Translations under genes and position numbers: made by a program | The notes under the pieces: generated by a model | What the model was told of the DNA's origin: nothing | Databases searched by the model: none | The model's input: only the letters and a program-made list of their open reading frames with translations | Source of the DNA: Actinomycetes bacterium | GTDB taxonomy: Bacteria; Actinomycetota; Acidimicrobiia; Acidimicrobiales; Acidimicrobiaceae | Direction of reading: 5' to 3' | NCBI GenBank assembly: GCA_021785255.1 | Contig: JAJYGA010000091.1 | Coordinates: 1 to 60,744, forward strand | DNA length: 60,744 bases | Part shown: positions 1 to 60,744 of the stretch, in pieces | How positions within the stretch are numbered: position 1 is the stretch's first letter | Layout: each line of letters opens with the position of its first letter

Positions 1-212
1 TTGTAGAGAGCTCCACGTTGTAGAGAGCTCCACGTTGTAGAGAGCTCCACGTTGTAGAGAGCTCCACGTTGTAGAGAGCTCCACGTTGTAGAGAGCTCCA
101 CGTTGTAGAGAGCTCCACGTTGTAGAGAGCTCCACGTTGTAGAGAGCTCCACGTTGTAGAGAGCTCCACGTTGTAGAGAGCTCCACGTTGTAGAGAGCTC
201 CACGTTGTAGAG
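1..212. repeat. 17-bp tandem repeat array, about 12.5 copies
   Basis: The unit TTGTAGAGAGCTCCACG is repeated head to tail from the first base of the window: 12 complete copies to 204 and a partial copy to about 212. The copies show no differences by eye. Each unit holds the palindrome GAGCTC. The array runs off the left edge, so its full length is unknown. Seventeen is not a multiple of three and no ORF uses it, so it is a non-coding minisatellite-like array. Whether it is biological or an assembly-end artefact cannot be told from one window. Confidence 0.97.
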
Positions 213-550
213 CTCTATCGTGTCCAGCGTCCATACTTTGCTGAAAGGATCAGAGGTGTTGTGAGTATCTATATTAACTGAGCTATCTTAGGCCTCTAAG
301 GTATCCTAAGCGGATTGCTGCTCTCCTTAGTGCTGGATGCGGATAAGCGCTACTTTGGCTTTCTTTAACTCCATGTTGCGATTCGTCGACGGCGGTTGGT
401 ACCTCTAATTTTTTTGTTAGTCTGCATTTATCTAGTTCTGATTGATTTGAAATTTGTGACTTTTACAACACCGATAATTTTCCTGCCGCGAGTACGAAGG
501 GATCTAGCATATCTATACTGCCATGAGCACACAATGGAGCAGAGCTGAAA
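213..550. other. Intergenic region upstream of the flavin reductase gene
   Basis: This stretch between the tandem repeat and the first gene is AT-rich and has no convincing ORF on either strand. The last part must carry the ribosome binding site and probably the promoter for the flavin reductase gene (an AATGGAGC stretch lies about 10 bases before its GTG start). I see no tRNA, clear terminator or insertion-sequence end. Confidence 0.5.
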
Positions 551-1066
551 GTGTTTGATGGCGTATCGTTGGATGAGAGTGGCTTCAAATCCGTTATCAG
601 TACTTTCCCGACGGGAATCACTGTCGTGACAACGGTGCGTGACGGCGACCCCGTTGGTCTTACGGTGAGCTCTTTCACTTCTGTGTCTCTAAACCCCCCG
701 CTGGTTCTTTTCTGCATCGACAGGGATTCAGACAGTCTTAGTTCGTTCCAGATCGGTTCAGAGGTGGTTATCAACGTCCTAGCTTCTGATCAAAGCGATA
801 TTGCTCATAAATTTGCTAATAATAGAATGGAGCGCTTTACTCAAGGCATTCTGCGGGAGTCTAACGACGCAGGGAGCGAGCTTCCTATTATCGATGGTGT
901 CGCTGCAACCGTTGCTGGCGCAGTAGTAAATGAGTACGAGGGAGGGGACCACAGTATCTTTTTGGTTAGAGTAAAAGAGGTCTGGCGTTGTGACAAAGAA
1001 CCGTTACTTTATGCCCGGTCTCGTATACATGTGCGTCCATGGTCTCGTTGGTTGGAGGGGGAGTAG
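551..1066 (+). CDS. Flavin reductase family protein (HpaC/RutF-like)
   Basis: A 171-residue protein spanning the flavin reductase-like FMN-binding fold. It has the typical opening (STFPTGITVVTT), the GLTVSSFTSVSLNPPLVLFC segment that forms the flavin pocket, and a C-terminal YARSRIHVRPW-like end. Members reduce FMN or FAD with NAD(P)H and pass the reduced flavin to a partner monooxygenase. The luciferase-like monooxygenase at 5933 is the obvious candidate partner (inference). The start is GTG. The gene faces the amidase gene convergently. Exact flavin, nucleotide and partner cannot be read from the sequence. Confidence 0.88.
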   Translation: MFDGVSLDESGFKSVISTFPTGITVVTTVRDGDPVGLTVSSFTSVSLNPPLVLFCIDRDSDSLSSFQIGSEVVINVLASDQSDIAHKFANNRMERFTQGILRESNDAGSELPIIDGVAATVAGAVVNEYEGGDHSIFLVRVKEVWRCDKEPLLYARSRIHVRPWSRWLEGE

Positions 1067-1230
1067 CCTCCTGTATTGATTCTCCAAAACCTCAAGAGAT
1101 TAGCTGAGGCGAGTGATCCAAGGCGTTGATTTTCAACTCAAATAGGGAGATCTCATGTAGGTAAACGCTGATACAGAGCAAAACCATGTCCTTCAATTGT
1201 CTAGCTTTGGACGTCGGTGCTCACCTAATA

Positions 1231-2622
1231 TTAACTATGACCAAGAAGATTAGGTCTGCCAATCGATCCAATAGCTAACTCAAGCGCCTGAGCGGCGACA
1301 AGCAATCGACGGTCCGTTCCGTTCCTGCTGACTACTTGCATCCCGATGGGTAGGTTGTCTTTCGATAGTCCAATTGGTATTGTCACTGACGGGAGTCGGA
1401 AAATAGACGTGACAAGACTCCAGTCAGAGATCGAGCGTAGTTCCATGTAGCCTTCGTCTGCAGAGATCAATTTGTTGGTGTTGTCGACATCTGTGGCTGT
1501 CGGCGCGACCATGGGTGTAGCTGGACAGATGATGACATCGAATTGCTCGAGTTCCCCATCTATCGTTTGACGAAGTCCTTCTATTGTATTTAAGTCTCGA
1601 AGGTAGTCACGAGTATTGAAAGCCTTGTGGTCCCAGCACTCCCAAACCTCTTCGTTGAGTCCGAAGGTAATCTCGGAGTCGGTAAGACGACGAGCGAGTT
1701 CAATTACGTCTACCTCGTCAAAGTGAGGCTGATAGCTTTCTAAGGTGTGCCCCAGACGGGAAAGTGTTTCTATGACGTTCAAGAGAGCTGTGGCAACCTC
1801 TTGATTGACCCAAAGGACGCCGGATTGAAGCCAATAGCCAATCCGAAGTTCACTGCGGTAAGTATCTGGCGGAAGTGTTCGGCCAGATACTTGAGTACCT
1901 AGAGTACCTGACAGTACCGCGTGCCACCCATAGGCTAAGTCGTCGGCCGTCGCTGCTATTAAACCCGGCACGGACTCCGGGGGTTCAAGAACTGTCGTTA
2001 GGGGCCAGGGAAGATGCCCTCGCTTTGAGAGTTGTCCAGGAGAAGGCCTGAACCCAGATACTCCGCACCATGATGAAGGAATGCGAATCGATCCACTTAG
2101 GTCACTCGCTAGATCAAGGGCAGAAAAACTTGAAGCGATAGCGGCAGCAGAACCTCCGGATGAACCTCCCGGAGTATGCTCTAGTGACCAAGGATTTGAC
2201 GTTTGACCATAGACCGGGTTTGTGCATCCAAAACCACTTAGCGAAGTCGGAACATTTGACTTGCCGATGATGACAGCATCGGCTTTTCTGAGTGCTTGAA
2301 CTGCAGGGGCGTCAAAAGTGGGCACTTGATCGATGTAACTTTCGAATCCGCACGTAGTGATCGTACCCTCTATGGCAAATGCCTCCTTGACGGACGTAGG
2401 AACTCCGGCCAAAAGTCCGAGGGTTTCGCCTCGAGATCGTCTTTGATCGATTCTTTTTGCTTGTGTGCGCGCACCTTCGAAGTCTTGAACTACCAGTGCG
2501 TTAATGCTGGGGTTATATCTCTCGATCTGTGCTATGTAGTCCTCTAGGACTTCAGACGCTGAAGTTCTTCCGTCTCTTATTGCGTTCGCAGTATCTCTTA
2601 CTCCGCTGTCGATCCAACTCAT
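1231..2622 (-). CDS. Amidase (amidase signature family)
   Basis: A 463-residue amidase-signature hydrolase. The Ser-cisSer-Lys catalytic set is visible: Lys in VPTSVKEAFAIEG, the glycine/serine-rich stretch HTPGGSSGGSAAAIASS, and the nucleophile segment ASDLSGSIRIPSSWCG. Relatives include glutamyl-tRNA amidotransferase subunit A, allophanate hydrolase and acylamidases. As no GatB or GatC lies nearby and the neighbours are catabolic, a small-amide hydrolase is more likely (inference). I chose ATG at 2622 because an AGAGG sits at good spacing before it; a TTG two codons upstream is directly adjacent to that site. A second amidase lies at 11539. Confidence 0.9.
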   Translation of the reverse strand: MSWIDSGVRDTANAIRDGRTSASEVLEDYIAQIERYNPSINALVVQDFEGARTQAKRIDQRRSRGETLGLLAGVPTSVKEAFAIEGTITTCGFESYIDQVPTFDAPAVQALRKADAVIIGKSNVPTSLSGFGCTNPVYGQTSNPWSLEHTPGGSSGGSAAAIASSFSALDLASDLSGSIRIPSSWCGVSGFRPSPGQLSKRGHLPWPLTTVLEPPESVPGLIAATADDLAYGWHAVLSGTLGTQVSGRTLPPDTYRSELRIGYWLQSGVLWVNQEVATALLNVIETLSRLGHTLESYQPHFDEVDVIELARRLTDSEITFGLNEEVWECWDHKAFNTRDYLRDLNTIEGLRQTIDGELEQFDVIICPATPMVAPTATDVDNTNKLISADEGYMELRSISDWSLVTSIFRLPSVTIPIGLSKDNLPIGMQVVSRNGTDRRLLVAAQALELAIGSIGRPNLLGHS

Positions 2623-2785
2623 ATGCAACCTCTTGTCTGTCTATGGCTCAAAGATGGGTTTCTTGATACCGCGAAGAACACATCTGTGGACTACGAGCTC
2701 TGTCTTTTACAAGTTTGCTTAGGGGTTTTGCCACAGGTAGTCAGCGCTCTTCATTCTTGTCGATAAATTCGAAAACTATGCTACG

Positions 2786-4021
2786 TTAAATGCTCATGCT
2801 ACTTGACACCTTGGTTCTGGAAACGACTTTTCCCTTGTGGATCACGAGTCGGTCTGGAGTTGCCTGAGTAATGGCAGAACGTAGATCTTTGCCGCTTACC
2901 ACAAGGAGATCTGCTTGGTTTCCAACCGCGAATGTGATCTCCTCCATGCCGAGTGCTCTTCTTGAGGAGTTACTGCAAGCTTCCCAAGCGACATCTGGGT
3001 TGAGATGGGCGCCAAGAACTAACATCGAGGCAGTTTCAAGAGCATCTAGACGACCCACTGGACAGAATGGGTCTTGTACGTTGTCGGCACCAGCCGCTAC
3101 GTTGACGCCAGCTTGTATGAGGAGTTTCGCTGGAGCGATTCCTCTAGGAGGTGCCTGGTTTATTCCGCGAGCTTGTAGGTAGAGGTTGGTTTGTGGTAAG
3201 ACAGCTATAGAGATACCAGTCTCTGCGAGACGGTTTGCAATCTCTAACTGAGTCTTCTCTGGCTGCATGCTCAAGCTTACGCAGTGACTGGCGGTTACGC
3301 CAGCTCCAACGCCACGCCTATCTACTTCATCTACGAGGTGTTGTAGTGTGAAGATATCTTTGTCAAGAGTTTCATCTGTATGGAGATCTATGGGCCGACC
3401 AGCTTCCATCGCCGCATCCAACAGTACTTTCAAAGCCTCCTTGGGGTTGTCGTCGAGATACGGACAACCACCTACGACATCGACTCCCAGTTCTATTGAC
3501 TCTTCAAGAAGAGCACGATTTCTCTTGCCCTCTCGACCAGATAACTGTCTTCCCATGAGACACGATAGTTGAAGCGTACCGAGTTTAGACTCAGTTAACC
3601 AGGTGGAGAGCTCCATTAGTGCGCGCAAACTTGAGGTTCCAATCGGATCTCGGATATCGACATGTGAACGAACCGTCGTGGTACCGTTTTTTATCATTTC
3701 AAGCACTGCTTGCTTGGCTCGCCTAAATACGTCTTGTGACGTTAGATCGATACTCTGCATCGCTGATATTGCCCCATCAAGATCGCCTGTTGGATTGAGG
3801 TCATAGGGGAGGTTCTGGTTTAGAAGCGCCTTATCGAGATGGGCGTGTATCTCAACTGGAGCCGGGAGAATAACCATGTCGTGACAGTCTTCCACCTTAT
3901 CAGAAGGTTGAAGACTGATGGTTCCAACTTCCACAATGCGTCCGCTTTCGCTGTCGATTGCTAGATCTACTTCCCTGCCAGAGGAAAGCCTTCCTCTGCT
4001 CAGTACTGTTCGTTGCGTCAA
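2786..4021 (-). CDS. Cytosine deaminase-like amidohydrolase (CodA type)
   Basis: A 411-residue metal-dependent hydrolase of the amidohydrolase superfamily. The motifs are those of the CodA branch: the first metal ligands in EIHAHLDKALL, a central IDLHTDE, TASHCVSL, then VLPQTNLYLQAR and the late metal aspartate in GADNVQDPFCPVG. Known members deaminate cytosine, isocytosine, creatinine or related small N-heterocycles. The true substrate here is unknown. Start TTG at 4021 follows a near-perfect GGAGAGGA site. It lies downstream, on the same strand, of the FAD oxidoreductase gene and upstream of the amidase. Confidence 0.85.
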   Translation of the reverse strand: MTQRTVLSRGRLSSGREVDLAIDSESGRIVEVGTISLQPSDKVEDCHDMVILPAPVEIHAHLDKALLNQNLPYDLNPTGDLDGAISAMQSIDLTSQDVFRRAKQAVLEMIKNGTTTVRSHVDIRDPIGTSSLRALMELSTWLTESKLGTLQLSCLMGRQLSGREGKRNRALLEESIELGVDVVGGCPYLDDNPKEALKVLLDAAMEAGRPIDLHTDETLDKDIFTLQHLVDEVDRRGVGAGVTASHCVSLSMQPEKTQLEIANRLAETGISIAVLPQTNLYLQARGINQAPPRGIAPAKLLIQAGVNVAAGADNVQDPFCPVGRLDALETASMLVLGAHLNPDVAWEACSNSSRRALGMEEITFAVGNQADLLVVSGKDLRSAITQATPDRLVIHKGKVVSRTKVSSSMSI

Positions 4022-4035
4022 GTCCTCTCCTTTCC

Positions 4036-4236
4036 TTATGCTCTTAGAGGTGGTAAGATTTCACCTTGATAGTTGTTTTGCCTTATGTGTTGCACTATCT
4101 CGTCGGCCGATACCTTTGATACGTGTGTTTGGAAAATGACCTTATCGGTTTGGTCGTGCAAAGCTCCGATCTGTGCCGTGGCAACTATCTTTAGGGTCCG
4201 ATCTGTTTCTTGTTGAGGTGTTCCATGACTCGCCAA
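4036..4236 (-). CDS. Small hypothetical protein (doubtful)
   Basis: A 66-codon ORF fills the gap between the FAD oxidoreductase and the deaminase-like gene on the same strand and overlaps the end of the former by 46 bases in another frame. Its product shows no signal peptide, membrane segment or motif I recognise. Position and strand fit a small operon member, but the first 15 codons lie over a conserved C-terminus, so the true start may be further in. It may also be fortuitous. Confidence 0.3.
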   Translation of the reverse strand: MASHGTPQQETDRTLKIVATAQIGALHDQTDKVIFQTHVSKVSADEIVQHIRQNNYQGEILPPLRA

Positions 4237-5774
4237 GCCGCATTGCGGCCACTCACACCCCAGACTCCAGCACCTGGGAAGGTGCCAGCACCAGCTAGAT
4301 AGAGTCCTTTAATGGGCGTGTCGTATCTGGTGAGCTCACGTCTTCGACCCAAGATTACGTCTAGTGTAGTTCCGGAGAACGAAGGAGCGTATCCTTGATC
4401 CAGACCAAACTCTCGTTCGTAGTCCGGAGGAGTGAGAACTCGCCAGCGTCTGATACCACTTAGGAATTCGTTGCTTGTATGAGATGAAAACACCTCTAAC
4501 CAACGGTTGGGTTCGCTGCTTTTGCCCCATCCTCCCTGAAGGTGGTATGGCGTGTATAGAACCTCAAGTGAGAAGGTATGTCCAGAGTGCAAAGGACGTA
4601 AGGCAGAGTCTAGGACGTCAGGGGTGTTGGAGAGAAATATTGGCTGGCGGGTTATCTTTCCAGCTAGAGCTAGGTTGTGAGCCAGTCCGATTGTTGCGGT
4701 GGGTGGGGTGATGACAGTTGTGGTGCCGGAAGGTTGATGGACTCCAAGTTTTTCGGACAACTGTCGGTCTTCTTCGCCGAAGTCTGGCGGTCTATCGATG
4801 ACTGCGTCGATTTTGGACTCATAGCCCGACCTTTTTGGGGTAGCAAGCCAACGATTAGTGAGTTTTTGCACCTTCGGAGTGGGAGACGAGGACAGAAGTG
4901 ACAAGATTGTAGTTTTCGGATCCCCAGTTGTAATGACAGCCTTTGTTAGTAGCTCTTCGCCGTTAGTCAAGAGCACTTTTTTAACACCCGATAGATCACA
5001 GACGATCGATGCTACCTCCGCCCCGGTACGAATTACTCCTCCGGCTTTGGACACGGCTTTGGCCAAGGCATGAGGGAGTGCCCCGCTTCCGCCAACGGGT
5101 CGGGCTGTCGGCACGAGGTGGCTGAGGGCATACCCAAGTGCGGCAAGTCCAGTTCCAGCTGCAAGGGGTGACGCTCCCCATACGGCAATTGATGAAGCTG
5201 CGGGAGCTCTCAGTGTTTCTTGTGGGAACCAGTTCTTGAGTGCTTGGTCGGCACTTAGCCTTCGAAGTTTGAGGAGATTAGTGGTTGCTTTGGGAGAAAC
5301 AGTGCTTGACTTAAATGCCCTTGAGAACGACGGAGGCCTGCGTGCGAACTCAAGGAAAGACTTGGCAATAGGCAGGGCGTCGCGAAGGTAGTTTTGGTAG
5401 TCCACTTCAGAACCTGGGCAGCACTGCGCCACTGCGTCCAGAGTCTGTTCGGGGCTCTTGAACAACCACCAGGGACGGAAAGTACTTGCGCCGTCTACGA
5501 CTCGAAAGTGTTTGACTGGGTCAAGATTGAGGTACCGGAGTCCTTCGCCTTCAAGGGAGAGCTCTTCTACGATTCCACTTCCGAGAATCATCGAGTGGTC
5601 ACAGTTGCATATATTTACCCTTATACCTAATGCTGTTACGGTCGATGCACAGCCGCCAACCTCGTTTCGTCGTTCAAGCACTAAGACGTTGTATTGATGT
5701 CGAGCGAGGTATGTGGCAGCTGTAAGTCCATTATGCCCTCCGCCGATGACAATAACATCCCATTTAGATGGCAT
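4191..5774 (-). CDS. FAD-dependent oxidoreductase, phytoene desaturase/PYROXD2-like
   Basis: A 527-residue flavoprotein. The N-terminal dinucleotide-binding motif (DVIVIGGGHNGLTAATYLAR) is followed by LVLERRNEVGGCAS, the hallmark of the CrtI/monoamine-oxidase-like superfamily. The C-terminus carries the second FAD motif GLYLAGAGTFPGAGVWGVSG. The N-HNG form is typical of PYROXD2-like and uncharacterised bacterial members rather than of true carotenoid desaturases. No carotenoid gene is nearby, so an oxidation step in the surrounding catabolic set is more plausible (inference). Start is uncertain: ATG at 5774 puts the FAD motif at the usual distance; ATG 5786 and TTG 5840 are alternatives. Confidence 0.82.
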   Translation of the reverse strand: MPSKWDVIVIGGGHNGLTAATYLARHQYNVLVLERRNEVGGCASTVTALGIRVNICNCDHSMILGSGIVEELSLEGEGLRYLNLDPVKHFRVVDGASTFRPWWLFKSPEQTLDAVAQCCPGSEVDYQNYLRDALPIAKSFLEFARRPPSFSRAFKSSTVSPKATTNLLKLRRLSADQALKNWFPQETLRAPAASSIAVWGASPLAAGTGLAALGYALSHLVPTARPVGGSGALPHALAKAVSKAGGVIRTGAEVASIVCDLSGVKKVLLTNGEELLTKAVITTGDPKTTILSLLSSSPTPKVQKLTNRWLATPKRSGYESKIDAVIDRPPDFGEEDRQLSEKLGVHQPSGTTTVITPPTATIGLAHNLALAGKITRQPIFLSNTPDVLDSALRPLHSGHTFSLEVLYTPYHLQGGWGKSSEPNRWLEVFSSHTSNEFLSGIRRWRVLTPPDYEREFGLDQGYAPSFSGTTLDVILGRRRELTRYDTPIKGLYLAGAGTFPGAGVWGVSGRNAAWRVMEHLNKKQIGP

Positions 5775-5932
5775 GAGGCTTACCATAGCGGGAGTTGAAT
5801 ATGCAAAGGAGCTCAAGTACGTAAAGAAATTGTTAATCAATAAGCCTGTGCCATCCTTTAGTGGACTAAGTAACTGAACCGTCTTAATGTTGCAATCTTC
5901 TCGAAATATAACTCTGCGAAACTACTGGAGGT
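5775..5932. promoter_or_regulatory. Divergent promoter region between the FAD oxidoreductase and flavin monooxygenase genes
   Basis: The two genes point away from each other, so promoters for both directions should lie here. A CTGGAGGT site directly precedes the ATG at 5933. No obvious operator palindrome is visible. The exact promoter boxes cannot be fixed by eye. Confidence 0.5.
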
Positions 5933-7102
5933 ATGAGATTTGATCTTCATTTCTACGGCAGTGTTCCCATGTCAGATGCTGGAGCGGGTGTACCCGACCC
6001 AAGAGATCGTCGTGCGACTAACGATGACGTTGTAGCCGCTTACAGAAACCTTTGTCATTGGGCTCAAGTAGCCGATGGCTTGGGTTATAACACGATGTGG
6101 CTTACGGAACACCACTTCCAATATGAGGGTTATGAGGTTACACCGAACCTGATTCTTTTAGGTGTGCATCTTGCTGGGATTACTAACGTAATTCGTTTCG
6201 GACAGATGTTTAACGTGGTCCCCCAGTGGCATCCACTGCGTCTTGCTGAGGACTTCGCTATGGCTGATATTTTGACTGGCGGGCGACTTGAGTTTGGCGT
6301 TGGGAGAGGGACCGTTCCCCGAGAGTCCCAAACACTGGGTGCGGTAGTGGCAAGTGGGGATAACGCTATGTCTCGTGAGGCTGACCGTATAAATCGGGAG
6401 ACTTTCGAAGAGGCGATGGAGATCATTCAGATGGCGTGGCAGCAGGAGAGCTTCAGCTTCGCTGGAAAGCACTTCATACTCCCTCCTCCCGGTATTCCCG
6501 ACAGAGGTTCTACTGTCACTTCGCTCACTTTGGTTCCAAGACCATTGAGTAAACCGGTCACGATTTTTCAACCCGTTGGATCGCCGGCGACTTTGGAGTA
6601 CGTAGCCAAGCAAGGATTTGTTGGCGTCTTTGCCATGGCACCTTATCAGGTTATAAAGAAGTCTTGGGACCACTTTGCCGAGGTCAGTGAGAGCTATGGT
6701 CGTCGCCTTGCGCCTGGAGCCGGGCGAACTCTGCAGCTTCCAGTCCATGTCGGGAAAACTACCAAGGAGGCATTGTGTAACGCACGACCCGGCCATGATG
6801 AGTTTGTGAAGTTCCTTTCACCCTATGGAAGGTTTTCTCGAAGCTTCGAAGGGGCACCGTTCGATTTTCGTCCAAGTGTTGAAGAGTCACGTTCCAACGG
6901 TGTTATGGCCATTGGTTCAATCGAGGAGGTAATCGATCAAATTGGGAGGTGGGTGGATCTTCTCGATCTCAATCACCTTGTGTTGTTTCCCGATCTGCCA
7001 GGCTTGACGCAGGAACAGATGGACGAGCAACTCCATTTATTAGCGACAGAGGTGCTCCCACACTTTGGGTTCGGATCCAGCTCTGCATCGTTAGGAGTTT
7101 GA
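5933..7102 (+). CDS. LLM-class flavin-dependent monooxygenase (luciferase-like)
   Basis: A 389-residue bacterial-luciferase-fold protein. The sequence has the family landmarks: an early FYGSVP strand, GYNTMWLTEHHFQYEGYE with the active-site histidines, the QWHPLRLAEDFAMADILTGGRLEFGVGRG segment (positions about 100-128), and a C-terminal domain with GSIEEVIDQIGRWVDLL. Such enzymes use reduced FMN from a separate reductase to oxidise small organics. RutA, which opens the uracil ring, belongs to the same fold, but this sequence is closer in feel to alkanal or limonene monooxygenase-type proteins. The flavin reductase at 551 could supply it. Strong GGAGG before the ATG. Confidence 0.88.
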   Translation: MRFDLHFYGSVPMSDAGAGVPDPRDRRATNDDVVAAYRNLCHWAQVADGLGYNTMWLTEHHFQYEGYEVTPNLILLGVHLAGITNVIRFGQMFNVVPQWHPLRLAEDFAMADILTGGRLEFGVGRGTVPRESQTLGAVVASGDNAMSREADRINRETFEEAMEIIQMAWQQESFSFAGKHFILPPPGIPDRGSTVTSLTLVPRPLSKPVTIFQPVGSPATLEYVAKQGFVGVFAMAPYQVIKKSWDHFAEVSESYGRRLAPGAGRTLQLPVHVGKTTKEALCNARPGHDEFVKFLSPYGRFSRSFEGAPFDFRPSVEESRSNGVMAIGSIEEVIDQIGRWVDLLDLNHLVLFPDLPGLTQEQMDEQLHLLATEVLPHFGFGSSSASLGV

Positions 7103-7137
7103 TCTCTGGTTGCAAAGGGCCATATGTAAGGAGGGTT

Positions 7138-7914
7138 ATGAAGACCATAGTAGAAAACGGGGCATATCTGACCGCGCCGACGTCTATGCCAAGTCTTTCA
7201 TTTGAAGGGGTTGGGCTTACCTACAAAGACGGTACGGAGACCCTTCAAGATATTAATTTGAAGGTTGGACGCGACGAGTTTGTTTCTGTCGTTGGCCCAT
7301 CTGGATGTGGAAAGTCGACGCTCTTGAAAGTTGCTTCAGGGCTAGTTGAAGCGTCACAAGGAACCGTGGTAGCAGATCGGGATCGTCTTGGCTATGTGTT
7401 CCAAGACGCTACCTTGCTTCCATGGAGAACGGTTGCGTCTAACGTTGGCCTGCTTGCCGAACTGCATGGCGTCCCTAAAGCGGAGCGGGAACGACGCGTC
7501 CAAGAGGCTCTTGAATTAGTAGGTTTGAGTAGCTTTGCGGATCGACATCCGCGGAGACTCTCGGGCGGTATGCGAATGAGAGCTTCGCTCGCTCGCTCTT
7601 TAACGATGGATCTCGAAGTGTTTCTTTTTGATGAACCCTTTGGTGCCCTCGATGAAATAACCCGGGAACGACTCAATGACGAACTCTTGCAGCTATTTTT
7701 GACCCGACACTTTGCGGGACTTTTTGTGACGCACTCCATCTATGAGGCGGTGTATCTGTCGACGCGTGTAGTGGTAATGTCTCCAAGACCTGGCCGCATC
7801 GTTGCAGAGTTTAATGTTCCTTTTAGCTATCCGAGAGGGCCTGAGGTGAGATTCTCTCCGGAGTTTGCACAGCTTGCTAGCAGTATTTCATCGGCACTAC
7901 GCGGTGCGGAGTAG
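7138..7914 (+). CDS. ABC transporter ATP-binding protein (NitT/TauT type)
   Basis: A 258-residue ATPase. Walker A GPSGCGKST, signature LSGGMRMRASLARSL and Walker B VFLFDEPFGALDE are in order, followed by the switch histidine in LFVTHSIYEAVYLS. The FDEPFGALDE form and the LPWRTVASNV Q-loop region are typical of SsuB/TauB/NrtD importers of sulfonates, nitrate, pyrimidine precursors and similar small solutes. The reading frame is open further upstream, but ATG 7138 has AAGGAGG at ideal spacing. The permease starts 2 bases after its stop, so the two are one transcript. Confidence 0.93.
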   Translation: MKTIVENGAYLTAPTSMPSLSFEGVGLTYKDGTETLQDINLKVGRDEFVSVVGPSGCGKSTLLKVASGLVEASQGTVVADRDRLGYVFQDATLLPWRTVASNVGLLAELHGVPKAERERRVQEALELVGLSSFADRHPRRLSGGMRMRASLARSLTMDLEVFLFDEPFGALDEITRERLNDELLQLFLTRHFAGLFVTHSIYEAVYLSTRVVVMSPRPGRIVAEFNVPFSYPRGPEVRFSPEFAQLASSISSALRGAE

Positions 7915-7916
7915 GA

Positions 7917-8777
7917 ATGATCCAGCTCGATAGGGTCACTACTGTTCAGAACCCTCCGAAATTGGTCAAGGTTGTGTTAACAGATCGGAAGAGACGTTTT
8001 AGTGGAGTTTTGCCACCCATCGCTCTTTCCATAGTAATAATTGTTATTTGGGAGACAATTTCAGCCTCTCTGTCAGGGAGCAGGAAGTTTCTTCTACCAA
8101 CCCCTCAGAGTGTGGTAATCCACGGTCTTTTAGCTCGTGATGCCTATGGCCAAATCTTACCTTCTTTCGTTCGCACCTCTGTGCTTGCTCTGGGAGGCTT
8201 TGGAGTCGCAATTGTTCTTGGAATGCTGGTAGCTGCCGTAATGTACAGGTTTCGATGGTTGGAAAAAGCAGTATTCCCATACCTTGTTGCTCTACAAGCG
8301 GTACCGATCTTAGCTGTGGCACCTCTTATGGCGGTGGTATTTGGTTATAGTTTTGTAGCCAAGGGAATCATTGTGGTCTTGATCGCATTCTTCCCGATTC
8401 CAGCGAACTTTCTTCTTGGACTGAGGTCCGTCGACGCAGGATTAGACGACCTCTTTCGACTTCATCGTGCAAGTTGGTGGACTAGGTTTTGGAAGCTTGC
8501 ATTTCCTAACGCTTTACCGCAGCTTCTAACGGGATTTAGGATCTCTGCTGGACTTGCAGTAGTTGGCGCAATCGTGGGCGAAGAGTTTTTCCAAGCCGGT
8601 GTACCAGGTCTCGGCATTCGACTACTCCAGTACCTCCAAAACGTCGAATATAACCGCCTTTACGGTGCACTGATCCTCTCCTCGTTCCTGGGAATTGGTT
8701 TCTATTTGATCTTTACCTGGATCTCTAACCGTGTTCTTCGGAACTGGCATGAGTCAGCTATCCAGCAAGGGACATAA
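7917..8777 (+). CDS. ABC transporter permease (NitT/TauT type)
   Basis: A 286-residue inner-membrane protein with about six hydrophobic segments. The EAA-type coupling loop is visible as the stretch around LTGFRISAGLAVVGAIVGEEF, then GVPGLGIRLLQ, as in SsuC/TauC. The N-terminus is a short cytoplasmic tail ending in RKRR before the first membrane helix. It forms the importer with the ATPase just upstream and the lipoprotein just downstream. Its ATG lies within GGAATGA immediately after the ATPase stop, which suggests translational coupling. Confidence 0.92.
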   Translation: MIQLDRVTTVQNPPKLVKVVLTDRKRRFSGVLPPIALSIVIIVIWETISASLSGSRKFLLPTPQSVVIHGLLARDAYGQILPSFVRTSVLALGGFGVAIVLGMLVAAVMYRFRWLEKAVFPYLVALQAVPILAVAPLMAVVFGYSFVAKGIIVVLIAFFPIPANFLLGLRSVDAGLDDLFRLHRASWWTRFWKLAFPNALPQLLTGFRISAGLAVVGAIVGEEFFQAGVPGLGIRLLQYLQNVEYNRLYGALILSSFLGIGFYLIFTWISNRVLRNWHESAIQQGT

Positions 8778-8861
8778 CGGCACCTTAGGAGAGATTTGTT
8801 AGTAAGTTGTCTACCCAAAGCAGGGTTTTGATTGGCATGTATGGATAATGAAAGGATAGGT

Positions 8862-10112
8862 ATGGTTCGTAGTTCTGTCAACTGGCGAGATCGTCGGCGA
8901 CGTAAGTTTGGAGGGATGGCTGGTGCTAGTGTTGCCACCTTCGGGCTGCTTCTTTCAGCGTGTGGTTCTTCGTCAGCTCCAACTTCGACTGCAGCTGCAA
9001 CTGCAACCAAGAGTTCATTTCAAGCTACTCACTTTACGACAAATCTCAAGGGAATCTGTCCAAATCCATTAGTTGTCCAAACAAACTGGCTTCCCGAGCC
9101 CGACCACGGGGCGCTTTGGGAGTTGATTGGAAGTGGCGGAACGATGCACCAATATACCTATACGGGACCGCTTGGTTCTACCGGTATCAATATGGAGATT
9201 ATTGCCGGTGGTCCAGGCGATAACTACCTGCCCGAGCCAACGGCACTTTACGCTGGGAACCCTGTTGTTCGGGTAACGCCGGATCTTGGTATGGGTAGTT
9301 TGGACACTGCTATCCAGCAGTCCAAGAAGTTTCCTGTGGTCGGTGTGGTATCTCTGCAAGAGCACGATCCACTTGTTTTTATCTCCGATCCAAAGACCTT
9401 TCCAAATTTGAAAACCTTAGCGGATGTGATTAGTGCTGCTAAAAAGGGTGCGCACTTTTATGTGTCTTCTCTGCAGTCGGCTTATGTGCAGTACTTCATC
9501 TCCAAGGGTGTACCGGAGTCGGCGTTCATCGGAGGATATGCTGGCGATCTTTCTAAATTCGTAACTGGACAGGGAATGATCGTACAGCAGGGATATGCGA
9601 CTTCGGAGGTCTACAACCTAGAGCACAACACTCCTGCGTGGAACAAGCCAGTCAACTTTAACTTTTTCTCTAACTATGGTCTCAACGATTACGATGAAGT
9701 GATCGAAGTAGCCAAGCCAAAGCTTGCCGCGATGAAGAGCTGCCTTACTAAGTTAGTTCCGATGATTCAACAGGCATCGGTTGACTACATTCAGCACCCT
9801 TCCACGGTAGACAAGGTACTGAACAAGTTCAACAGCGGGGGTTTTGGGGCAAGCTACTGGAGCACTTCTTTGGCTTACTCCAAGGCAGCTGTTGCACGTA
9901 TGCTCAAGTATGATCTCGTTGGCAACTCCCATGGCGGGACCGGTCCTATAGGTGAAATAAATCTCACGCGTCTTGGTCAGAATATTTCGTCGCTTGTCCC
10001 AATCTATGCGAAGCAAGGTTCGACGAACTACCTTCCTGGACTTACCCCTAGTGATATCGCAACGAATGAGTTTATAAACCCCTCTATTAAGTTGCCGAAC
10101 TCCACGGGGTAG
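8862..10112 (+). CDS. ABC transporter substrate-binding lipoprotein
   Basis: A 416-residue secreted binding protein. The N-terminus carries an arginine cluster (WRDRRRRKF), a hydrophobic stretch and the lipobox LLSACG, followed by a Ser/Thr/Ala-rich linker, so it should be a lipoprotein anchored outside the membrane. The body resembles NMT1/SsuA-like periplasmic binding proteins. Together with the two upstream genes it completes an importer. ATG 8862 is preferred because AAAGGA lies 5 bases before it; the ATG at 8841 and TTG at 8832 lack such a site. The ligand is unknown; context suggests the substrate of the surrounding hydrolases and oxygenases. Confidence 0.9.
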   Translation: MVRSSVNWRDRRRRKFGGMAGASVATFGLLLSACGSSSAPTSTAAATATKSSFQATHFTTNLKGICPNPLVVQTNWLPEPDHGALWELIGSGGTMHQYTYTGPLGSTGINMEIIAGGPGDNYLPEPTALYAGNPVVRVTPDLGMGSLDTAIQQSKKFPVVGVVSLQEHDPLVFISDPKTFPNLKTLADVISAAKKGAHFYVSSLQSAYVQYFISKGVPESAFIGGYAGDLSKFVTGQGMIVQQGYATSEVYNLEHNTPAWNKPVNFNFFSNYGLNDYDEVIEVAKPKLAAMKSCLTKLVPMIQQASVDYIQHPSTVDKVLNKFNSGGFGASYWSTSLAYSKAAVARMLKYDLVGNSHGGTGPIGEINLTRLGQNISSLVPIYAKQGSTNYLPGLTPSDIATNEFINPSIKLPNSTG

Positions 10113-10165
10113 CGGACGTTCGAAGGTCGGCAGTTTTATAGATGCTGTAGGAGAGGGAGTTATCT

Positions 10166-11542
10166 GTGGCTAAGGCAGACCTAGTCGTTACAAATGGAGT
10201 CTTTCTAACAATGGATCCAAGTCATAAAGATCCAGTGAATGGTTGGATGAGCATAGACGACGATGGCATCATAGCTGAGGTAGGGGTGGGAACAGCTCCC
10301 CCTGCACAGAGAGTTGTTGACGTTGGAGGTTCGTTTGTAGCTCCTGGTTTTGTCTCAGCCCACAGCCACCTCTTCACGAGCGGCTCCCGTGGACTTGCGA
10401 GTGATAAACCACTGTATTCGTGGATCGAGGCGATGACCCGCTATAGCGAGCACGCCTCAGCTGATGATATCTACTGGTGTACTCTTCATGGAGCACTTGA
10501 CTTCCTCAACAATGGAATAACGACCGCTTATGACTTTACAGCTAGCAGGCTCATCTTTCGAGCTGATTCAGCGGAAAGAGGTCGGTATTTTGGAGAACTC
10601 CGCACGCAGGGTTTCTCGGATAGTCAGTTCCATGCAAAACTCGACTCCGGCATTCGTTTTATTCATAGCATTGCGTTGGACGATAGCGTAGGTAGCGATC
10701 AAGAGGTGATTGATCGTATGGCTCAAAGTGTGAAGCTGGCTTCGAGCTATTCTGACAGAAGCACTGTGCTTGGAGTAGCTATCTCTGGTAGCGTCCAGTG
10801 GGCAGAGTCGAAGCGAACCGCTCGGCTTGAGGTTGAAGCGATGCGTACCTTTGGTATCATCAACCAACCTCATCTCCTTGAAACTCCCTACGGCGTGTCT
10901 TTCCAACAAGAACGTTTTGCCTGGTATAGGGAGGCTGGAGCCTTAGGACCTGATCTTGTTTTTGGTCATTTTATTCATACGACTGAAGCAATGGTGAAAG
11001 AAGCTGCAGAGGCAGGGTGCGCTATGGTCTGGCAACCGACTTCAAACGGCAGACTTGGATCCGGCATAGCGAATATACCTAGCTATCTCAGGGCAGGACT
11101 TCGCGTTGGAGTTGGGCTAGACGATCAGTCGTGCACGGACATATCCGATCCCTGGCAGAATCTTCGTATGGGTCTTTATCTTCTCCGGGCGTCTACCTGT
11201 GATGCCTCGGTTCTCGGGGTTCGAGAGATGCTTGAACTCCATACTTTAGGTTCAGCACGAGCCTTGGGCTTAGACGATCGCGTTGGTTCACTCTCTCCTG
11301 GTAAGTTTGCTGATTTTCTCGTGGTGAATCCCCGCTCTCCCGATACTGGACCAGTCTGGGATCCGTGGGGAACTTATGTATTGGCCTGCGGTTTGCGTAA
11401 TTTAAAACAGGTTTGGGTAGGCGGGAAGCTCGTTAGTGCAGATGGTATCGCAACCAGATTTGATCAAGAAAAAGTTTCGTCGGAACTCCATTTTCGACTT
11501 GGTTCGATCCGTGATCGTATTACAAAGGACGAAGGAAGATGA
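10166..11542 (+). CDS. Amidohydrolase of the TRZ/ATZ type
   Basis: A 458-residue amidohydrolase with the N- and C-terminal beta-sandwich typical of the group (start DLVVTNGVFLTMDP, end LGLDDRVGSLSPGKFADFLVV). Metal ligands are visible in GFVSAHSHLF, FGHFIHTTEAM and VGLDDQSCTDISDPW. Family members include S-adenosylhomocysteine/methylthioadenosine deaminase, hydroxyatrazine hydrolases and guanine-type deaminases. I cannot name the substrate. The start is GTG after GGAGAGGGAG. It overlaps the following amidase gene by 4 bases (ATGA), so they are translationally coupled. Some usual conserved residues after the first HxH differ, which points to an unusual substrate. Confidence 0.85.
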   Translation: MAKADLVVTNGVFLTMDPSHKDPVNGWMSIDDDGIIAEVGVGTAPPAQRVVDVGGSFVAPGFVSAHSHLFTSGSRGLASDKPLYSWIEAMTRYSEHASADDIYWCTLHGALDFLNNGITTAYDFTASRLIFRADSAERGRYFGELRTQGFSDSQFHAKLDSGIRFIHSIALDDSVGSDQEVIDRMAQSVKLASSYSDRSTVLGVAISGSVQWAESKRTARLEVEAMRTFGIINQPHLLETPYGVSFQQERFAWYREAGALGPDLVFGHFIHTTEAMVKEAAEAGCAMVWQPTSNGRLGSGIANIPSYLRAGLRVGVGLDDQSCTDISDPWQNLRMGLYLLRASTCDASVLGVREMLELHTLGSARALGLDDRVGSLSPGKFADFLVVNPRSPDTGPVWDPWGTYVLACGLRNLKQVWVGGKLVSADGIATRFDQEKVSSELHFRLGSIRDRITKDEGR

Positions 11543-12789
11543 AGGTACCGATAGACGTTACAAATGCATTCATAAACGGTCCGTCTTTGGTTGAAATGGG
11601 TGGAAAGGGGTCTTTAGAGTCAGTAACATTCGCTGTGAAAGATGTATTTGACGTAAGGGGCTACCGCACAGGCTCGGGGAATCCGACTTGGCTTGAGCAT
11701 GCACCAACTGCTCGACAGCATGCTCTGAGCGTTGAGAGACTCTTGAACTCGGGTGCAACGCTACTTGGCTCGACTATTACTGATGAACTAGCTTTTAGCC
11801 TCTCTGGAACAAACGTTCATTATGGAACCCCTCTTAACTACAAAGCTCCTGGGCGTATTCCTGGAGGTTCGTCGGCTGGATCGGCGTCAGCGGTAGCTGC
11901 GGGTACAGTTCAATTTGCACTTGGTACTGATACGGCTGGATCAGTTAGGGTACCTGCTTCATACTGCGGCATCTGGGGGTTGCGGCCATCTCATGGCAGG
12001 ATATCCATGTTAGGCACAGTTCCTTTAGCGCCGTCGTTTGATACAGTAGGCGTACTATCTGGCTCTGGGACCATTTTAGAACCTGTTTTACACTCTCTTT
12101 TAGATAGTAAGTCAAACTCTGAAGTTCGTCAAATAGTACGACTTGTTGTTGCTAGTGATCTTTTTGATCTAGTGGAACCCTTTGCCTATGAGGGGTTAGC
12201 GGCTGCGACTCATTGGCTTTCTAAAACACTTGGAGTTCCTCTTGTCTGGAAAGAGGTACTCGGGAGCGATGCAGTTGATGAGTGTCGTAACGGTTTTAGG
12301 CATCAGCAGATGGCCGAGGTTTGGCAGACTCATGGGCAGTGGATACAGAAGTACAAGCCAAGCTTTGGACCTGGGGTTGCGGCCAGATTTGAAATGGCAT
12401 CGAAGACGACACCTATATCGGATTTTGAGATATCTACGCTGAAGCGAGAGGTTAACTCACTGCTTGAAGAAGCGATGCTCCCTAGTTCGCTTTTAGTTGT
12501 TCCAGTAACCCCGTCAGTCGCTCCGGTGCTACATGAGCATCCCACAGATAAAGAGAGACTTCGCCAGAGTATTATAAGTTTGAATTCGATTGCAGGAATA
12601 TCAGGAGCCCCTGAACTCTCTTGCCCGGTAGTTGGTTCTTATGGACTCCCAATTGGCATAGGGGTCGTCGGACTTCCAGGTGATGACGAGCTTTTGTGCA
12701 AGGTAGCGACATCTCTTTGTACTGCAGGGTTTGACTTACCTGATTCGAGCAGAGTTCTTGTCGACGTGAGAGAGGTTGACGGTGAGTAG
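11539..12789 (+). CDS. Amidase (amidase signature family), second copy
   Basis: A 416-residue amidase. The catalytic lysine lies in TFAVKDVFDVRG, the conserved glycine/serine stretch is PGGSSAGSASAVAAG, and the nucleophile segment is LGTDTAGSVRVPASYCG. The protein is only distantly like the amidase at 1231, so the pair is not a recent duplication. Relatives include AtzF/allophanate hydrolases and AtzE-type carboxamidases, often found beside amidohydrolases of the upstream kind. Its ATG overlaps the stop of the amidohydrolase gene and its end overlaps the start of the cysteine hydrolase gene, so three hydrolases are made from one tight operon. Confidence 0.88.
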   Translation: MKVPIDVTNAFINGPSLVEMGGKGSLESVTFAVKDVFDVRGYRTGSGNPTWLEHAPTARQHALSVERLLNSGATLLGSTITDELAFSLSGTNVHYGTPLNYKAPGRIPGGSSAGSASAVAAGTVQFALGTDTAGSVRVPASYCGIWGLRPSHGRISMLGTVPLAPSFDTVGVLSGSGTILEPVLHSLLDSKSNSEVRQIVRLVVASDLFDLVEPFAYEGLAAATHWLSKTLGVPLVWKEVLGSDAVDECRNGFRHQQMAEVWQTHGQWIQKYKPSFGPGVAARFEMASKTTPISDFEISTLKREVNSLLEEAMLPSSLLVVPVTPSVAPVLHEHPTDKERLRQSIISLNSIAGISGAPELSCPVVGSYGLPIGIGVVGLPGDDELLCKVATSLCTAGFDLPDSSRVLVDVREVDGE

Positions 12790-13579
12790 GTCCGACAAAT
12801 CGACTAGTGTAACTACCCTAAAACGCCTTGGGACGAGTGCAAACTCTTGGGGTGTTTCCAAGGGGATGGTGTCACTTGTGAGACTGCCGTCAGATGCATT
12901 TATTATTGAAGTGCCAGCACATCCTCAGCGTTTAGAGATAGATCTAATGCGTTCTGCTCTTCTCATAGTTGACATGCAGAATGACTTTTGTTCATCCGGC
13001 GGTTGGCTTTCATCTATTGGGGTAGATACCGAACCGCTTCGAACGATCATTGAGCCTATTCGCATGATTTCAGAGCAGCTTCGCTCCTTGAGAGTTCCCA
13101 TTATCTGGCTGAATTGGGGAAACCGGCCCGATCAGGCCAATCTCCCGCCGGGAGTCCTCCACGTATACAACCCTGACGGAGAAAGCGTTGGCATCGGTGA
13201 TGAACTCCCTGGTAGCGGTTCGCGCGTGTTGGAGTCTGGCAGCTGGTCGGCTGGTCCGGTAAGTGGTCTTGATCCCTACTCTGGTGACATATTGGTCGAG
13301 AAATACCGCATGAGCGGATTCCATGACACTCCACTTGATAGCATATTACGTAATTTAGGCGTAACAACTCTCATCTTTGGGGGTGTTAACGTGGACCAAT
13401 GCGTCTTTGCGACTCTTATCGACGCGGCGTCACTTGGGTACGACGTGGTACTGTTGTCTGACTGTAGTGCGACCACTTCACCTGACTTCTGCGTTCAATC
13501 CACCCACTACAACGTGGCGCAGTGCTTTGGTTTCGTTGCGTCTTCAGACAGTGTTATAACTGCGTGTAACGAAGTATAA
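12782..13579 (+). CDS. Isochorismatase-like cysteine hydrolase
   Basis: A 265-residue hydrolase with the Asp-Lys-Cys triad of the family: Asp in ALLIVDMQNDF, Lys in LVEKYRMSGF, Cys in GGVNVDQCVFAT. The cis-peptide-like GVNVDQC region and the LSDCSATTS end are typical. Known relatives that fit the neighbourhood are RutB (ureidoacrylate amidohydrolase), biuret hydrolase and N-carbamoylsarcosine amidase; I cannot choose among them. GTG at 12782 has GAGAGAGG at 6-base spacing and overlaps the amidase end by 8 bases; TTG 12776 abuts the site. The N-terminal 50 residues before the core are longer than usual. Confidence 0.88.
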   Translation: MSRSDKSTSVTTLKRLGTSANSWGVSKGMVSLVRLPSDAFIIEVPAHPQRLEIDLMRSALLIVDMQNDFCSSGGWLSSIGVDTEPLRTIIEPIRMISEQLRSLRVPIIWLNWGNRPDQANLPPGVLHVYNPDGESVGIGDELPGSGSRVLESGSWSAGPVSGLDPYSGDILVEKYRMSGFHDTPLDSILRNLGVTTLIFGGVNVDQCVFATLIDAASLGYDVVLLSDCSATTSPDFCVQSTHYNVAQCFGFVASSDSVITACNEV

Positions 13580-13592
13580 GAGTGGAGAGGTT

Positions 13593-14039
13593 ATGTCGAA
13601 TAGCTTGAATGCGCCGTTGTATTTTGATGTCGAATCAGCTCAGCCATACCTGATTTCAGCAGGAGATAGCGTTAAACTTGCAGTTGTACATCATCCCGAC
13701 AGTAGCTACGATGTTTCTGTTATATACGAGGTATGGGAAGTAGGCGGTTCTCAACCTATCAACTCTCATGAACGTTCGATTGAAACATTTTGGTTCTTGG
13801 CGGGTAATGGGATTGCTTACAGCGATGACAACGTCGTTGAGGTGGCTTCAGGAGGGTTTCTCGTTCTTCCTCCAAAGTCAAAGCACCGTATTGTAAATAC
13901 TGGTAAGTCTCGTCTATATGCTATTACTACGATGTCGCCGGACGATGGTTTCGCTAAACTCATAACGTCTGGAATCCCTACAACCTTTGATCCGGAAGAC
14001 TTTGAGGTTCTTCACCGAGTAGTTACGATGTCCGAGTAG
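13593..14039 (+). CDS. Cupin domain protein
   Basis: A 148-residue single-domain cupin. The first cupin motif is recognisable in INSHERSIETFWFLAGNG (metal-binding His and Glu) and the second in GGFLVLPPKSKHRIVNTG. Small cupins of this kind act as dioxygenases, isomerases or sensors; nothing here fixes which. The gene follows the cysteine hydrolase after 13 bases with GGAGAGG before the ATG, so it is the last gene of the rightward operon. Its tail overlaps the end of the oppositely oriented Rieske gene by 28 bases. Confidence 0.85.
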   Translation: MSNSLNAPLYFDVESAQPYLISAGDSVKLAVVHHPDSSYDVSVIYEVWEVGGSQPINSHERSIETFWFLAGNGIAYSDDNVVEVASGGFLVLPPKSKHRIVNTGKSRLYAITTMSPDDGFAKLITSGIPTTFDPEDFEVLHRVVTMSE

Positions 14040-15079
14040 CTACTGGCGAGATCGGGATGGCGATCGATGTTTGGCTGACTGGGGACGGTTGTGAGTTCTT
14101 CATTGTTTGCAAGTTTTTTGAGAAATCGGCGATATTCGACAGTATTTCTATCACAGCGTAAGTGGACCTCTTCAGTGGCAGATATCGGAAAGTCCGGATT
14201 CGTAACTTCAAGTATCTCTCGATCTTCATCGACGACTCGACGGCTAAAAGCGTGAAACAAGTCGTAAGGCTGAGTTGTTTCGTCTCCAGCAAGCGCGGAG
14301 CAGCGTAGATACATAGATTGATTGTCGTCTACAGGTGTGACGCTGCCATAGAACGCGTAATCTGGTGCAGCTCCGTTGTAGGTGAGACGTATTCGTGTGT
14401 GAAGAGGTCCGAGCAGTTCAGCTTCTTGAAATCGATCGAATGCCAAGGTCTCGTTGTCTATGCCCATTTGAGGACCTACACCACCAACATATTGAGGAAT
14501 TCGGGTTATGAATCCGCTGGAGGTTAACTCGACGCTATATCGTGGTACCCACGGCCTCGTAGGGTCACCAAAGGTGTTTTGATGAATAAATGCAGGGTGC
14601 GATTGATCAAGGTTATTGTCAATAATTCGAAATCCACTGGCACCCCATAGTTCGAAGAAGTCAACTTGCACTCTCCATCCTAGTTCGTCTGCCTCGTGCC
14701 AAGGTGGCGGGCCAGTGGTCTCGGGGGTACCGATACATGTCCAAACTACTCCATAACGTTCGACGACCGGGTAGGTAGCGAGGTAAGCTTTGGGTGGGAT
14801 TGGAAGGCCGGCTTCAATCTGGGGAATGAACTTGCAGTTTCCATCCTCGCCGAACTGCCAACCGTGATATGGACAGACCAACGAACCATCTTGTTCTTTT
14901 GCATGATCTAGTCGAGCTCCACGATGCGGGCAGTACGGCTGGGTGAGCACTAGACCGGTGGTTGATCTCCATAGTACGTAATGTTTACCAAATAGTTTTA
15001 CTAACTTCGGCGTTTGATCAGTCTTTAATGCAACAGGATACCAGAAGTTTTGGAGTCTTTTGAGTTCTGTAATCTTCAC
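14012..15079 (-). CDS. Rieske-type aromatic ring/N- or O-demethylating oxygenase, alpha subunit (gene B)
   Basis: A 355-residue oxygenase component. The Rieske [2Fe-2S] ligands are C50 and H52 (YCPHRGARLDH) and C69 and H72 (LVCPYHGWQF). The mononuclear iron site is in DNNLDQSHPAFIH. Size and layout resemble VanA/PaO-type monooxygenases that remove methyl groups or hydroxylate rings. No reductase or ferredoxin gene is visible next to it, so electrons must come from elsewhere. GTG start overlaps the stop of the upstream Rieske gene (GTGA), so both are one operon reading left. Confidence 0.9.
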   Translation of the reverse strand: MKITELKRLQNFWYPVALKTDQTPKLVKLFGKHYVLWRSTTGLVLTQPYCPHRGARLDHAKEQDGSLVCPYHGWQFGEDGNCKFIPQIEAGLPIPPKAYLATYPVVERYGVVWTCIGTPETTGPPPWHEADELGWRVQVDFFELWGASGFRIIDNNLDQSHPAFIHQNTFGDPTRPWVPRYSVELTSSGFITRIPQYVGGVGPQMGIDNETLAFDRFQEAELLGPLHTRIRLTYNGAAPDYAFYGSVTPVDDNQSMYLRCSALAGDETTQPYDLFHAFSRRVVDEDREILEVTNPDFPISATEEVHLRCDRNTVEYRRFLKKLANNEELTTVPSQPNIDRHPDLASSYSDIVTTR

Positions 15080-16158
15080 TGGTTTTCTTCAGCCCTCTCG
15101 ATATCTTGATTCTCTATTACTTCGCTCTGTGTCTCAAATTCAAGGATATGGTTCTTCAAGTCTTTGATCAGTCTTCGATAGGCGACAGCCACCTTATCGA
15201 ACGGAAGGTGAATCTCGTCTGTCAAAGTCAAAGGCGCTTCTACGGGAAGTTGACTTTCTACAATTGGCTTGTCTTGGTCAGCTAAAAGGGCCTGAAACTC
15301 TGCAAATGATTCATCAGGTTCGTTTATCTTGAAGTCTCTGGATTGATAGCAATAACCTGTACTTTCCCCGAAGGAGTTTGGTTGGACTGAGAAGAAAAGA
15401 ATCCTGCTAGCCCCTGTGTCGACGTAGTAGCTTTGCAGCAAGATGGTGTACGGAGCCGTCACAACATAAGTGTTGGTTTGCTTGCCTTCGAGGTTTCGCA
15501 TCTCAGTGACCCCGAAGGAGTCACTCGTGCTTGGAACAGTCATGGTTAGTTCGAAGTTAAGCTTGTCTTCGTTTCTGGTAACATGATGGCCGGGGACGAC
15601 AAGGTCATCTTTGGTTCCAAGTAGACCGTCATGGAGGTATCCGAGATGGCCAAAGTCCATGAAGTTCTCAACCATGCGTTCCGGAGAGCACTTCCAGGTA
15701 TAGGGGGCGCACTCGACGTGCTTAAAGTTGGGGTCATCCCAAGCTGGAAAGTTTGGTATGGGTCTTTTGGGAGTACCCAAGCAAACCCAGATCATACCGT
15801 AGCGCTCTTCGCAGAGAAGTTTTTCGAGCTTTACACGTCGAGGGATGGGGGTTTCAGGTGTGAGTTGGGGAACACTTACGCATCGCCCGTCTGAGTCAAA
15901 GGCCCATCCATGATATGGACACACCAAACACCCTGCGTCATCGATGGTTCCTAGGGAGAGTTGGGTTCCACGATGAGGACAGCGATCATATGCAGCATGT
16001 GGGACCCCATCGGCATCTCTCCATACAACTATTCGTCTGCCGAGAAGTTCAGTGGCCTTGGGCTCGACTTTGACCGACGAAGACCAATTAACGACGTACC
16101 ACCAGTCGATAAGGGCATCGTCGAAGGTATTCCTTAGATCATGAACTTGGTCATTCAC
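15076..16158 (-). CDS. Rieske-type oxygenase, alpha subunit (gene A)
   Basis: A 360-residue paralogous Rieske oxygenase. Ligands are C60 and H62 (DRCPHRGTQL) and C80 and H83 (LVCPYHGWAF). The catalytic iron site is MVENFMDFGHLGYLHDG, with two histidines in the usual spacing. It differs clearly from the Rieske protein encoded next to it, so the pair may act on two sites or two intermediates, or form a hetero-oligomer. GTG start at 16158; no strong ribosome site is seen in front. It is the first gene of the leftward pair; its promoter should lie in the stretch to its right. Confidence 0.9.
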   Translation of the reverse strand: MNDQVHDLRNTFDDALIDWWYVVNWSSSVKVEPKATELLGRRIVVWRDADGVPHAAYDRCPHRGTQLSLGTIDDAGCLVCPYHGWAFDSDGRCVSVPQLTPETPIPRRVKLEKLLCEERYGMIWVCLGTPKRPIPNFPAWDDPNFKHVECAPYTWKCSPERMVENFMDFGHLGYLHDGLLGTKDDLVVPGHHVTRNEDKLNFELTMTVPSTSDSFGVTEMRNLEGKQTNTYVVTAPYTILLQSYYVDTGASRILFFSVQPNSFGESTGYCYQSRDFKINEPDESFAEFQALLADQDKPIVESQLPVEAPLTLTDEIHLPFDKVAVAYRRLIKDLKNHILEFETQSEVIENQDIERAEENQ

Positions 16159-16552
16159 AAAGGTTATGCTACGGAAGCTATGTTTCCATGCTATTTCGTA
16201 GATGTTACGAGATTCGTGATATTTATATGTGACTGTGAGCGAGCGTCCTGGCCATGATCTATGAGTAGTGAGTTGGCGTCTTTTACCTCCGTGTTTTCAC
16301 GAATGTTACTTGTCTAAAGTGCCGCGAAACTGTTATTCCGTGAGTATTCCTGTATTCCTGTATTCCTACGGACGATTATTGCAATTCCCGCGAATAGTTA
16401 ATTTTAATTCCAGCGGGTTGCTACAGAAGTAACACTGACCTTTTCTCTTTCTCTCTCGATACCTCATCGACAAGGCGGTACGCTCTCACGACGAAGGTAG
16501 ACCTCTACGCATTGGCGTTCGTCTTCGGAGTCATCGCCGGAGCGATCGGTGA
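16159..16552. other. Intergenic stretch at the island's left border
   Basis: No gene is supported. The left part must hold the promoter of the Rieske pair. From about 16339 it holds an imperfect long repeat (separate entry). From about 16465 the base composition rises sharply, marking the start of GC-rich foreign-looking DNA that continues into the SRPBCC gene. Confidence 0.55.
16339..16460. repeat. Imperfect direct repeat, copy A
   Basis: About 120 bases with several ATTCC(T/C)G-like sub-motifs, ending in the 20-base core GCTACAGAAGTAACACTGAC (16420-16439) and a pyrimidine tract closing in CTCTCTCGAT. The same layout occurs at 17089-17219 in the same orientation. The core is identical in both; the rest is degenerate. 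The two copies flank the SRPBCC gene. Confidence 0.85.
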
Positions 16553-16972
16553 TCAGGATTCGCACCGTCGCTTGAGCCCCTCAGCCTCCATTGCCAGGTA
16601 CTTGGTGATGAGCTTCGACGTGAAGAGGCCGACGATGCCGGCCGTGAGACCATGCTGGTCGATGGACAAGACGACGTCGGTTGCTCCAGCCTCGTTGGCT
16701 CGAAGCTGGTGGCCGGCCGTGGTGGTCAGCCCTCCTCGGCTGGTGCGCCAGGTGAACGACGCCTCCGGCTTGAGCTCGGTGACCTCCCAGACCATGGCCG
16801 GCAGCCGCGGCTGCGTCAGCCGCACCTTGGCGCCGACGGCAAACTCCCCTCCGCTCCTGCGTTCTGCCTTGCTCACGGACTCCGTCCACGTCGGCATCCG
16901 CTCGACGTCTATGAGCACTCTCCAGACGTCGGCGGGTGGGGCATCGATGTTGACTGACGTCTCGGCGCGCAC
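16553..16972 (-). CDS. SRPBCC family protein (START/polyketide-cyclase fold)
   Basis: A 139-residue protein with the SRPBCC opening (VNIDAPPADVWRVLIDVERMPTW), the strand WEVTELKPEASFTWRT, and the closing helix ITKYLAMEAEGLKRR. Such proteins bind hydrophobic ligands; the specific role is unknown. GTG 16972 follows a GGGAGAC site at 7 bases; an upstream TTG at 17044 would add an arginine-rich tail without family resemblance. The gene is much richer in G+C than the Rieske genes to its left and sits between two long direct repeats, so it looks like a transferred cassette. Confidence 0.82.
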   Translation of the reverse strand: MRAETSVNIDAPPADVWRVLIDVERMPTWTESVSKAERRSGGEFAVGAKVRLTQPRLPAMVWEVTELKPEASFTWRTSRGGLTTTAGHQLRANEAGATDVVLSIDQHGLTAGIVGLFTSKLITKYLAMEAEGLKRRCES

Positions 16973-17088
16973 GGTCTGTCTCCCTGCTCTTGGTTCCCGG
17001 GGTGCCGTTGACCGGTGGACCAACCCGCTACGGGAACGGGCCAAGCCGCAAGTAACGCTGAACGGCTGGGTGTAAGTTTAGGCTGCCG

Positions 17089-17219
17089 CGTTGAGTATTC
17101 CAGTATTCCCGCGGGTGATTATTTCAACGCTCGCGAATTATTCCAGTAATTCCCGCGATCAATTATTCTAACTCCGTGTGTCGCTACAGAAGTAACACTG
17201 ACTCCTTATCTCTCTCGAT
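17089..17219. repeat. Imperfect direct repeat, copy B
   Basis: Second copy of the repeat seen at 16339-16460. It starts with a TGAGTATTCCAGTATTCCCG-like run, has further ATTCCCGCG units, the identical 20-base core at 17183-17202 and the ending CTCTCTCGAT. It lies just beyond the stop of the istB relic, where the terminal repeats of an IS21-family element would be expected, so copies A and B may be remnants of IS21-type ends (inference). Confidence 0.85.
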
Positions 17220-17250
17220 TTTCATGTACTTTGAGACGTGATGCTCCAAT

Positions 17251-17660
17251 CTAGAGCGATAGCTGTCTTGCCCGTGGCTTCCTCATTGATTCTCCTTCCA
17301 GCTTCATTATCACAGCGTCATGAATGATTCTGTCGGATTATGGCATCGGCTGCTGTTTTGTCTTCGATGAGCAGATGGAAGTTATCTGGAGGAAACTATG
17401 AGGCAATTGCTGTAGGTGCTACATCGACTCTTTCATCTAAAATCTCGAGCAACTCCCGAGATGCCGCTATAGGCACAGGGGAGAGTCCATAGTCATCAAG
17501 CAACAGAAGATCTATCCGCCGGTAGAAATTGATTACGGTCTTATGTGTACCGTCAGCTCTTGAAAGTGCCAACGTTTCACCCAGACAGCGAGAATGGGTA
17601 CGCCAGCTGTTTTGCATGAAAGGGCCACCGCAATGGGCAGACAGACAAAAATAGGTTGCT
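17251..17660 (-). pseudogene. istB relic (IS21-family transposition helper ATPase), several frameshifts
   Basis: Read on the minus strand, three frames together give a recognisable IstB C-terminal half. One frame at about 17400-17580 gives LALSRADGTHKTV and RRIDLLLLDDYGLSP (Walker B region) then RELLEILDERV. The same frame then meets a TAG where IstB normally has a glutamine, and continues LLIEDKTAADAI. A further frame gives DRIIHDAV and MKLEGESMRK ending at 17251. The Walker A part is missing or in another frame near 17600-17660. This is an inactive remnant, not a working element. No istA is seen. Confidence 0.8.
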
Positions 17661-17953
17661 GGCAACACTTGGGGTCGGGTTGTCGTCATGTCGATCACCC
17701 TATAAAGTGACATACATGCAGTGGTGGATGCTTGCTCGAGGACGGTGCTACACGCGCCGGCTCTCCGATGCCCAGCTGGAGCGCCACGGACCCGACACCG
17801 AGCGAGGGCGCAAGCTCACCGAACTGCTCGCCGAGCTTGACGATGCTGAGATCAGCCGAGTCGAGCGGGCTGAGGGGTGGGAGACGCAAAGTGGGTGCGA
17901 GAAGTGCGAAACGTCAGTAGTACGGATTTGCGTCTTGCAGCACCGATCCGGGG

Positions 17954-18079
17954 TTAGAAGTTTCCCCAGTTCAACCACTTCAACATGTCGATGTCGAGCG
18001 CCTGGTCGGCGACTATCTTTTTCACTCGGGTGTTCTCGCGCTCGAACTCTTTCAGTCGCTTCGCGTCCTCGACCTTCAT
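17954..18079 (-). pseudogene. IS3-family OrfA C-terminal fragment
   Basis: A 41-codon reading frame on the minus strand begins MKVEDAKRLKEFERENTRVK and continues with ADQALDIDMLKW before a stop. This is the leucine-zipper tail of IS3-family OrfA proteins (compare the usual DARRLKELE...N..LK pattern). The DNA-binding helix-turn-helix N-terminus is absent, and no OrfB follows, so it is a remnant. The pyrF gene starts 33 bases to the right on the other strand. Confidence 0.8.
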
Positions 18080-18111
18080 GCCCCGTAATGTAACCAAAGT
18101 TGAGGTAACGA

Positions 18112-18975
18112 ATGATTGAAGCAGAGATCATAACCGAAGAACATTCCTTTGCAGAGCGGTGGTTTAATGTGCGGCGCCAAGGTCGCCTTCTTGTATTCGG
18201 TGCGGACCCGTCGGAAGCCCTGCTGAGACGGTGGGGTCTCAGTGTGGACGCGGCAGGCATCGACACGTTTATAGATATTGTCTTGGATGCCATCCCTGAG
18301 AATGTGGGCGTGATCAAACCTCAGTCCGCGTTCTTTGAAGCACGCGGCTGGCAAGGAATGCGGTCTCTTGAGCGCCTAATCCGGGAGGCACGGGCCATGG
18401 GAGCGCTTGTTCTCCTAGACGCAAAGCGAGGCGATATCGGCAGCACCGCCGACGCCTACGGCTCAGCCTATTTGGGGACCGCTGCGCCCCTCCAGGTCGA
18501 CGCCATAACTGTTGCGCCATATTTAGGTCTGGATGCGCTTACCCCTATGATTCATCGGGCCGCTGCCTCCGGATCTGCGGTTTTTGTAGTGGCGCGGTCT
18601 TCCAATCCGGAAGGACGCGCACTGCAAACCGCCACACTTGCCGAGGGCGTGTCGGTCGAGAACGCACTCTTGAGAGACATCGGCCGGATGAACGAGGCCT
18701 ATGGCTTAGGTACGGTCAACGCTGTCGTTGGCGTTCATACGCCGCCGCTGCGTGATGAGGTGCTCCGATCTTCCAATGCGCTGTTTCTCTGCCCAGGGTT
18801 CGGAGCGCAAGGTACGACCGCGGTAGACATTGCGACGGCCTTCCGCTCGCTTACAGACCGTGTACTGCCGACTGCGTCGCGGTCACTACTGGATGCTGGG
18901 CCCGATCCCAAGGCACTCGCTGATCGCTGGGCGACACTTAACGAAGAGCTAGCGGTGGCCTTGGCGTCCGTTTGA
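18112..18975 (+). CDS. pyrF: Orotidine-5'-phosphate decarboxylase, actinobacterial type
   Basis: A 287-residue protein that should convert OMP to UMP, the last step of de novo UMP synthesis. The catalytic motif DAKRGD is at residues 103-108, followed by GSTADAYGSAYL; VIKPQSAFFE and the late LCPGFGAQG phosphate-binding region also match the long form (about 280 residues) found in actinobacteria. The gene has no pyrimidine-synthesis neighbours. It is bordered by an IS3 fragment and a decayed stretch, and is richer in G+C than the flanking core genes, so it was probably acquired. GAGG precedes the ATG. The frame is intact and looks functional. Confidence 0.92.
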   Translation: MIEAEIITEEHSFAERWFNVRRQGRLLVFGADPSEALLRRWGLSVDAAGIDTFIDIVLDAIPENVGVIKPQSAFFEARGWQGMRSLERLIREARAMGALVLLDAKRGDIGSTADAYGSAYLGTAAPLQVDAITVAPYLGLDALTPMIHRAAASGSAVFVVARSSNPEGRALQTATLAEGVSVENALLRDIGRMNEAYGLGTVNAVVGVHTPPLRDEVLRSSNALFLCPGFGAQGTTAVDIATAFRSLTDRVLPTASRSLLDAGPDPKALADRWATLNEELAVALASV

Positions 18976-19711
18976 TGGCTCAACCCATTGGAGGGGTGTG
19001 GGCGCGTCCCCAACCGATCGTGGCGCCGGCCTCTCCTCGGGGCGGCTACTCGAACGAGATGGAATCACCGTGGTCTTGCACGCCGAGTTCTACCTCTTCA
19101 GTGGGTCTACGTTCCCGACTGGGAAGGGCATGGGTGACGTGGAGTGGGCCCGGCCATTGTCAAGCTCTTCTACGGCTGGCTCGGTTAGGGCGGGGTGCCA
19201 GTCACAACGCGCTCCAATGGATTCCCAGCTGCACGGATGGGGCGGATCAACGCGGTCCGTCAATCGGTATAGAGTATCTTGTCGGAAGCGGATTCTCGTA
19301 CGGACATTCCGTGACCGAGATGTGGTGCATAGCTGTGGGGTGGCGACAGGCTAGTTGGAATGTCGGCGTGAACGAAGTTCAGTCTCGGGTTCCTGCCCCA
19401 GCATCGGGTGCCTGTTCGCCGGGGATCAGTCGGGCGATCTATGTAATGCCGATAGTCGCGACCCTGCACGTGTCGAACCTGGAGGCCATCGTGCATCTAC
19501 AGCGCTGGCAGTTTCAAGACCTCCTGGTGTTCACTGCCGCCCGACCACCTGGGTCACAGGACCCGGCCTTCTCGTAGCAAATAGGGCGTTGGAGCACCGA
19601 ACAAGCCCTCCTTGATCGTGCTGATGCCGGGTCAGGAACGTTCCTTCGGAACACCACCCAGATTGAGGGCCGGCTTGCTCATCGTGGCGCTTGGTGCTAG
19701 GATGAATCTCC
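18976..19711. other. Stretch without a supported gene (possible decayed coding DNA)
   Basis: GC-rich DNA between pyrF and the AAA+ ATPase. Several open frames exist, the longest on the plus strand, but none gives a protein with motifs, sensible composition or a good ribosome site. Frame changes around 19080-19330 suggest old coding sequence that has decayed, but I cannot name it. Confidence 0.45.
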
Positions 19712-21259
19712 ATGGCTTGGGTAGGCTTACACCCCGCTGAGGGACGTCGTTTTGACCCCTCGGGCGGCGCCTCGGACACCAGTTCGGGGCGGCTTTATCG
19801 GCCAGGCGACGTCGGCGACGCCGGCGGGGAACCGTTGCGGCCAGAGGTGGCCGATGTGTCGCGCCTGGCACGGCGTCTCATCAGGAAGACCGTAGGGGCG
19901 GCGAGGGCCGACGAGGCCCCCACACTTGCTCGTCTGTTGGCCGAACACCTGGGCCAGGGGGTCTCTTCTCTGCCCGTAGTCGGGGCAAACTGGCCCGTCT
20001 ACGACCACGTGAATGTGCAAGTTGGCCTGGAGCACTGGCTGGGAGAGTTCGGCCGCTCGTACGTCCTCGTCGGGATCACCGGCTTCGAGCACCGTATGTT
20101 CACCTTGGCGGACCTTGCCCAACCCGCACGAGACCCGTTCAGCCCAGGCATCGGCAGCATCTCTATGGTCAGCCTGGAGTCGGGTCCCGACGGCGCCACC
20201 CACCCGGCCGTACGCTGCGCGCTGTACCTGGTCGACGAGACCGGGGGGCCATTAGCGCTGCTGGTGCATCAAGTACAGGACCACGGCCCTGGTGGCCAGC
20301 AGATCTCGGTAGAGGTCACCGGACCTGATCCCGAGCGAAGCTCCGCTGCATTGGACGAGCTTCGCCAGGCAGCGCTTGCCCATAACGTGTTCCGTGGCCA
20401 GGTGGTTGCCTTCGGCTCGGAGATGTTCGGCCCTGCTCAAGCCCCTATCGGCTTCCAGCGCCGCCCCTCGTTGCCCCGTGAGGCGTTGGTGCTCCCGCCC
20501 GGCACCTTGGAGATGGTCGAACGCCACGTAGTGGGTATCACCAGCCAGCGCGAGAAGCTCCTCGCAGCGGGGCAGCACCTCAAGCGCGGGGTGTTGTTGC
20601 ACGGCCCGCCGGGTACGGGTAAAACCCATACTGTGCGTTACCTGCTTGGCCGCTTGGAAGGCGTGACCGTCGTGATCCTCTCTGGCCAAGCCCTCGGTGC
20701 GATCGGATCGGCATGCTCTATCGCCCGGTCTCTTCAACCCTCGGTGGTGGTCGTCGAGGATGTCGACCTTATCGCCGAACATCGGGGTATGCACCCCGGT
20801 CAACATCCGCTGCTGTTCGGGTTGCTCAACGAGATGGATGGTCTCGGCGAGGACGTCGACGTGGCATTCGTGCTTACCACCAATCGTGCGGATCTCCTCG
20901 AACCGGCACTCGCTGCGCGCCCTGGGCGGGTAGATCAGGCGGTGGAGATCCCCCTACCTGACGCCGCGGGACGCCGCCGACTGATCGAGCTGTACAAGGG
21001 CAACGTGACCCTCGATGTCCCCGACCTCTCGCGCGTCATCGAGCGAACTGACGGGGTCACCGCCTCGTTCCTCAAAGAACTACTCCGACGCGCTGTCCTC
21101 CTAGCCGCAGATGGCACTGGCAACGCCGGTGGACCTGCTCCAACGGCATCTTCGCTCGTGGTGCGCGAAGTCGAACTCGACGCGGCACTGAGCCAGCTCC
21201 TCGATTCGCGCAACCGTCTCACTCGCGCCCTACTTGGCAGCGCCGACGAAGCCCCCTGA
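19712..21259 (+). CDS. AAA+ ATPase (proteasomal-ATPase/FtsH-like AAA module, no protease domain)
   Basis: A 515-residue protein. The C-terminal half is a classical AAA module: Walker A GPPGTGKT at residues 298-305, Walker B VVVVEDVDLI, sensor-1 region VLTTNRADLLEPAL, and the arginine-finger-like ARPGRVD. The N-terminal half (about 1-250) is not recognised and contains no membrane segment. There is no zinc-protease motif after the module, so it is not FtsH itself. Walker B has E-D in place of the common D-E. It is very GC-rich and stands alone. The start is uncertain: the first 45 residues are low in similarity to any fold, and GTG codons near 19840 are possible. Confidence 0.8.
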   Translation: MAWVGLHPAEGRRFDPSGGASDTSSGRLYRPGDVGDAGGEPLRPEVADVSRLARRLIRKTVGAARADEAPTLARLLAEHLGQGVSSLPVVGANWPVYDHVNVQVGLEHWLGEFGRSYVLVGITGFEHRMFTLADLAQPARDPFSPGIGSISMVSLESGPDGATHPAVRCALYLVDETGGPLALLVHQVQDHGPGGQQISVEVTGPDPERSSAALDELRQAALAHNVFRGQVVAFGSEMFGPAQAPIGFQRRPSLPREALVLPPGTLEMVERHVVGITSQREKLLAAGQHLKRGVLLHGPPGTGKTHTVRYLLGRLEGVTVVILSGQALGAIGSACSIARSLQPSVVVVEDVDLIAEHRGMHPGQHPLLFGLLNEMDGLGEDVDVAFVLTTNRADLLEPALAARPGRVDQAVEIPLPDAAGRRRLIELYKGNVTLDVPDLSRVIERTDGVTASFLKELLRRAVLLAADGTGNAGGPAPTASSLVVREVELDAALSQLLDSRNRLTRALLGSADEAP

Positions 21260-21534
21260 ACGACTCTCACATGCGTAGGGCGATACTCACGAGGCCACGT
21301 CTCATAGACGGAGGACTCGTGACGGACGCGCTGGTTGTCGGGTGCATAATTCGGGACACAACCCGCCCACGGGACTGGGTTCGATGTGGTGACGGCAGGT
21401 GTGGGGTAACCATTCAGCGGGTTTCTGGTCATTCAAGGGTTCAACCCTGGGTGTATACTGGGAGGCCAGCTTTGCTGAGTTCTCCTCAGCTCTCGGAACG
21501 GATCATCGGGACGACGATGCTGACTATCGCAAGT
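21260..21534. other. Non-coding gap between the AAA+ gene and the methyltransferase relic
   Basis: GC-rich sequence with no supported gene. A T-arm-like stretch (AGGGTTCAACCCT around 21437) occurs but no tRNA can be folded around it. Confidence 0.4.
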
Positions 21535-22130
21535 TCAGGTTTTCCTTCGGCACACGAGTTCTCCCTTGCCGATGGGGACCACGAGAGCATCGATACGCTC
21601 GTCATGGAGGGCAGCATCGATGATCGGTTGGAGTGTCTCGCGGTGATTGATGGCGTTGTCCGCTACCAGGAGGCCGCCTGGGACGAGGAGCGGCACGACG
21701 GAGTCGTAACAGGCGGCGTAGGCCTCCTTCTCGGCATCGAGGAAGCAGAACCCCACTGGGCCGATCCCATCCACATGATCTAGGAAGTCACCTTCGACGA
21801 GCGTGACCAGGTCGTCGACGCCGGCTAGTGAGAACGTCTGGCGCGCCATGGCAGCCTTCTTTGCGAGGATCTCGAAGGTCGTGAGTGTGCGGCCCGTCGC
21901 CCGGCAGGCGAGCGACAACCCCAGAGAGCCGAATAACCCGCACTGGTCCCTATCTCGATCATGGCACCCTCCGGGGCCGAGGCTGCCCAGAGCGCGATGA
22001 AGCGTCCTGTCTCCTCGGGGATTTGGCGGAGCCGGTCGAGGCGAGAGGTTCCGTCCGTACGATCGGCCTCGTCGCGCCGTTCGAGTTCATGCATCCGCTC
22101 AAGGATTTCAAATGGGATGCTGTGGAACAT
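21535..22130 (-). pseudogene. O-methyltransferase family 3, disrupted by a frameshift
   Basis: Two overlapping minus-strand frames join into one SAM-dependent O-methyltransferase of the caffeoyl-CoA-O-methyltransferase-like type. The first (22130 to about 21923) ends with the SAM motif [14 protein letters not shown]; the second carries on [16 protein letters not shown], then [11 protein letters not shown] and [14 protein letters not shown] to the stop at 21535. The junction is a run of four C on the plus strand (21919-21922), where loss of two or gain of one base would restore the frame. Either a recent pseudogene or a sequencing error. Confidence 0.82.
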
Positions 22131-23256
22131 CTAGACCTCCGGATTGACGGGCGGTTGCAGCTCGTTGTCGGCCGTGACGCATCCCGCAAGGCCGATTCGA
22201 CTCGCAAAGCAATTCTAGACCATTCCATTGGCGATCTCCTCCTCGTTGGCGCAGTCGCGGGTCGTGCTGTTGAGAAGCTCGTTGAGTCGGACGACGCAGA
22301 GCTTTTACAGTTGACGGCAAGCGTGTTGTATCACCTCGATGGTTGCCTCGACGTCAATCTGGAATCATCGGCATGACCAATGCTCTGCCGGTGTGCCGCT
22401 GTGGCCTTGTGTCAGGTGAAAACGCTGTCGTCCAGGCGACGTGTGTGTGCGTCACCGGAAACGTTGTGGAGCGGCTGGACCAAAGCTACAAACGGGTCGG
22501 AGACCAAAAAAGCCTTTCAACACTACGATGATGAGGCGCCCGCTTTTAACTTCAGATCCCGTCTTTTCCGCGACGTGCTGGCCTGGTTCTTGATTATCCT
22601 GGCATCGAAGTGTGTGCTGGTTAGGCCGCAGATCGTTGTGAGGGACCGTATGGAGGTGACGCTTGAGCGCCATTACCAACTCCGTTTTCAAAGGAAAGCG
22701 TTTTGGGTGGTAGTGAGTCGATGACGTTCGTGGAAAAGGCGATTCGCTTTGCTGGGGTCTTCGCCTTAGTGGCCGGTCGCTAAGTCAAGCGGTACCACGT
22801 TTCAACCCCTGATTGACCCAGGGCTGGAGCATGTTGCCTGTGAGTTCTTATGGGCGCTTTCGCTCGAAATCGATCAAGCGACTCTCCTCCAGCGGGGTTC
22901 ACAGTCTTGCGCCGTGTCCGCCAAGGAGTTTTCTTCGACGCGTTCAGTTGGGTATGGGACGATGTGATCGCGTGCCGGAACCCAGCCCGATGTACCATTT
23001 CTTGGCTGCGACACTGAAGACCCACGACGTTTATACTGCTTTTTAGGCCATGGGCCGGTTGCGTATAGGAAATTGCCCTTTTGCATAAACACTCAGCCTA
23101 GGTACGCGACATCCTGGAACCCGCGCAGGTGAAGCTGGCTGATACCTGGCTATTGTACAACTTGCGACGACAGATTCCGGAGTCTTGCGACCAATAATGT
23201 ACATGAAAATGAGTGCAAGATGAGAGCGAAAGGCGTAAGCAGTGTGCAGTTAGTTA
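22131..23256. other. Long stretch without a supported gene (decayed DNA)
   Basis: About 1.1 kb of mixed composition in the island. Short open frames occur on both strands, the longest near 22380-22724, but codon usage, length and motif content give no support, and no product is recognised. I see no tRNA, CRISPR or clear insertion-sequence ends. The right part (from about 23160) is AT-rich. Confidence 0.45.
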
Positions 23257-23829
23257 TTACGTAGGACGAGCTTCCTTCGATAGAGAAGGAGTGGGCTGAG
23301 CAGTGTCGTTCCCGGGCAGCACAATCGTCCCAAAGACCCATCGCTTGCGACCGACCCTAGGCGTATTAGCAAGGAGTGGCTGCAGGATTGTATTCAGCTG
23401 TAGGGTAACTTCCCGTCGTTCAGCATCATCGAGCCATATACCGGCCATGCCGTAGCTGACCCCGTCTCTCAGTAGGTCTATATTCCCGCGTGCAAGATAG
23501 CGGTCGAAGTCACCGACAAGCCCGGCTATAAAGGCGATAAACGCCTGACGGTGCTGGTCGGGCGTCATCTCGGCTAGTTCCTTCACGTTCACCTTGGCGG
23601 CTGATTGCCGTAGGACGTAGGTGCGTTCAATCGCACCGCGGACTTGACGCTCGGCGACTACGGCAAGGACGCCACCGTTGACCAAGAGCGCAACATGGCG
23701 GTAGAGGCTCGCTACAGGTATGTCAGCAAGCTCGTTTCGCAGATCGGTCGTGGTGAGTGCTCGGTCGCCGAGAAATGCGCGCAATATCCGAAGCCGGATG
23801 GGGTGAAGGAGTAGGTCAGCGCTAGTCAT
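23257..23829 (-). CDS. Winged-helix transcriptional regulator (ArsR/HTH_20-like)
   Basis: A 190-residue regulator. The N-terminal 70 residues form a winged helix: LLLHPIRLRILRAFL, then LTTTDLRNEL, then VASLYRHVALLVNGGVLAVV, as in ArsR-like regulators that often govern a divergent ABC exporter. The C-terminal half is predicted helical and may bind a ligand or dimerise. It is divergently placed to the PLDc_N/ABC operon, 48 bases from its first start codon, with a palindrome in between, so it probably represses that operon and itself (inference). Confidence 0.83.
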   Translation of the reverse strand: MTSADLLLHPIRLRILRAFLGDRALTTTDLRNELADIPVASLYRHVALLVNGGVLAVVAERQVRGAIERTYVLRQSAAKVNVKELAEMTPDQHRQAFIAFIAGLVGDFDRYLARGNIDLLRDGVSYGMAGIWLDDAERREVTLQLNTILQPLLANTPRVGRKRWVFGTIVLPGNDTAQPTPSLSKEARPT

Positions 23830-23864
23830 TTTTATTGGGCTTGTCTCCCAGTTGGCATTGTAGT

Positions 23865-23882
23865 ATCATTATTAGTAATGAT
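23865..23882. promoter_or_regulatory. Palindrome over the first start codon of the ABC operon (candidate operator)
   Basis: ATCATTA-TTAG-TAATGAT is a perfect 7-base inverted repeat with a 4-base centre. The right arm contains the ATG (23878) of the PLDc_N gene. It lies in the 48-base divergent gap next to a winged-helix regulator gene, the usual place for its binding site. A role as operator is inferred. Confidence 0.6.
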
Positions 23883-24093
23883 AGCATATATCGACTTGAC
23901 CGTCTTTGGTTCAGCAACGGTTGCGCTGGCGCCGATCGCTATCGTGGCGTTAACCTTCGAGGTCTTTTGCCTGGTCGATGTCTTACGCTCCGAGAGAGTG
24001 CGATTCCTGCCTCGCTGGGTGTGGGCGCTGATCATTCTCATCTCCGTCCCGCTTGGCGGCATCATCTACCTCGTCGTTGGGCGGCAACGTTGA
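23878..24093 (+). CDS. Small membrane protein, PLDc_N (YxlE-like)
   Basis: A 71-residue protein with two hydrophobic segments (about residues 12-34 and 48-66) and the PLD nuclease N-terminal-like signature: FCLVDVLRSERVRFLPRWVWALI followed by PLGGIIYLVVGR. In Bacillus, YxlE of this type sits beside the YxlFG ABC exporter, the same arrangement as here. No ribosome site precedes the ATG, which lies in a palindrome, so a leaderless or very short-leader transcript is possible. Its TGA overlaps the TTG start of the ATPase gene. Confidence 0.82.
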   Translation: MIAYIDLTVFGSATVALAPIAIVALTFEVFCLVDVLRSERVRFLPRWVWALIILISVPLGGIIYLVVGRQR

Positions 24094-25016
24094 ACGGCCT
24101 GCGTACCCACTGCCTGTCCAAGTCTTATGGCGAGACCGAGGCCGTGCGAAACATCGACCTTGAGGTGCCAGCAGGTGCCATCTATGGCCTGGTGGGGCCA
24201 AACGGATCTGGCAAAACCACGACCTTCGAGTTGCTGGCCGGACTTCGGCACGCAACTGCTGGAACCATCGAGTGGGGCGTTCCTCTCAACCAGGTTGCTT
24301 ACTGCCCAGACACGCCGGAGTTCGAGCCATGGCTGACTGCCATGGAGGTTCTTGATGCGGCATCCGGTCTGTTGGGAAAGCCGCGGCCGAGGAAAATTCT
24401 GGTGGAGATGCTCGACCATGTTGGGCTTGCAGACTCAGCCGCGCACAGGGTGGGGGGCTTCTCGCGTGGGATGACTTCACGTCTCGGCATAGCCGCAGGC
24501 CTGATAGGCGAGCCAAAAGTTCTTATTGCTGACGAGCCGGCAGCAGCACTCGACCCGGCCGGTCGTCGGGAGGTTATCGACCTCCTGGCCCACCTCCGGG
24601 ACTCCGTAACGGTGATCGTCTCCAGCCACGACCTCGCTGACGTGCAGAGAATATGTGACAGTGTCGGTGTTCTTACCCGTGGCCAGCTCGTTTACCAGGG
24701 CTCTGTCGACGACTTGCTGGCCAAGGCGTCGACAGTTCTTCGGATTCTGGTCCACCCTCCAGCGACCTGCCTGAAGAACCTAATCAGCGACGCTCCGTGG
24801 GTCCAAAGCGTACGAGAAGAACAGCCGGGGGAACTCATCGTCGACGTGACCGACGCAAGAGAAGCAGAGCTGCACATGGCGCGCCTGATAGCCCAAAGCA
24901 ACACTGGGCTGATCGAGTACGGCCGAGCAGGCGCCAGCTTGCAGGACATCTTCTTTGAGCTGACCGAGACCGGCCGATACAGTCAACGCAAGCACAAGGC
25001 AGGGGATCCTCAGTGA
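24090..25016 (+). CDS. ABC exporter ATP-binding protein
   Basis: A 308-residue ATPase of the YxlF/CcmA-like export group. Walker A is GPNGSGKTTTF, the signature is GGFSRGMTSRLGIAAGL (S-R-G-M in place of LSGGQ), and Walker B is VLIADEPAAALDPAGRRE, followed by the switch histidine in VSSHDLADVQ. The C-terminal 90 residues form the extra domain seen in this group. The frame is open far upstream, but the TTG at 24090, overlapping the stop of the PLDc_N gene (TTGA), is the natural start. The permease follows with a 4-base overlap. Confidence 0.9.
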   Translation: MNGLRTHCLSKSYGETEAVRNIDLEVPAGAIYGLVGPNGSGKTTTFELLAGLRHATAGTIEWGVPLNQVAYCPDTPEFEPWLTAMEVLDAASGLLGKPRPRKILVEMLDHVGLADSAAHRVGGFSRGMTSRLGIAAGLIGEPKVLIADEPAAALDPAGRREVIDLLAHLRDSVTVIVSSHDLADVQRICDSVGVLTRGQLVYQGSVDDLLAKASTVLRILVHPPATCLKNLISDAPWVQSVREEQPGELIVDVTDAREAELHMARLIAQSNTGLIEYGRAGASLQDIFFELTETGRYSQRKHKAGDPQ

Positions 25017-25768
25017 GCCCTTGGCGCCTAGAGCTTCTAAGAATTATGCGCACTCGCCGACTGATCGCCCTCGTCGCCATGTTCGTGATACTCGGTGTTG
25101 GGGGACCTGTACTTGTGCACTATCTACCTCAAATCATAAAAAGCAAGACTGCTACCAGCGACATCAAGCTGATCCTGCCCAAGCCGAAGCCGTTCGACGG
25201 AATCCAGAACTTCGCCAACAATATTTCCTCGTTATGCACGTTAGTAGTAGCAATCGTGGCCGCTGCAAGCCTCGCAATCGACGCGAACCCCGTCATCGCC
25301 ATTTTCTATCGAACACGGGTACGCAAACCGGCGCCGCTCCTTGTGCCGCGCTTCGTTGCGGTGATTGGTGCAAGTGTAGTTGCTCTAGCACTGGGAACGT
25401 TGGGAGCCTGGTACGAAACCACGGTGCTAATCGGCTCCCTGTCCTTTGGACCGTTGGTCGTCGGTTTTCTTCTCGAGGCGCTATGGCTGTTCTTTGTCGT
25501 TAGCACGGTCGCGTTTTTTTCGAGCGTGATACGAAGCGTTCTTGGCGTTGTCGGCGCGACAGTCACACTATTCCTAGCCCTCGCTCTGTTGGAAAGTGTC
25601 CCTGGCGTAATGTCATGGATGCCTACTCGCTTAGCAGAAAGTGAAGCTGACCTAATAGGTCATCCTGCGGGTGTACTCTGGCACGCTATCGTGACTGCTG
25701 GGATCGCAAGCCTGTTGGTGTTCGGAATAGCTATATATCTATTCGGGAGACGGGAGGTGTCGAGATGA
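25013..25768 (+). CDS. ABC exporter permease
   Basis: A 251-residue membrane protein with about six hydrophobic segments and a long extracytoplasmic loop after the first (about residues 40-70). It has the layout of ABC-2-type permeases that pair with YxlF-like ATPases. GTG start overlaps the ATPase stop (GTGA). The substrate is unknown; a drug, peptide or lipid export or a stress role are all possible. Confidence 0.85.
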   Translation: MSPWRLELLRIMRTRRLIALVAMFVILGVGGPVLVHYLPQIIKSKTATSDIKLILPKPKPFDGIQNFANNISSLCTLVVAIVAAASLAIDANPVIAIFYRTRVRKPAPLLVPRFVAVIGASVVALALGTLGAWYETTVLIGSLSFGPLVVGFLLEALWLFFVVSTVAFFSSVIRSVLGVVGATVTLFLALALLESVPGVMSWMPTRLAESEADLIGHPAGVLWHAIVTAGIASLLVFGIAIYLFGRREVSR

Positions 25769-25959
25769 GAGATGCCAGTCAGACACGGGAGATGCAGTCA
25801 ACTGGTGAAGAGGTAACCTTCGAGAGCAACGAGTTGACGATGACAGGTAGCACCGGGGACGCAGAGGTCCCATTCGTGAGAGCGGAGAGGGTTTCACATG
25901 GACTGATTCAGCAGGTTCTTATTAGCGTATGTGTATTCCTGAAAGTGCTCTTGCGATAA
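25765..25959 (+). CDS. Short hypothetical protein at the island's right end (maybe truncated)
   Basis: A 64-codon ORF that overlaps the permease stop by 4 bases (ATGA), which argues that at least its start is genuine. The first 45 residues are acidic and polar; the last 20 run over the 3' end of the convergent acyl-CoA dehydrogenase gene and are probably read-through of unrelated DNA. The original protein was probably longer and was cut off where the island joins the core genome. Confidence 0.45.
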   Translation: MRDASQTREMQSTGEEVTFESNELTMTGSTGDAEVPFVRAERVSHGLIQQVLISVCVFLKVLLR

Positions 25960-27133
25960 TAAGGCGTTGAATCTCTGAAGTCCCTTCAAAGATGGTGTAA
26001 ATTTTGGCATCGCGGTGCCATTGCTCGACGTAATTCTCCCTCACATAACCGTACCCGCCAAGAACTTGAATAGCTTGCTCTGTAACCCAAACGGCAGTCT
26101 CCCCAGCTTGTAGCTTTGACATCGATCCTTCACCGTGGGTAAAGGGGACGCCGTTCGCCGCCATCCATGCCGCTCTCCAGCACAGTAAACGAGCTGAGTC
26201 GATCTTTGTTACCATGTCGGCAAACTTGAAGGCTATTGCTTGATTGTCGATTATTGGTCTACCAAACTGTGTTCGATTTTTTGCATACTCTAGAGAGTAT
26301 TCATAAGCAGCGCGGGCAATTCCAACTGCTTGTGCAGCTACTATAGGCCTTGAGGCTTCAAATGTGGCCATGGCGGCTTGCGACTTTGATCTCTCACCTT
26401 GTCGTGCTCTTGCGAGTCGTTCGTCTAAGCGTGCCTTGCCACCAAGAAGACAGTTCCCCGGTACTTTTACTTCCTCTAATATGACTTCGGCTGTATGAGA
26501 AGCCCTGATTCCCATTTTTTTAAATTTCTGGCCCTGTGACAGTCCAGCAGTTTTTGGAGGAACTATGAAGCTTGCCTGACCTCTTGCGCCAAGTTCTGGG
26601 TCGACACTTGCAACTACGACGTGAACATCAGCGATTCCACCATTTGTGATCCAGGTCTTGGTTCCGTTGATAGTCCAGGTGTCGGTGCTTTGATCGTACG
26701 TGGCTCGAGTCCTGAGTGAGGAGACATCGGAGCCTGCGTCAGGCTCGGTAACTGCAAAAGCAGCTATCTTGACATCATCCGGGGTTCCAAAACACTGTGG
26801 TAACCACTCGGTGATCTGCTCTGGCGTCCCATTGGCCATGATTCCGGCTACAGCAAGAATTGAGCCAAAGATTGAAAGGGTGATGCCAGCGTCTCCCCAT
26901 GCCATCTCTTCATTGACAAGAGCTAGAGTCAGCCCCGACTTGTCGGCATATCCGTTGGCGATGAAGTCGAGGGAGTATAGACCGGCCTTAGCGGCCTCCT
27001 GAATGATGGGCCAAGGGGTCTCTTCTCTTTCGTCCCACTCGCGGGCTGCTGGTCTGACTACTCGTTCGGCAAAATCATGTACCCATTTTTGTATGTCTTT
27101 TTGATCTTCACTTAGGGATAGGGAGAACTCCAC
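25922..27133 (-). CDS. Acyl-CoA dehydrogenase
   Basis: A 403-residue FAD enzyme of the acyl-CoA dehydrogenase family. Landmarks: FAVTEPDAGSDVSSL (substrate and flavin site), WITNGGIADVHVV, the helix RTQFGRPIIDNQAIAFK, and the C-terminal IQVLGGYGYVRENYVEQWHRD with IFEGTSEIQRLIIAR. The catalytic base position in the last helix region fits short/medium-chain members, though chain length cannot be read. GTG start with GAGG 7 bases before. A perfect palindrome lies 74 bases upstream. It stands downstream of valS on the same strand. Confidence 0.92.
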   Translation of the reverse strand: MEFSLSLSEDQKDIQKWVHDFAERVVRPAAREWDEREETPWPIIQEAAKAGLYSLDFIANGYADKSGLTLALVNEEMAWGDAGITLSIFGSILAVAGIMANGTPEQITEWLPQCFGTPDDVKIAAFAVTEPDAGSDVSSLRTRATYDQSTDTWTINGTKTWITNGGIADVHVVVASVDPELGARGQASFIVPPKTAGLSQGQKFKKMGIRASHTAEVILEEVKVPGNCLLGGKARLDERLARARQGERSKSQAAMATFEASRPIVAAQAVGIARAAYEYSLEYAKNRTQFGRPIIDNQAIAFKFADMVTKIDSARLLCWRAAWMAANGVPFTHGEGSMSKLQAGETAVWVTEQAIQVLGGYGYVRENYVEQWHRDAKIYTIFEGTSEIQRLIIARALSGIHIR

Positions 27134-27206
27134 TTTGAAACCTCACTTACTCTGTCAACTCGATCAATTCAATGGTCCGGTTGAGGTGTTTACAAGCGTC
27201 ACTAAC

Positions 27207-27228
27207 AATATTACCAGATGGTAATATT
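27207..27228. promoter_or_regulatory. Perfect 9-bp palindrome upstream of the acyl-CoA dehydrogenase gene
   Basis: AATATTACC, a 4-base AGAT centre, then GGTAATATT. It lies between the valS stop and the acyl-CoA dehydrogenase start. There is no T-run after it in the leftward direction, so an operator for a TetR-like fatty-acid regulator is more likely than a terminator (inference). Confidence 0.55.
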
Positions 27229-27271
27229 TGAGACTAAACAGTGAATTTCTTACTGGAAGACCGAGAATTCT

Positions 27272-29884
27272 TTATTTGCTACTGTTATCCAGACAAACTT
27301 GAACCGACCTCGGTCCTATCTCAGAGGTTGAGGCCTCTACCACACCGGCATCGATAACATCTTGTCTGACGAGTTCGAAGCCGTCTATGAAAGCACGATC
27401 AGCCGATACCAATAATGACTTAACGGGAGTTTTCATAGATACTTTTGCGTTTGACTTAGCTTTGCGAATCTCAGAGAGTATGTCCGCGGCTATAACGTAA
27501 GGTCTATGACTGTGAGAGGGTACCTGGGCACCTGAGATAATGTTGTCTATCTCTTCAGTCGTGGGCCAGGGTGCCCGATGTATCGAACCGAACTGCCACC
27601 AAGACCACACCTCTTCGGTTATGTACGGCTGAAATGGAGCAAAGGCTCTAAGGAGTATAGAAAGCGACTTCAACAAACTATAGCGAGCCGATTGGGCGTG
27701 TTCATCACCAGGTGAGTAGTTTGCACCGTAGGCTCTAACTTTGACTAACTCAATGTAGTCATCACAATATCCCCAGAAGAACTCCTCTGTTAACTCAAGA
27801 GCCTTTGTATAGTCGTAACGATCTAGCGCTTCGGTGGCATCTGCAATGACACCCCGAAGACCAACGAACAGATCTACGTCTATAGGGTCCAAAATACTTG
27901 GTTTTATGTGGTCATCTTTAACCTTGGAGGTAAGTTCAGTGACTGAAAGGACGAACTTTGAGGCATTTCCAATCTTTATTGCCAAACGCCGACCGGTTCT
28001 CATCTGGGATTCATCGGCAGCAGTATCAACGCCGGGACGCCCATAAGCACTCCAATATCTAAGAGCGTCGGCTCCAAACTTTTCAACCAAAGGCATTGGA
28101 GTGACGACGTTTCCCTTGGACTTAGACATCTTCTTGCGATCTGGATCCAATACAAAGCCAGATATCAGCGTGTTGGACCAAGGAAGCTGGTGATGTTCAA
28201 TCTCTGATCGCAAAACCGTGTAGAACAACCAGGTTCTAATGATGTCTTGGCCCTGAGGCCGTAGATCCATCGGGAAGCATCTGTTGCGCTCAATGGGGAT
28301 GGGTGCCGACTCAATCGCTAGAAGCGGACTCAAAGACGATGTGGCCCAGGTATCCATCACGTCCTGATCTGCGCTGAAACCAAGTGCCTGATCTCTCTGG
28401 GACTCTTCATAGGCTGGCGGAGTGTCTACTTGCGGATCGACTGGCAGTTGGTTGTCTTGTGGAAGTATTGGCTTGTCGTAGAGGATCTTACCGTTCTCAT
28501 CGATCTGATACCAGATGGGAATCGGGATGCCAAAATAACGTTGTCTTGAGATGTTCCAGTCGGAGTTCAATCCGCTTACCCAGTTCTCGTAGCGTATCCT
28601 CATGCTAGAGGGTACAAAGTTCAACTCTTTCCCGCGCTTTAACAGTTTGTCGCTGTGTTTGAGGGTGTGAACATACCACTGCCGCGAGGTGACCACCTCC
28701 AAGGGGCGATCACCTTTTTCATAGAACTTCACGGCATGGCGTACCTTTTTGGGTTCGCCTACAAGTAGTTCATTTTCTCTCAAAAGGGCAATAATCGCCT
28801 CTCTGGCCTTTTTTGTGGGAAGACCGGCTAAAACACGGTAGAACTTCCGGGCGCTCATGGGATCTCTAGAGAACCAACCGTCTTCGCCAAAGGGTGCCTC
28901 GGCATAAAAACGTCCGTCTCTACCCACAAGATTGCGAAGCGGAAGTGAAAGTTCTCGCCACCAGGTGACATCGGTAAGGTCTCCAAAAGTGGAGACCATC
29001 GCTACTCCGGTCCCTTTTTCTGAGTCTGCCAACGGATGTGCATGTATGACTAAAGGAACCTCAAAAAGTGGAGAATATGCAGTGGCGCCAACCAACGCGG
29101 CATATCGTTTGTCACTTGGATTGACCACGATGGCTACGCAGGAAGCTATTAGTTCCGGCCTGGAGGTTTCTATATGAAGTGCTGTCCCATCTTCAAGGTG
29201 GAACTTTACGATAGTGTAAGTTCCTTCGATCTCACGGTCTTCTAGTTCGGCTTGCGATATGGCTGTTTGAAAGTCTACATCCCACAGAGTGGGAGCATCT
29301 GCAGAGTAGATTTCCTTATCTGCAACTCCTTTGAGAAAGGATCGTTGAGAGACTTTCCTGGCAGTGTCTCCTACTGTCGTATAGGTGATCGTCCAATCAA
29401 CGCTAAGACCGAGTTTTCGCCAAAGATCTTCAAATATACGCTCGTCCTGCTGGGTGAGCATAGTGCACAGTTCGATAAAGTTGCGTCTTGAGACCGCTTT
29501 ATGGCTGCCACCTGTGTGCGACGATATCTCTGGGTTCTCGTCATAGGCGAGTGTTGGATCGCACTTTACTCCGTAGTAATTTTGAACTCTTCTCTCTGTC
29601 GGCACTCCGTTGTCATCAAATCCCATCGGGTAAAAGACTTCGAAGCCCTGCATTCGTTTGTAGCGGGCGACAATATCGCAGTGGGTATAGGAAAATACAT
29701 GTCCGATATGGAGTGATCCACTTACCGTCGGCGGTGGAGTATCTATCGAGTAGATCTTGTCTTTGGTGATAGTTGGATCGAAGCGGAATACTCCACTTTC
29801 CTCCCAGGCTGTGCTCCACTTGGATTCTAGCCCGTCTAGGGTCACCTTTTCAGGATAAGAAACTTTTGAGTCCACGACTATCAT
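27272..29884 (-). CDS. valS: Valyl-tRNA synthetase
   Basis: An 870-residue class I synthetase that charges tRNA-Val. HIGH motif in TVSGSLHIGHVFSYTH, KMSKS in RKKMSKSKGNVVTP, the editing domain around residues 200-400, and the anticodon-binding domain with ADATEALDRYDYTKALE. The segment MGFDDNGVPTERRVQNYYG is of the type found in archaeal-like ValRS also carried by several actinobacteria and Rickettsia, instead of the usual bacterial GTDHAGIATQ. ATG 29884 is preferred since the next ATG (29914) overlaps cysS. It has no arginine- or zinc-binding oddities that I see. Confidence 0.93.
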   Translation of the reverse strand: MIVVDSKVSYPEKVTLDGLESKWSTAWEESGVFRFDPTITKDKIYSIDTPPPTVSGSLHIGHVFSYTHCDIVARYKRMQGFEVFYPMGFDDNGVPTERRVQNYYGVKCDPTLAYDENPEISSHTGGSHKAVSRRNFIELCTMLTQQDERIFEDLWRKLGLSVDWTITYTTVGDTARKVSQRSFLKGVADKEIYSADAPTLWDVDFQTAISQAELEDREIEGTYTIVKFHLEDGTALHIETSRPELIASCVAIVVNPSDKRYAALVGATAYSPLFEVPLVIHAHPLADSEKGTGVAMVSTFGDLTDVTWWRELSLPLRNLVGRDGRFYAEAPFGEDGWFSRDPMSARKFYRVLAGLPTKKAREAIIALLRENELLVGEPKKVRHAVKFYEKGDRPLEVVTSRQWYVHTLKHSDKLLKRGKELNFVPSSMRIRYENWVSGLNSDWNISRQRYFGIPIPIWYQIDENGKILYDKPILPQDNQLPVDPQVDTPPAYEESQRDQALGFSADQDVMDTWATSSLSPLLAIESAPIPIERNRCFPMDLRPQGQDIIRTWLFYTVLRSEIEHHQLPWSNTLISGFVLDPDRKKMSKSKGNVVTPMPLVEKFGADALRYWSAYGRPGVDTAADESQMRTGRRLAIKIGNASKFVLSVTELTSKVKDDHIKPSILDPIDVDLFVGLRGVIADATEALDRYDYTKALELTEEFFWGYCDDYIELVKVRAYGANYSPGDEHAQSARYSLLKSLSILLRAFAPFQPYITEEVWSWWQFGSIHRAPWPTTEEIDNIISGAQVPSHSHRPYVIAADILSEIRKAKSNAKVSMKTPVKSLLVSADRAFIDGFELVRQDVIDAGVVEASTSEIGPRSVQVCLDNSSK

Positions 29885-29892
29885 GCCTTTAT
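29885..29892. promoter_or_regulatory. 8-base gap between divergent valS and cysS starts
   Basis: The two synthetase genes start head to head with only 8 bases between start codons. Promoters and ribosome sites of each must lie inside the other gene, or the mRNAs must have almost no leader. No good Shine-Dalgarno sequence is visible for either. Confidence 0.5.
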
Positions 29893-31257
29893 ATGCTGCG
29901 TCTTTACAATACATTATTAGGTAATAACATACAGGTTACTCCCCTGAACGCGCCCAACTTCACTATGTATGTATGCGGTCCAACGGTGTACGATCGTCCT
30001 CATATAGGCCATGGAAGATCTGTGCTCACCTTTGATCTTCTTAGGCGTTATCTCCAGTATCGAGGGCTTGAGGTAGTGCATGTGTCGAATATTACTGACG
30101 TCGACGACAAGATTATTGCGCGCGCACAAAGAGAAGCTGCCGATCCATTGGAGCTAGCTAGAGACTATGAAGAGCAGTGGTGGAAAGCCATGGACAACCT
30201 TGGGGTGCTTCGGCCTCACTATGCGCCGAGAGCTACGGAGTGGATAGAGCAAATTGTTGATTTAATCGAACAGCTCTCACGAGGTGGGTTTACCTATGTA
30301 ACCAAAGATGGAGTGTACCTAGACATTTCAAAAGTCTCTGACTATGGGCTCTTGGCACAACAGGACCTATCTAACTTGCAGACTTCGAGCCGCAACTTCT
30401 CAGAGGACAAGCGACAGCCTCTTGACTTTGCACTGTGGAAATTCAATTCGAAACAAGAGCTTTATTGGGACGCTCCTTTTGGTCCTGGAAGACCAGGTTG
30501 GCATACCGAGTGCGTGGCGATGTCTACTGGTATTTTGGGGCACCACTTTGATCTGCATGGAGGGGGATTGGATCTTAAGTTTCCTCACCATGAAAACGAA
30601 AGAGCTCAAGCCAAGTTGCTTGGGTATGGCTTTGCACAACAGTGGATGCACCACGGGTTTGTAGAGTCCGGAGGAGTCAAGATGTCCAAGTCTCTTGGAA
30701 ACTTTACGACTCTTACCGAGATGCTTGAACTTTATGATCCACGCTCGTATCGACTCTTGGTCGCCCGATCTCACTATAGGTCTCCTTTGGAGGTCACTAG
30801 AGAACTAGCCGAAGAGGCTGTTTCAACTCTGCGGAGGCTTGATCAGTTCTTGGATCGTCTCGGTGATCTTATTCGGGACTCAAATGTTATGGCAAGTGAT
30901 AAAGTTGCGTTGACACAGGAGTTCGAGGAAGCGATGGATGAGGACCTCAATACTCCTGTAGCCATGAGGGCTATTTTTGAAGCTATTACAAAGGGAAATA
31001 CGGCGTTTGATGCTGGTGAGTTTCAAGTTGCAAAAGGATATGGCATTCAGGTTTCTGCCGCACTGGAGGCTCTCGGACTCGCGCCGTCGGTGGTTGCTGA
31101 AGAGATTCCTGACTCTGTTTTGGAGTTGGCTCGAAAAAGACAGTTGGCGAAACAAGATCGAGACTTCGCCAGCGCCGATATTATCCGAAATGAGATTCGG
31201 GCCCTTGGTTACACTGTCGAAGATTCATCAAATGGGTATCGGATTCGTCGTACATAG
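29893..31257 (+). CDS. cysS: Cysteinyl-tRNA synthetase
   Basis: A 454-residue class I synthetase. It opens with the family start MLRLYNTLLG, has MYVCGPTVYDRPHIGHGR (zinc Cys and HIGH motif), CxxH-type zinc ligands in GWHTECVAMS and LKFPHHENERAQ, and KMSKSLGN. The C-terminal RDFASADIIRNEIRALGYTVED is the normal end, so it is CysS and not the related mycothiol ligase MshC. The frame is open upstream into valS, but the conserved start fixes ATG 29893. The 3' end overlaps the convergent exonuclease gene by 77 bases. Confidence 0.95.
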   Translation: MLRLYNTLLGNNIQVTPLNAPNFTMYVCGPTVYDRPHIGHGRSVLTFDLLRRYLQYRGLEVVHVSNITDVDDKIIARAQREAADPLELARDYEEQWWKAMDNLGVLRPHYAPRATEWIEQIVDLIEQLSRGGFTYVTKDGVYLDISKVSDYGLLAQQDLSNLQTSSRNFSEDKRQPLDFALWKFNSKQELYWDAPFGPGRPGWHTECVAMSTGILGHHFDLHGGGLDLKFPHHENERAQAKLLGYGFAQQWMHHGFVESGGVKMSKSLGNFTTLTEMLELYDPRSYRLLVARSHYRSPLEVTRELAEEAVSTLRRLDQFLDRLGDLIRDSNVMASDKVALTQEFEEAMDEDLNTPVAMRAIFEAITKGNTAFDAGEFQVAKGYGIQVSAALEALGLAPSVVAEEIPDSVLELARKRQLAKQDRDFASADIIRNEIRALGYTVEDSSNGYRIRRT

Positions 31258-31807
31258 TTTGAGATACGGTTAACGATCGCTCGAGGTACTTGGGCTGTAT
31301 TTGGGCAAGGGCCCTAACAATCTCCAAAGAGGCGAGGGCATCGTAGCAAGCATCATGGCTACGTGTTATCTCAATGTTCAGTTCGTTACAGACCCATTCC
31401 AGTTTGTGGCTTCTCAAACGAGGTAAAATATACCTTGACATGGAAAGGGAATCGATCATACCGGCGAGACGAGGTAGTTTTTCACTTACGCGTTCATACT
31501 CGTAACTAAGGAAACTTAAGTCAAAACCAACGTTGTGTCCAATTACTATCTTGTCTTGGATCAAAGGTGCAAGCCATCTCCCTGCGACCGCGAAAGATAC
31601 GCAACCATCCACCATTTGATTACTGAGACCGTGAATTCCCACTACGTTTTCTGGTACTGCAACGTCAGGGTCGATTGTAATGGCTCCTTCCCAAAGTGGT
31701 GAAAAATTGTTATCTCCTAACACCACTCCCAGTTGCAGAACTCTATCGGTGTCGGCTCTTAGCCCAGTGGTTTCAACGTCCAATGCAATGCAAAAGTGCG
31801 AGTCCAT
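31181..31807 (-). CDS. DnaQ-like 3'-5' exonuclease (DEDDh)
   Basis: A 208-residue exonuclease. DEDDh motifs: ALDVETTGLRADTDRVLQLG (ExoI), IGHNVGFDLSFLSYE (ExoII) and RSHDACYDALASLEI (ExoIII with His and Asp). It is a stand-alone proofreading-type nuclease, as in PolC/DnaQ-like proteins, with no polymerase domain. The start is uncertain: ATG 31807 sits just before the first motif, while the frame is open to a TTG at 31921 with a basic extension. Its last 25 codons overlap the end of cysS on the other strand. Confidence 0.85.
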   Translation of the reverse strand: MDSHFCIALDVETTGLRADTDRVLQLGVVLGDNNFSPLWEGAITIDPDVAVPENVVGIHGLSNQMVDGCVSFAVAGRWLAPLIQDKIVIGHNVGFDLSFLSYEYERVSEKLPRLAGMIDSLSMSRYILPRLRSHKLEWVCNELNIEITRSHDACYDALASLEIVRALAQIQPKYLERSLTVSQTMYDESDTHLMNLRQCNQGPESHFG

Positions 31808-31980
31808 TGGTGGGAACAGGGATGACTGACCAGCCAAGGTCCTTTTTTTGCTCCTACCCCTCGCTCTAGTTACCAACAAAGCTCCCAAAGATCGTTTCTT
31901 TAGACATCCTAACCTTTTCAAGTTACAGGGAACTAGTGGATTGCAGTCTAACTATCTGATAGAGCTGGAAGTTAGCCTGC

Positions 31981-32721
31981 TTAGACGATGATCTCTGACA
32001 GCCAAGATATGGAGACGATACCATTTTTAGGGAAGATGCCCTGAATGCCCGTGCATGGTCGATCTGGGGTTCCCAAGTGATCTACGACAGAGATAGCCTC
32101 ACTAAATCTCTCGTCTGCGGTGTAAGAACTCGGGGTTATTACCGTGGATATGCCCGCGGATACTGCTGCTATGAGGCCGTTTCGAGAGTCTTCGATGGCA
32201 AAGCACTCTTTTGGATCCAAAGAGACTTCTTGAAGTGCTTTGAAGTAGACATCCGGAGATGGTTTTTTGCGCGGAACTACATCGCCAGCAGCCACTACAT
32301 CAAATAAGTCTATTGATCCGGAACCTAACGTTGCATCTAGTAACGCCACAACGTTGGGATAGTTTGTAGTGGTGGCAACGAGGAGCTTTACGCGAGACTC
32401 TAAAGCCTCGTTGATCAAACGTTCGACACCTGGGCGCAACGATATTTGGCCTTCAGCAATTAGCTGCTCGTAGCGCTTAGTCTTGTACTCGTGAAGCTCT
32501 GCTATGTCTGTATCGCTCAGAGGCGTTCGTACTTCGTTAGCGTAGAACTTGATTCTCTCTTTCCCGCCAGTTACACCTAGAAGTCTTTTGTAGGTATGTT
32601 GATCCCAAAACCATTGAACTTTAAAGTGTTCGAAAGTTTCATTGAAGGCCCTTCTGTGTGCCTCTTCAGTTTCGGCTAGTGTTCCATCAACGTCAAATAT
32701 GACTCCTGCGACTTTCGCCAT
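31981..32721 (-). CDS. HAD-superfamily hydrolase (CbbY/beta-phosphoglucomutase-like)
   Basis: A 246-residue HAD phosphatase. Motif I is GVIFDVDGTLAETEEAH (catalytic aspartates), motif II is LLVATTTNYPN, motif III the Lys in RKKPSPDVYFKAL and motif IV CFAIEDSRNGL. The small helical cap between motif I and II marks subclass I, as in CbbY and sugar phosphatases. ATG 32721 follows AGGAGGACA, a strong site, so the longer open frame to 32925 is not used. Substrate unknown, probably a sugar phosphate. Confidence 0.88.
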   Translation of the reverse strand: MAKVAGVIFDVDGTLAETEEAHRRAFNETFEHFKVQWFWDQHTYKRLLGVTGGKERIKFYANEVRTPLSDTDIAELHEYKTKRYEQLIAEGQISLRPGVERLINEALESRVKLLVATTTNYPNVVALLDATLGSGSIDLFDVVAAGDVVPRKKPSPDVYFKALQEVSLDPKECFAIEDSRNGLIAAVSAGISTVITPSSYTADERFSEAISVVDHLGTPDRPCTGIQGIFPKNGIVSISWLSEIIV

Positions 32722-33067
32722 TGTCCTCCTGTAACATCTATGGTCGATAAGATAACGGAACGAAATGGCGCTGAGTATCACCCAAAAGGGGTGTTTGAAC
32801 GGTGATCTGTGCCATGAGTATTTGAGCACGACAGGCTGAAGTTCAAAGTATGAATCCACTTTGTCACTACCTGATGCAAAGTGGGGAAACTCCTCATCAA
32901 TAGACTGGTCAAAGTAAGGGAGCAAAAGTCCTTCTGGGACTAGGGATTAACCATTTCAACTGGGTCTTGATCTTTTGATTTTAATGATTTCATGATGCCT
33001 TAACCCCATCTTAAAGGTGCCCATGTATGTTGAAGGTTTTATGAAGTTAACATAAGGAGAACAAGTA

Positions 33068-34642
33068 GTGGATGAGCGGCAGGAGAAGCTGAGGCGGTCG
33101 AGCTTCCCTATTTTCCTCAGAGCAGCTGCTCTAGCTCTAAGTGCGTTAGTTCTGGCCGTGTTTGCAATTGACTCCAAAGCGCAGAGTATCTCGTTTAAGA
33201 ATCAAAACCAACGGCCCCTTGCGGCTCAGCAAGCTACGTTGTCGGTGTCGTCTAGTTCTAGCCTCAACTGGCAAGGCTTTGGAGCTTCGGGAGCGTGGTG
33301 GCCCGGTCCGATATCTGGCTTTTCTCAAAGCGCAAAGAACCAACTTGGTAAGATCCTTTTTTCTCGCAGTGGTCTTTATCTGGCTCAATATCGATACAAC
33401 ATCGGCGGAGGTGGAGTAGGTGTTATAGTGCCTTGGAAGGCGCCGTCAACTTTCTATGTCGGGCCGTCTAAATACAACTGGTCGGCCGACTCCGCTGGTA
33501 TCGAGTTCTTGAAGATGGCAAGTCGTTATCATGTGGCTGACCTTGTTGGCTTTGTAAACTCCGCACCACCTGCCTTTACGACCAATCACCTCTCTTGCGG
33601 GGGTTCGCTCAATCCGTTAGACGTTTCCTCCTATGCCACCTATCTAGCTCAAGTAATCCGAGGTATCAAGGAGCATTTTGGGGTTACTGTGAACTACGTA
33701 TCACCCATGAACGAACCCGATAATAACTTTGGTTCATGCAAACAAGAAGGCATGGCGGTTCCGGTCGAGCTACGAGCCCGAGTAGTGATAGCTGTTGGCA
33801 AAGCTCTAGCGAAGTATGCTCCATGGTGCAAGGAGATTGCAGACGAGTCTTCCAAGGTTTCGACTTTACTACTTCCTCATCTCCATAGATGGGCTGATAA
33901 CCCTCAGGTATTAAAGTATCTGGATGTCGTGGCTCACCATCTTTACGACTTTCCAGATAAAACTGTTCTGTCGGAGATGGCAGCCAGCGTATCAGCACTA
34001 CATAAACCGTCTTGGATGACGGAGATCTGCTGTTATAACGGGGCGCACTTTGGATATCAATACGACCCGACCATGGTCTCAGGTATGTGGCTGGCTCGCA
34101 CGATATATAGTGACATCACGTACGGGCGAGATCAAGCCTTTGATTGGTGGACTGCAGTATCTCCGAACCTTGGATGTGATCCGAAGTCGAGTCCGAGATG
34201 TTGGGATCAAGTGAACTACTTGGGTCGAAACGATGGGCTGGTCTACTACAACATTGCCGGTGCGAAAAATGGTGATCAGAACTTTTATTTGACCAAGAGA
34301 TTTTACGTGTTTGGAAACTACTCTCGATTTATTCGACCAGGAGCTAAAGTTTTCTCTGTGCAGTCGGACTCTCCCAGCGTCTTTGCAATTGCGGCGCGAA
34401 GCCAAAACACGTGGACGGTGGTTGTAGGAAATGAAAGTGCATCCGCAAAGCCGTTGACATTAGAGATTGATTTTCCGGAACGTCGCATGACTTTGATACC
34501 TATAGAAACGGTGGTGACGGATGCGACTGCAAACTGGCAGAAGGGAACTCTGCCTGATGTTAAAGGAGAAAGGGTTGTGACGTCAATACCTCCAAACTCT
34601 GTCACGACCTTCGTATTTCAGAGTAAGGTGGAAGCAAAATAG
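33068..34642 (+). CDS. Secreted glycoside hydrolase family 30-like enzyme
   Basis: A 524-residue secreted glycosidase. The first 40 residues are a signal peptide (basic start, then FLRAAALALSALVLAVFAI, cut near SKA-Q). The catalytic domain has the GH30 pattern: start WQGFGASGAWW, acid/base Glu in YVSPMNEPDNNFG, nucleophile Glu in SWMTEICCYNG, then a beta-sandwich domain at the end (TWTVVVGNESAS...TFVFQS). Relatives act on glucuronoxylan, beta-1,6-galactan or beta-1,6-glucan. GTG start after AAGGAGAA. It stands alone, so it probably works on external polymer or on the cell's own exopolysaccharide. Confidence 0.85.
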   Translation: MDERQEKLRRSSFPIFLRAAALALSALVLAVFAIDSKAQSISFKNQNQRPLAAQQATLSVSSSSSLNWQGFGASGAWWPGPISGFSQSAKNQLGKILFSRSGLYLAQYRYNIGGGGVGVIVPWKAPSTFYVGPSKYNWSADSAGIEFLKMASRYHVADLVGFVNSAPPAFTTNHLSCGGSLNPLDVSSYATYLAQVIRGIKEHFGVTVNYVSPMNEPDNNFGSCKQEGMAVPVELRARVVIAVGKALAKYAPWCKEIADESSKVSTLLLPHLHRWADNPQVLKYLDVVAHHLYDFPDKTVLSEMAASVSALHKPSWMTEICCYNGAHFGYQYDPTMVSGMWLARTIYSDITYGRDQAFDWWTAVSPNLGCDPKSSPRCWDQVNYLGRNDGLVYYNIAGAKNGDQNFYLTKRFYVFGNYSRFIRPGAKVFSVQSDSPSVFAIAARSQNTWTVVVGNESASAKPLTLEIDFPERRMTLIPIETVVTDATANWQKGTLPDVKGERVVTSIPPNSVTTFVFQSKVEAK

Positions 34643-34712
34643 GGTACGCTGTTTGCATCAGCTCATCAAGTATGAATATTTTTACTAACGTGCTTTGGAG
34701 AGGCCTAAGAAG

Positions 34713-35822
34713 ATGAACTCTTACCACGCCCCTTTGTCGGTAGTTGTAATGGCAGCCGGAGAAGGCACTCGAATGAAATCTCAACGACCGAAACCATTGC
34801 TCAAGTTATGTGGGAAAACCATGTTGGAACATATTTTGAGTGCCTTGGAAGAGATCGTTTTAATAGATCGTGTTGTCATAGTCGTAGGACACAAAGAAGA
34901 AGAGATACGTTCTGAGTTGTTAGCTCAGTACAAAGGCAACTTAGAGCTTGTATTCGTTAGACAGGAAAGTCTCAGAGGAACGGGAGACGCGTTGTCCGTA
35001 GCGATGACGCGTATAACAGATCCAATGACAGCCTTGGGTGGTCGTAGAGGCGCGGTCATGGTCATGCCTGCTGATGTTCCTCTTGTTGATGCTGAGACGT
35101 TGACGTCCCTGGTTGAAACTCACTTCTCGAGTAGCTATGCGGCTACGCTCTTGACGGCGTTCTTGGAGAATCCCTTCGGATACGGTAGAGTTCTTCGGTC
35201 AAAGACAGGTTCAGTCGTTGGTGTGGTGGAGGAACGAGATGCATCCGAACAAGAACGTCAAATCCAAGAGATCAATACATCGCTTTACATCTTTGATACT
35301 GCTCCGTTGCCAGCTGCACTTCGACGACTAGCTCCATACAACTCTCAAGGCGAGCTTTATCTTACTGATGCGGTGTCAGTTCTCTCCGACGCGGGGTATT
35401 CGATTGGATCTTTGATGGTGGATGATCCTTCGCTGGTGATGGGTGTAAACGATAGAGCCCAACTTGCTGATGCTGAGAAGGTTATGCGTGGCAGGATTAA
35501 TTCAAATTGGATGAAGGAGGGCGTCACTTTGATAGATCCTGACGTGACCTACATTGACTGTAGGTCCACACTGGGGGAAGATGTGACGATCTGGCCGGGA
35601 GTTGTACTTGAAGGCACCACGACGATAGGATGGGGATCAGAAATTGGACCTGGCTGTCGCCTCGTTGACTGTGTAGTTGGTGAAAAAGTGCGCCTATCGT
35701 ACTGCGAAGCTAATAATGCTTACATTGGCGATGGAGCAAACGTAGGACCATTTGTAGACTTGACTCCAGGAACGAAGGTGGCGCCACACCAAGAGATTAG
35801 ATCCACTAGGAACACGGAGTAA
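34713..35822 (+). CDS. glmU: GlmU-like UDP-GlcNAc pyrophosphorylase, acetyltransferase part missing
   Basis: A 369-residue protein with the uridyltransferase domain of GlmU: VVMAAGEGTRMKSQRPKP at the N-terminus, GTGDALSVAM, VMPADVPLVD and FGYGRVLR. It then enters the left-handed beta-helix (LGEDVTIWPGVVLEGTTTIG) but ends after GDGANVGPFVDLTPGT. Full GlmU is about 450-490 residues; the acetyl-CoA-binding half with the catalytic histidine is absent. prs starts 6 bases after the stop, so this is not a simple frameshift. Glucosamine-1-phosphate acetylation must be done by another protein, or the enzyme serves another sugar. ATG 34713 is chosen over TTG 34695, which overlaps the ribosome site. Confidence 0.87.
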   Translation: MNSYHAPLSVVVMAAGEGTRMKSQRPKPLLKLCGKTMLEHILSALEEIVLIDRVVIVVGHKEEEIRSELLAQYKGNLELVFVRQESLRGTGDALSVAMTRITDPMTALGGRRGAVMVMPADVPLVDAETLTSLVETHFSSSYAATLLTAFLENPFGYGRVLRSKTGSVVGVVEERDASEQERQIQEINTSLYIFDTAPLPAALRRLAPYNSQGELYLTDAVSVLSDAGYSIGSLMVDDPSLVMGVNDRAQLADAEKVMRGRINSNWMKEGVTLIDPDVTYIDCRSTLGEDVTIWPGVVLEGTTTIGWGSEIGPGCRLVDCVVGEKVRLSYCEANNAYIGDGANVGPFVDLTPGTKVAPHQEIRSTRNTE

Positions 35823-35828
35823 TAGTAG

Positions 35829-36800
35829 ATGGAGCTCGTGCTACGGAGAAGACTTGAACTTTACGCAGGTAGAGCTCATAGAGAACTGGCAGTCGAAGTC
35901 GCAAAGCATCTTGAGGTAAGACTTGGACCCATGGTGCTCAAAGACTTTGCAGATGGTGAAATATACTGCCGTTTTGGGGACTCGGTACGAGGTAAAGATG
36001 TATTTATACTTCAAACTCATGCTGGTCCTGTCAACGACTCGATCTTCGAGCAGCTCATCATGATCGATGCAGCGAAACGAGCGTCGGCGGATCGAATTAC
36101 TGCAGTTTGCCCGTACTACGGGTACTCGCGTCAAGACAGGAAGTCAGCGGGACGAGAGCCGATAACGGCTAAGTTGGTTTCAGATCTATTTGCGGCGGCT
36201 GGTGCGGATCGTATCGTGTCGGTAGATCTGCATTCAGGGCAGATCCAAGGATTTTTTGATGGGCCCGTAGACCATCTGACTGCCATGCCGGTCCTGATTG
36301 ACTATCTAAAGAGCTTTGGCAATGAGGACTTTGTCATAGTAGCCCCTGATGCGGGTCGCGTAAAGGTAGCCTCTCGCTACTCCCAGTACCTGAATGCGGA
36401 TGTTGCTTTTGTGCATAAGCGACGTCCAAAAGGGACGGCAAACGTTGTGGAGGCCCTTGATGTAGTGGGAGAAGTATCAGGGCGAAGATGTGTGCTCATT
36501 GACGACATGATAGATACGGCCGGGACGATATGTGCGGCAGCAGAGCTTTTGATAGCACGGGGAGCGTCTGAGGTGTGGGCGATGGCAACACATGGACTGT
36601 TATCAGGTCCAGCGGTTGACCGCCTGAAGGCGTCAGACATCTCCAGGGTGGTTGTTACAGATACGTTGCCGTTACCAGAAGATCGACGCTTTGACAAACT
36701 TGAGGTTCTTTCAATCGCTAAGATCTTGGCCGATGCCATTGCTGCTGTGTTTGAGGACGGTTCGGTCTCCAATATCTTCAAAGGTGATAATCTCTCATAG
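35829..36800 (+). CDS. prs: Ribose-phosphate pyrophosphokinase
   Basis: A 323-residue PRPP synthetase, which turns ribose-5-phosphate and ATP into PRPP for nucleotide, His and Trp synthesis. Motifs: FADGEIYCRFGDSVRGKDVF, the ATP-binding YYGYSRQDRKSAGREP, divalent-metal VDLHSGQIQGFFDGPVDHL, and the PRPP loop VLIDDMIDTAGTI. Length is normal. It follows glmU after 6 bases, the order conserved in actinobacteria and firmicutes. Confidence 0.96.
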   Translation: MELVLRRRLELYAGRAHRELAVEVAKHLEVRLGPMVLKDFADGEIYCRFGDSVRGKDVFILQTHAGPVNDSIFEQLIMIDAAKRASADRITAVCPYYGYSRQDRKSAGREPITAKLVSDLFAAAGADRIVSVDLHSGQIQGFFDGPVDHLTAMPVLIDYLKSFGNEDFVIVAPDAGRVKVASRYSQYLNADVAFVHKRRPKGTANVVEALDVVGEVSGRRCVLIDDMIDTAGTICAAAELLIARGASEVWAMATHGLLSGPAVDRLKASDISRVVVTDTLPLPEDRRFDKLEVLSIAKILADAIAAVFEDGSVSNIFKGDNLS

Positions 36801-36943
36801 GGAAAAGCTTTTTGCGTAATCATTAGGAAGCGCACTATCTGCCCAGCAGAAATTCGAGATAGTGACCAGACATAGGGTAGCGATCGACTAGGTTATTCTG
36901 GTTGTATCAAGTGAATTCCTAGCTGCATACCGAGGAGAATTTT

Positions 36944-37471
36944 GTGTCGCAGGTTGAGGTTAAAGCCATTGGGGGCCGCGAAGAGGGAAGTGGAGCGTCT
37001 CGTCGCATACGAAAAGAGGGCATGGTGCCTGCGGTAGTTTATGGTGTAGAAGCTTCCCCGATCTCGATCGCATGTAACTTAAGAGAACTTAGAGGAGCAC
37101 TGTCAAACCGAATTGCTAAAGGCTCTATTTTGACTCTGTCCATAGATGGAAAAAGTCAAATTGTTCGAGTGCAGGACGTGCAGATGCATCCGGTAAGGCG
37201 AGAAGTAACACACGTTGACTTCCTTTACATGAACGCAAAGGATGTAGTGACGTCATCAGTAACGCTTACGGCGTCGAGTCCCTTGCAACTCCAGGTGTTT
37301 GCATTAAATGTTGAAGGTCCAGCCTCAGCGATCCCTGCGGCTCTTGAGATCACTGCTGAGCAAGCCAACGCACAAGGTGACGTTATGGCCTCGGCAATTC
37401 CTCTTCCAAAAGGGGTAAAGGTAGTATCAGAGACCGATATTGTGGTTGCGAAACTCCCACTAGAGGAGTAG
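36944..37471 (+). CDS. rplY: 50S ribosomal protein L25/general stress protein Ctc
   Basis: A 175-residue long-form L25 (TL5/Ctc type) that binds 5S rRNA. The N-terminal 5S-binding domain starts VEVKAIGGREEGSGASRRIRKEG, then MVPAVVYG; VQMHPVRREVTHVDFLYM closes it. The C-terminal beta domain follows. GTG start after GAGGAGAA. It heads a run rplY-pth-mfd. A 143-base gap to prs contains an 8-base inverted repeat (CACTATCT 36833-36840, AGATAGTG 36857-36864) of unknown meaning. Confidence 0.95.
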   Translation: MSQVEVKAIGGREEGSGASRRIRKEGMVPAVVYGVEASPISIACNLRELRGALSNRIAKGSILTLSIDGKSQIVRVQDVQMHPVRREVTHVDFLYMNAKDVVTSSVTLTASSPLQLQVFALNVEGPASAIPAALEITAEQANAQGDVMASAIPLPKGVKVVSETDIVVAKLPLEE

Positions 37472-37487
37472 GCGACAGCCGGGCTAG

Positions 37488-38072
37488 TTGGCAGTACTCT
37501 TTGTTGTAGCCGGACTCGGTAACCCCGGCGATAGATATGACCGAACTCGGCATAATGTTGGCGCCGAGGTTGTAAAGTTCTTGGCTCGTGCCGAGGATCA
37601 TTCATTGGTTTACAGGAAGTCTTGCAACTATCTAGGGACTGAGTTGAAAATGGATGGAGTAAACGTACTCCTAGCCTTTCCGCAGAGTTTTATGAACGAG
37701 TCAGGCCGACCACTATCGTGCATTCTGAGACGCAATCCCGGCGTGGAGTTAACATCTCTTGTGGTTGTCCACGACGAGCTAGACTTACCATTAGGTTCGG
37801 TAAGGGTAAAACGTGGCGGTGGCCTAGCAGGGCATAATGGACTTAAATCAGTGGCATGTCATGTGGGAAGTAACGACTTTATTAGGGTACGTATTGGAAT
37901 AGACAGACCTCGACCAGGAGGAGATGTCTCGGCTTGGGTTCTCTCACGTCCAAGTGCTAAAGAGAGAGATATCTTAGATGCAGCTATCGAAAATGGCGCT
38001 GAAGCGATTCGCTCTATCGTTCGATTCGGAGTTGATCAGACTATGAACATCTTTAATGTAACTACCAAATGA
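37488..38072 (+). CDS. pth: Peptidyl-tRNA hydrolase
   Basis: A 194-residue enzyme that frees tRNA from stalled peptidyl-tRNA. Signatures: VAGLGNPGDRYDRTRHNVG with the catalytic His, AFPQSFMNESGRPL, VVHDELDLPLGSVRVKRGGG and GLAGHNGLKSV. TTG start, 16 bases after rplY. Its TGA overlaps the ATG of mfd (ATGA), so the two are coupled. Confidence 0.96.
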   Translation: MAVLFVVAGLGNPGDRYDRTRHNVGAEVVKFLARAEDHSLVYRKSCNYLGTELKMDGVNVLLAFPQSFMNESGRPLSCILRRNPGVELTSLVVVHDELDLPLGSVRVKRGGGLAGHNGLKSVACHVGSNDFIRVRIGIDRPRPGGDVSAWVLSRPSAKERDILDAAIENGAEAIRSIVRFGVDQTMNIFNVTTK

Positions 38073-41000
38073 AAACGGGGCTTTTAGACCATCTCGGGAT
38101 CTCACCGAAAGACGTCCTCTACTCCCCAATAGCAGTAGATGAAGGCGGATGGGCGTTGTACGCCGCCCTTCACTGCAGACCTGCGCCAGGAGAGGTAAGT
38201 CTCTTGGTTTTACTCAACTCCAACACGGCTCTGCGGGTATTTGAAGAGCTAGAGACTTACCTGGGATCAAATAATGTCTACTACTTTCCACAGCTGGAGA
38301 GTCTGCCCTTTGAAAGGGTGTCGCCTACACAGGACCTTTTGGGACAGCGCCTACAAGTCTTGCACGAACTGGGAGTGCGTAACTTTGAAGACCGTGGAAT
38401 CATCGTTGTGACCACGGTTCGTGCCTTCATACAACAACTTTTGCTTGTTCCTTCTCAAATGCGCACTATCTCACTCGCTCAGGGTTCCTTGCTGGAAACT
38501 GAATCTCTCGCGAGTGATCTTACGGCGATGGGATATGTCAGAGAATATATCGTTGAGGCAAAAGGACAGTTTGCCATTCGAGGGTCAATAGTAGACATCT
38601 TTCCTCCGTCTTGTGATCTTCCAATCAGGATCGACCTCTTTGGAGAGGAAATTGAAGGCATCTACGACTACGATCCTGATGATCAACGCAGGTTAGAACG
38701 GCGCTTGGACGTACAGATACTTCCAGCAAGAGAAGCTTACATTGAAGACGACACTAGAGATCGTGCAAGGGAAGCCGCCAAGACGTGGAGTTTCGGTCGA
38801 GACTCGTTTGAAAGAATTGCACGTGGGGAGTACTTTGACGGGATCGAATCCTGGCTTCAATGGTTGAATACAAAAGAGTTTTCTCTTGCTTCGACGCTTG
38901 AAGCTAGAGACAAAGTGATTTTGTTTGAGCCTTCTCGATTGCGCTCCAGATCCCTTGATCTTTTAGATGAAGAAGTGGTTTTGAAAAAGGCACTTGCGGC
39001 GAGTTGGGGTATTAAAGAACTAGCAGAGATGCCAAGTTTTCATATTCCAGTCGATGGGGTTTTGGATGGATCGCAGGCGGATCTCATATTAGTTGAACCC
39101 AACAGTGTCAGCGAGAAGGTGGTTGAGACATGGGGACTCTCGGGACGTGATAGCGAACATTTAATTAATAAGATAAAGACGCTTGTGCGTCAGCGATATC
39201 TCGTGGTGATTGGAGCGGATACTCTAACAAGTGCAAACGCGATTTTACGATCGCTGCACGAACACTTGCTGGATGCGGCCGTTATGACCGACGTGTTAGA
39301 AGCAGTCAAAGAGACGACAGACAAGATCTTGATCGTGCCGGAAGCTCCACTTCATGAGGGAGCTATTTCAAAAAGCGCTAGGTTGGCAGTTCTTTCCGAG
39401 TCTGATCTAAGTGGCAGAAAGAGGTCACATCGATCTAGATCCCAGAAAGGACGAAGGCGTTCGGTCCAGGTAGATTTTGAAGCACTTGAAGTGGGGTCAT
39501 ATGTAGTACATGACACTCATGGAGTCGCTATCTATCAGGGAATGACCAAGCGAATGCTTGGAGGAGCAGAGAGAGACTATCTAGTTTTGGAGTTCAAGGG
39601 CTCCGATAAGATCTACGTTCCAACGGAACAGGTCGCGCTGATTACCCCGTATTTAGGAGGCGAGAAGCCAGTTCTATCACGTCTTGGGGGTTCCGACTGG
39701 CAGGTTACAAAAGCGAAAGTCAGAAAGGCTGCCCAGGAAATTGCGCAAGAGCTCGTAGTTCTTTACCAAAAGCGTATAGTTTCTGAGGGGCATGCGTTTT
39801 CCAGTGAAACTCCCTGGCAAGCTGAGATCGAAGATCGATTCCCCTATGAACTCACCCGAGATCAGGATAAGGCAATTCAAGATGTAAAACAAGACATGGA
39901 GAATCCCAAGCCTATGGATCGACTGGTTTGCGGAGATGTCGGATTCGGGAAGACGGAGATCGCGATTCGTGCCGCGTTCAAGGCAGTCCAAGACTCCAAA
40001 CAGGTCGCTGTGCTGGTGCCAACGACGCTTCTCGCACAGCAGCACTATCAGACTTTTTCGGATCGTTTCGATGGACAGCCGGTAAATGTTGCAATGCTTT
40101 CGAGATTCTTGACGACCAGGGAGTCTAAGGACGTAATTAGCGGAATCGCTAACGGAACGGTCGACGTTGTGATAGGTACCCATCGTCTTTTGGCGAAAGA
40201 TCTTCGATTCAAAGATCTAGGGCTACTGGTAGTAGACGAAGAGCAGCGTTTCGGCGTGACTCACAAAGAGCAGATCAAGCAATTAAAGACTGGAGTGGAC
40301 GTACTTACGCTCACGGCTACGCCGATCCCGCGGACGTTGGAGATGTCGCTTACTGGAATCAGGGATCTATCGCTGTTACGTACACCTCCCAAACGTAGAC
40401 AACCTATTCTTACTCATGTCGGCCCCTATGACGAACTTGCAGTGTCCGAGGCGATACGTAGGGAGTTGATTCGAGAAGGTCAAGTATTTTTCGTCCATAA
40501 TCGAGTGAGCGACATAGAAGTGGTGGCTCAAAAATTGAGGGATCTGGTGCCGGAGGCTCGAGTTGCTGTGGCGCATGGCCAAATGGACGAAAGTCTTTTG
40601 GAACAGGTGATAATTGACTTTTGGGAAGGCTCATACGATGTCTTGGTCTGTACCACGATTATTGAGTCAGGTATTGACATGCCAACTGTCAATACCTTGG
40701 TAGTTGATCGTGCCGACATGTTAGGCTTGGGACAGTTGCACCAAATTAGAGGACGAGTGGGACGATCGGGTTTGCGTGCGTACGCCTATCTGTTTTATCC
40801 TGACTCCGAGCGGATCTCTGATGTGGCGTTTGAGCGCTTAAAGACTATCTCTGAGAACGTCGAGCTTGGCTCAGGGTATCGAATAGCCATGCGTGATCTT
40901 GAGATCAGAGGAGCGGGTAACATACTCGGAGAAAACCAAAGTGGACACATGGCTGCTGTCGGTTACGATCTTTACGTCAAGATGGTCAAGGAAGCAGTAG

Positions 41001-41497
41001 CAGATTTGAATGGCCAACCCCTTGAAAAAACTGTGATCCTGCCTAGTGTAGATGTACCGGTGGACGCATATATTCCGGAGTCATACATTGCTCGAGAAGA
41101 TCTACGTTTAGACGTTTATTCTCGTTTTGCACGAGTGGCAACACTGTCAGATGTGGACGATCTTGAAGTCGAATTGACAGATCGCTTTGGAGGCTTTCCA
41201 CCATGCGTCAAGAATTTTGTAGGGCTGGTTCGGCTTCAGGCGCGACTTATGGACATCGCTGTACATGAGCTTGTTGTCACGAAGAAGGTGGGTTCGTTAG
41301 GATACGAACTGAGAGTCTCTCCCGTCGAGCTTCCTCGGTCTCGTGGAGTCAGATTGAAAAGACTCTATCCAAGAGCACTGGTTAAAGAGAATCTGAAAGA
41401 GATTGTGGTGCCGTTAGGGACGAAGGTGCCTTCGTTGGAGACAATAGAGACGTTCTGTTCCGAGATCCTTTTCGCCGAGCCGCTCAAGGTTATCTGA
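38069..41497 (+). CDS. mfd: Transcription-repair coupling factor
   Basis: An 1142-residue Mfd, which removes RNA polymerase stalled at lesions and recruits UvrA. UvrB-like N-terminal region (FPQLESLPFERVSPTQDLLGQR), the RNA-polymerase-interacting domain with GSYVVHDTHGVAIYQG and KIYVPTEQ, then a RecG-like translocase: GDVGFGKTEIAIRAAFKA (Walker A), VVDEEQRFGV, LTATPIPRTLEMSLTGIRD, and the C-terminal TRCF domain. Full length and intact. Overlaps pth by 4 bases. Confidence 0.97.
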   Translation: MKTGLLDHLGISPKDVLYSPIAVDEGGWALYAALHCRPAPGEVSLLVLLNSNTALRVFEELETYLGSNNVYYFPQLESLPFERVSPTQDLLGQRLQVLHELGVRNFEDRGIIVVTTVRAFIQQLLLVPSQMRTISLAQGSLLETESLASDLTAMGYVREYIVEAKGQFAIRGSIVDIFPPSCDLPIRIDLFGEEIEGIYDYDPDDQRRLERRLDVQILPAREAYIEDDTRDRAREAAKTWSFGRDSFERIARGEYFDGIESWLQWLNTKEFSLASTLEARDKVILFEPSRLRSRSLDLLDEEVVLKKALAASWGIKELAEMPSFHIPVDGVLDGSQADLILVEPNSVSEKVVETWGLSGRDSEHLINKIKTLVRQRYLVVIGADTLTSANAILRSLHEHLLDAAVMTDVLEAVKETTDKILIVPEAPLHEGAISKSARLAVLSESDLSGRKRSHRSRSQKGRRRSVQVDFEALEVGSYVVHDTHGVAIYQGMTKRMLGGAERDYLVLEFKGSDKIYVPTEQVALITPYLGGEKPVLSRLGGSDWQVTKAKVRKAAQEIAQELVVLYQKRIVSEGHAFSSETPWQAEIEDRFPYELTRDQDKAIQDVKQDMENPKPMDRLVCGDVGFGKTEIAIRAAFKAVQDSKQVAVLVPTTLLAQQHYQTFSDRFDGQPVNVAMLSRFLTTRESKDVISGIANGTVDVVIGTHRLLAKDLRFKDLGLLVVDEEQRFGVTHKEQIKQLKTGVDVLTLTATPIPRTLEMSLTGIRDLSLLRTPPKRRQPILTHVGPYDELAVSEAIRRELIREGQVFFVHNRVSDIEVVAQKLRDLVPEARVAVAHGQMDESLLEQVIIDFWEGSYDVLVCTTIIESGIDMPTVNTLVVDRADMLGLGQLHQIRGRVGRSGLRAYAYLFYPDSERISDVAFERLKTISENVELGSGYRIAMRDLEIRGAGNILGENQSGHMAAVGYDLYVKMVKEAVADLNGQPLEKTVILPSVDVPVDAYIPESYIAREDLRLDVYSRFARVATLSDVDDLEVELTDRFGGFPPCVKNFVGLVRLQARLMDIAVHELVVTKKVGSLGYELRVSPVELPRSRGVRLKRLYPRALVKENLKEIVVPLGTKVPSLETIETFCSEILFAEPLKVI

Positions 41498-41631
41498 GTA
41501 AGAAAACGCAATCTACAAAGAATCGTTAGAGTCAACATGCTCACTCGATGATATTGCCAAGTACGCTTTCACTTTAACTAACCTTGTTGATAGAAATAGT
41601 CGTTGAACAAAAAGTATAAAAGGGAGTTTGT

Positions 41632-42654
41632 GTGAAGCTGAGATATCTAAGAGAAGTTGTTCTCGTCGTCGGAGCTGCAGTAACGTTGTCGGCCTGCTCT
41701 GTTGCTCCGTATGCTGCTAAAGTCAACGGCAAGGTTATAACTCAAAGTCAACTCATGAACGAGATGAACTCTATGGCATCAAATAAAGCTTTCGTGGCGC
41801 AGATTCAGAAAAGCCAGGGATCTATCTATGGATCTGGAACGGGGACGTTTTCGTCGAAATTTACAGCACAGATCCTCAACAGGCGGATCTCTATCACGCT
41901 TGTCGACGAGGCGTTGAGCCGTCTCCATCTAAAGATAAGTCCCTCTGTGCTAAGCGTGGCGTATCCCATGGCTGCTTCTGCTTTTGGTGGTACGGCCGTA
42001 TTTAGTGCTTTTTCGAAGTCATATCAGGCTCAACTTATCAAAGACACGGCAGCGGTAAATGCCCTCGAAGCTCATTTAGCAGGAAAGCAGTTAACACCGT
42101 CATCCATAAACAGTTACTATAACCACAATATAGGTTCTTTTACAGAGTATTGTAGCTCGGAGATACTAGTGCCTACACAAGCCGAGGCAAGTACTCTCGC
42201 CACGAAGATAGCGAAAGGAGCTGCGTTTCCCGCTGTCGCCTCAAAGTACTCCAAAGACACGACTAATGCTGCTAACGGTGGAGTTTTAGGGTGTGGTCTT
42301 TTGTCTCAGTACACCTCAGCGTTTGGACCCGCTTTCACCTCGGCCGTGTCGTCTCTGGGAGTAAATCAGGTATCTAAACCTTTCCAAGGCATAAAGGGAT
42401 GGTATTTGGTGGACGTGACCTCAAAGCCAGTTGTGCCCGAAGCTCAAGCAACTCCCACCATAGTTTCTCAACTGCTGGGTTCTAAGGCAGGGACACAACT
42501 AGTCCAGTACGTGCAAAGCTTTGCTAAGGCTTCGAACATCTATGTAAACCCTGCTTTTGGGAGCCTTTCTTTAGCGAATGGACAGGTGGCTGTGTTGCCC
42601 CCTTCGCAGCCTTCTGCGACGGCTCAAAAGGGGTTTTTCCCGACACCTTCGTAG
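41632..42654 (+). CDS. SurA/PpiC-like peptidyl-prolyl isomerase lipoprotein
   Basis: A 340-residue exported protein. N-terminal signal with lipobox LSACS, then a SurA_N-like helical part starting KVNGKVITQSQLMNEM. A parvulin-like domain is seen at about residues 170-265 (SSEILVPTQAEASTLATKIAKG, FPAVASKYSKD, GGVLGCG). A Ser/Pro/Thr-rich tail follows. It should help fold secreted proteins at the outer face of the membrane. GTG start after AAAGGGAG. It occupies the place between mfd and mazG. Confidence 0.85.
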   Translation: MKLRYLREVVLVVGAAVTLSACSVAPYAAKVNGKVITQSQLMNEMNSMASNKAFVAQIQKSQGSIYGSGTGTFSSKFTAQILNRRISITLVDEALSRLHLKISPSVLSVAYPMAASAFGGTAVFSAFSKSYQAQLIKDTAAVNALEAHLAGKQLTPSSINSYYNHNIGSFTEYCSSEILVPTQAEASTLATKIAKGAAFPAVASKYSKDTTNAANGGVLGCGLLSQYTSAFGPAFTSAVSSLGVNQVSKPFQGIKGWYLVDVTSKPVVPEAQATPTIVSQLLGSKAGTQLVQYVQSFAKASNIYVNPAFGSLSLANGQVAVLPPSQPSATAQKGFFPTPS

Positions 42655-42694
42655 AGAAACAGTTTTACTTTATTTATCCACTAACGTCTTTTAG

Positions 42695-44050
42695 ATGAGC
42701 AAAGGGAGAGTGGATGTTGTAGGACTTGGTCCTGGTAGTAGCGAGCTACTGAACATCGGGTTAAAAGATAACATACAAAAGGCCGACTTGATTTGCGTCC
42801 GCACTGTACGTCACCCTAGCGCTGAAAGGTTTCTCTCATGGTGCCATGAGTATGACAAGGAAGTTATCGTCCTTGACGACGTGTATGAGAGGTCGGAAAG
42901 TTTTGCTGACGTCTATGACGAGATGGTTGCGTGCATGACCAAAGCAGCCAAATCGGGCCGAGTAGTTCTTTATGCTGTTCCAGGATCTCCAAGTGTGGGA
43001 GAACGGACAGTCACAAAACTTAAAGACCAAAAAGATTTTCAAGTTACAGTTCACCCAGCGCTTTCTTTTTTAGATCTGGCTTGGAATGTGCTGGATATTG
43101 ACCCTATTGAAGGTGTCACTATAACGGACTGCTATCAACTACTAACGGAAGCTAGTCGTTACAGTGGATCGGTCCTTGTTATGCAGTGTTACTCGATGAA
43201 TCTCGTTGAAGATCTTATGGTTCTTGCCGAAGAAAACGCGTCTCGCGTCATTGTCCTTTATCACTTGGGCTTACCTGACGAAGAAGTTCAAGTAGCGAAG
43301 GACTACTCTTGGCCGCTACAGAAAGAACCAGATCATCTGAGTTCCATATTTATCGAAGACTTGAAAAGTCCTTTGTCGAAGCTTGTATTACTTTGGGATA
43401 CGATTCGTACCTTGAGGGTGCGGTGTCCTTGGGACGCGGAGCAAACTCACCAAAGTCTATCGAGACACGTCTTGGAGGAAAGCTATGAAGTCGTTGAGGC
43501 TATAGACGAGGTGGCGATTGCCACCGATGATGACCTGGGTTATGCAATGGAGCACTTAAAAGAAGAGTTGGGAGACCTTCTTATCCAAGTGCTATTTCAT
43601 GCGAATCTGGCTCGGGAAGAGGGTTGGTTTTCAATTGATGACGTAGCGGTGTCTACTGAAAATAAGTTACGCTATAGACACCCCCATGTGTTTGGCGACG
43701 TTCAAGTGGACTCGTCTGCCCAGGTCGTTTCCAATTGGGAGCAGCTGAAACGTCTAGAGAAATCTCGGTCATCGATCCTAGATGGCGTGTCAAAAGGTCT
43801 TCCAACCACGATTAAGCTCGAGAAGCTTTATCGAAAGTTCAAGAGCATAGGGGGGGATATGAGCCATGTTAAAAAACAAGCAGCTGATGCCACCCTTGGA
43901 CTTAATAACGATAGTCCCGTGGCTGAGAAACTTTACCTTTTGTCCCTAGAAGCGTTGGAGGCAAAGATTGATTTAGATACTCTATTGCGCAGGCTGTCAC
44001 AGATCATCACCAAAGAGGTGTCGTTGATGGAAAATGAACCTAAGGTGTGA
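42695..44050 (+). CDS. mazG: MazG nucleotide pyrophosphohydrolase with N-terminal methylase-like domain
   Basis: A 451-residue two-domain protein. Residues 1-225 resemble tetrapyrrole (SAM-dependent) methylases: VDVVGLGPGSSELLNIG, then VVLYAVPGSPSVGERTV. Residues about 235-440 are MazG: LRVRCPWDAEQTHQSL, EESYEVVEAIDE and LKEELGDLLIQVLFHA carry the metal-binding glutamates, then KLRYRHPHVFGDV. This fusion is known (YabN type). MazG clears aberrant NTPs. No ribosome site is seen before the ATG. Confidence 0.93.
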   Translation: MSKGRVDVVGLGPGSSELLNIGLKDNIQKADLICVRTVRHPSAERFLSWCHEYDKEVIVLDDVYERSESFADVYDEMVACMTKAAKSGRVVLYAVPGSPSVGERTVTKLKDQKDFQVTVHPALSFLDLAWNVLDIDPIEGVTITDCYQLLTEASRYSGSVLVMQCYSMNLVEDLMVLAEENASRVIVLYHLGLPDEEVQVAKDYSWPLQKEPDHLSSIFIEDLKSPLSKLVLLWDTIRTLRVRCPWDAEQTHQSLSRHVLEESYEVVEAIDEVAIATDDDLGYAMEHLKEELGDLLIQVLFHANLAREEGWFSIDDVAVSTENKLRYRHPHVFGDVQVDSSAQVVSNWEQLKRLEKSRSSILDGVSKGLPTTIKLEKLYRKFKSIGGDMSHVKKQAADATLGLNNDSPVAEKLYLLSLEALEAKIDLDTLLRRLSQIITKEVSLMENEPKV

Positions 44051-44105
44051 GTACTTTGATGCCAATCGTTCTCGATGCGACCAAACAGGACCGACAAAGC
44101 GATAA

Positions 44106-45766
<1,661 letters not shown>

Positions 45767-45889
45767 TGGTCGAGTTCAATCACGTGAAGATGACTGATTC
45801 ACTCATACAGTAGCTTAAGTTGGTTATGTTTTTATTGTCTATGGATTTGAACTCCGTCTGTGCCCGTCGAGTTTAGGAAGGATGCCGTT

Positions 45890-48142
45890 TTGTCTATTCT
45901 AGGGAATAAGGTACTTCGCCTGGAAGATCCTAAGCTGCTAACCGTCGGAGGTACCTACGTTGGCGACCTGTGGTTGGAGTCCATGGTCCATGTAAGCTAT
46001 GTGACTTCCACTGTAGCCCATGCAAGAATCATTGGCGTGGACCTAGAGGCGGCCGCCTCGATGCCCGGAGTAGTCGCGATCTACAGTTCCAAAGATGTTG
46101 AACTGTCCCCAATGGCTTCAATGTTTCGAGATAAACCGGCGATGAATCGTCCGTTTTTGGCCAAGGACCGGGTCCGCTTTGTTGGTGAGCCCGTTGCTAT
46201 GGTTTTGGCAACATCTCAAGAAGCTGCTATTGACGCAGCTGAGATGGTTCTTGTTGAATATGATCCTCTGCCTGTGGTTGTCGATCCAGAGCGCGCACTT
46301 GATGCGGACGTGGTACTTTATGATGAGGTTGGGTCGAATATCGTTACTTCTTTTGGCGAAGCTGGCGATGAAACGATCTTTGGATCCTGCGACGTCGTAG
46401 TGTCTTTGAAGATAATAAACCAGAGGCTTGCGCCTGCTCCTTTGGAGGTAAGGTCGGCCATGGCTACCGTTGACAAGTACGGTAGGTTACTATTTTATGC
46501 ATCAACTCAAACTCCTCACGCCGTCAAGACTCTGTTGGCGAAGGTTCTTAAGCTCGATCCGACGCAGGTCCATGTAATTACCCCTGACGTAGGAGGTGGT
46601 TTTGGAGCTAAGGCAACCCAGTATCCTGAGGAAATACTGGTGGCTTGGGCAGCTTTAAAGCTGGGCAGACCTGTCCGATGGGTTGAGACCCGTAGCGAAA
46701 ACATGGTCGGTCTGGGGCATGGTCGAGCGCAGGTGCAGAATCTAACCCTTGGCGCCCTCGCGGACGGGACGATCCAAGCTTATCGAGTTGATGTTATTCA
46801 GGACTCGGGCGCTTATCCCAGCATAGGCGCGTTTTTGCCTATCCTGACTAAGACTATGGCCTCAGGTGTTTATGACATACCAAAGATAGAGTTTCGTTCG
46901 ACATCTGTGGTTACCAATACCACTCCGATAGTTTCCTATAGGGGTGCAGGCAGACCTGAAGCTACCGAAGCTATTGAGCGCATTATCGACGTATTGGCAC
47001 GCAAGTTAGATATGGATCCCGTGGAAGTGCGCCGGATAAATCTTATATCTAAAGACAGGTTTCCCTACGATACAGGTACGGGTGCTACTTATGATGTGGG
47101 AGACTACGAAGGAGCTCTTGATATGTTGATGGAGTACTCGAACTACGCCGAGCTTCGACGAGAGCAAAAAGAGCGTTTGGAGACCTCTTCGAAACAGGTG
47201 CTGGGAGTAGGAGTATCTGTCTACGTGGAGATTACGAATCCTTTTCCAAACTCAGAGTTTGGCGGTGTTGAACTGACCAAAGATGGTGGCTTATCCATAA
47301 GATCAGGTACCTCCCCTCACGGTCAAGGACATAGGACTGCTTGGTCGATGGTCGCTTCTGAGATATTTGGAATCCCGCTTGAGAAGATCCAGGTAATTAC
47401 GGGTGATACAGACGTAGTACCGCACGGTGTGGGAACCTTTGGATCGAGATCGCTACAGCTTGGAGGTGCTGCAGTACACGAAGCGTCCGTGCGTGCTTTT
47501 GAGATGGCGAGGGAGGTTGCGGCTGAGATGTTAGAAGCAAGTCCAAGCGACATTGTTCCAACGCCAGATGGAGATGGCCTAAACGTTGTAGGTGTACCAA
47601 CTTCAAAGGTTACGTACGCTGAGATCTATGAAAGATCAATAGCCATAGGAAAGAAAGTTACCCATGAGTTAGACTTCTCGGAAACCAACTCGACCTTCCC
47701 TTTTGGTGCCCATCTAGCTGTGGTTGAGGTAGATATTGAGACAGGTAAGGTTGAACTAAAGAGATTTGTTGCTGTCGACGACGCAGGACGTATCGTAGCG
47801 CCACTATTGGCCGAAGGGCAGGTGCATGGCGGCATTGCCCAAGGAGTAGCGCAGGCTTTGTTAGAAGAGTTTTCATACGACCAACGGGGTAACCCTCAGA
47901 CTGGAAATCTCTCTGACTACACCTTCATCTCTGCGATGGAACTCCCCAGCTTTGAAGTCTCTCACCAGGAAACTCCAACGCATCTAAATCCATTGGGAGC
48001 CAAGGGAATCGGTGAATCCGGTACCATCGGATCGACGCCTGCTGTTCATAATGCGGTTCTAGATGCTCTTGCGCCTTTCGGACTGATTCACATCGATATG
48101 CCCCTTACTCCCCAGAAGATCTGGTCTGCTTTGTCTCGATAA
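45890..48142 (+). CDS. Molybdenum hydroxylase large subunit, CoxL/xanthine dehydrogenase-like (solo copy)
   Basis: A 750-residue molybdopterin-binding subunit. ILGNKVLRLEDPKLL opens it; RFVGEPVAMVLA, PDVGGGFGAK and [15 protein letters not shown] (cofactor and substrate contacts), and the final GAKGIGESGTIGSTPA with the active-site Glu follow. The active-site loop reads SYRGAGR (residues 349-355), so it lacks the AYxCSFR loop of form I CO dehydrogenase. No small or FAD subunit is encoded directly beside it. TTG 45890 with AGGAAGGA 7 bases before fits the family start; the frame is open to GTG 45860. Confidence 0.9.
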   Translation: MSILGNKVLRLEDPKLLTVGGTYVGDLWLESMVHVSYVTSTVAHARIIGVDLEAAASMPGVVAIYSSKDVELSPMASMFRDKPAMNRPFLAKDRVRFVGEPVAMVLATSQEAAIDAAEMVLVEYDPLPVVVDPERALDADVVLYDEVGSNIVTSFGEAGDETIFGSCDVVVSLKIINQRLAPAPLEVRSAMATVDKYGRLLFYASTQTPHAVKTLLAKVLKLDPTQVHVITPDVGGGFGAKATQYPEEILVAWAALKLGRPVRWVETRSENMVGLGHGRAQVQNLTLGALADGTIQAYRVDVIQDSGAYPSIGAFLPILTKTMASGVYDIPKIEFRSTSVVTNTTPIVSYRGAGRPEATEAIERIIDVLARKLDMDPVEVRRINLISKDRFPYDTGTGATYDVGDYEGALDMLMEYSNYAELRREQKERLETSSKQVLGVGVSVYVEITNPFPNSEFGGVELTKDGGLSIRSGTSPHGQGHRTAWSMVASEIFGIPLEKIQVITGDTDVVPHGVGTFGSRSLQLGGAAVHEASVRAFEMAREVAAEMLEASPSDIVPTPDGDGLNVVGVPTSKVTYAEIYERSIAIGKKVTHELDFSETNSTFPFGAHLAVVEVDIETGKVELKRFVAVDDAGRIVAPLLAEGQVHGGIAQGVAQALLEEFSYDQRGNPQTGNLSDYTFISAMELPSFEVSHQETPTHLNPLGAKGIGESGTIGSTPAVHNAVLDALAPFGLIHIDMPLTPQKIWSALSR

Positions 48143-48295
48143 GTATTTTGCAACCTTTAGCCAGGTTGACAGGTCCATCACCAAAGTGAAGATCTTGGGG
48201 TTCTGTGAGACAAGTTATTGAAAGGTGCTTGTGACTTTGGTAACCTCTTGGTGGTCTACGTTGGATCCTTTAAGTTTTCGAGAGGACGATATAAA

Positions 48296-50278
48296 GTGCC
48301 TGAGAGCAACGATACTGTACTGCCAGAACTTCCCCCAATGGTACGAGAGAGCAGCTTGGTTCAAACAAAACTGAAGCGTTCTGGTCGGCTACCGATCTCT
48401 ACTGTACAAGAGTATGAAGCCCTTTACAAACGATCGATAGCTGATGTAGGTGCCTATTGGATGGAGGTAGCAAGCGAACTGGAATGGATGACCAACTGGC
48501 CACCCTCAGCGACCTTGGTTGGTGGCTTTGGCGATGGCTTTCAGTTTTTTCCTGGGTCTGAAATGAACGTTAGTGTGAACTGCATAGACCGTCACGCGGC
48601 TCTTCATCCAAGTAAAACTGCGATCATCTGGATTTCCGAGGACGGCAGGGAGAGGGTTTGGAGCTACAAAGATCTCTTGGACGAGACGACAAAGTTCGCG
48701 AGGGTTCTTGAATCTCGTGGAGTTAGAAAAGGAGATGTAGTTGCAATATACCTTCCCAACCTTCTTGAAACTTTTGCGGCTGTACATGCATGTTTTCGAA
48801 TTGGAGCTATCTATAACGTAATATTCTCGGGTTTTTCCGCGAGGGCTTTGGCGGATCGCGTTTCAGACACTGGAGCAAAGGTCGTTATTACCGCCGATGA
48901 GGCGGTTAGAAAAGGGCGAAAACTTCCGCTTAAGGCAACTTTGGACTCGGTCTTGGATGAACTTCCAAGTGTTGAGAGTGTATTTGTTGTTAGACGAACG
49001 GGAAGCAGCGAGGTCGCAATGTTGCCTGGCCGAGATTTTTATTGGGATGAGGCTTTAGCGGAAGTCGAACCTGGTTTTGAACCCGTTCCTATCGAGGCTA
49101 ATGACCCGGGCTTTATCATCTATACGTCAGGCACAACGGCGAAACCAAAGGGACTTGTCCATAGCGGCGTTGGTTTCTTAATCGGTACTTATCACAACGT
49201 CAAGATGTCTTTAGATCTTGGCCCCGCAGACGTGTACTGGTGTACAGCAGATACAGGATGGCTCACGTTCCCTATCTTTGAGTTGGTTGGTGGCCTTGCC
49301 AACGGTGCAACCATGGTTGCCTACGAAGGAGCACTGGACTTTCCCGAGCCAGATCGCTTCTATAAGATTGTCGAACAGTACCACATTAACAAGGTTTTCA
49401 CGGCACCTACTCTGCTTAGAATGCTGGCTCGTTATGGAGAGGGATGGATCGAAGGCAAGGACCTCTCGAACCTTGAGCTGGTAGCCCTCGTCGGTGAACC
49501 ACTCGATGCAAAGACTTGGCACTGGGTTCAAGATTACTTGGGACGTGGTTCTTTGGAGATCAACAACACCTACGGGCAAAGTGAGACAGGAAGCGCCTGG
49601 CTCTCTTCGGTGGTGGGAGTTACGCCTGCGAAGCCGGGTTCGTGCGGAGCACCTATTCCAGGCCATGCGTATGCAATTGTTGACGATGACGGGAAAGAGG
49701 TAGGAGTGGGAAAGGTTGGTTATCTCACGATTACCCAGCCGTTCCCGACGATGTGTCGTACCATTTGGCGGGATCCAGCGCGCTATGTTGCTCAATACTT
49801 TACGCGACTTGGCCGGGACCGATACGATACAGCGGATGCTGCTTTGGTTGACGATGATGGCCATGTTTGGGTCGTTGGGCGAGTGGACGGAGTTATAAAT
49901 GTATCCGGTCACCGTCTCTCTACCATGGAGATGGAGAGCGCCTTGCTTTCTTTGCCCGGTGTGGGCGAAGCCGCGGTCGTTGGAGTCGACGATGCTACGA
50001 AAGGACAGGTTCCCGTAGGATTCGTAACGTTGAGCCAGGGAGCTTCAGAACTTTCGGAAAAGACGTTAGCAGAGCAGTTGGTAAAAGAGATTGGACCTAT
50101 AGCTAGGCCGGAGAAAGTTTATATTCTCTCTGCCATGCCGAGAACCAGATCAGGCAAGATCGTTCGGCGCCTACTGCGGGACCTTGTCGTTGAAGGGGAT
50201 TCAAAAGGAGATGTTACAGGGCTTGAAGATCCTGAGGTATTGGAAAAGATTCGAGATGAGCTAAGTGATTACTCCTAA
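48296..50278 (+). CDS. Acetyl/propionyl-CoA synthetase-like acyl-CoA ligase (AMP-forming)
   Basis: A 660-residue ligase of the acetyl-CoA synthetase family. Motifs: FIIYTSGTTAKPKGLVHS (AMP/ATP loop), YWCTADTGWLT, INNTYGQSETGSAW, YDTADAALVDDDGHVWVVGR, and PRTRSGKIVRRLLRD with the catalytic/acetylatable lysine. Length and order fit acetyl- or propionyl-CoA synthetase. GTG 48296 (10 bases after GAGAGGA) matches the family length; the frame is open to TTG 48218. It separates the solo large-subunit gene from coxSLM, so the substrate acid may be a product of one of the hydroxylases (inference). Confidence 0.9.
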   Translation: MPESNDTVLPELPPMVRESSLVQTKLKRSGRLPISTVQEYEALYKRSIADVGAYWMEVASELEWMTNWPPSATLVGGFGDGFQFFPGSEMNVSVNCIDRHAALHPSKTAIIWISEDGRERVWSYKDLLDETTKFARVLESRGVRKGDVVAIYLPNLLETFAAVHACFRIGAIYNVIFSGFSARALADRVSDTGAKVVITADEAVRKGRKLPLKATLDSVLDELPSVESVFVVRRTGSSEVAMLPGRDFYWDEALAEVEPGFEPVPIEANDPGFIIYTSGTTAKPKGLVHSGVGFLIGTYHNVKMSLDLGPADVYWCTADTGWLTFPIFELVGGLANGATMVAYEGALDFPEPDRFYKIVEQYHINKVFTAPTLLRMLARYGEGWIEGKDLSNLELVALVGEPLDAKTWHWVQDYLGRGSLEINNTYGQSETGSAWLSSVVGVTPAKPGSCGAPIPGHAYAIVDDDGKEVGVGKVGYLTITQPFPTMCRTIWRDPARYVAQYFTRLGRDRYDTADAALVDDDGHVWVVGRVDGVINVSGHRLSTMEMESALLSLPGVGEAAVVGVDDATKGQVPVGFVTLSQGASELSEKTLAEQLVKEIGPIARPEKVYILSAMPRTRSGKIVRRLLRDLVVEGDSKGDVTGLEDPEVLEKIRDELSDYS

Positions 50279-50434
50279 AGATGTAGCGCGGTTAGAGGAA
50301 CCGTTGGAAGTATCTTATGCCCAATCGTTGCCCTAACAAATTAGGGACCTTGTTACATATGTGCGGAAATTGTGGTAGTTTCACATAGGAAGGGAAGAGA
50401 TCTCTGTTACCGATGAAGGGGGAGGATTGCCGGG

Positions 50435-50908
50435 ATGAAAGTCTCGATGAAGATAAATGGAGTTGACTATGAAAAAGATGTTGAACCCCGTCGTCTTTTG
50501 GTTCACTTCATCCGAGAAGATGCGGGACTGACGGGTACTAACGTAGGTTGTGATACATCTTCATGTGGTGCCTGTACGATCTTGATGAACGGGGAGTCGG
50601 TCAAGTCTTGTACGGTGTTGGCTGTTCAGGCCGAGGGCGCTGAGATCCTGACTATTGAGGGCTTAGCTGAACCTGACGGAACCATGCACCCAGTACAAAG
50701 AGCATTTCAAGAGTGTCATGGCCTCCAATGCGGATATTGTACTCCGGGCATGGTCATGGCGGCCGTTTCTTTGATCAAAGAAGAGTCCTCCTTGGACGAA
50801 CAGAAAGTCAGAAACGCATTGGAAGGTAACCTCTGCAGGTGTACTGGCTATCACAATATTGTCAAAGCTGTCCTCCAGGCAGCAGATGAGATGGGGGTGA
50901 AGGCGTGA
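50435..50908 (+). CDS. coxS: Molybdenum hydroxylase iron-sulfur subunit, CoxS-like
   Basis: A 157-residue electron-transfer subunit with two [2Fe-2S] clusters. Cys39, Cys44, Cys47 and Cys59 ([12 protein letters not shown]...SC) form the plant-ferredoxin-type cluster; Cys99, Cys102, Cys134 and Cys136 ([10 protein letters not shown]...NLCRCTGYH) form the second. GGGGGAGG lies before the ATG. Order S-L-M, starting here, is that of form II CO-dehydrogenase-like operons (form I is M-S-L). Its TGA overlaps the GTG of the large-subunit gene. Confidence 0.95.
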
Positions 50909-53277
50909 CTCAGGTGGTAGAGCATGACGGGTCAGTTATAGGAAAGAAGGTCCTCCGTCGGGAGGATCCTGCACTACTATCTGGAGAGTCGAAGTTTGTC
51001 GCTGATCTCGAGGCGACAGGGGTTCTGCATATATTTGTTCTTCGGTCTTCAATGGCATATGCACGGATTCGTTCGATAAATATCGCGTCTGCAAAGGAAG
51101 CAAAAGGCGTTGTCGCTGTCTATACGGCTGGAGATCTTGAGTCTGAGTGGGCGGGTCCCATGCCCTGTGCCTGGCCCGTCACCGCTGATATGAAGAATCC
51201 TCCACACTATCCACTTGCTAAAGACACGGTTCGCTATGTGGGAGACGCGGTGGCTGTCGTTGTTGCTCACAGCGCCGAGGAGGCTGCTGATGCTGCTGCA
51301 CTTATCGAAGTTGATTACGAAGAGCTGCAAGCGGTGGTGGATCTCGAAGGGGCACTCACAGGAGAAAATATTGTACATGAGTCTCTTGGGACTAATGTCA
51401 GTTACGTTTGGGAGCTAAACCCGAATCCCTCGGGATTGGAGGAAGCTTTCGCTAAAGCGAAACATGTAGTTAGCGAACGATATATTCAGCAGCGACTCAT
51501 ACCAGCCGCAATGGAACCAAGAGGAGTACTTGCGGTTCCATCGCCAATGGGGGGCGATTACACCTTGTACTCAGCCACCCAAGTTCCACACATACTCAAG
51601 GTCATGGCTGCACTCACTCTTGGTATTTCGGAGACCAAGTTGCGGGTGATTGCCCCTTCGGTTGGAGGTGGATTCGGGTCCAAGTTGAACGTCTACGCGG
51701 AGGAACTCATCTGTCTAGCGCTTTCAAGAAAGCATCGGCTTCCAGTTAAATGGGTAGAGGAGCGTTCTGAAGGAGGCCAAGCAACTATACAGGGTCGGGG
51801 ACAGGTTCAATATATTGAGCTAGCTGCTGACGAGGAAGGCAAGTTACTGGGAGTGCGAGTTAATCTCGTGGCTGATATGGGAGCTTATCTCCAGCTGGTG
51901 ACGCCTGGAGTTCCTCTTCTTGGGGCATTTTTGTATCACGGGGTATATCATGTCAACAACTACGGGTTCAAAGCCACAGGTGTGTTTACCAACAAAACAC
52001 CAACAGACGCTTATCGGGGTGCAGGACGTCCTGAAGCAACCTATGCGATAGAGCGGGCGATGGATGCGCTTGCGAGAAAGGTTGGAGTCGATCCAGCCGA
52101 GATCCGGCGGAGAAATCTAATACAGCCGGAGCAGTTCCCTTACAACTCCCCGGCTGGACTAGTATTTGACTCCGGCGACTATCCGAAGAACTTTAAAGTG
52201 GCTCTTGAGAAGCTCGGATACTCGAAACTTAGAGAAGAACAAACACAAAGAAGATCAGAAAACTCAACAAAACATCTCGGTATAGGAATCTCGTTCTTTG
52301 TTGAGATGTGTGGACTGGCCCCATCTCGAGTTTTGGCTTCTTTAAACTACGCAGCTGGTGGCTGGGAGGCCGCAACTGTGAGAATTCTACCTACTTCTAA
52401 GATCGAAGTGGTGACAGGTACGTCCCCTCACGGTCAAGGACACGAAACTTCTTGGGCTATGATTGTGGCGGACAAGTTGGGAGTGCCAATCGACGACATT
52501 GAGGTTCTGCACTCCGACACTTCAATTGCACCTCATGGGATGGATACATATGGCTCAAGGTCACTTTCTGTAGGAGGAACTGCGGTTCACCTGGCGACAG
52601 AGAGGGTGCTTGATAAGGCTAGAAAGCTTGCCGCTCACCAACTTGAGGTCTCCGAAGAAGATCTTGACTACAGCTCTGGGGTCTTTAGTGTGAAGGGCGC
52701 TCCAGAGAAGGTCATGCCGCTTGCTGGCGTTGCCTTTGAAGCCTTTACCGCCCACAATCTTCCTGATGGTATGGAACCAAACTTGGAAGCAAGTATTAGT
52801 TGGGATCCCCCGAACTTCACCTTTCCTTATGGAACACACTTGGCGGTTGTAGAGGTGGACTCTGAAACCGGGAAGGTAGAGCTGGTTCGCTATCTGTCGG
52901 TAGACGACTGTGGAAATCAGATAAACCCGATGATAGTAGAGGGTCAACTCCACGGCGGGATAGTGCAAGGAATAGCTCAGGCTCTTTATGAAGAGGCTGT
53001 CTATGACGACTCAGGCAACCTATTGAACCCCTCACTTGCTGACTATCTGGTTCCATCGGCAGCCGAGATGCCCAGCTTTGAACTTTCGCAGACGGTGACT
53101 CCAAGTCCTACGAACCCTTTGGGGGTGAAAGGAATCGGAGAGGCAGGAACTATAGCGTCAACACCTGCAATTATCAACGCTGTTGTGGATGCGCTAAGCC
53201 ATCTGGGTGTAACAAATATCGAGATGCCAGCAAGTCCAGAAAGAGTGTGGCGAGCTATTCAAAATGTCAAGGGATGA
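50905..53277 (+). CDS. coxL: Molybdenum hydroxylase large subunit, form II CoxL-like
   Basis: A 790-residue molybdopterin cytosine dinucleotide-binding subunit. It has [39 protein letters not shown], the active-site loop AYRGAGR at residues 369-375, [15 protein letters not shown], and [16 protein letters not shown] with the catalytic Glu. AYRGAGR marks form II; form I CO dehydrogenase has AYRCSFR with the Cys that carries copper. Form II enzymes have been proposed to oxidise CO slowly or to act on other substrates, so CO oxidation is not proved. GTG start overlaps coxS (GTGA). Confidence 0.93.
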
Positions 53278-53310
53278 TTGGACAACAGTTTTAGTTAGAA
53301 AGGCAAGAAT

Positions 53311-54120
53311 TTGTATCCTGCAAAGTTTGATTACGTTAGAGCTACAGACGTAAGCGACGCTTTAGCCAAGATTGGTTCCGACGAAGATGCCAAGTTCATA
53401 GCAGGTGGCCACTCTTTGGTACCGCTCATGAAGTTTCGATTGGCAACCCCGTCGCTCCTTGTTGATATCGGTCGTATTGGTGAACTGTCCTATGTGAAAG
53501 ACGAAGGAGATTACATAGCAATAGGTGCACTTACTCGTCATCATGATGTGCAGCATTCGGAGATTTTGCAGTCTCATCTACCGATACTTTCTCATGTGGC
53601 TGGTTTAGTGGGCGACCCTCAAGTACGTCATCGCGGTACTATAGGTGGCTCCGTAGCACACGGAGACGGTGCTTCTGATTTGCCAGCAGTGTTGCTTGCT
53701 CTCGACGCGACGATGGTGGCTAGGAGCGGAGAAGGACAAAGGGAGATCCAAGCTAAGTCGTTTTTCAAGGGATTTTTGGAGACGGACCTTCGCCCAGATG
53801 AGATTCTTACGGAAATCAGAGTGGCTAAAGGCGTCAAGGGATGGTCGTTCCAGAAGTTCAATCGTCGTGCGCAAGATTGGGCGATCGTTGGAGTGGCGGC
53901 CGTTAGTAACGGATCTACCAAGGTTGCTTTTGTCAATATGGGTTCTTCCCCTCTACGGTCAGTAGGATGTGAGGAGGCACTTAGAGATGGCGCGTCGATA
54001 ACGGAAGCGGCAGAACGAGCAGTGGACGGAATTGAGCCTCCTTCTGATTTGAATGCAACATCGGAGTTTCGCGTTCACCTGGCTAAAGTACTTACTAGGC
54101 GTGCTCTTGAGGAGATTTAA
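53311..54120 (+). CDS. coxM: Molybdenum hydroxylase FAD-binding subunit, CoxM-like
   Basis: A 269-residue flavoprotein. FAD-binding motifs are AGGHSLVPLMKFRLA and RHRGTIGGSVAHGDGASDLPA, with the CO-dehydrogenase flavoprotein C-terminal domain behind. It passes electrons from the CoxS clusters to the respiratory chain. TTG start 33 bases after coxL, preceded by AAAGG. A strong hairpin follows the stop. Confidence 0.93.
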   Translation: MYPAKFDYVRATDVSDALAKIGSDEDAKFIAGGHSLVPLMKFRLATPSLLVDIGRIGELSYVKDEGDYIAIGALTRHHDVQHSEILQSHLPILSHVAGLVGDPQVRHRGTIGGSVAHGDGASDLPAVLLALDATMVARSGEGQREIQAKSFFKGFLETDLRPDEILTEIRVAKGVKGWSFQKFNRRAQDWAIVGVAAVSNGSTKVAFVNMGSSPLRSVGCEEALRDGASITEAAERAVDGIEPPSDLNATSEFRVHLAKVLTRRALEEI

Positions 54121-54138
54121 AGTTAGTTGAGATTTAGT

Positions 54139-54169
54139 TTTGAGCCCCGAACTAGACTCGGGGCTCAAA
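54139..54169 (+). terminator. Hairpin after coxM (terminator-like)
   Basis: TTTGAGCCCCGA, 7-base loop, TCGGGGCTCAAA: a perfect 12-base stem (54139-54150 with 54158-54169), followed by GGCATTTTTGG. The T-run is short and begins a few bases after the stem. It lies between the structural genes (SLM) and the accessory genes (D, E, F, G), so it may lower their expression relative to the enzyme genes. Confidence 0.75.
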
Positions 54170-54210
54170 GGCATTTTTGGCACGTTGTTACCGTAGAAAG
54201 TTGATTCAGA

Positions 54211-55185
54211 TTGAACGATGCTGAAACAAGTGTTGGTGCTCCAACAAGCTACTTTGGAGTCAGTAGTCCCAAGGAGCTTGTTGAGAATCTGGACAAGCAG
54301 GACTATTTGGCCGACGAAGGATTGGCGACGGCTCTTTTCTTAGCGCTAGCCCTCAAGCGCCCCTTGTTGTTAGAAGGCGATGCTGGCGTTGGCAAGACAG
54401 AGGTGGCCAAGGCTCTATCTTCATGGCTAGAGGTCCCGTTGATTCGACTTCAATGCTATGAAGGCATAGACGTATCCCAGGCAGTGTATGAATGGGATTA
54501 TGCACGACAATTGCTTCATATTCGAACCATGGAAGTCTTAGGTGGCCAAGGCGAAGCTGCAAACGTTGAGGGAGTGGAAGATGAACTATTTTCTGAGCGC
54601 TTTCTCGTAAGAAGGCCACTTCTAAAGGCGTTGGATCCAAGTGTCTACATTAAAAAAGATGGTGAAATCTTTCCGCCTGTTTTGTTGATAGACGAGATCG
54701 ATCGGGCGGATGATGAGTTCGAGGCTTATCTCTTGGAGATTCTTTCTGAAAATGCGGTCACTATTCCGGAGTTGGGAACGATAGCATCGCTTCGTGCACC
54801 AATTACTATCATTACCTCCAACAGAACCCGAGATGTGCATGACGCCTTAAAGAGACGTTGTCTGTATCATTGGGTGGAGCACCCTAGCTTTGAACGAGAG
54901 ATCTCGATTATCAAAAGACGGGCGCCAGAAGTTGCCCTTCGGTTGGTAGCACAAGTAGCCATGATTACCCAGGAGGTGCGACGACTGGGGATCTATAAGC
55001 CGCCGGGGATCGCAGAAGCTATCGATTGGGCAAGGTCACTTTCGATATTGCGAAGTGACGAGATCGACGCAGAGACTTTTGCAAAGACGCTTGGGGTGCT
55101 GGTCAAATATAGAGAAGACGAGGAACGGGTAAAGACACTTGACCTTTCCAAAGTTGTACATAATGCGTTAGAGAGTTTGAAATAG
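54211..55185 (+). CDS. coxD: MoxR-type AAA+ ATPase, CoxD-like
   Basis: A 324-residue AAA+ chaperone. Walker A GDAGVGKT at residues 56-63, Walker B VLLIDEIDRADDEFEAYLLE, sensor TSNRTRDVHDALKRRC. In carboxydotrophs CoxD helps build the copper/sulfur part of the active site; in form II clusters it is thought to mature the Mo enzyme. It pairs with the VWA protein encoded 1 base downstream, the usual MoxR-VWA couple. TTG start; weak ribosome site. Confidence 0.92.
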   Translation: MNDAETSVGAPTSYFGVSSPKELVENLDKQDYLADEGLATALFLALALKRPLLLEGDAGVGKTEVAKALSSWLEVPLIRLQCYEGIDVSQAVYEWDYARQLLHIRTMEVLGGQGEAANVEGVEDELFSERFLVRRPLLKALDPSVYIKKDGEIFPPVLLIDEIDRADDEFEAYLLEILSENAVTIPELGTIASLRAPITIITSNRTRDVHDALKRRCLYHWVEHPSFEREISIIKRRAPEVALRLVAQVAMITQEVRRLGIYKPPGIAEAIDWARSLSILRSDEIDAETFAKTLGVLVKYREDEERVKTLDLSKVVHNALESLK

Positions 55186-55186
55186 T

Positions 55187-56299
55187 GTGGCTGAACCTAT
55201 CGAGATTGCCGTTGGATTTGTAACTTTACTCAGAGACTCTGGCATCTCAGTCCCTTTAACCTCCTCTGTTATGTTTTCTGAATCGCTATCGCTTCTTGAT
55301 GTCTCGAATTTAAATGAGATTTACTGGGCGGCCCGAGCGGTATTGTTGTTGCGTCTGTCCGACCTTGATCGATTCAATCAGTGCTTCTCTCTTTACTTTG
55401 GGATAAATCCTGTGACGGATCGTGAATCTGCAGCGGAGAAGAAGTCGGTAACCATGCTCATAGAAGACGAGGACAGCTCTTCGGACCCCCAAGAGGCACT
55501 GTCAGAAGATGAAGATCACACGGCTCTTAGGTTTTCTGCGGTGGAGGTATTGAAACAAAAGGACTTTTCGCGTCTGAATGAAGAGGAGATGAAGGAGATC
55601 TCAGAACTTGTGAGAAGACTTAAAGTCTCTCCACCGCTTAGAACCTCTCTTAGAGCACGAAGCGCTAGGTCTGGGCGCCAGGTTGACATGAGAAAGACTA
55701 TTCGTGAGGTGGTACGTTATGACGGAGAAATAATAAAGATGTCATATAGGTCTCGGAGCCACATGAGACGTAAAGTCGTTGTTTTGTGTGATGTCTCAGG
55801 ATCTATGGAGCCTTATGCCCGAGTTCTTATTCGATTTGCTCAAGCCTCCCTTATGGGAGCTAATGCAGAAGTCTTTACTATCGGTACTCGCCTTACTCGC
55901 ATTACTAGAGAATTAAGTGGTCACGACTTTGATGAAGCTCTTCAGAGCGCTACCAAAGCAGTAAGAGATTGGTCGGGAGGTACCCGACTAGGTGACTCGT
56001 TGGTGCAATTTAACAACGTCTATGGAGTAAGAGGAATGGCGAGAGGCTCGATAGTTGTACTGCTTTCAGATGGCTGGGATCGCGGTGACCCCGTTACTAT
56101 GGCCAAAGCTATGGAACGTCTCTCGCGAGTGGCCCATCAAGTGATTTGGGTTAACCCATTGAAAGCGATGCCAGGATATGCACCGCTGACGAGAGGTATG
56201 TCGGCAGCGCTTCCTTTCGTGGATGAGTTTTTAGATGGCCACTGTTTAGATTCTTTAGAGAAATTAGCGGAGGTGATAAGTCATGCGGGAGATAATTGA
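55187..56299 (+). CDS. coxE: VWA-domain protein, CoxE-like
   Basis: A 370-residue protein. The C-terminal half is a von Willebrand A domain with the MIDAS motif DVSGSM (D202, S204, S206), and later GGTRLGDSL and LLSDGWDRGDP. An acidic segment (residues 91-110) links it to an N-terminal helical domain. It works with the CoxD ATPase in Mo-enzyme maturation. GTG start right after coxD; the end overlaps the next gene by 17 bases. Confidence 0.93.
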   Translation: MAEPIEIAVGFVTLLRDSGISVPLTSSVMFSESLSLLDVSNLNEIYWAARAVLLLRLSDLDRFNQCFSLYFGINPVTDRESAAEKKSVTMLIEDEDSSSDPQEALSEDEDHTALRFSAVEVLKQKDFSRLNEEEMKEISELVRRLKVSPPLRTSLRARSARSGRQVDMRKTIREVVRYDGEIIKMSYRSRSHMRRKVVVLCDVSGSMEPYARVLIRFAQASLMGANAEVFTIGTRLTRITRELSGHDFDEALQSATKAVRDWSGGTRLGDSLVQFNNVYGVRGMARGSIVVLLSDGWDRGDPVTMAKAMERLSRVAHQVIWVNPLKAMPGYAPLTRGMSAALPFVDEFLDGHCLDSLEKLAEVISHAGDN

Positions 56300-57494
56300 T
56301 GCGGTAGTCGAGTGGAAGAAAATAGGTAAGAGATTTGCGCTAGCAACCGTTGTTGGTACCGAAGGCTCCAGCCCTCGAGATATCGGGGCAACGATGGCGG
56401 TGAGTGAGAACGCTGAGGTTGTAGGATCCGTTTCAGGGGGCTGTGTAGAGGGCGCGGTTGTCACGGAGGCACTAGCAGCACTTGGTGCTGACGAAGTTCT
56501 ACTGCGATCTTTAGGAGTAATTGGATCAACTTCGACGCCTCTGACGTGTGCTCGTACCTTGGAGTACGGTTATTCCGACGACGAAGCTTTCGCGGTCGGC
56601 CTAACCTGCGGGGGTACCCTTTACATAATGGTACAACCCAACCCTCCGGAATACCTGGAGGAGGTGGCCCAGCTTCTAAAGGATAAGACTCCTTTTGTGC
56701 TTGCGAGCGTCTTTGCATCCGAAGAAGAGGCTGGTGAAAGCGAGTACTTTGCAAAGATGAATAAGGACGTTGCTATGCCAGAGGTCGGAGCACAGATCCT
56801 GATACGTGCGAACGGAACTGTTCATGGTACGTTAGGTAACGACGATCTGGACCGGGTGGTAAAGCGTGACGGCGAGGCGCTTTTGTCGTTGGGAAGATCT
56901 GCACGTCGGCACTACGGTCGTTTGGGGCAGTCAAGAGCGCAGGAGATTGGTGTACTTTACGACGTCTACGCTCCGCCGGCAAAGATGGTGATTTTTGGAG
57001 CGGTTGACTTTAGTGCAGCTCTATCTCGTATAGCCAAGGTGTTGGGTTTTGAAGTGACAGTTTGTGACGCTCGTCCGCTTTTTGCCACGGCAGAACGTTT
57101 TCCTGAGGCGGATGAGGTGGTTGTCGACTGGCCAGACAAATATCTGGCAAAAATAGGGAGCAACTTGGGACCCAAAGATGCTTTGTGCGTGCTAACTCAT
57201 GATCCTAAGTTCGATGTACCTGCAATCAAAAGTGCTCTTGCAACGGAGGTTGGCTACATTGGAGCTATGGGTTCAAGAAGAACACATGAGGAGAGAATGA
57301 AGCGGCTCTTGGAGGTGGGTATATCAGAAAAGGAGGTGAATGAGCGCGTGAACGGACCTATTGGGATTGATATTGGAGCCCGTACGCCAGAAGAAACGGC
57401 AGTTTCAATTGTTGCCGAGATCATTGCAAGACGTGAAGGCAAGACGGTTCCCAATCTACAAAAAGGCGAGGGACGTATTCACCTAGAGAGATGA
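56283..57494 (+). CDS. coxF: XdhC/CoxF family Mo-enzyme maturation protein
   Basis: A 403-residue protein. The N-terminal XdhC/CoxI domain (ATVVGTEGSSPRDIGATMAV, VGSVSGGCVEGAVV) is followed by an inserted region and the Rossmann XdhC C-terminal domain (MVIFGAVDFSAALSRIAKVLG, VCDARPLFATAERFPEADEVV, GYIGAMGSRRTHEERMKRL). XdhC proteins protect and hand over the sulfurated molybdenum cofactor. Ends in ATGA overlap with the cytidylyltransferase gene. Confidence 0.92.
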   Translation: MREIIDAVVEWKKIGKRFALATVVGTEGSSPRDIGATMAVSENAEVVGSVSGGCVEGAVVTEALAALGADEVLLRSLGVIGSTSTPLTCARTLEYGYSDDEAFAVGLTCGGTLYIMVQPNPPEYLEEVAQLLKDKTPFVLASVFASEEEAGESEYFAKMNKDVAMPEVGAQILIRANGTVHGTLGNDDLDRVVKRDGEALLSLGRSARRHYGRLGQSRAQEIGVLYDVYAPPAKMVIFGAVDFSAALSRIAKVLGFEVTVCDARPLFATAERFPEADEVVVDWPDKYLAKIGSNLGPKDALCVLTHDPKFDVPAIKSALATEVGYIGAMGSRRTHEERMKRLLEVGISEKEVNERVNGPIGIDIGARTPEETAVSIVAEIIARREGKTVPNLQKGEGRIHLER

Positions 57495-58066
57495 CTTCGG
57501 CCAGAGAAGTAGGAGTTGGTATCTTGTTGGCCGCTGGTTCTGGGAGCCGATTTCACGGTCCGTCACACAAACTTTTAGCTGAAGTTGATGGAAGAGCGGT
57601 AGTGTCATTCGCTATAGACGCTCTGAAGGGTGCCGAGCTAGACTACAAAGTTGTTGTTTGCGGATCCGTCGATCTGTCCGCCCTGATTCCGCCGGAGTTT
57701 TCAGTTTTGGATAACCCGTTGTGGGAAAGAGGAATGGCTACGTCACTGCAGGTAGGTGTGTCGTATGCAAGAAGGCTCCGTGCAGACTTCGTTATTGTGG
57801 GGCTTGGAGATCAACCGTTTATTACAGCTTCAACGTGGACAAAGTTGGCTCGGATTACAGGCGAGAAGCTGGTCGTGGCGACGTACGACGGCATGCCTCG
57901 TAATCCAGTCCGAATTGACAGGTCTCTGTTTGACCGGCTCCCAAAATATGGAGACGAGGGCGCGCGGCAACTAATTCATGAAAATAGCGATAGTGTATGT
58001 TATGTGGAGTGTGAGGGTTCTCCATTTGACATTGATACGTTGGAGGATTTGGGGAGATGGAGATAA
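57491..58066 (+). CDS. mocA: Molybdenum cofactor cytidylyltransferase (MobA/MocA-like)
   Basis: A 191-residue nucleotidyltransferase. GILLAAGSGSRFHGPSHKLL is the nucleotide-binding loop; VIVGLGDQPFITASTW holds the metal-binding Asp; GDEGARQLIHE and the closing FDIDTLEDL match the family. It should attach CMP to the molybdopterin cofactor, the form used by CoxL-type enzymes. Overlaps coxF by 4 bases and the CoxG gene by 10. Confidence 0.92.
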   Translation: MTSAREVGVGILLAAGSGSRFHGPSHKLLAEVDGRAVVSFAIDALKGAELDYKVVVCGSVDLSALIPPEFSVLDNPLWERGMATSLQVGVSYARRLRADFVIVGLGDQPFITASTWTKLARITGEKLVVATYDGMPRNPVRIDRSLFDRLPKYGDEGARQLIHENSDSVCYVECEGSPFDIDTLEDLGRWR

Positions 58067-58776
58067 CTAACGAGTTTACGGTTTCGGTGCCACTTGACAA
58101 GGCATGGAAGACGCTGACGGATCTCGAAAAGATTGCACCTTGTATGCCTGGAGCCAAGTTGGAGGAGGTATCTGGGGAAGACTACACCGGTTCTGTAAGG
58201 ATTAAAGTGGGACCTATCACTTCAACGTATCGCGGTAAGTTGAGGTTCGCTGAGCGAGACGATAGCACGCATCGCGCTGTTCTTAGGGCCGAGGGACGAG
58301 ATACTAAGGGGCAAGGTAATGCAACGGCAGATATCGTGGCGAAACTTGAAGACGTCGATGGGAAGACTCGTTGCAAGATTGATCTGAACCTCACGATATC
58401 GGGACGCGTAGCTCAGTTTGGTAGAGGGGTCTTGGCGGACGTTAGCCAAAAGCTGGTTGAGCAGTTTGTGGATAATTTAGAAAAAGAGGTTTTAGGCGTC
58501 GGTGGCGAAAGTTCAAGCGTAGGTGACGCTACTGAGGAGTTGAAGTTGCCCACGGATCTAAAAGAAGGTTCTAGTACATCTTCTGAGGAGCATGCAAAAT
58601 CAGTGTCTAAGGCAAAATCCGGTACTGGATCAGAAAAAGCCGAAGGTTCATCTCGCCAGGATAAAGAGTTGAATGCTCTCTCTTTGGTTGCAAAGCCCGT
58701 GGCGAAACGTCTGCTTCCAGTGTTTGCTATCGCAGTAGTCATTGGTGTTTTAGTCAGAAGAAGGCGACGAAAGTAG
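58057..58776 (+). CDS. coxG: CoxG-like SRPBCC protein with C-terminal membrane anchor
   Basis: A 239-residue protein. Residues 1-145 are a CoxG domain: NEFTVSVPLDKAWKTLTDLEKIAPCMPGA, then DYTGSVRIKVGPIT and GRGVLADVSQKLVEQFVDNLE. A Ser/Glu/Lys-rich linker follows (about 150-205), then one membrane helix (LLPVFAIAVVIGVLV) and an RRRRRK end. CoxG of Oligotropha recruits CO dehydrogenase to the membrane, and the anchor here fits that. Last gene of the cluster. Confidence 0.9.
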   Translation: MEITNEFTVSVPLDKAWKTLTDLEKIAPCMPGAKLEEVSGEDYTGSVRIKVGPITSTYRGKLRFAERDDSTHRAVLRAEGRDTKGQGNATADIVAKLEDVDGKTRCKIDLNLTISGRVAQFGRGVLADVSQKLVEQFVDNLEKEVLGVGGESSSVGDATEELKLPTDLKEGSSTSSEEHAKSVSKAKSGTGSEKAEGSSRQDKELNALSLVAKPVAKRLLPVFAIAVVIGVLVRRRRRK

Positions 58777-58817
58777 GGATTAAAGCGACTCATATTCAAA
58801 CCCCTGAAGCATTCTCT

Positions 58818-59270
58818 GTGACCAGCGAAGAAAATCAGCAGATTGCACTACTTATAGGAAGAGTTCCGAGCATCCCTTTCAGGGTTGCGGTTCGCTCTAC
58901 GTCAGGGAAAGTCTTAGTTATTGAGTCGTTTCCAATGAGATCCGATGGCTATCCCAATCCAGATTGGTTTTGGCTTGTGGATAAGGAGTTGGTGAGGGCG
59001 GTTGGAAGAGTCGAGGCTCATGGAGGAGTTGCCTATGCGGAACAACGTTTTAACAACTCTTTGGAAGCGGTCCACAATGCTTATAGATCGGCGAGAAACA
59101 ACCTGCTGAAGCAGTGCGGAAGTGATCTTAGAGTTGAAGGCGGTGTGGGTGGAGCCAGAAAAGGAGTGAAGTGTTTACACTCCCATTTAGCGTATTTTCT
59201 TGCCGGTGGGTATAGTCCAGTTGGTGCATGGACAGCTGCACAGATCCAAGTTGGTAGAGTACGCAGTTAA
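58818..59270 (+). CDS. DUF501 family protein
   Basis: A 150-residue protein that matches the DUF501 family of actinobacteria: IALLIGRVPSIPFRVAVRS, YPNPDWFWLVDKELVRAVGRVEAHGG, then GVKCLHSHLAYFLAGGYSPVGAW with conserved Cys and His that could bind metal. Function unknown. In Mycobacterium and relatives it directly follows eno and ftsB. Here the whole Mo-hydroxylase cluster lies between. GTG start; no strong ribosome site. Confidence 0.88.
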   Translation: MTSEENQQIALLIGRVPSIPFRVAVRSTSGKVLVIESFPMRSDGYPNPDWFWLVDKELVRAVGRVEAHGGVAYAEQRFNNSLEAVHNAYRSARNNLLKQCGSDLRVEGGVGGARKGVKCLHSHLAYFLAGGYSPVGAWTAAQIQVGRVRS

Positions 59271-59355
59271 CTCCCTGGGACGAGGACATCTCGTATCGAT
59301 GAGGGAATATCTGGTACGATCTGCTTCTTGGCGATATAGTATTTGTTAGTTACAT

Positions 59356-59438
59356 GCCCGGGTGGCGGAATGGTAGACGCAGGGGGCTTAAACCCCCCGG
59401 GCCGCAAGGCCATGCGGGTTCGAGTCCCGCCTCGGGTA
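59356..59438 (+). tRNA. tRNA-Leu (anticodon UAA)
   Basis: A class II tRNA of 83 bases. Acceptor GCCCGGG pairs with CTCGGGT, D-arm GGCGGAATGGTAGACGC, anticodon stem GGGGG/CCCCC around loop CTTAAAC (anticodon TAA), a variable arm GGGCCGCAAGGCCAT and T-arm GCGGGTTCGAGTCCCGC. Discriminator A. The 3' CCA is not encoded. A beta-lactamase-fold gene starts 24 bases after it. Confidence 0.96.
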
Positions 59439-59462
59439 CTTTCTATGTTTTTGGAGAGATAC

Positions 59463-60332
59463 GTGAAGTTCGACGACTTTATGATTGACGGAGAGCTTGA
59501 CTTTTCTTTTGCGTATGGAAGCATAGAAAATAGCGGTACGGTTAGCGTGGAGTTTTCATACCGCGAGCAGACTGTAGCGCCGCTCGCCTCTGTCACCAAG
59601 CTCTTCAGCGCGATTGGAGTTCTGGTGGCTGTAGAGGAAGGCAGTATCTCTTTAGATGACGATGTAACACTTGGCGATTCTATATACGTAAAGTCTTTGC
59701 TTTCACATACCTCAGGGTTGGCTCCAGAGGGGATACCTTCTCTAAATGGAAAGGAGCTGACCAAACTTGGAACTCCCGGAGTGAGGAGAATCTACTCGAA
59801 CTTAGGTTATGAGGTTCTCGCGCTGTATCTGGAAGAGTCGGTGCAGATGACTTTTGCCGACTATATTGCGGAGGCGATTATCGAACCTTGTGGTATGCAA
59901 AAGACAAGGTTTTTAAAGGAATCGTTTGTTCCCGATGGCCGGGGTGCAGCTGCAGGATTGACGGCAACGGTTGAAGATCTGGTCCTGTTGGTGAAGGCGA
60001 TGGTGACGCCATCGGTACTGTCTTATAGCTCACTTGAGTTGCTCTCCAAGCCATTTCTGCCTGGTATACCAGGGGTGTTGCCAGGATTTGGTTTGATGAA
60101 GGATAATTTGTGGAGCTTAGGAGCGGAGATAAAAGACTCTAAGAGACCACACTGGGGCGGGACTCTAAACTCCCCAAGCACATTTGGACACTTCGGAAGA
60201 TCGGGTTCTTTGGTGTGGATCGACCCGGAAAATATGAGGTTTTTGGTATTTTTGTCCCTGAAGAACTTTGGGAAATGGGCCGTAGAACTGTGGCCGCGGC
60301 TCAGCGATTGGGTGATTCAGCAAGGATCGTAG
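59463..60332 (+). CDS. Serine hydrolase, beta-lactamase (class C/PBP-like) family
   Basis: A 289-residue protein of the beta-lactamase/DD-peptidase fold. The SxxK nucleophile is in APLASVTKLFSAIGVL and the YxN motif in RIYSNLGYEVL; SLLSHTSGLAPEG and TVEDLVLLVKAM are typical of the esterase/carboxypeptidase-like branch; FGHFGRSGSLVWID is the third motif (HxG-like). No signal peptide, so probably cytoplasmic. GTG 59463 with GGAG 6 bases before is preferred to ATG 59445, which has none. Confidence 0.87.
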   Translation: MKFDDFMIDGELDFSFAYGSIENSGTVSVEFSYREQTVAPLASVTKLFSAIGVLVAVEEGSISLDDDVTLGDSIYVKSLLSHTSGLAPEGIPSLNGKELTKLGTPGVRRIYSNLGYEVLALYLEESVQMTFADYIAEAIIEPCGMQKTRFLKESFVPDGRGAAAGLTATVEDLVLLVKAMVTPSVLSYSSLELLSKPFLPGIPGVLPGFGLMKDNLWSLGAEIKDSKRPHWGGTLNSPSTFGHFGRSGSLVWIDPENMRFLVFLSLKNFGKWAVELWPRLSDWVIQQGS

Positions 60333-60350
60333 AGCTGAGAGCCCGACCTA

Positions 60351-60377
60351 CCTCCTGTGGCACGTCATAAAAGGAGG
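60351..60377 (+). promoter_or_regulatory. Hairpin that could pair a Shine-Dalgarno sequence with its complement
   Basis: CCTCCT at 60351-60356 is complementary to AGGAGG at 60372-60377, with a 15-base loop. The AGGAGG is a perfect ribosome binding site just before ATG 60379 and GTG 60381. The arrangement could hide the site. Only sequence complementarity is seen; no known riboswitch or thermometer class is recognised. Confidence 0.4.
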
Positions 60378-60380
60378 CAT

Positions 60381-60485
60381 GTGCCAAAGACAGATGTACA
60401 AAGCGCTATGGGAAACGTTGGTGCATTGACTCTTTCAGTTGGAACTTTCGCTCTCAAGCTGTTTGCATGTGGCTGCAAGTCTTGA
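60381..60485 (+). CDS. Possible 34-residue peptide (doubtful)
   Basis: GTG-started frame with a hydrophobic middle and a Cys-rich end (LFACGCKS). The AGGAGG before it is only 3 bases away, which is short. A competing ATG at 60379 would give 16 residues. Too short for any family assignment. Confidence 0.25.
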   Translation: MPKTDVQSAMGNVGALTLSVGTFALKLFACGCKS

Positions 60486-60744
60486 GTTCACTTATGGACA
60501 GGCAAGTGGCTAACCCAACTTTCGTTTCCAACCCGCAATTTCAGTACCTAGTGAGCCCTATTTGGGGGTTTAGTGGTTGGAGGGATTTGTCAAAGTGCTG
60601 GTAGTTGTGTTGTCGGTATTAGAGATTGTGAATGTAGTGCCCTAATATAAGAGTATGTTAAGTATGAGACATGAAGTTGACTTATACCTGGTAGATTAGC
60701 TTTGTGTATATCAGGGCTAAGGAGACGAAGAACAAGACAACTGG
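60486..60744. other. Intergenic end of the window
   Basis: No gene is supported. The AT-rich stretch contains a TTGACT box (60677-60682) without a clear partner at proper spacing, and the last bases carry CTAAGGAGACG, which looks like a ribosome binding site for a gene that starts beyond the window. Confidence 0.4.

Follow-up and report, generated by a model that had tools for sequence, protein, structure and literature searches.

A uridylyltransferase-only GlmU in the Acidimicrobiales and a candidate GNAT for its acetylation step

The Acidimicrobiales encode a GlmU that ends shortly after the start of its beta-helix, and this truncation is an order-wide state that recurs in other lineages and is not peculiar to the genome in which it was noticed. 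In bacteria GlmU is regarded as a standard bifunctional enzyme, and drug-target studies deal with its acetyltransferase half. The best explanation of the order-wide state is that the loss of this half goes back to an ancestor of the Acidimicrobiales. Most likely, in this soil-, water- and acid-loving order and in at least two other groups, a small unrelated acetyltransferase took over the work of the missing half of GlmU. We think it quite probable that the short GlmU is accompanied by a non-homologous GNAT protein of ~145 amino acids, here called GNAT A, which serves as the acetyltransferase, and that the replacement was repeated in the Actinomycetaceae and the Anaerolineaceae. We also lean, with somewhat less confidence, towards the broader reading that members of a bacterial GNAT family lacking any curated name took the place of the GlmU acetyltransferase domain on three or more separate occasions (in the Acidimicrobiales, in the Actinomycetaceae, including Actinomyces oris and A. 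naeslundii, and in the Anaerolineaceae), that the family has been horizontally transferred, and that some of these lineages perhaps follow the eukaryotic order of steps via GlcNAc-6-P. If this is true, UDP-GlcNAc synthesis relies on a different enzyme for its acetylation step in the whole order, in the Actinomyces group and in some Chloroflexota; a function would then be attached to a GNAT family, and it would be wrong for metabolic reconstructions to call GlmU either complete or broken in these groups.

The short GlmU of the window and its relatives

The window, i.e., the whole stretch of 60,744 nucleotides that was analysed, makes up contig C151 of a genome of 2.57 Mb (96% complete, referred to below as G000) that encodes one GlmU. 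The features of the gene and its surroundings are collected in Table 1. A first-pass annotation, made from the sequence of the window, had described the gene as a GlmU that stops early in the beta-helix and is cleanly cut, with prs following in 6 bases, and both observations were confirmed. Matches of the protein to the curated GlmU models end at position 339 of 452 in TIGR01173 (325.3 bits, below the cut-off of 366.85) and at position 349 of 488 in NF010932 (375.7 bits, below the cut-off of 611), and its alignment with the GlmU of M. tuberculosis holds to about residue 350. Past the final sense codon the frame continues TAA TAG TAG ATG, the last triplet being the start of the gene that we take to be prs; because this ATG lies 6 bases past glmU and is preceded by three in-frame stops, there is no space for a remnant of the acetyltransferase domain.

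Table 1. Features of the glmU region, in window coordinates
Feature	Position	Strand	Basis
glmU, uridylyltransferase-only form, 369 aa (ATG at 34713, TAA at 35820-35822)	34713..35822	+	ORF, curated-model matches, stop reading
Uridylyltransferase (NTP transferase) domain, about residues 5-250	34725..35462	+	Pfam PF12804/PF00483, alignment
Short left-handed beta-helix remnant, about residues 269-357	35517..35783	+	Pfam Hexapep 285-317, alignments
Thr351 codon, at the place of Arg in L-R-P-G of full-length GlmUs	35763..35765	+	Alignments
TAA TAG TAG, three in-frame stops right before prs	35820..35828	+	Base reading
Next gene, presumably prs (ribose-phosphate pyrophosphokinase), ATG at 35829	35829..36800	+	ORF list; name from sequence

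Alignment with full-length GlmUs indicates which parts of the enzyme have been retained. The motifs MAAGEGTRMKS..PK, ADVPL, GELYLTD and GVNDR of the uridylyltransferase domain are common to both, and everything past GPFVDLTPGTKVA is missing from the window protein, including the PHLSYIGDA and NYDG segments. In the full-length enzyme the PHLSY histidine serves as catalytic base and the Arg of L-R-P-G contacts the substrate. The beta-helix remnant stops short of the acetyltransferase active site, and the full left-handed beta-helix with its acetyl-CoA / GlcN-1-P site is absent; what is left is a one-function GlmU-type protein, with a uridylyltransferase domain and no acetyltransferase domain. 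Because the uridylyltransferase motifs are kept, the short GlmU is read as a uridylyltransferase, and it follows from these motifs that the gene is predicted to encode a uridylyltransferase-only GlmU that makes UDP-GlcNAc from UTP and GlcNAc-1-P, rather than a bifunctional GlmU.

Matches to the window protein at E <= 1e-30 were obtained in 4 of 4 genomes of the genus, 39 of 42 of the family and 202 of 248 of the order. Part of the 202 order matches were listed individually. In the family, each of 30 GlmU rows has its end at one common position; 20 of 20 additional order rows that contain a beta-helix and whose end could be read are short (one of them is G000 again), and so are 20 of 20 order rows picked mostly because their open frames seemed able to hold a complete enzyme. 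Three more order rows (L210, L313 and L315, the last two from one genome) are without any beta-helix. Of five class members outside the order, four have a full-length GlmU, and that of G455, the remaining one, is cut by the contig end. Within a phylum sample, the GlmU matches listed from genomes outside the order reach the model end.

Several side observations were made along the way. The match to the GlmU model ends near position 250, leaving the uridylyltransferase domain alone, in some members of the order: G095, G182, G223, G239 (family f55), L210 and L313. The window GlmU has no counterpart at E <= 1e-30 in 46 of the 248 order genomes (e.g., G064, G071, G072, G084, G087, G090 and G103); an enzyme of the UAP1 type is a candidate for the uridylylation of GlcNAc-1-P in such genomes. 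Directly upstream of glmU in the window (33068-34642), and in two relatives (L043:6850-8406 and L051:6115-7719), lies a secreted glycoside hydrolase-like gene, which we take to be GH30-like. The GC content is 0.61-0.64 at 18-22 kb and about 0.47-0.51 over most of the window, and the frames at 17000-26000 look different (PyrF-like and AAA ATPase-like by eye); this region may be a foreign island or an assembly join.

The missing half and the candidate acetyltransferase

In G000, glmM and glmS adjoin one another, with scores of 470 and 705.7 bits that are both above the curated cut-offs. The pair is also side by side in G004 and G106, where glmM scores 418.2 and 398.4, respectively, under the cut-off of 447.55; a glmM-like frame was present in the stretch read of G061 and of G098, and neither gene in the stretch read of G089. 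The presence of glmS and glmM means that glucosamine phosphate is made and that an acetylation step is therefore required ahead of uridylyl transfer, which supports the earlier suggestion that a GlmU lacking its acetyltransferase half needs a separate enzyme. A split of the bifunctional protein, as was also suggested, is unlikely: no separate gene for the missing half was found in G000, and the best candidate is a non-homologous GNAT. Searches of G000 found no second GlmU, full-length or otherwise, no detached GlmU C-terminal domain (no G000 match in the NF010932 search extended past profile position 350) and, with PF00132 and the GlmU models, no stand-alone GlmU-type hexapeptide acetyltransferase. 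The scanned hexapeptide proteins of G000 are CysE, DapD and a gamma carbonic anhydrase-like protein; the remaining hexapeptide matches are frames on contigs C151, C51 and C42 that are also hit by the GlmU model in its NTP-transferase part, and weak matches in short frames on C20 and C166. No acetyltransferase adjoining glmU was seen by eye in ten loci from the order.

Candidates were taken from all PF00132 (hexapeptide) and PF00583 (GNAT) matches of six genomes of the order, grouped by reciprocal best hits; the grouping covered most matches as loci and took in only part of the GNAT loci of G061 and G089. The widely shared groups whose G000 member was named by family scan comprised CysE, DapD, RimI, MshD, the gamma carbonic anhydrase-like protein (an assignment that scored under its cut-off) and an ArsN1-like GNAT, candidate B. 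GNAT A is encoded outside the window, at G000:C98:15926-16354. Its matches to curated NCBIfam families are weak and all below cut-off, and Pfam assigns it the general GNAT domain PF00583. The grouping placed it in five of the six comparison genomes, and a profile search recovered it from the sixth, G061. Candidate B is present in all six; at E <= 1e-20 it was found in 43 of 47 order genomes and in 10 of 33 others, including G295, which has a full-length GlmU. It was set aside because of this distribution, being missing from four of the 47 and present in ten genomes outside the order.

The profile of GNAT A matched 47 of 47 order genomes at E <= 1e-42. Among 33 actinobacterial genomes from outside the order, none matched at E <= 1e-20 and five gave weaker, mostly partial matches (best 1.2e-18). 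A larger profile applied to a second set of genomes matched 42 of 44 from the order and none of 36 others, which, without double counting, brings the two sets to 89 of 91 order genomes versus 0 of 64 other actinobacterial ones; both sets consist of genomes that we chose from those met in earlier searches, and any gene acquired by the ancestor of the order would be distributed similarly inside it, whatever its role. No match to GNAT A was obtained in the order genomes G068 (92% complete) and G114 (89% complete); the gene is present in G070, which shares its genus with G114. As a separate observation, 18 of 20 tested order genomes that have no GlmU match keep GNAT A. Among the loci inspected there was none in which GNAT A adjoins glmU, glmM or glmS; in the order, the genes around it include those for citrate synthase, PAC2 and NUDIX proteins (names by eye).

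Across 49 sequences of GNAT A the mean column identity is 58%, and 27 positions are invariant, including P21-Q22-L23-S24 and E76-D77 as well as five arginines (R72, R114, R117, R132 and R138). An AlphaFold2 model (mean pLDDT 96.3) has the GNAT fold. Foldseek, run with this model, returned as its first row T. brucei Tb11.01.2886, which we take to be the GNA1 of that organism, and placed the Arabidopsis and C. parvum GNA1 structures within the first 30. In VIA-align many GNATs lie within one or two Z units of each other (C. parvum GNA1 at Z 17.2 as compared to 18.6 for the best), several other GNATs being level with or above GNA1; by sequence, the named GNA1 structures are weak matches to GNAT A. 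Because the GNAT fold yields many tied matches, we do not name a substrate from the fold alone; the model supports the designation "GNAT" and would be compatible with a GNA1-like action.

A scan of named genomes, of which the best 80 of at least 515 relatives were considered, located GNAT A in Acidimicrobiales, Actinomycetaceae (Actinomyces oris, A. naeslundii, A. dentalis, A. ruminicola, A. denticolens and A. bowdenii, as well as Schaalia and Trueperella), two Anaerolineaceae and Micromonosporaceae. Records labelled Acidobacteriota and Saccharibacteria (L256 and L259) also contain it, and may reflect either transfer or mislabelled bins. GlmU was then looked up in 26 genomes chosen for carrying GNAT A, some of which may duplicate genomes in the family and order counts: 17 have a truncated GlmU and three a full-length one, in one it lacks a beta-helix, in one it runs off the contig, and in four it was unmatched. 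The truncated GlmUs are those of five Acidimicrobiales, of 10 of 10 Actinomycetaceae and of 2 of 2 Anaerolineaceae, and in the latter two families the cut points are unlike those of the Acidimicrobiales and the proteins sit on separate branches of the tree. The three genomes that have GNAT A and a full-length GlmU together are Micromonosporaceae.

In a tree of the uridylyltransferase half, the GlmUs of Actinomycetaceae nest among full-length actinobacterial ones (support 97/93 and 98/91), apart from those of Acidimicrobiales, which indicates that their truncations arose separately; the Acidimicrobiales rows form one clade with weak support (44/52). In the GNAT A tree, whose root is not fixed and many of whose inner branches are weak, the Actinomycetaceae are one clade (100/98) and the Micromonosporaceae group with a row labelled Streptosporangiaceae, a placement that suggests the movement of GNAT A between lineages by transfer. 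The pairing of GNAT A with a truncated GlmU in two other lineages supports the proposed role more strongly than does its distribution within the order.

The proposed pathway and its alternatives

In the pathway that we propose, GlmS would supply GlcN-6-P, GlmM would convert it to GlcN-1-P, GNAT A would acetylate GlcN-1-P with acetyl-CoA, and the short GlmU would carry out the last step to UDP-GlcNAc, the same replacement having presumably occurred at least twice more, in the Actinomycetaceae and the Anaerolineaceae. We infer that GNAT A is the acetyl supplier from its near-perfect distribution in the order and its pairing with truncated GlmUs in two other lineages; its substrate would be either GlcN-1-P or GlcN-6-P. 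Counting against this role are the lack of linkage to glmU, glmM or glmS in the loci inspected, the three Micromonosporaceae that have both proteins, the two order genomes with no GNAT A match, and two other lineages (f66 and G320) whose GlmU is damaged and which lack GNAT A. GNAT A is likely to be a glucosamine-phosphate acetyltransferase that works like GNA1, a comparison of action that carries no claim of membership in the GNA1 family.

A variant within this explanation, to which we assign a little under half of its probability, is that GNAT A would act on GlcN-6-P ahead of GlmM, as in eukaryotes, and that GlmM would then handle GlcNAc-6-P. The known substrate of bacterial GlmM is GlcN-6-P, which counts against this order of steps, as does the glmM score of G000, which lies above its cut-off, as expected with a GlcN-1-P intermediate. 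The glmM genes of G004 and G106, which fall below theirs, and the appearance of GNA1 structures among the matches to GNAT A speak for the variant, as does the preference for GlcN-6-P of the eukaryotic GNATs of this step and of Mimivirus L316 that is described in PMC9614988.

It is rather unlikely that some other acetyltransferase (candidate B, i.e., an ArsN1/phosphinothricin-type GNAT, a hexapeptide enzyme or a protein of another fold) does the work and that the distribution of GNAT A is coincidental. Such a reading can point to the wide occurrence of B in the comparison and order genomes, to a candidate listing that drew on Pfam PF00583 and PF00132 only, and to the genomes that must rely on something besides GNAT A: G320 (f87), whose GlmU carries an internal deletion, and six genomes of family f66 in which it is truncated or degenerate, all of them lacking GNAT A, so that GNAT A is not the sole way to live without the acetyltransferase domain. 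Against B are its absence from four of 47 order genomes, its coexistence with a full-length GlmU in G295 and the action of its relatives, judging by family name, on amino-acid-like compounds; and any enzyme other than GNAT A would leave the pairing of GNAT A with truncated GlmUs in two other lineages unexplained. The GlmUs with truncated or internally deleted beta-helices are L193, L194, L196, L198, L202 and L203 (f66) and L192 (G320); L192 and L193 keep an apparently natural C-terminal tail and have lost the middle, and three f66 genomes of the same genus (G355, G385 and G428) have a full-length GlmU.

We regard as very improbable that no acetyltransferase is needed because GlcNAc is taken up, or recycled from wall material, and then phosphorylated. 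The damaged GlmUs without GNAT A in f66 and G320 would fit such a supply. The order includes free-living autotrophs and acidophiles, and glmS and glmM stand side by side in G000, G004 and G106, an arrangement that would be pointless to keep unless an acetylation step exists. Finally, there is a negligible chance that a sequencing error, or a frameshift newly arisen in this genome, accounts for the truncation: nothing was found in favour of it, the short GlmUs of relatives throughout the order refute a strain mutation and three in-frame stops and prs lie directly behind glmU.

Comparison with known systems

We found no report of a bacterial GlmU replaced in this manner among the titles and abstract openings listed from open-access full text in PMC (bioRxiv lay outside the search), which is weak evidence of absence. 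The bifunctional GlmU described by TIGR01173 and NF010932 has the uridylyltransferase domain, the start of the beta-helix and the single copy in common with the window GlmU, which differs in being without the acetyltransferase part and in scoring below both curated cut-offs. The beta-helix is cut in a similar way in a 331-residue construct of E. coli GlmU (PDB 1FWY/1FXJ), reportedly engineered and still active as a uridylyltransferase; the cut described here is natural and order-wide. Eukaryotic GNA1, the GlcN-6-P N-acetyltransferase, is a small GNAT like GNAT A, and the strand I-E-D-V-V-V of GNAT A aligns with ieDvvvd of Tb11.01.2886, but the identity between GNAT A and GNA1 in structural alignments is about 19-26%.

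Precedents for the recruitment of a GNAT to this step come from outside the bacteria. The apicomplexan GNA1, according to PMC5838249, is an independently recruited GNAT that has become a glucosamine-phosphate acetyltransferase; it differs from GNAT A in being protozoan and of another GNAT family. In Mimivirus, as set out in PMC9614988, R689 (255 aa) resembles the N-terminal half of GlmU and L316, a GNAT of ~148 aa, acts on both GlcN-6P and GlcN-1P, so that the virus combines, as the Acidimicrobiales are proposed to do, a one-function GlmU-type uridylyltransferase with a free-standing GNAT. The two systems differ in that one belongs to a virus, that R689 is shorter than the window GlmU, and that the phosphomutase step was, in the same source, not identified for Mimivirus, whereas glmM is present here.
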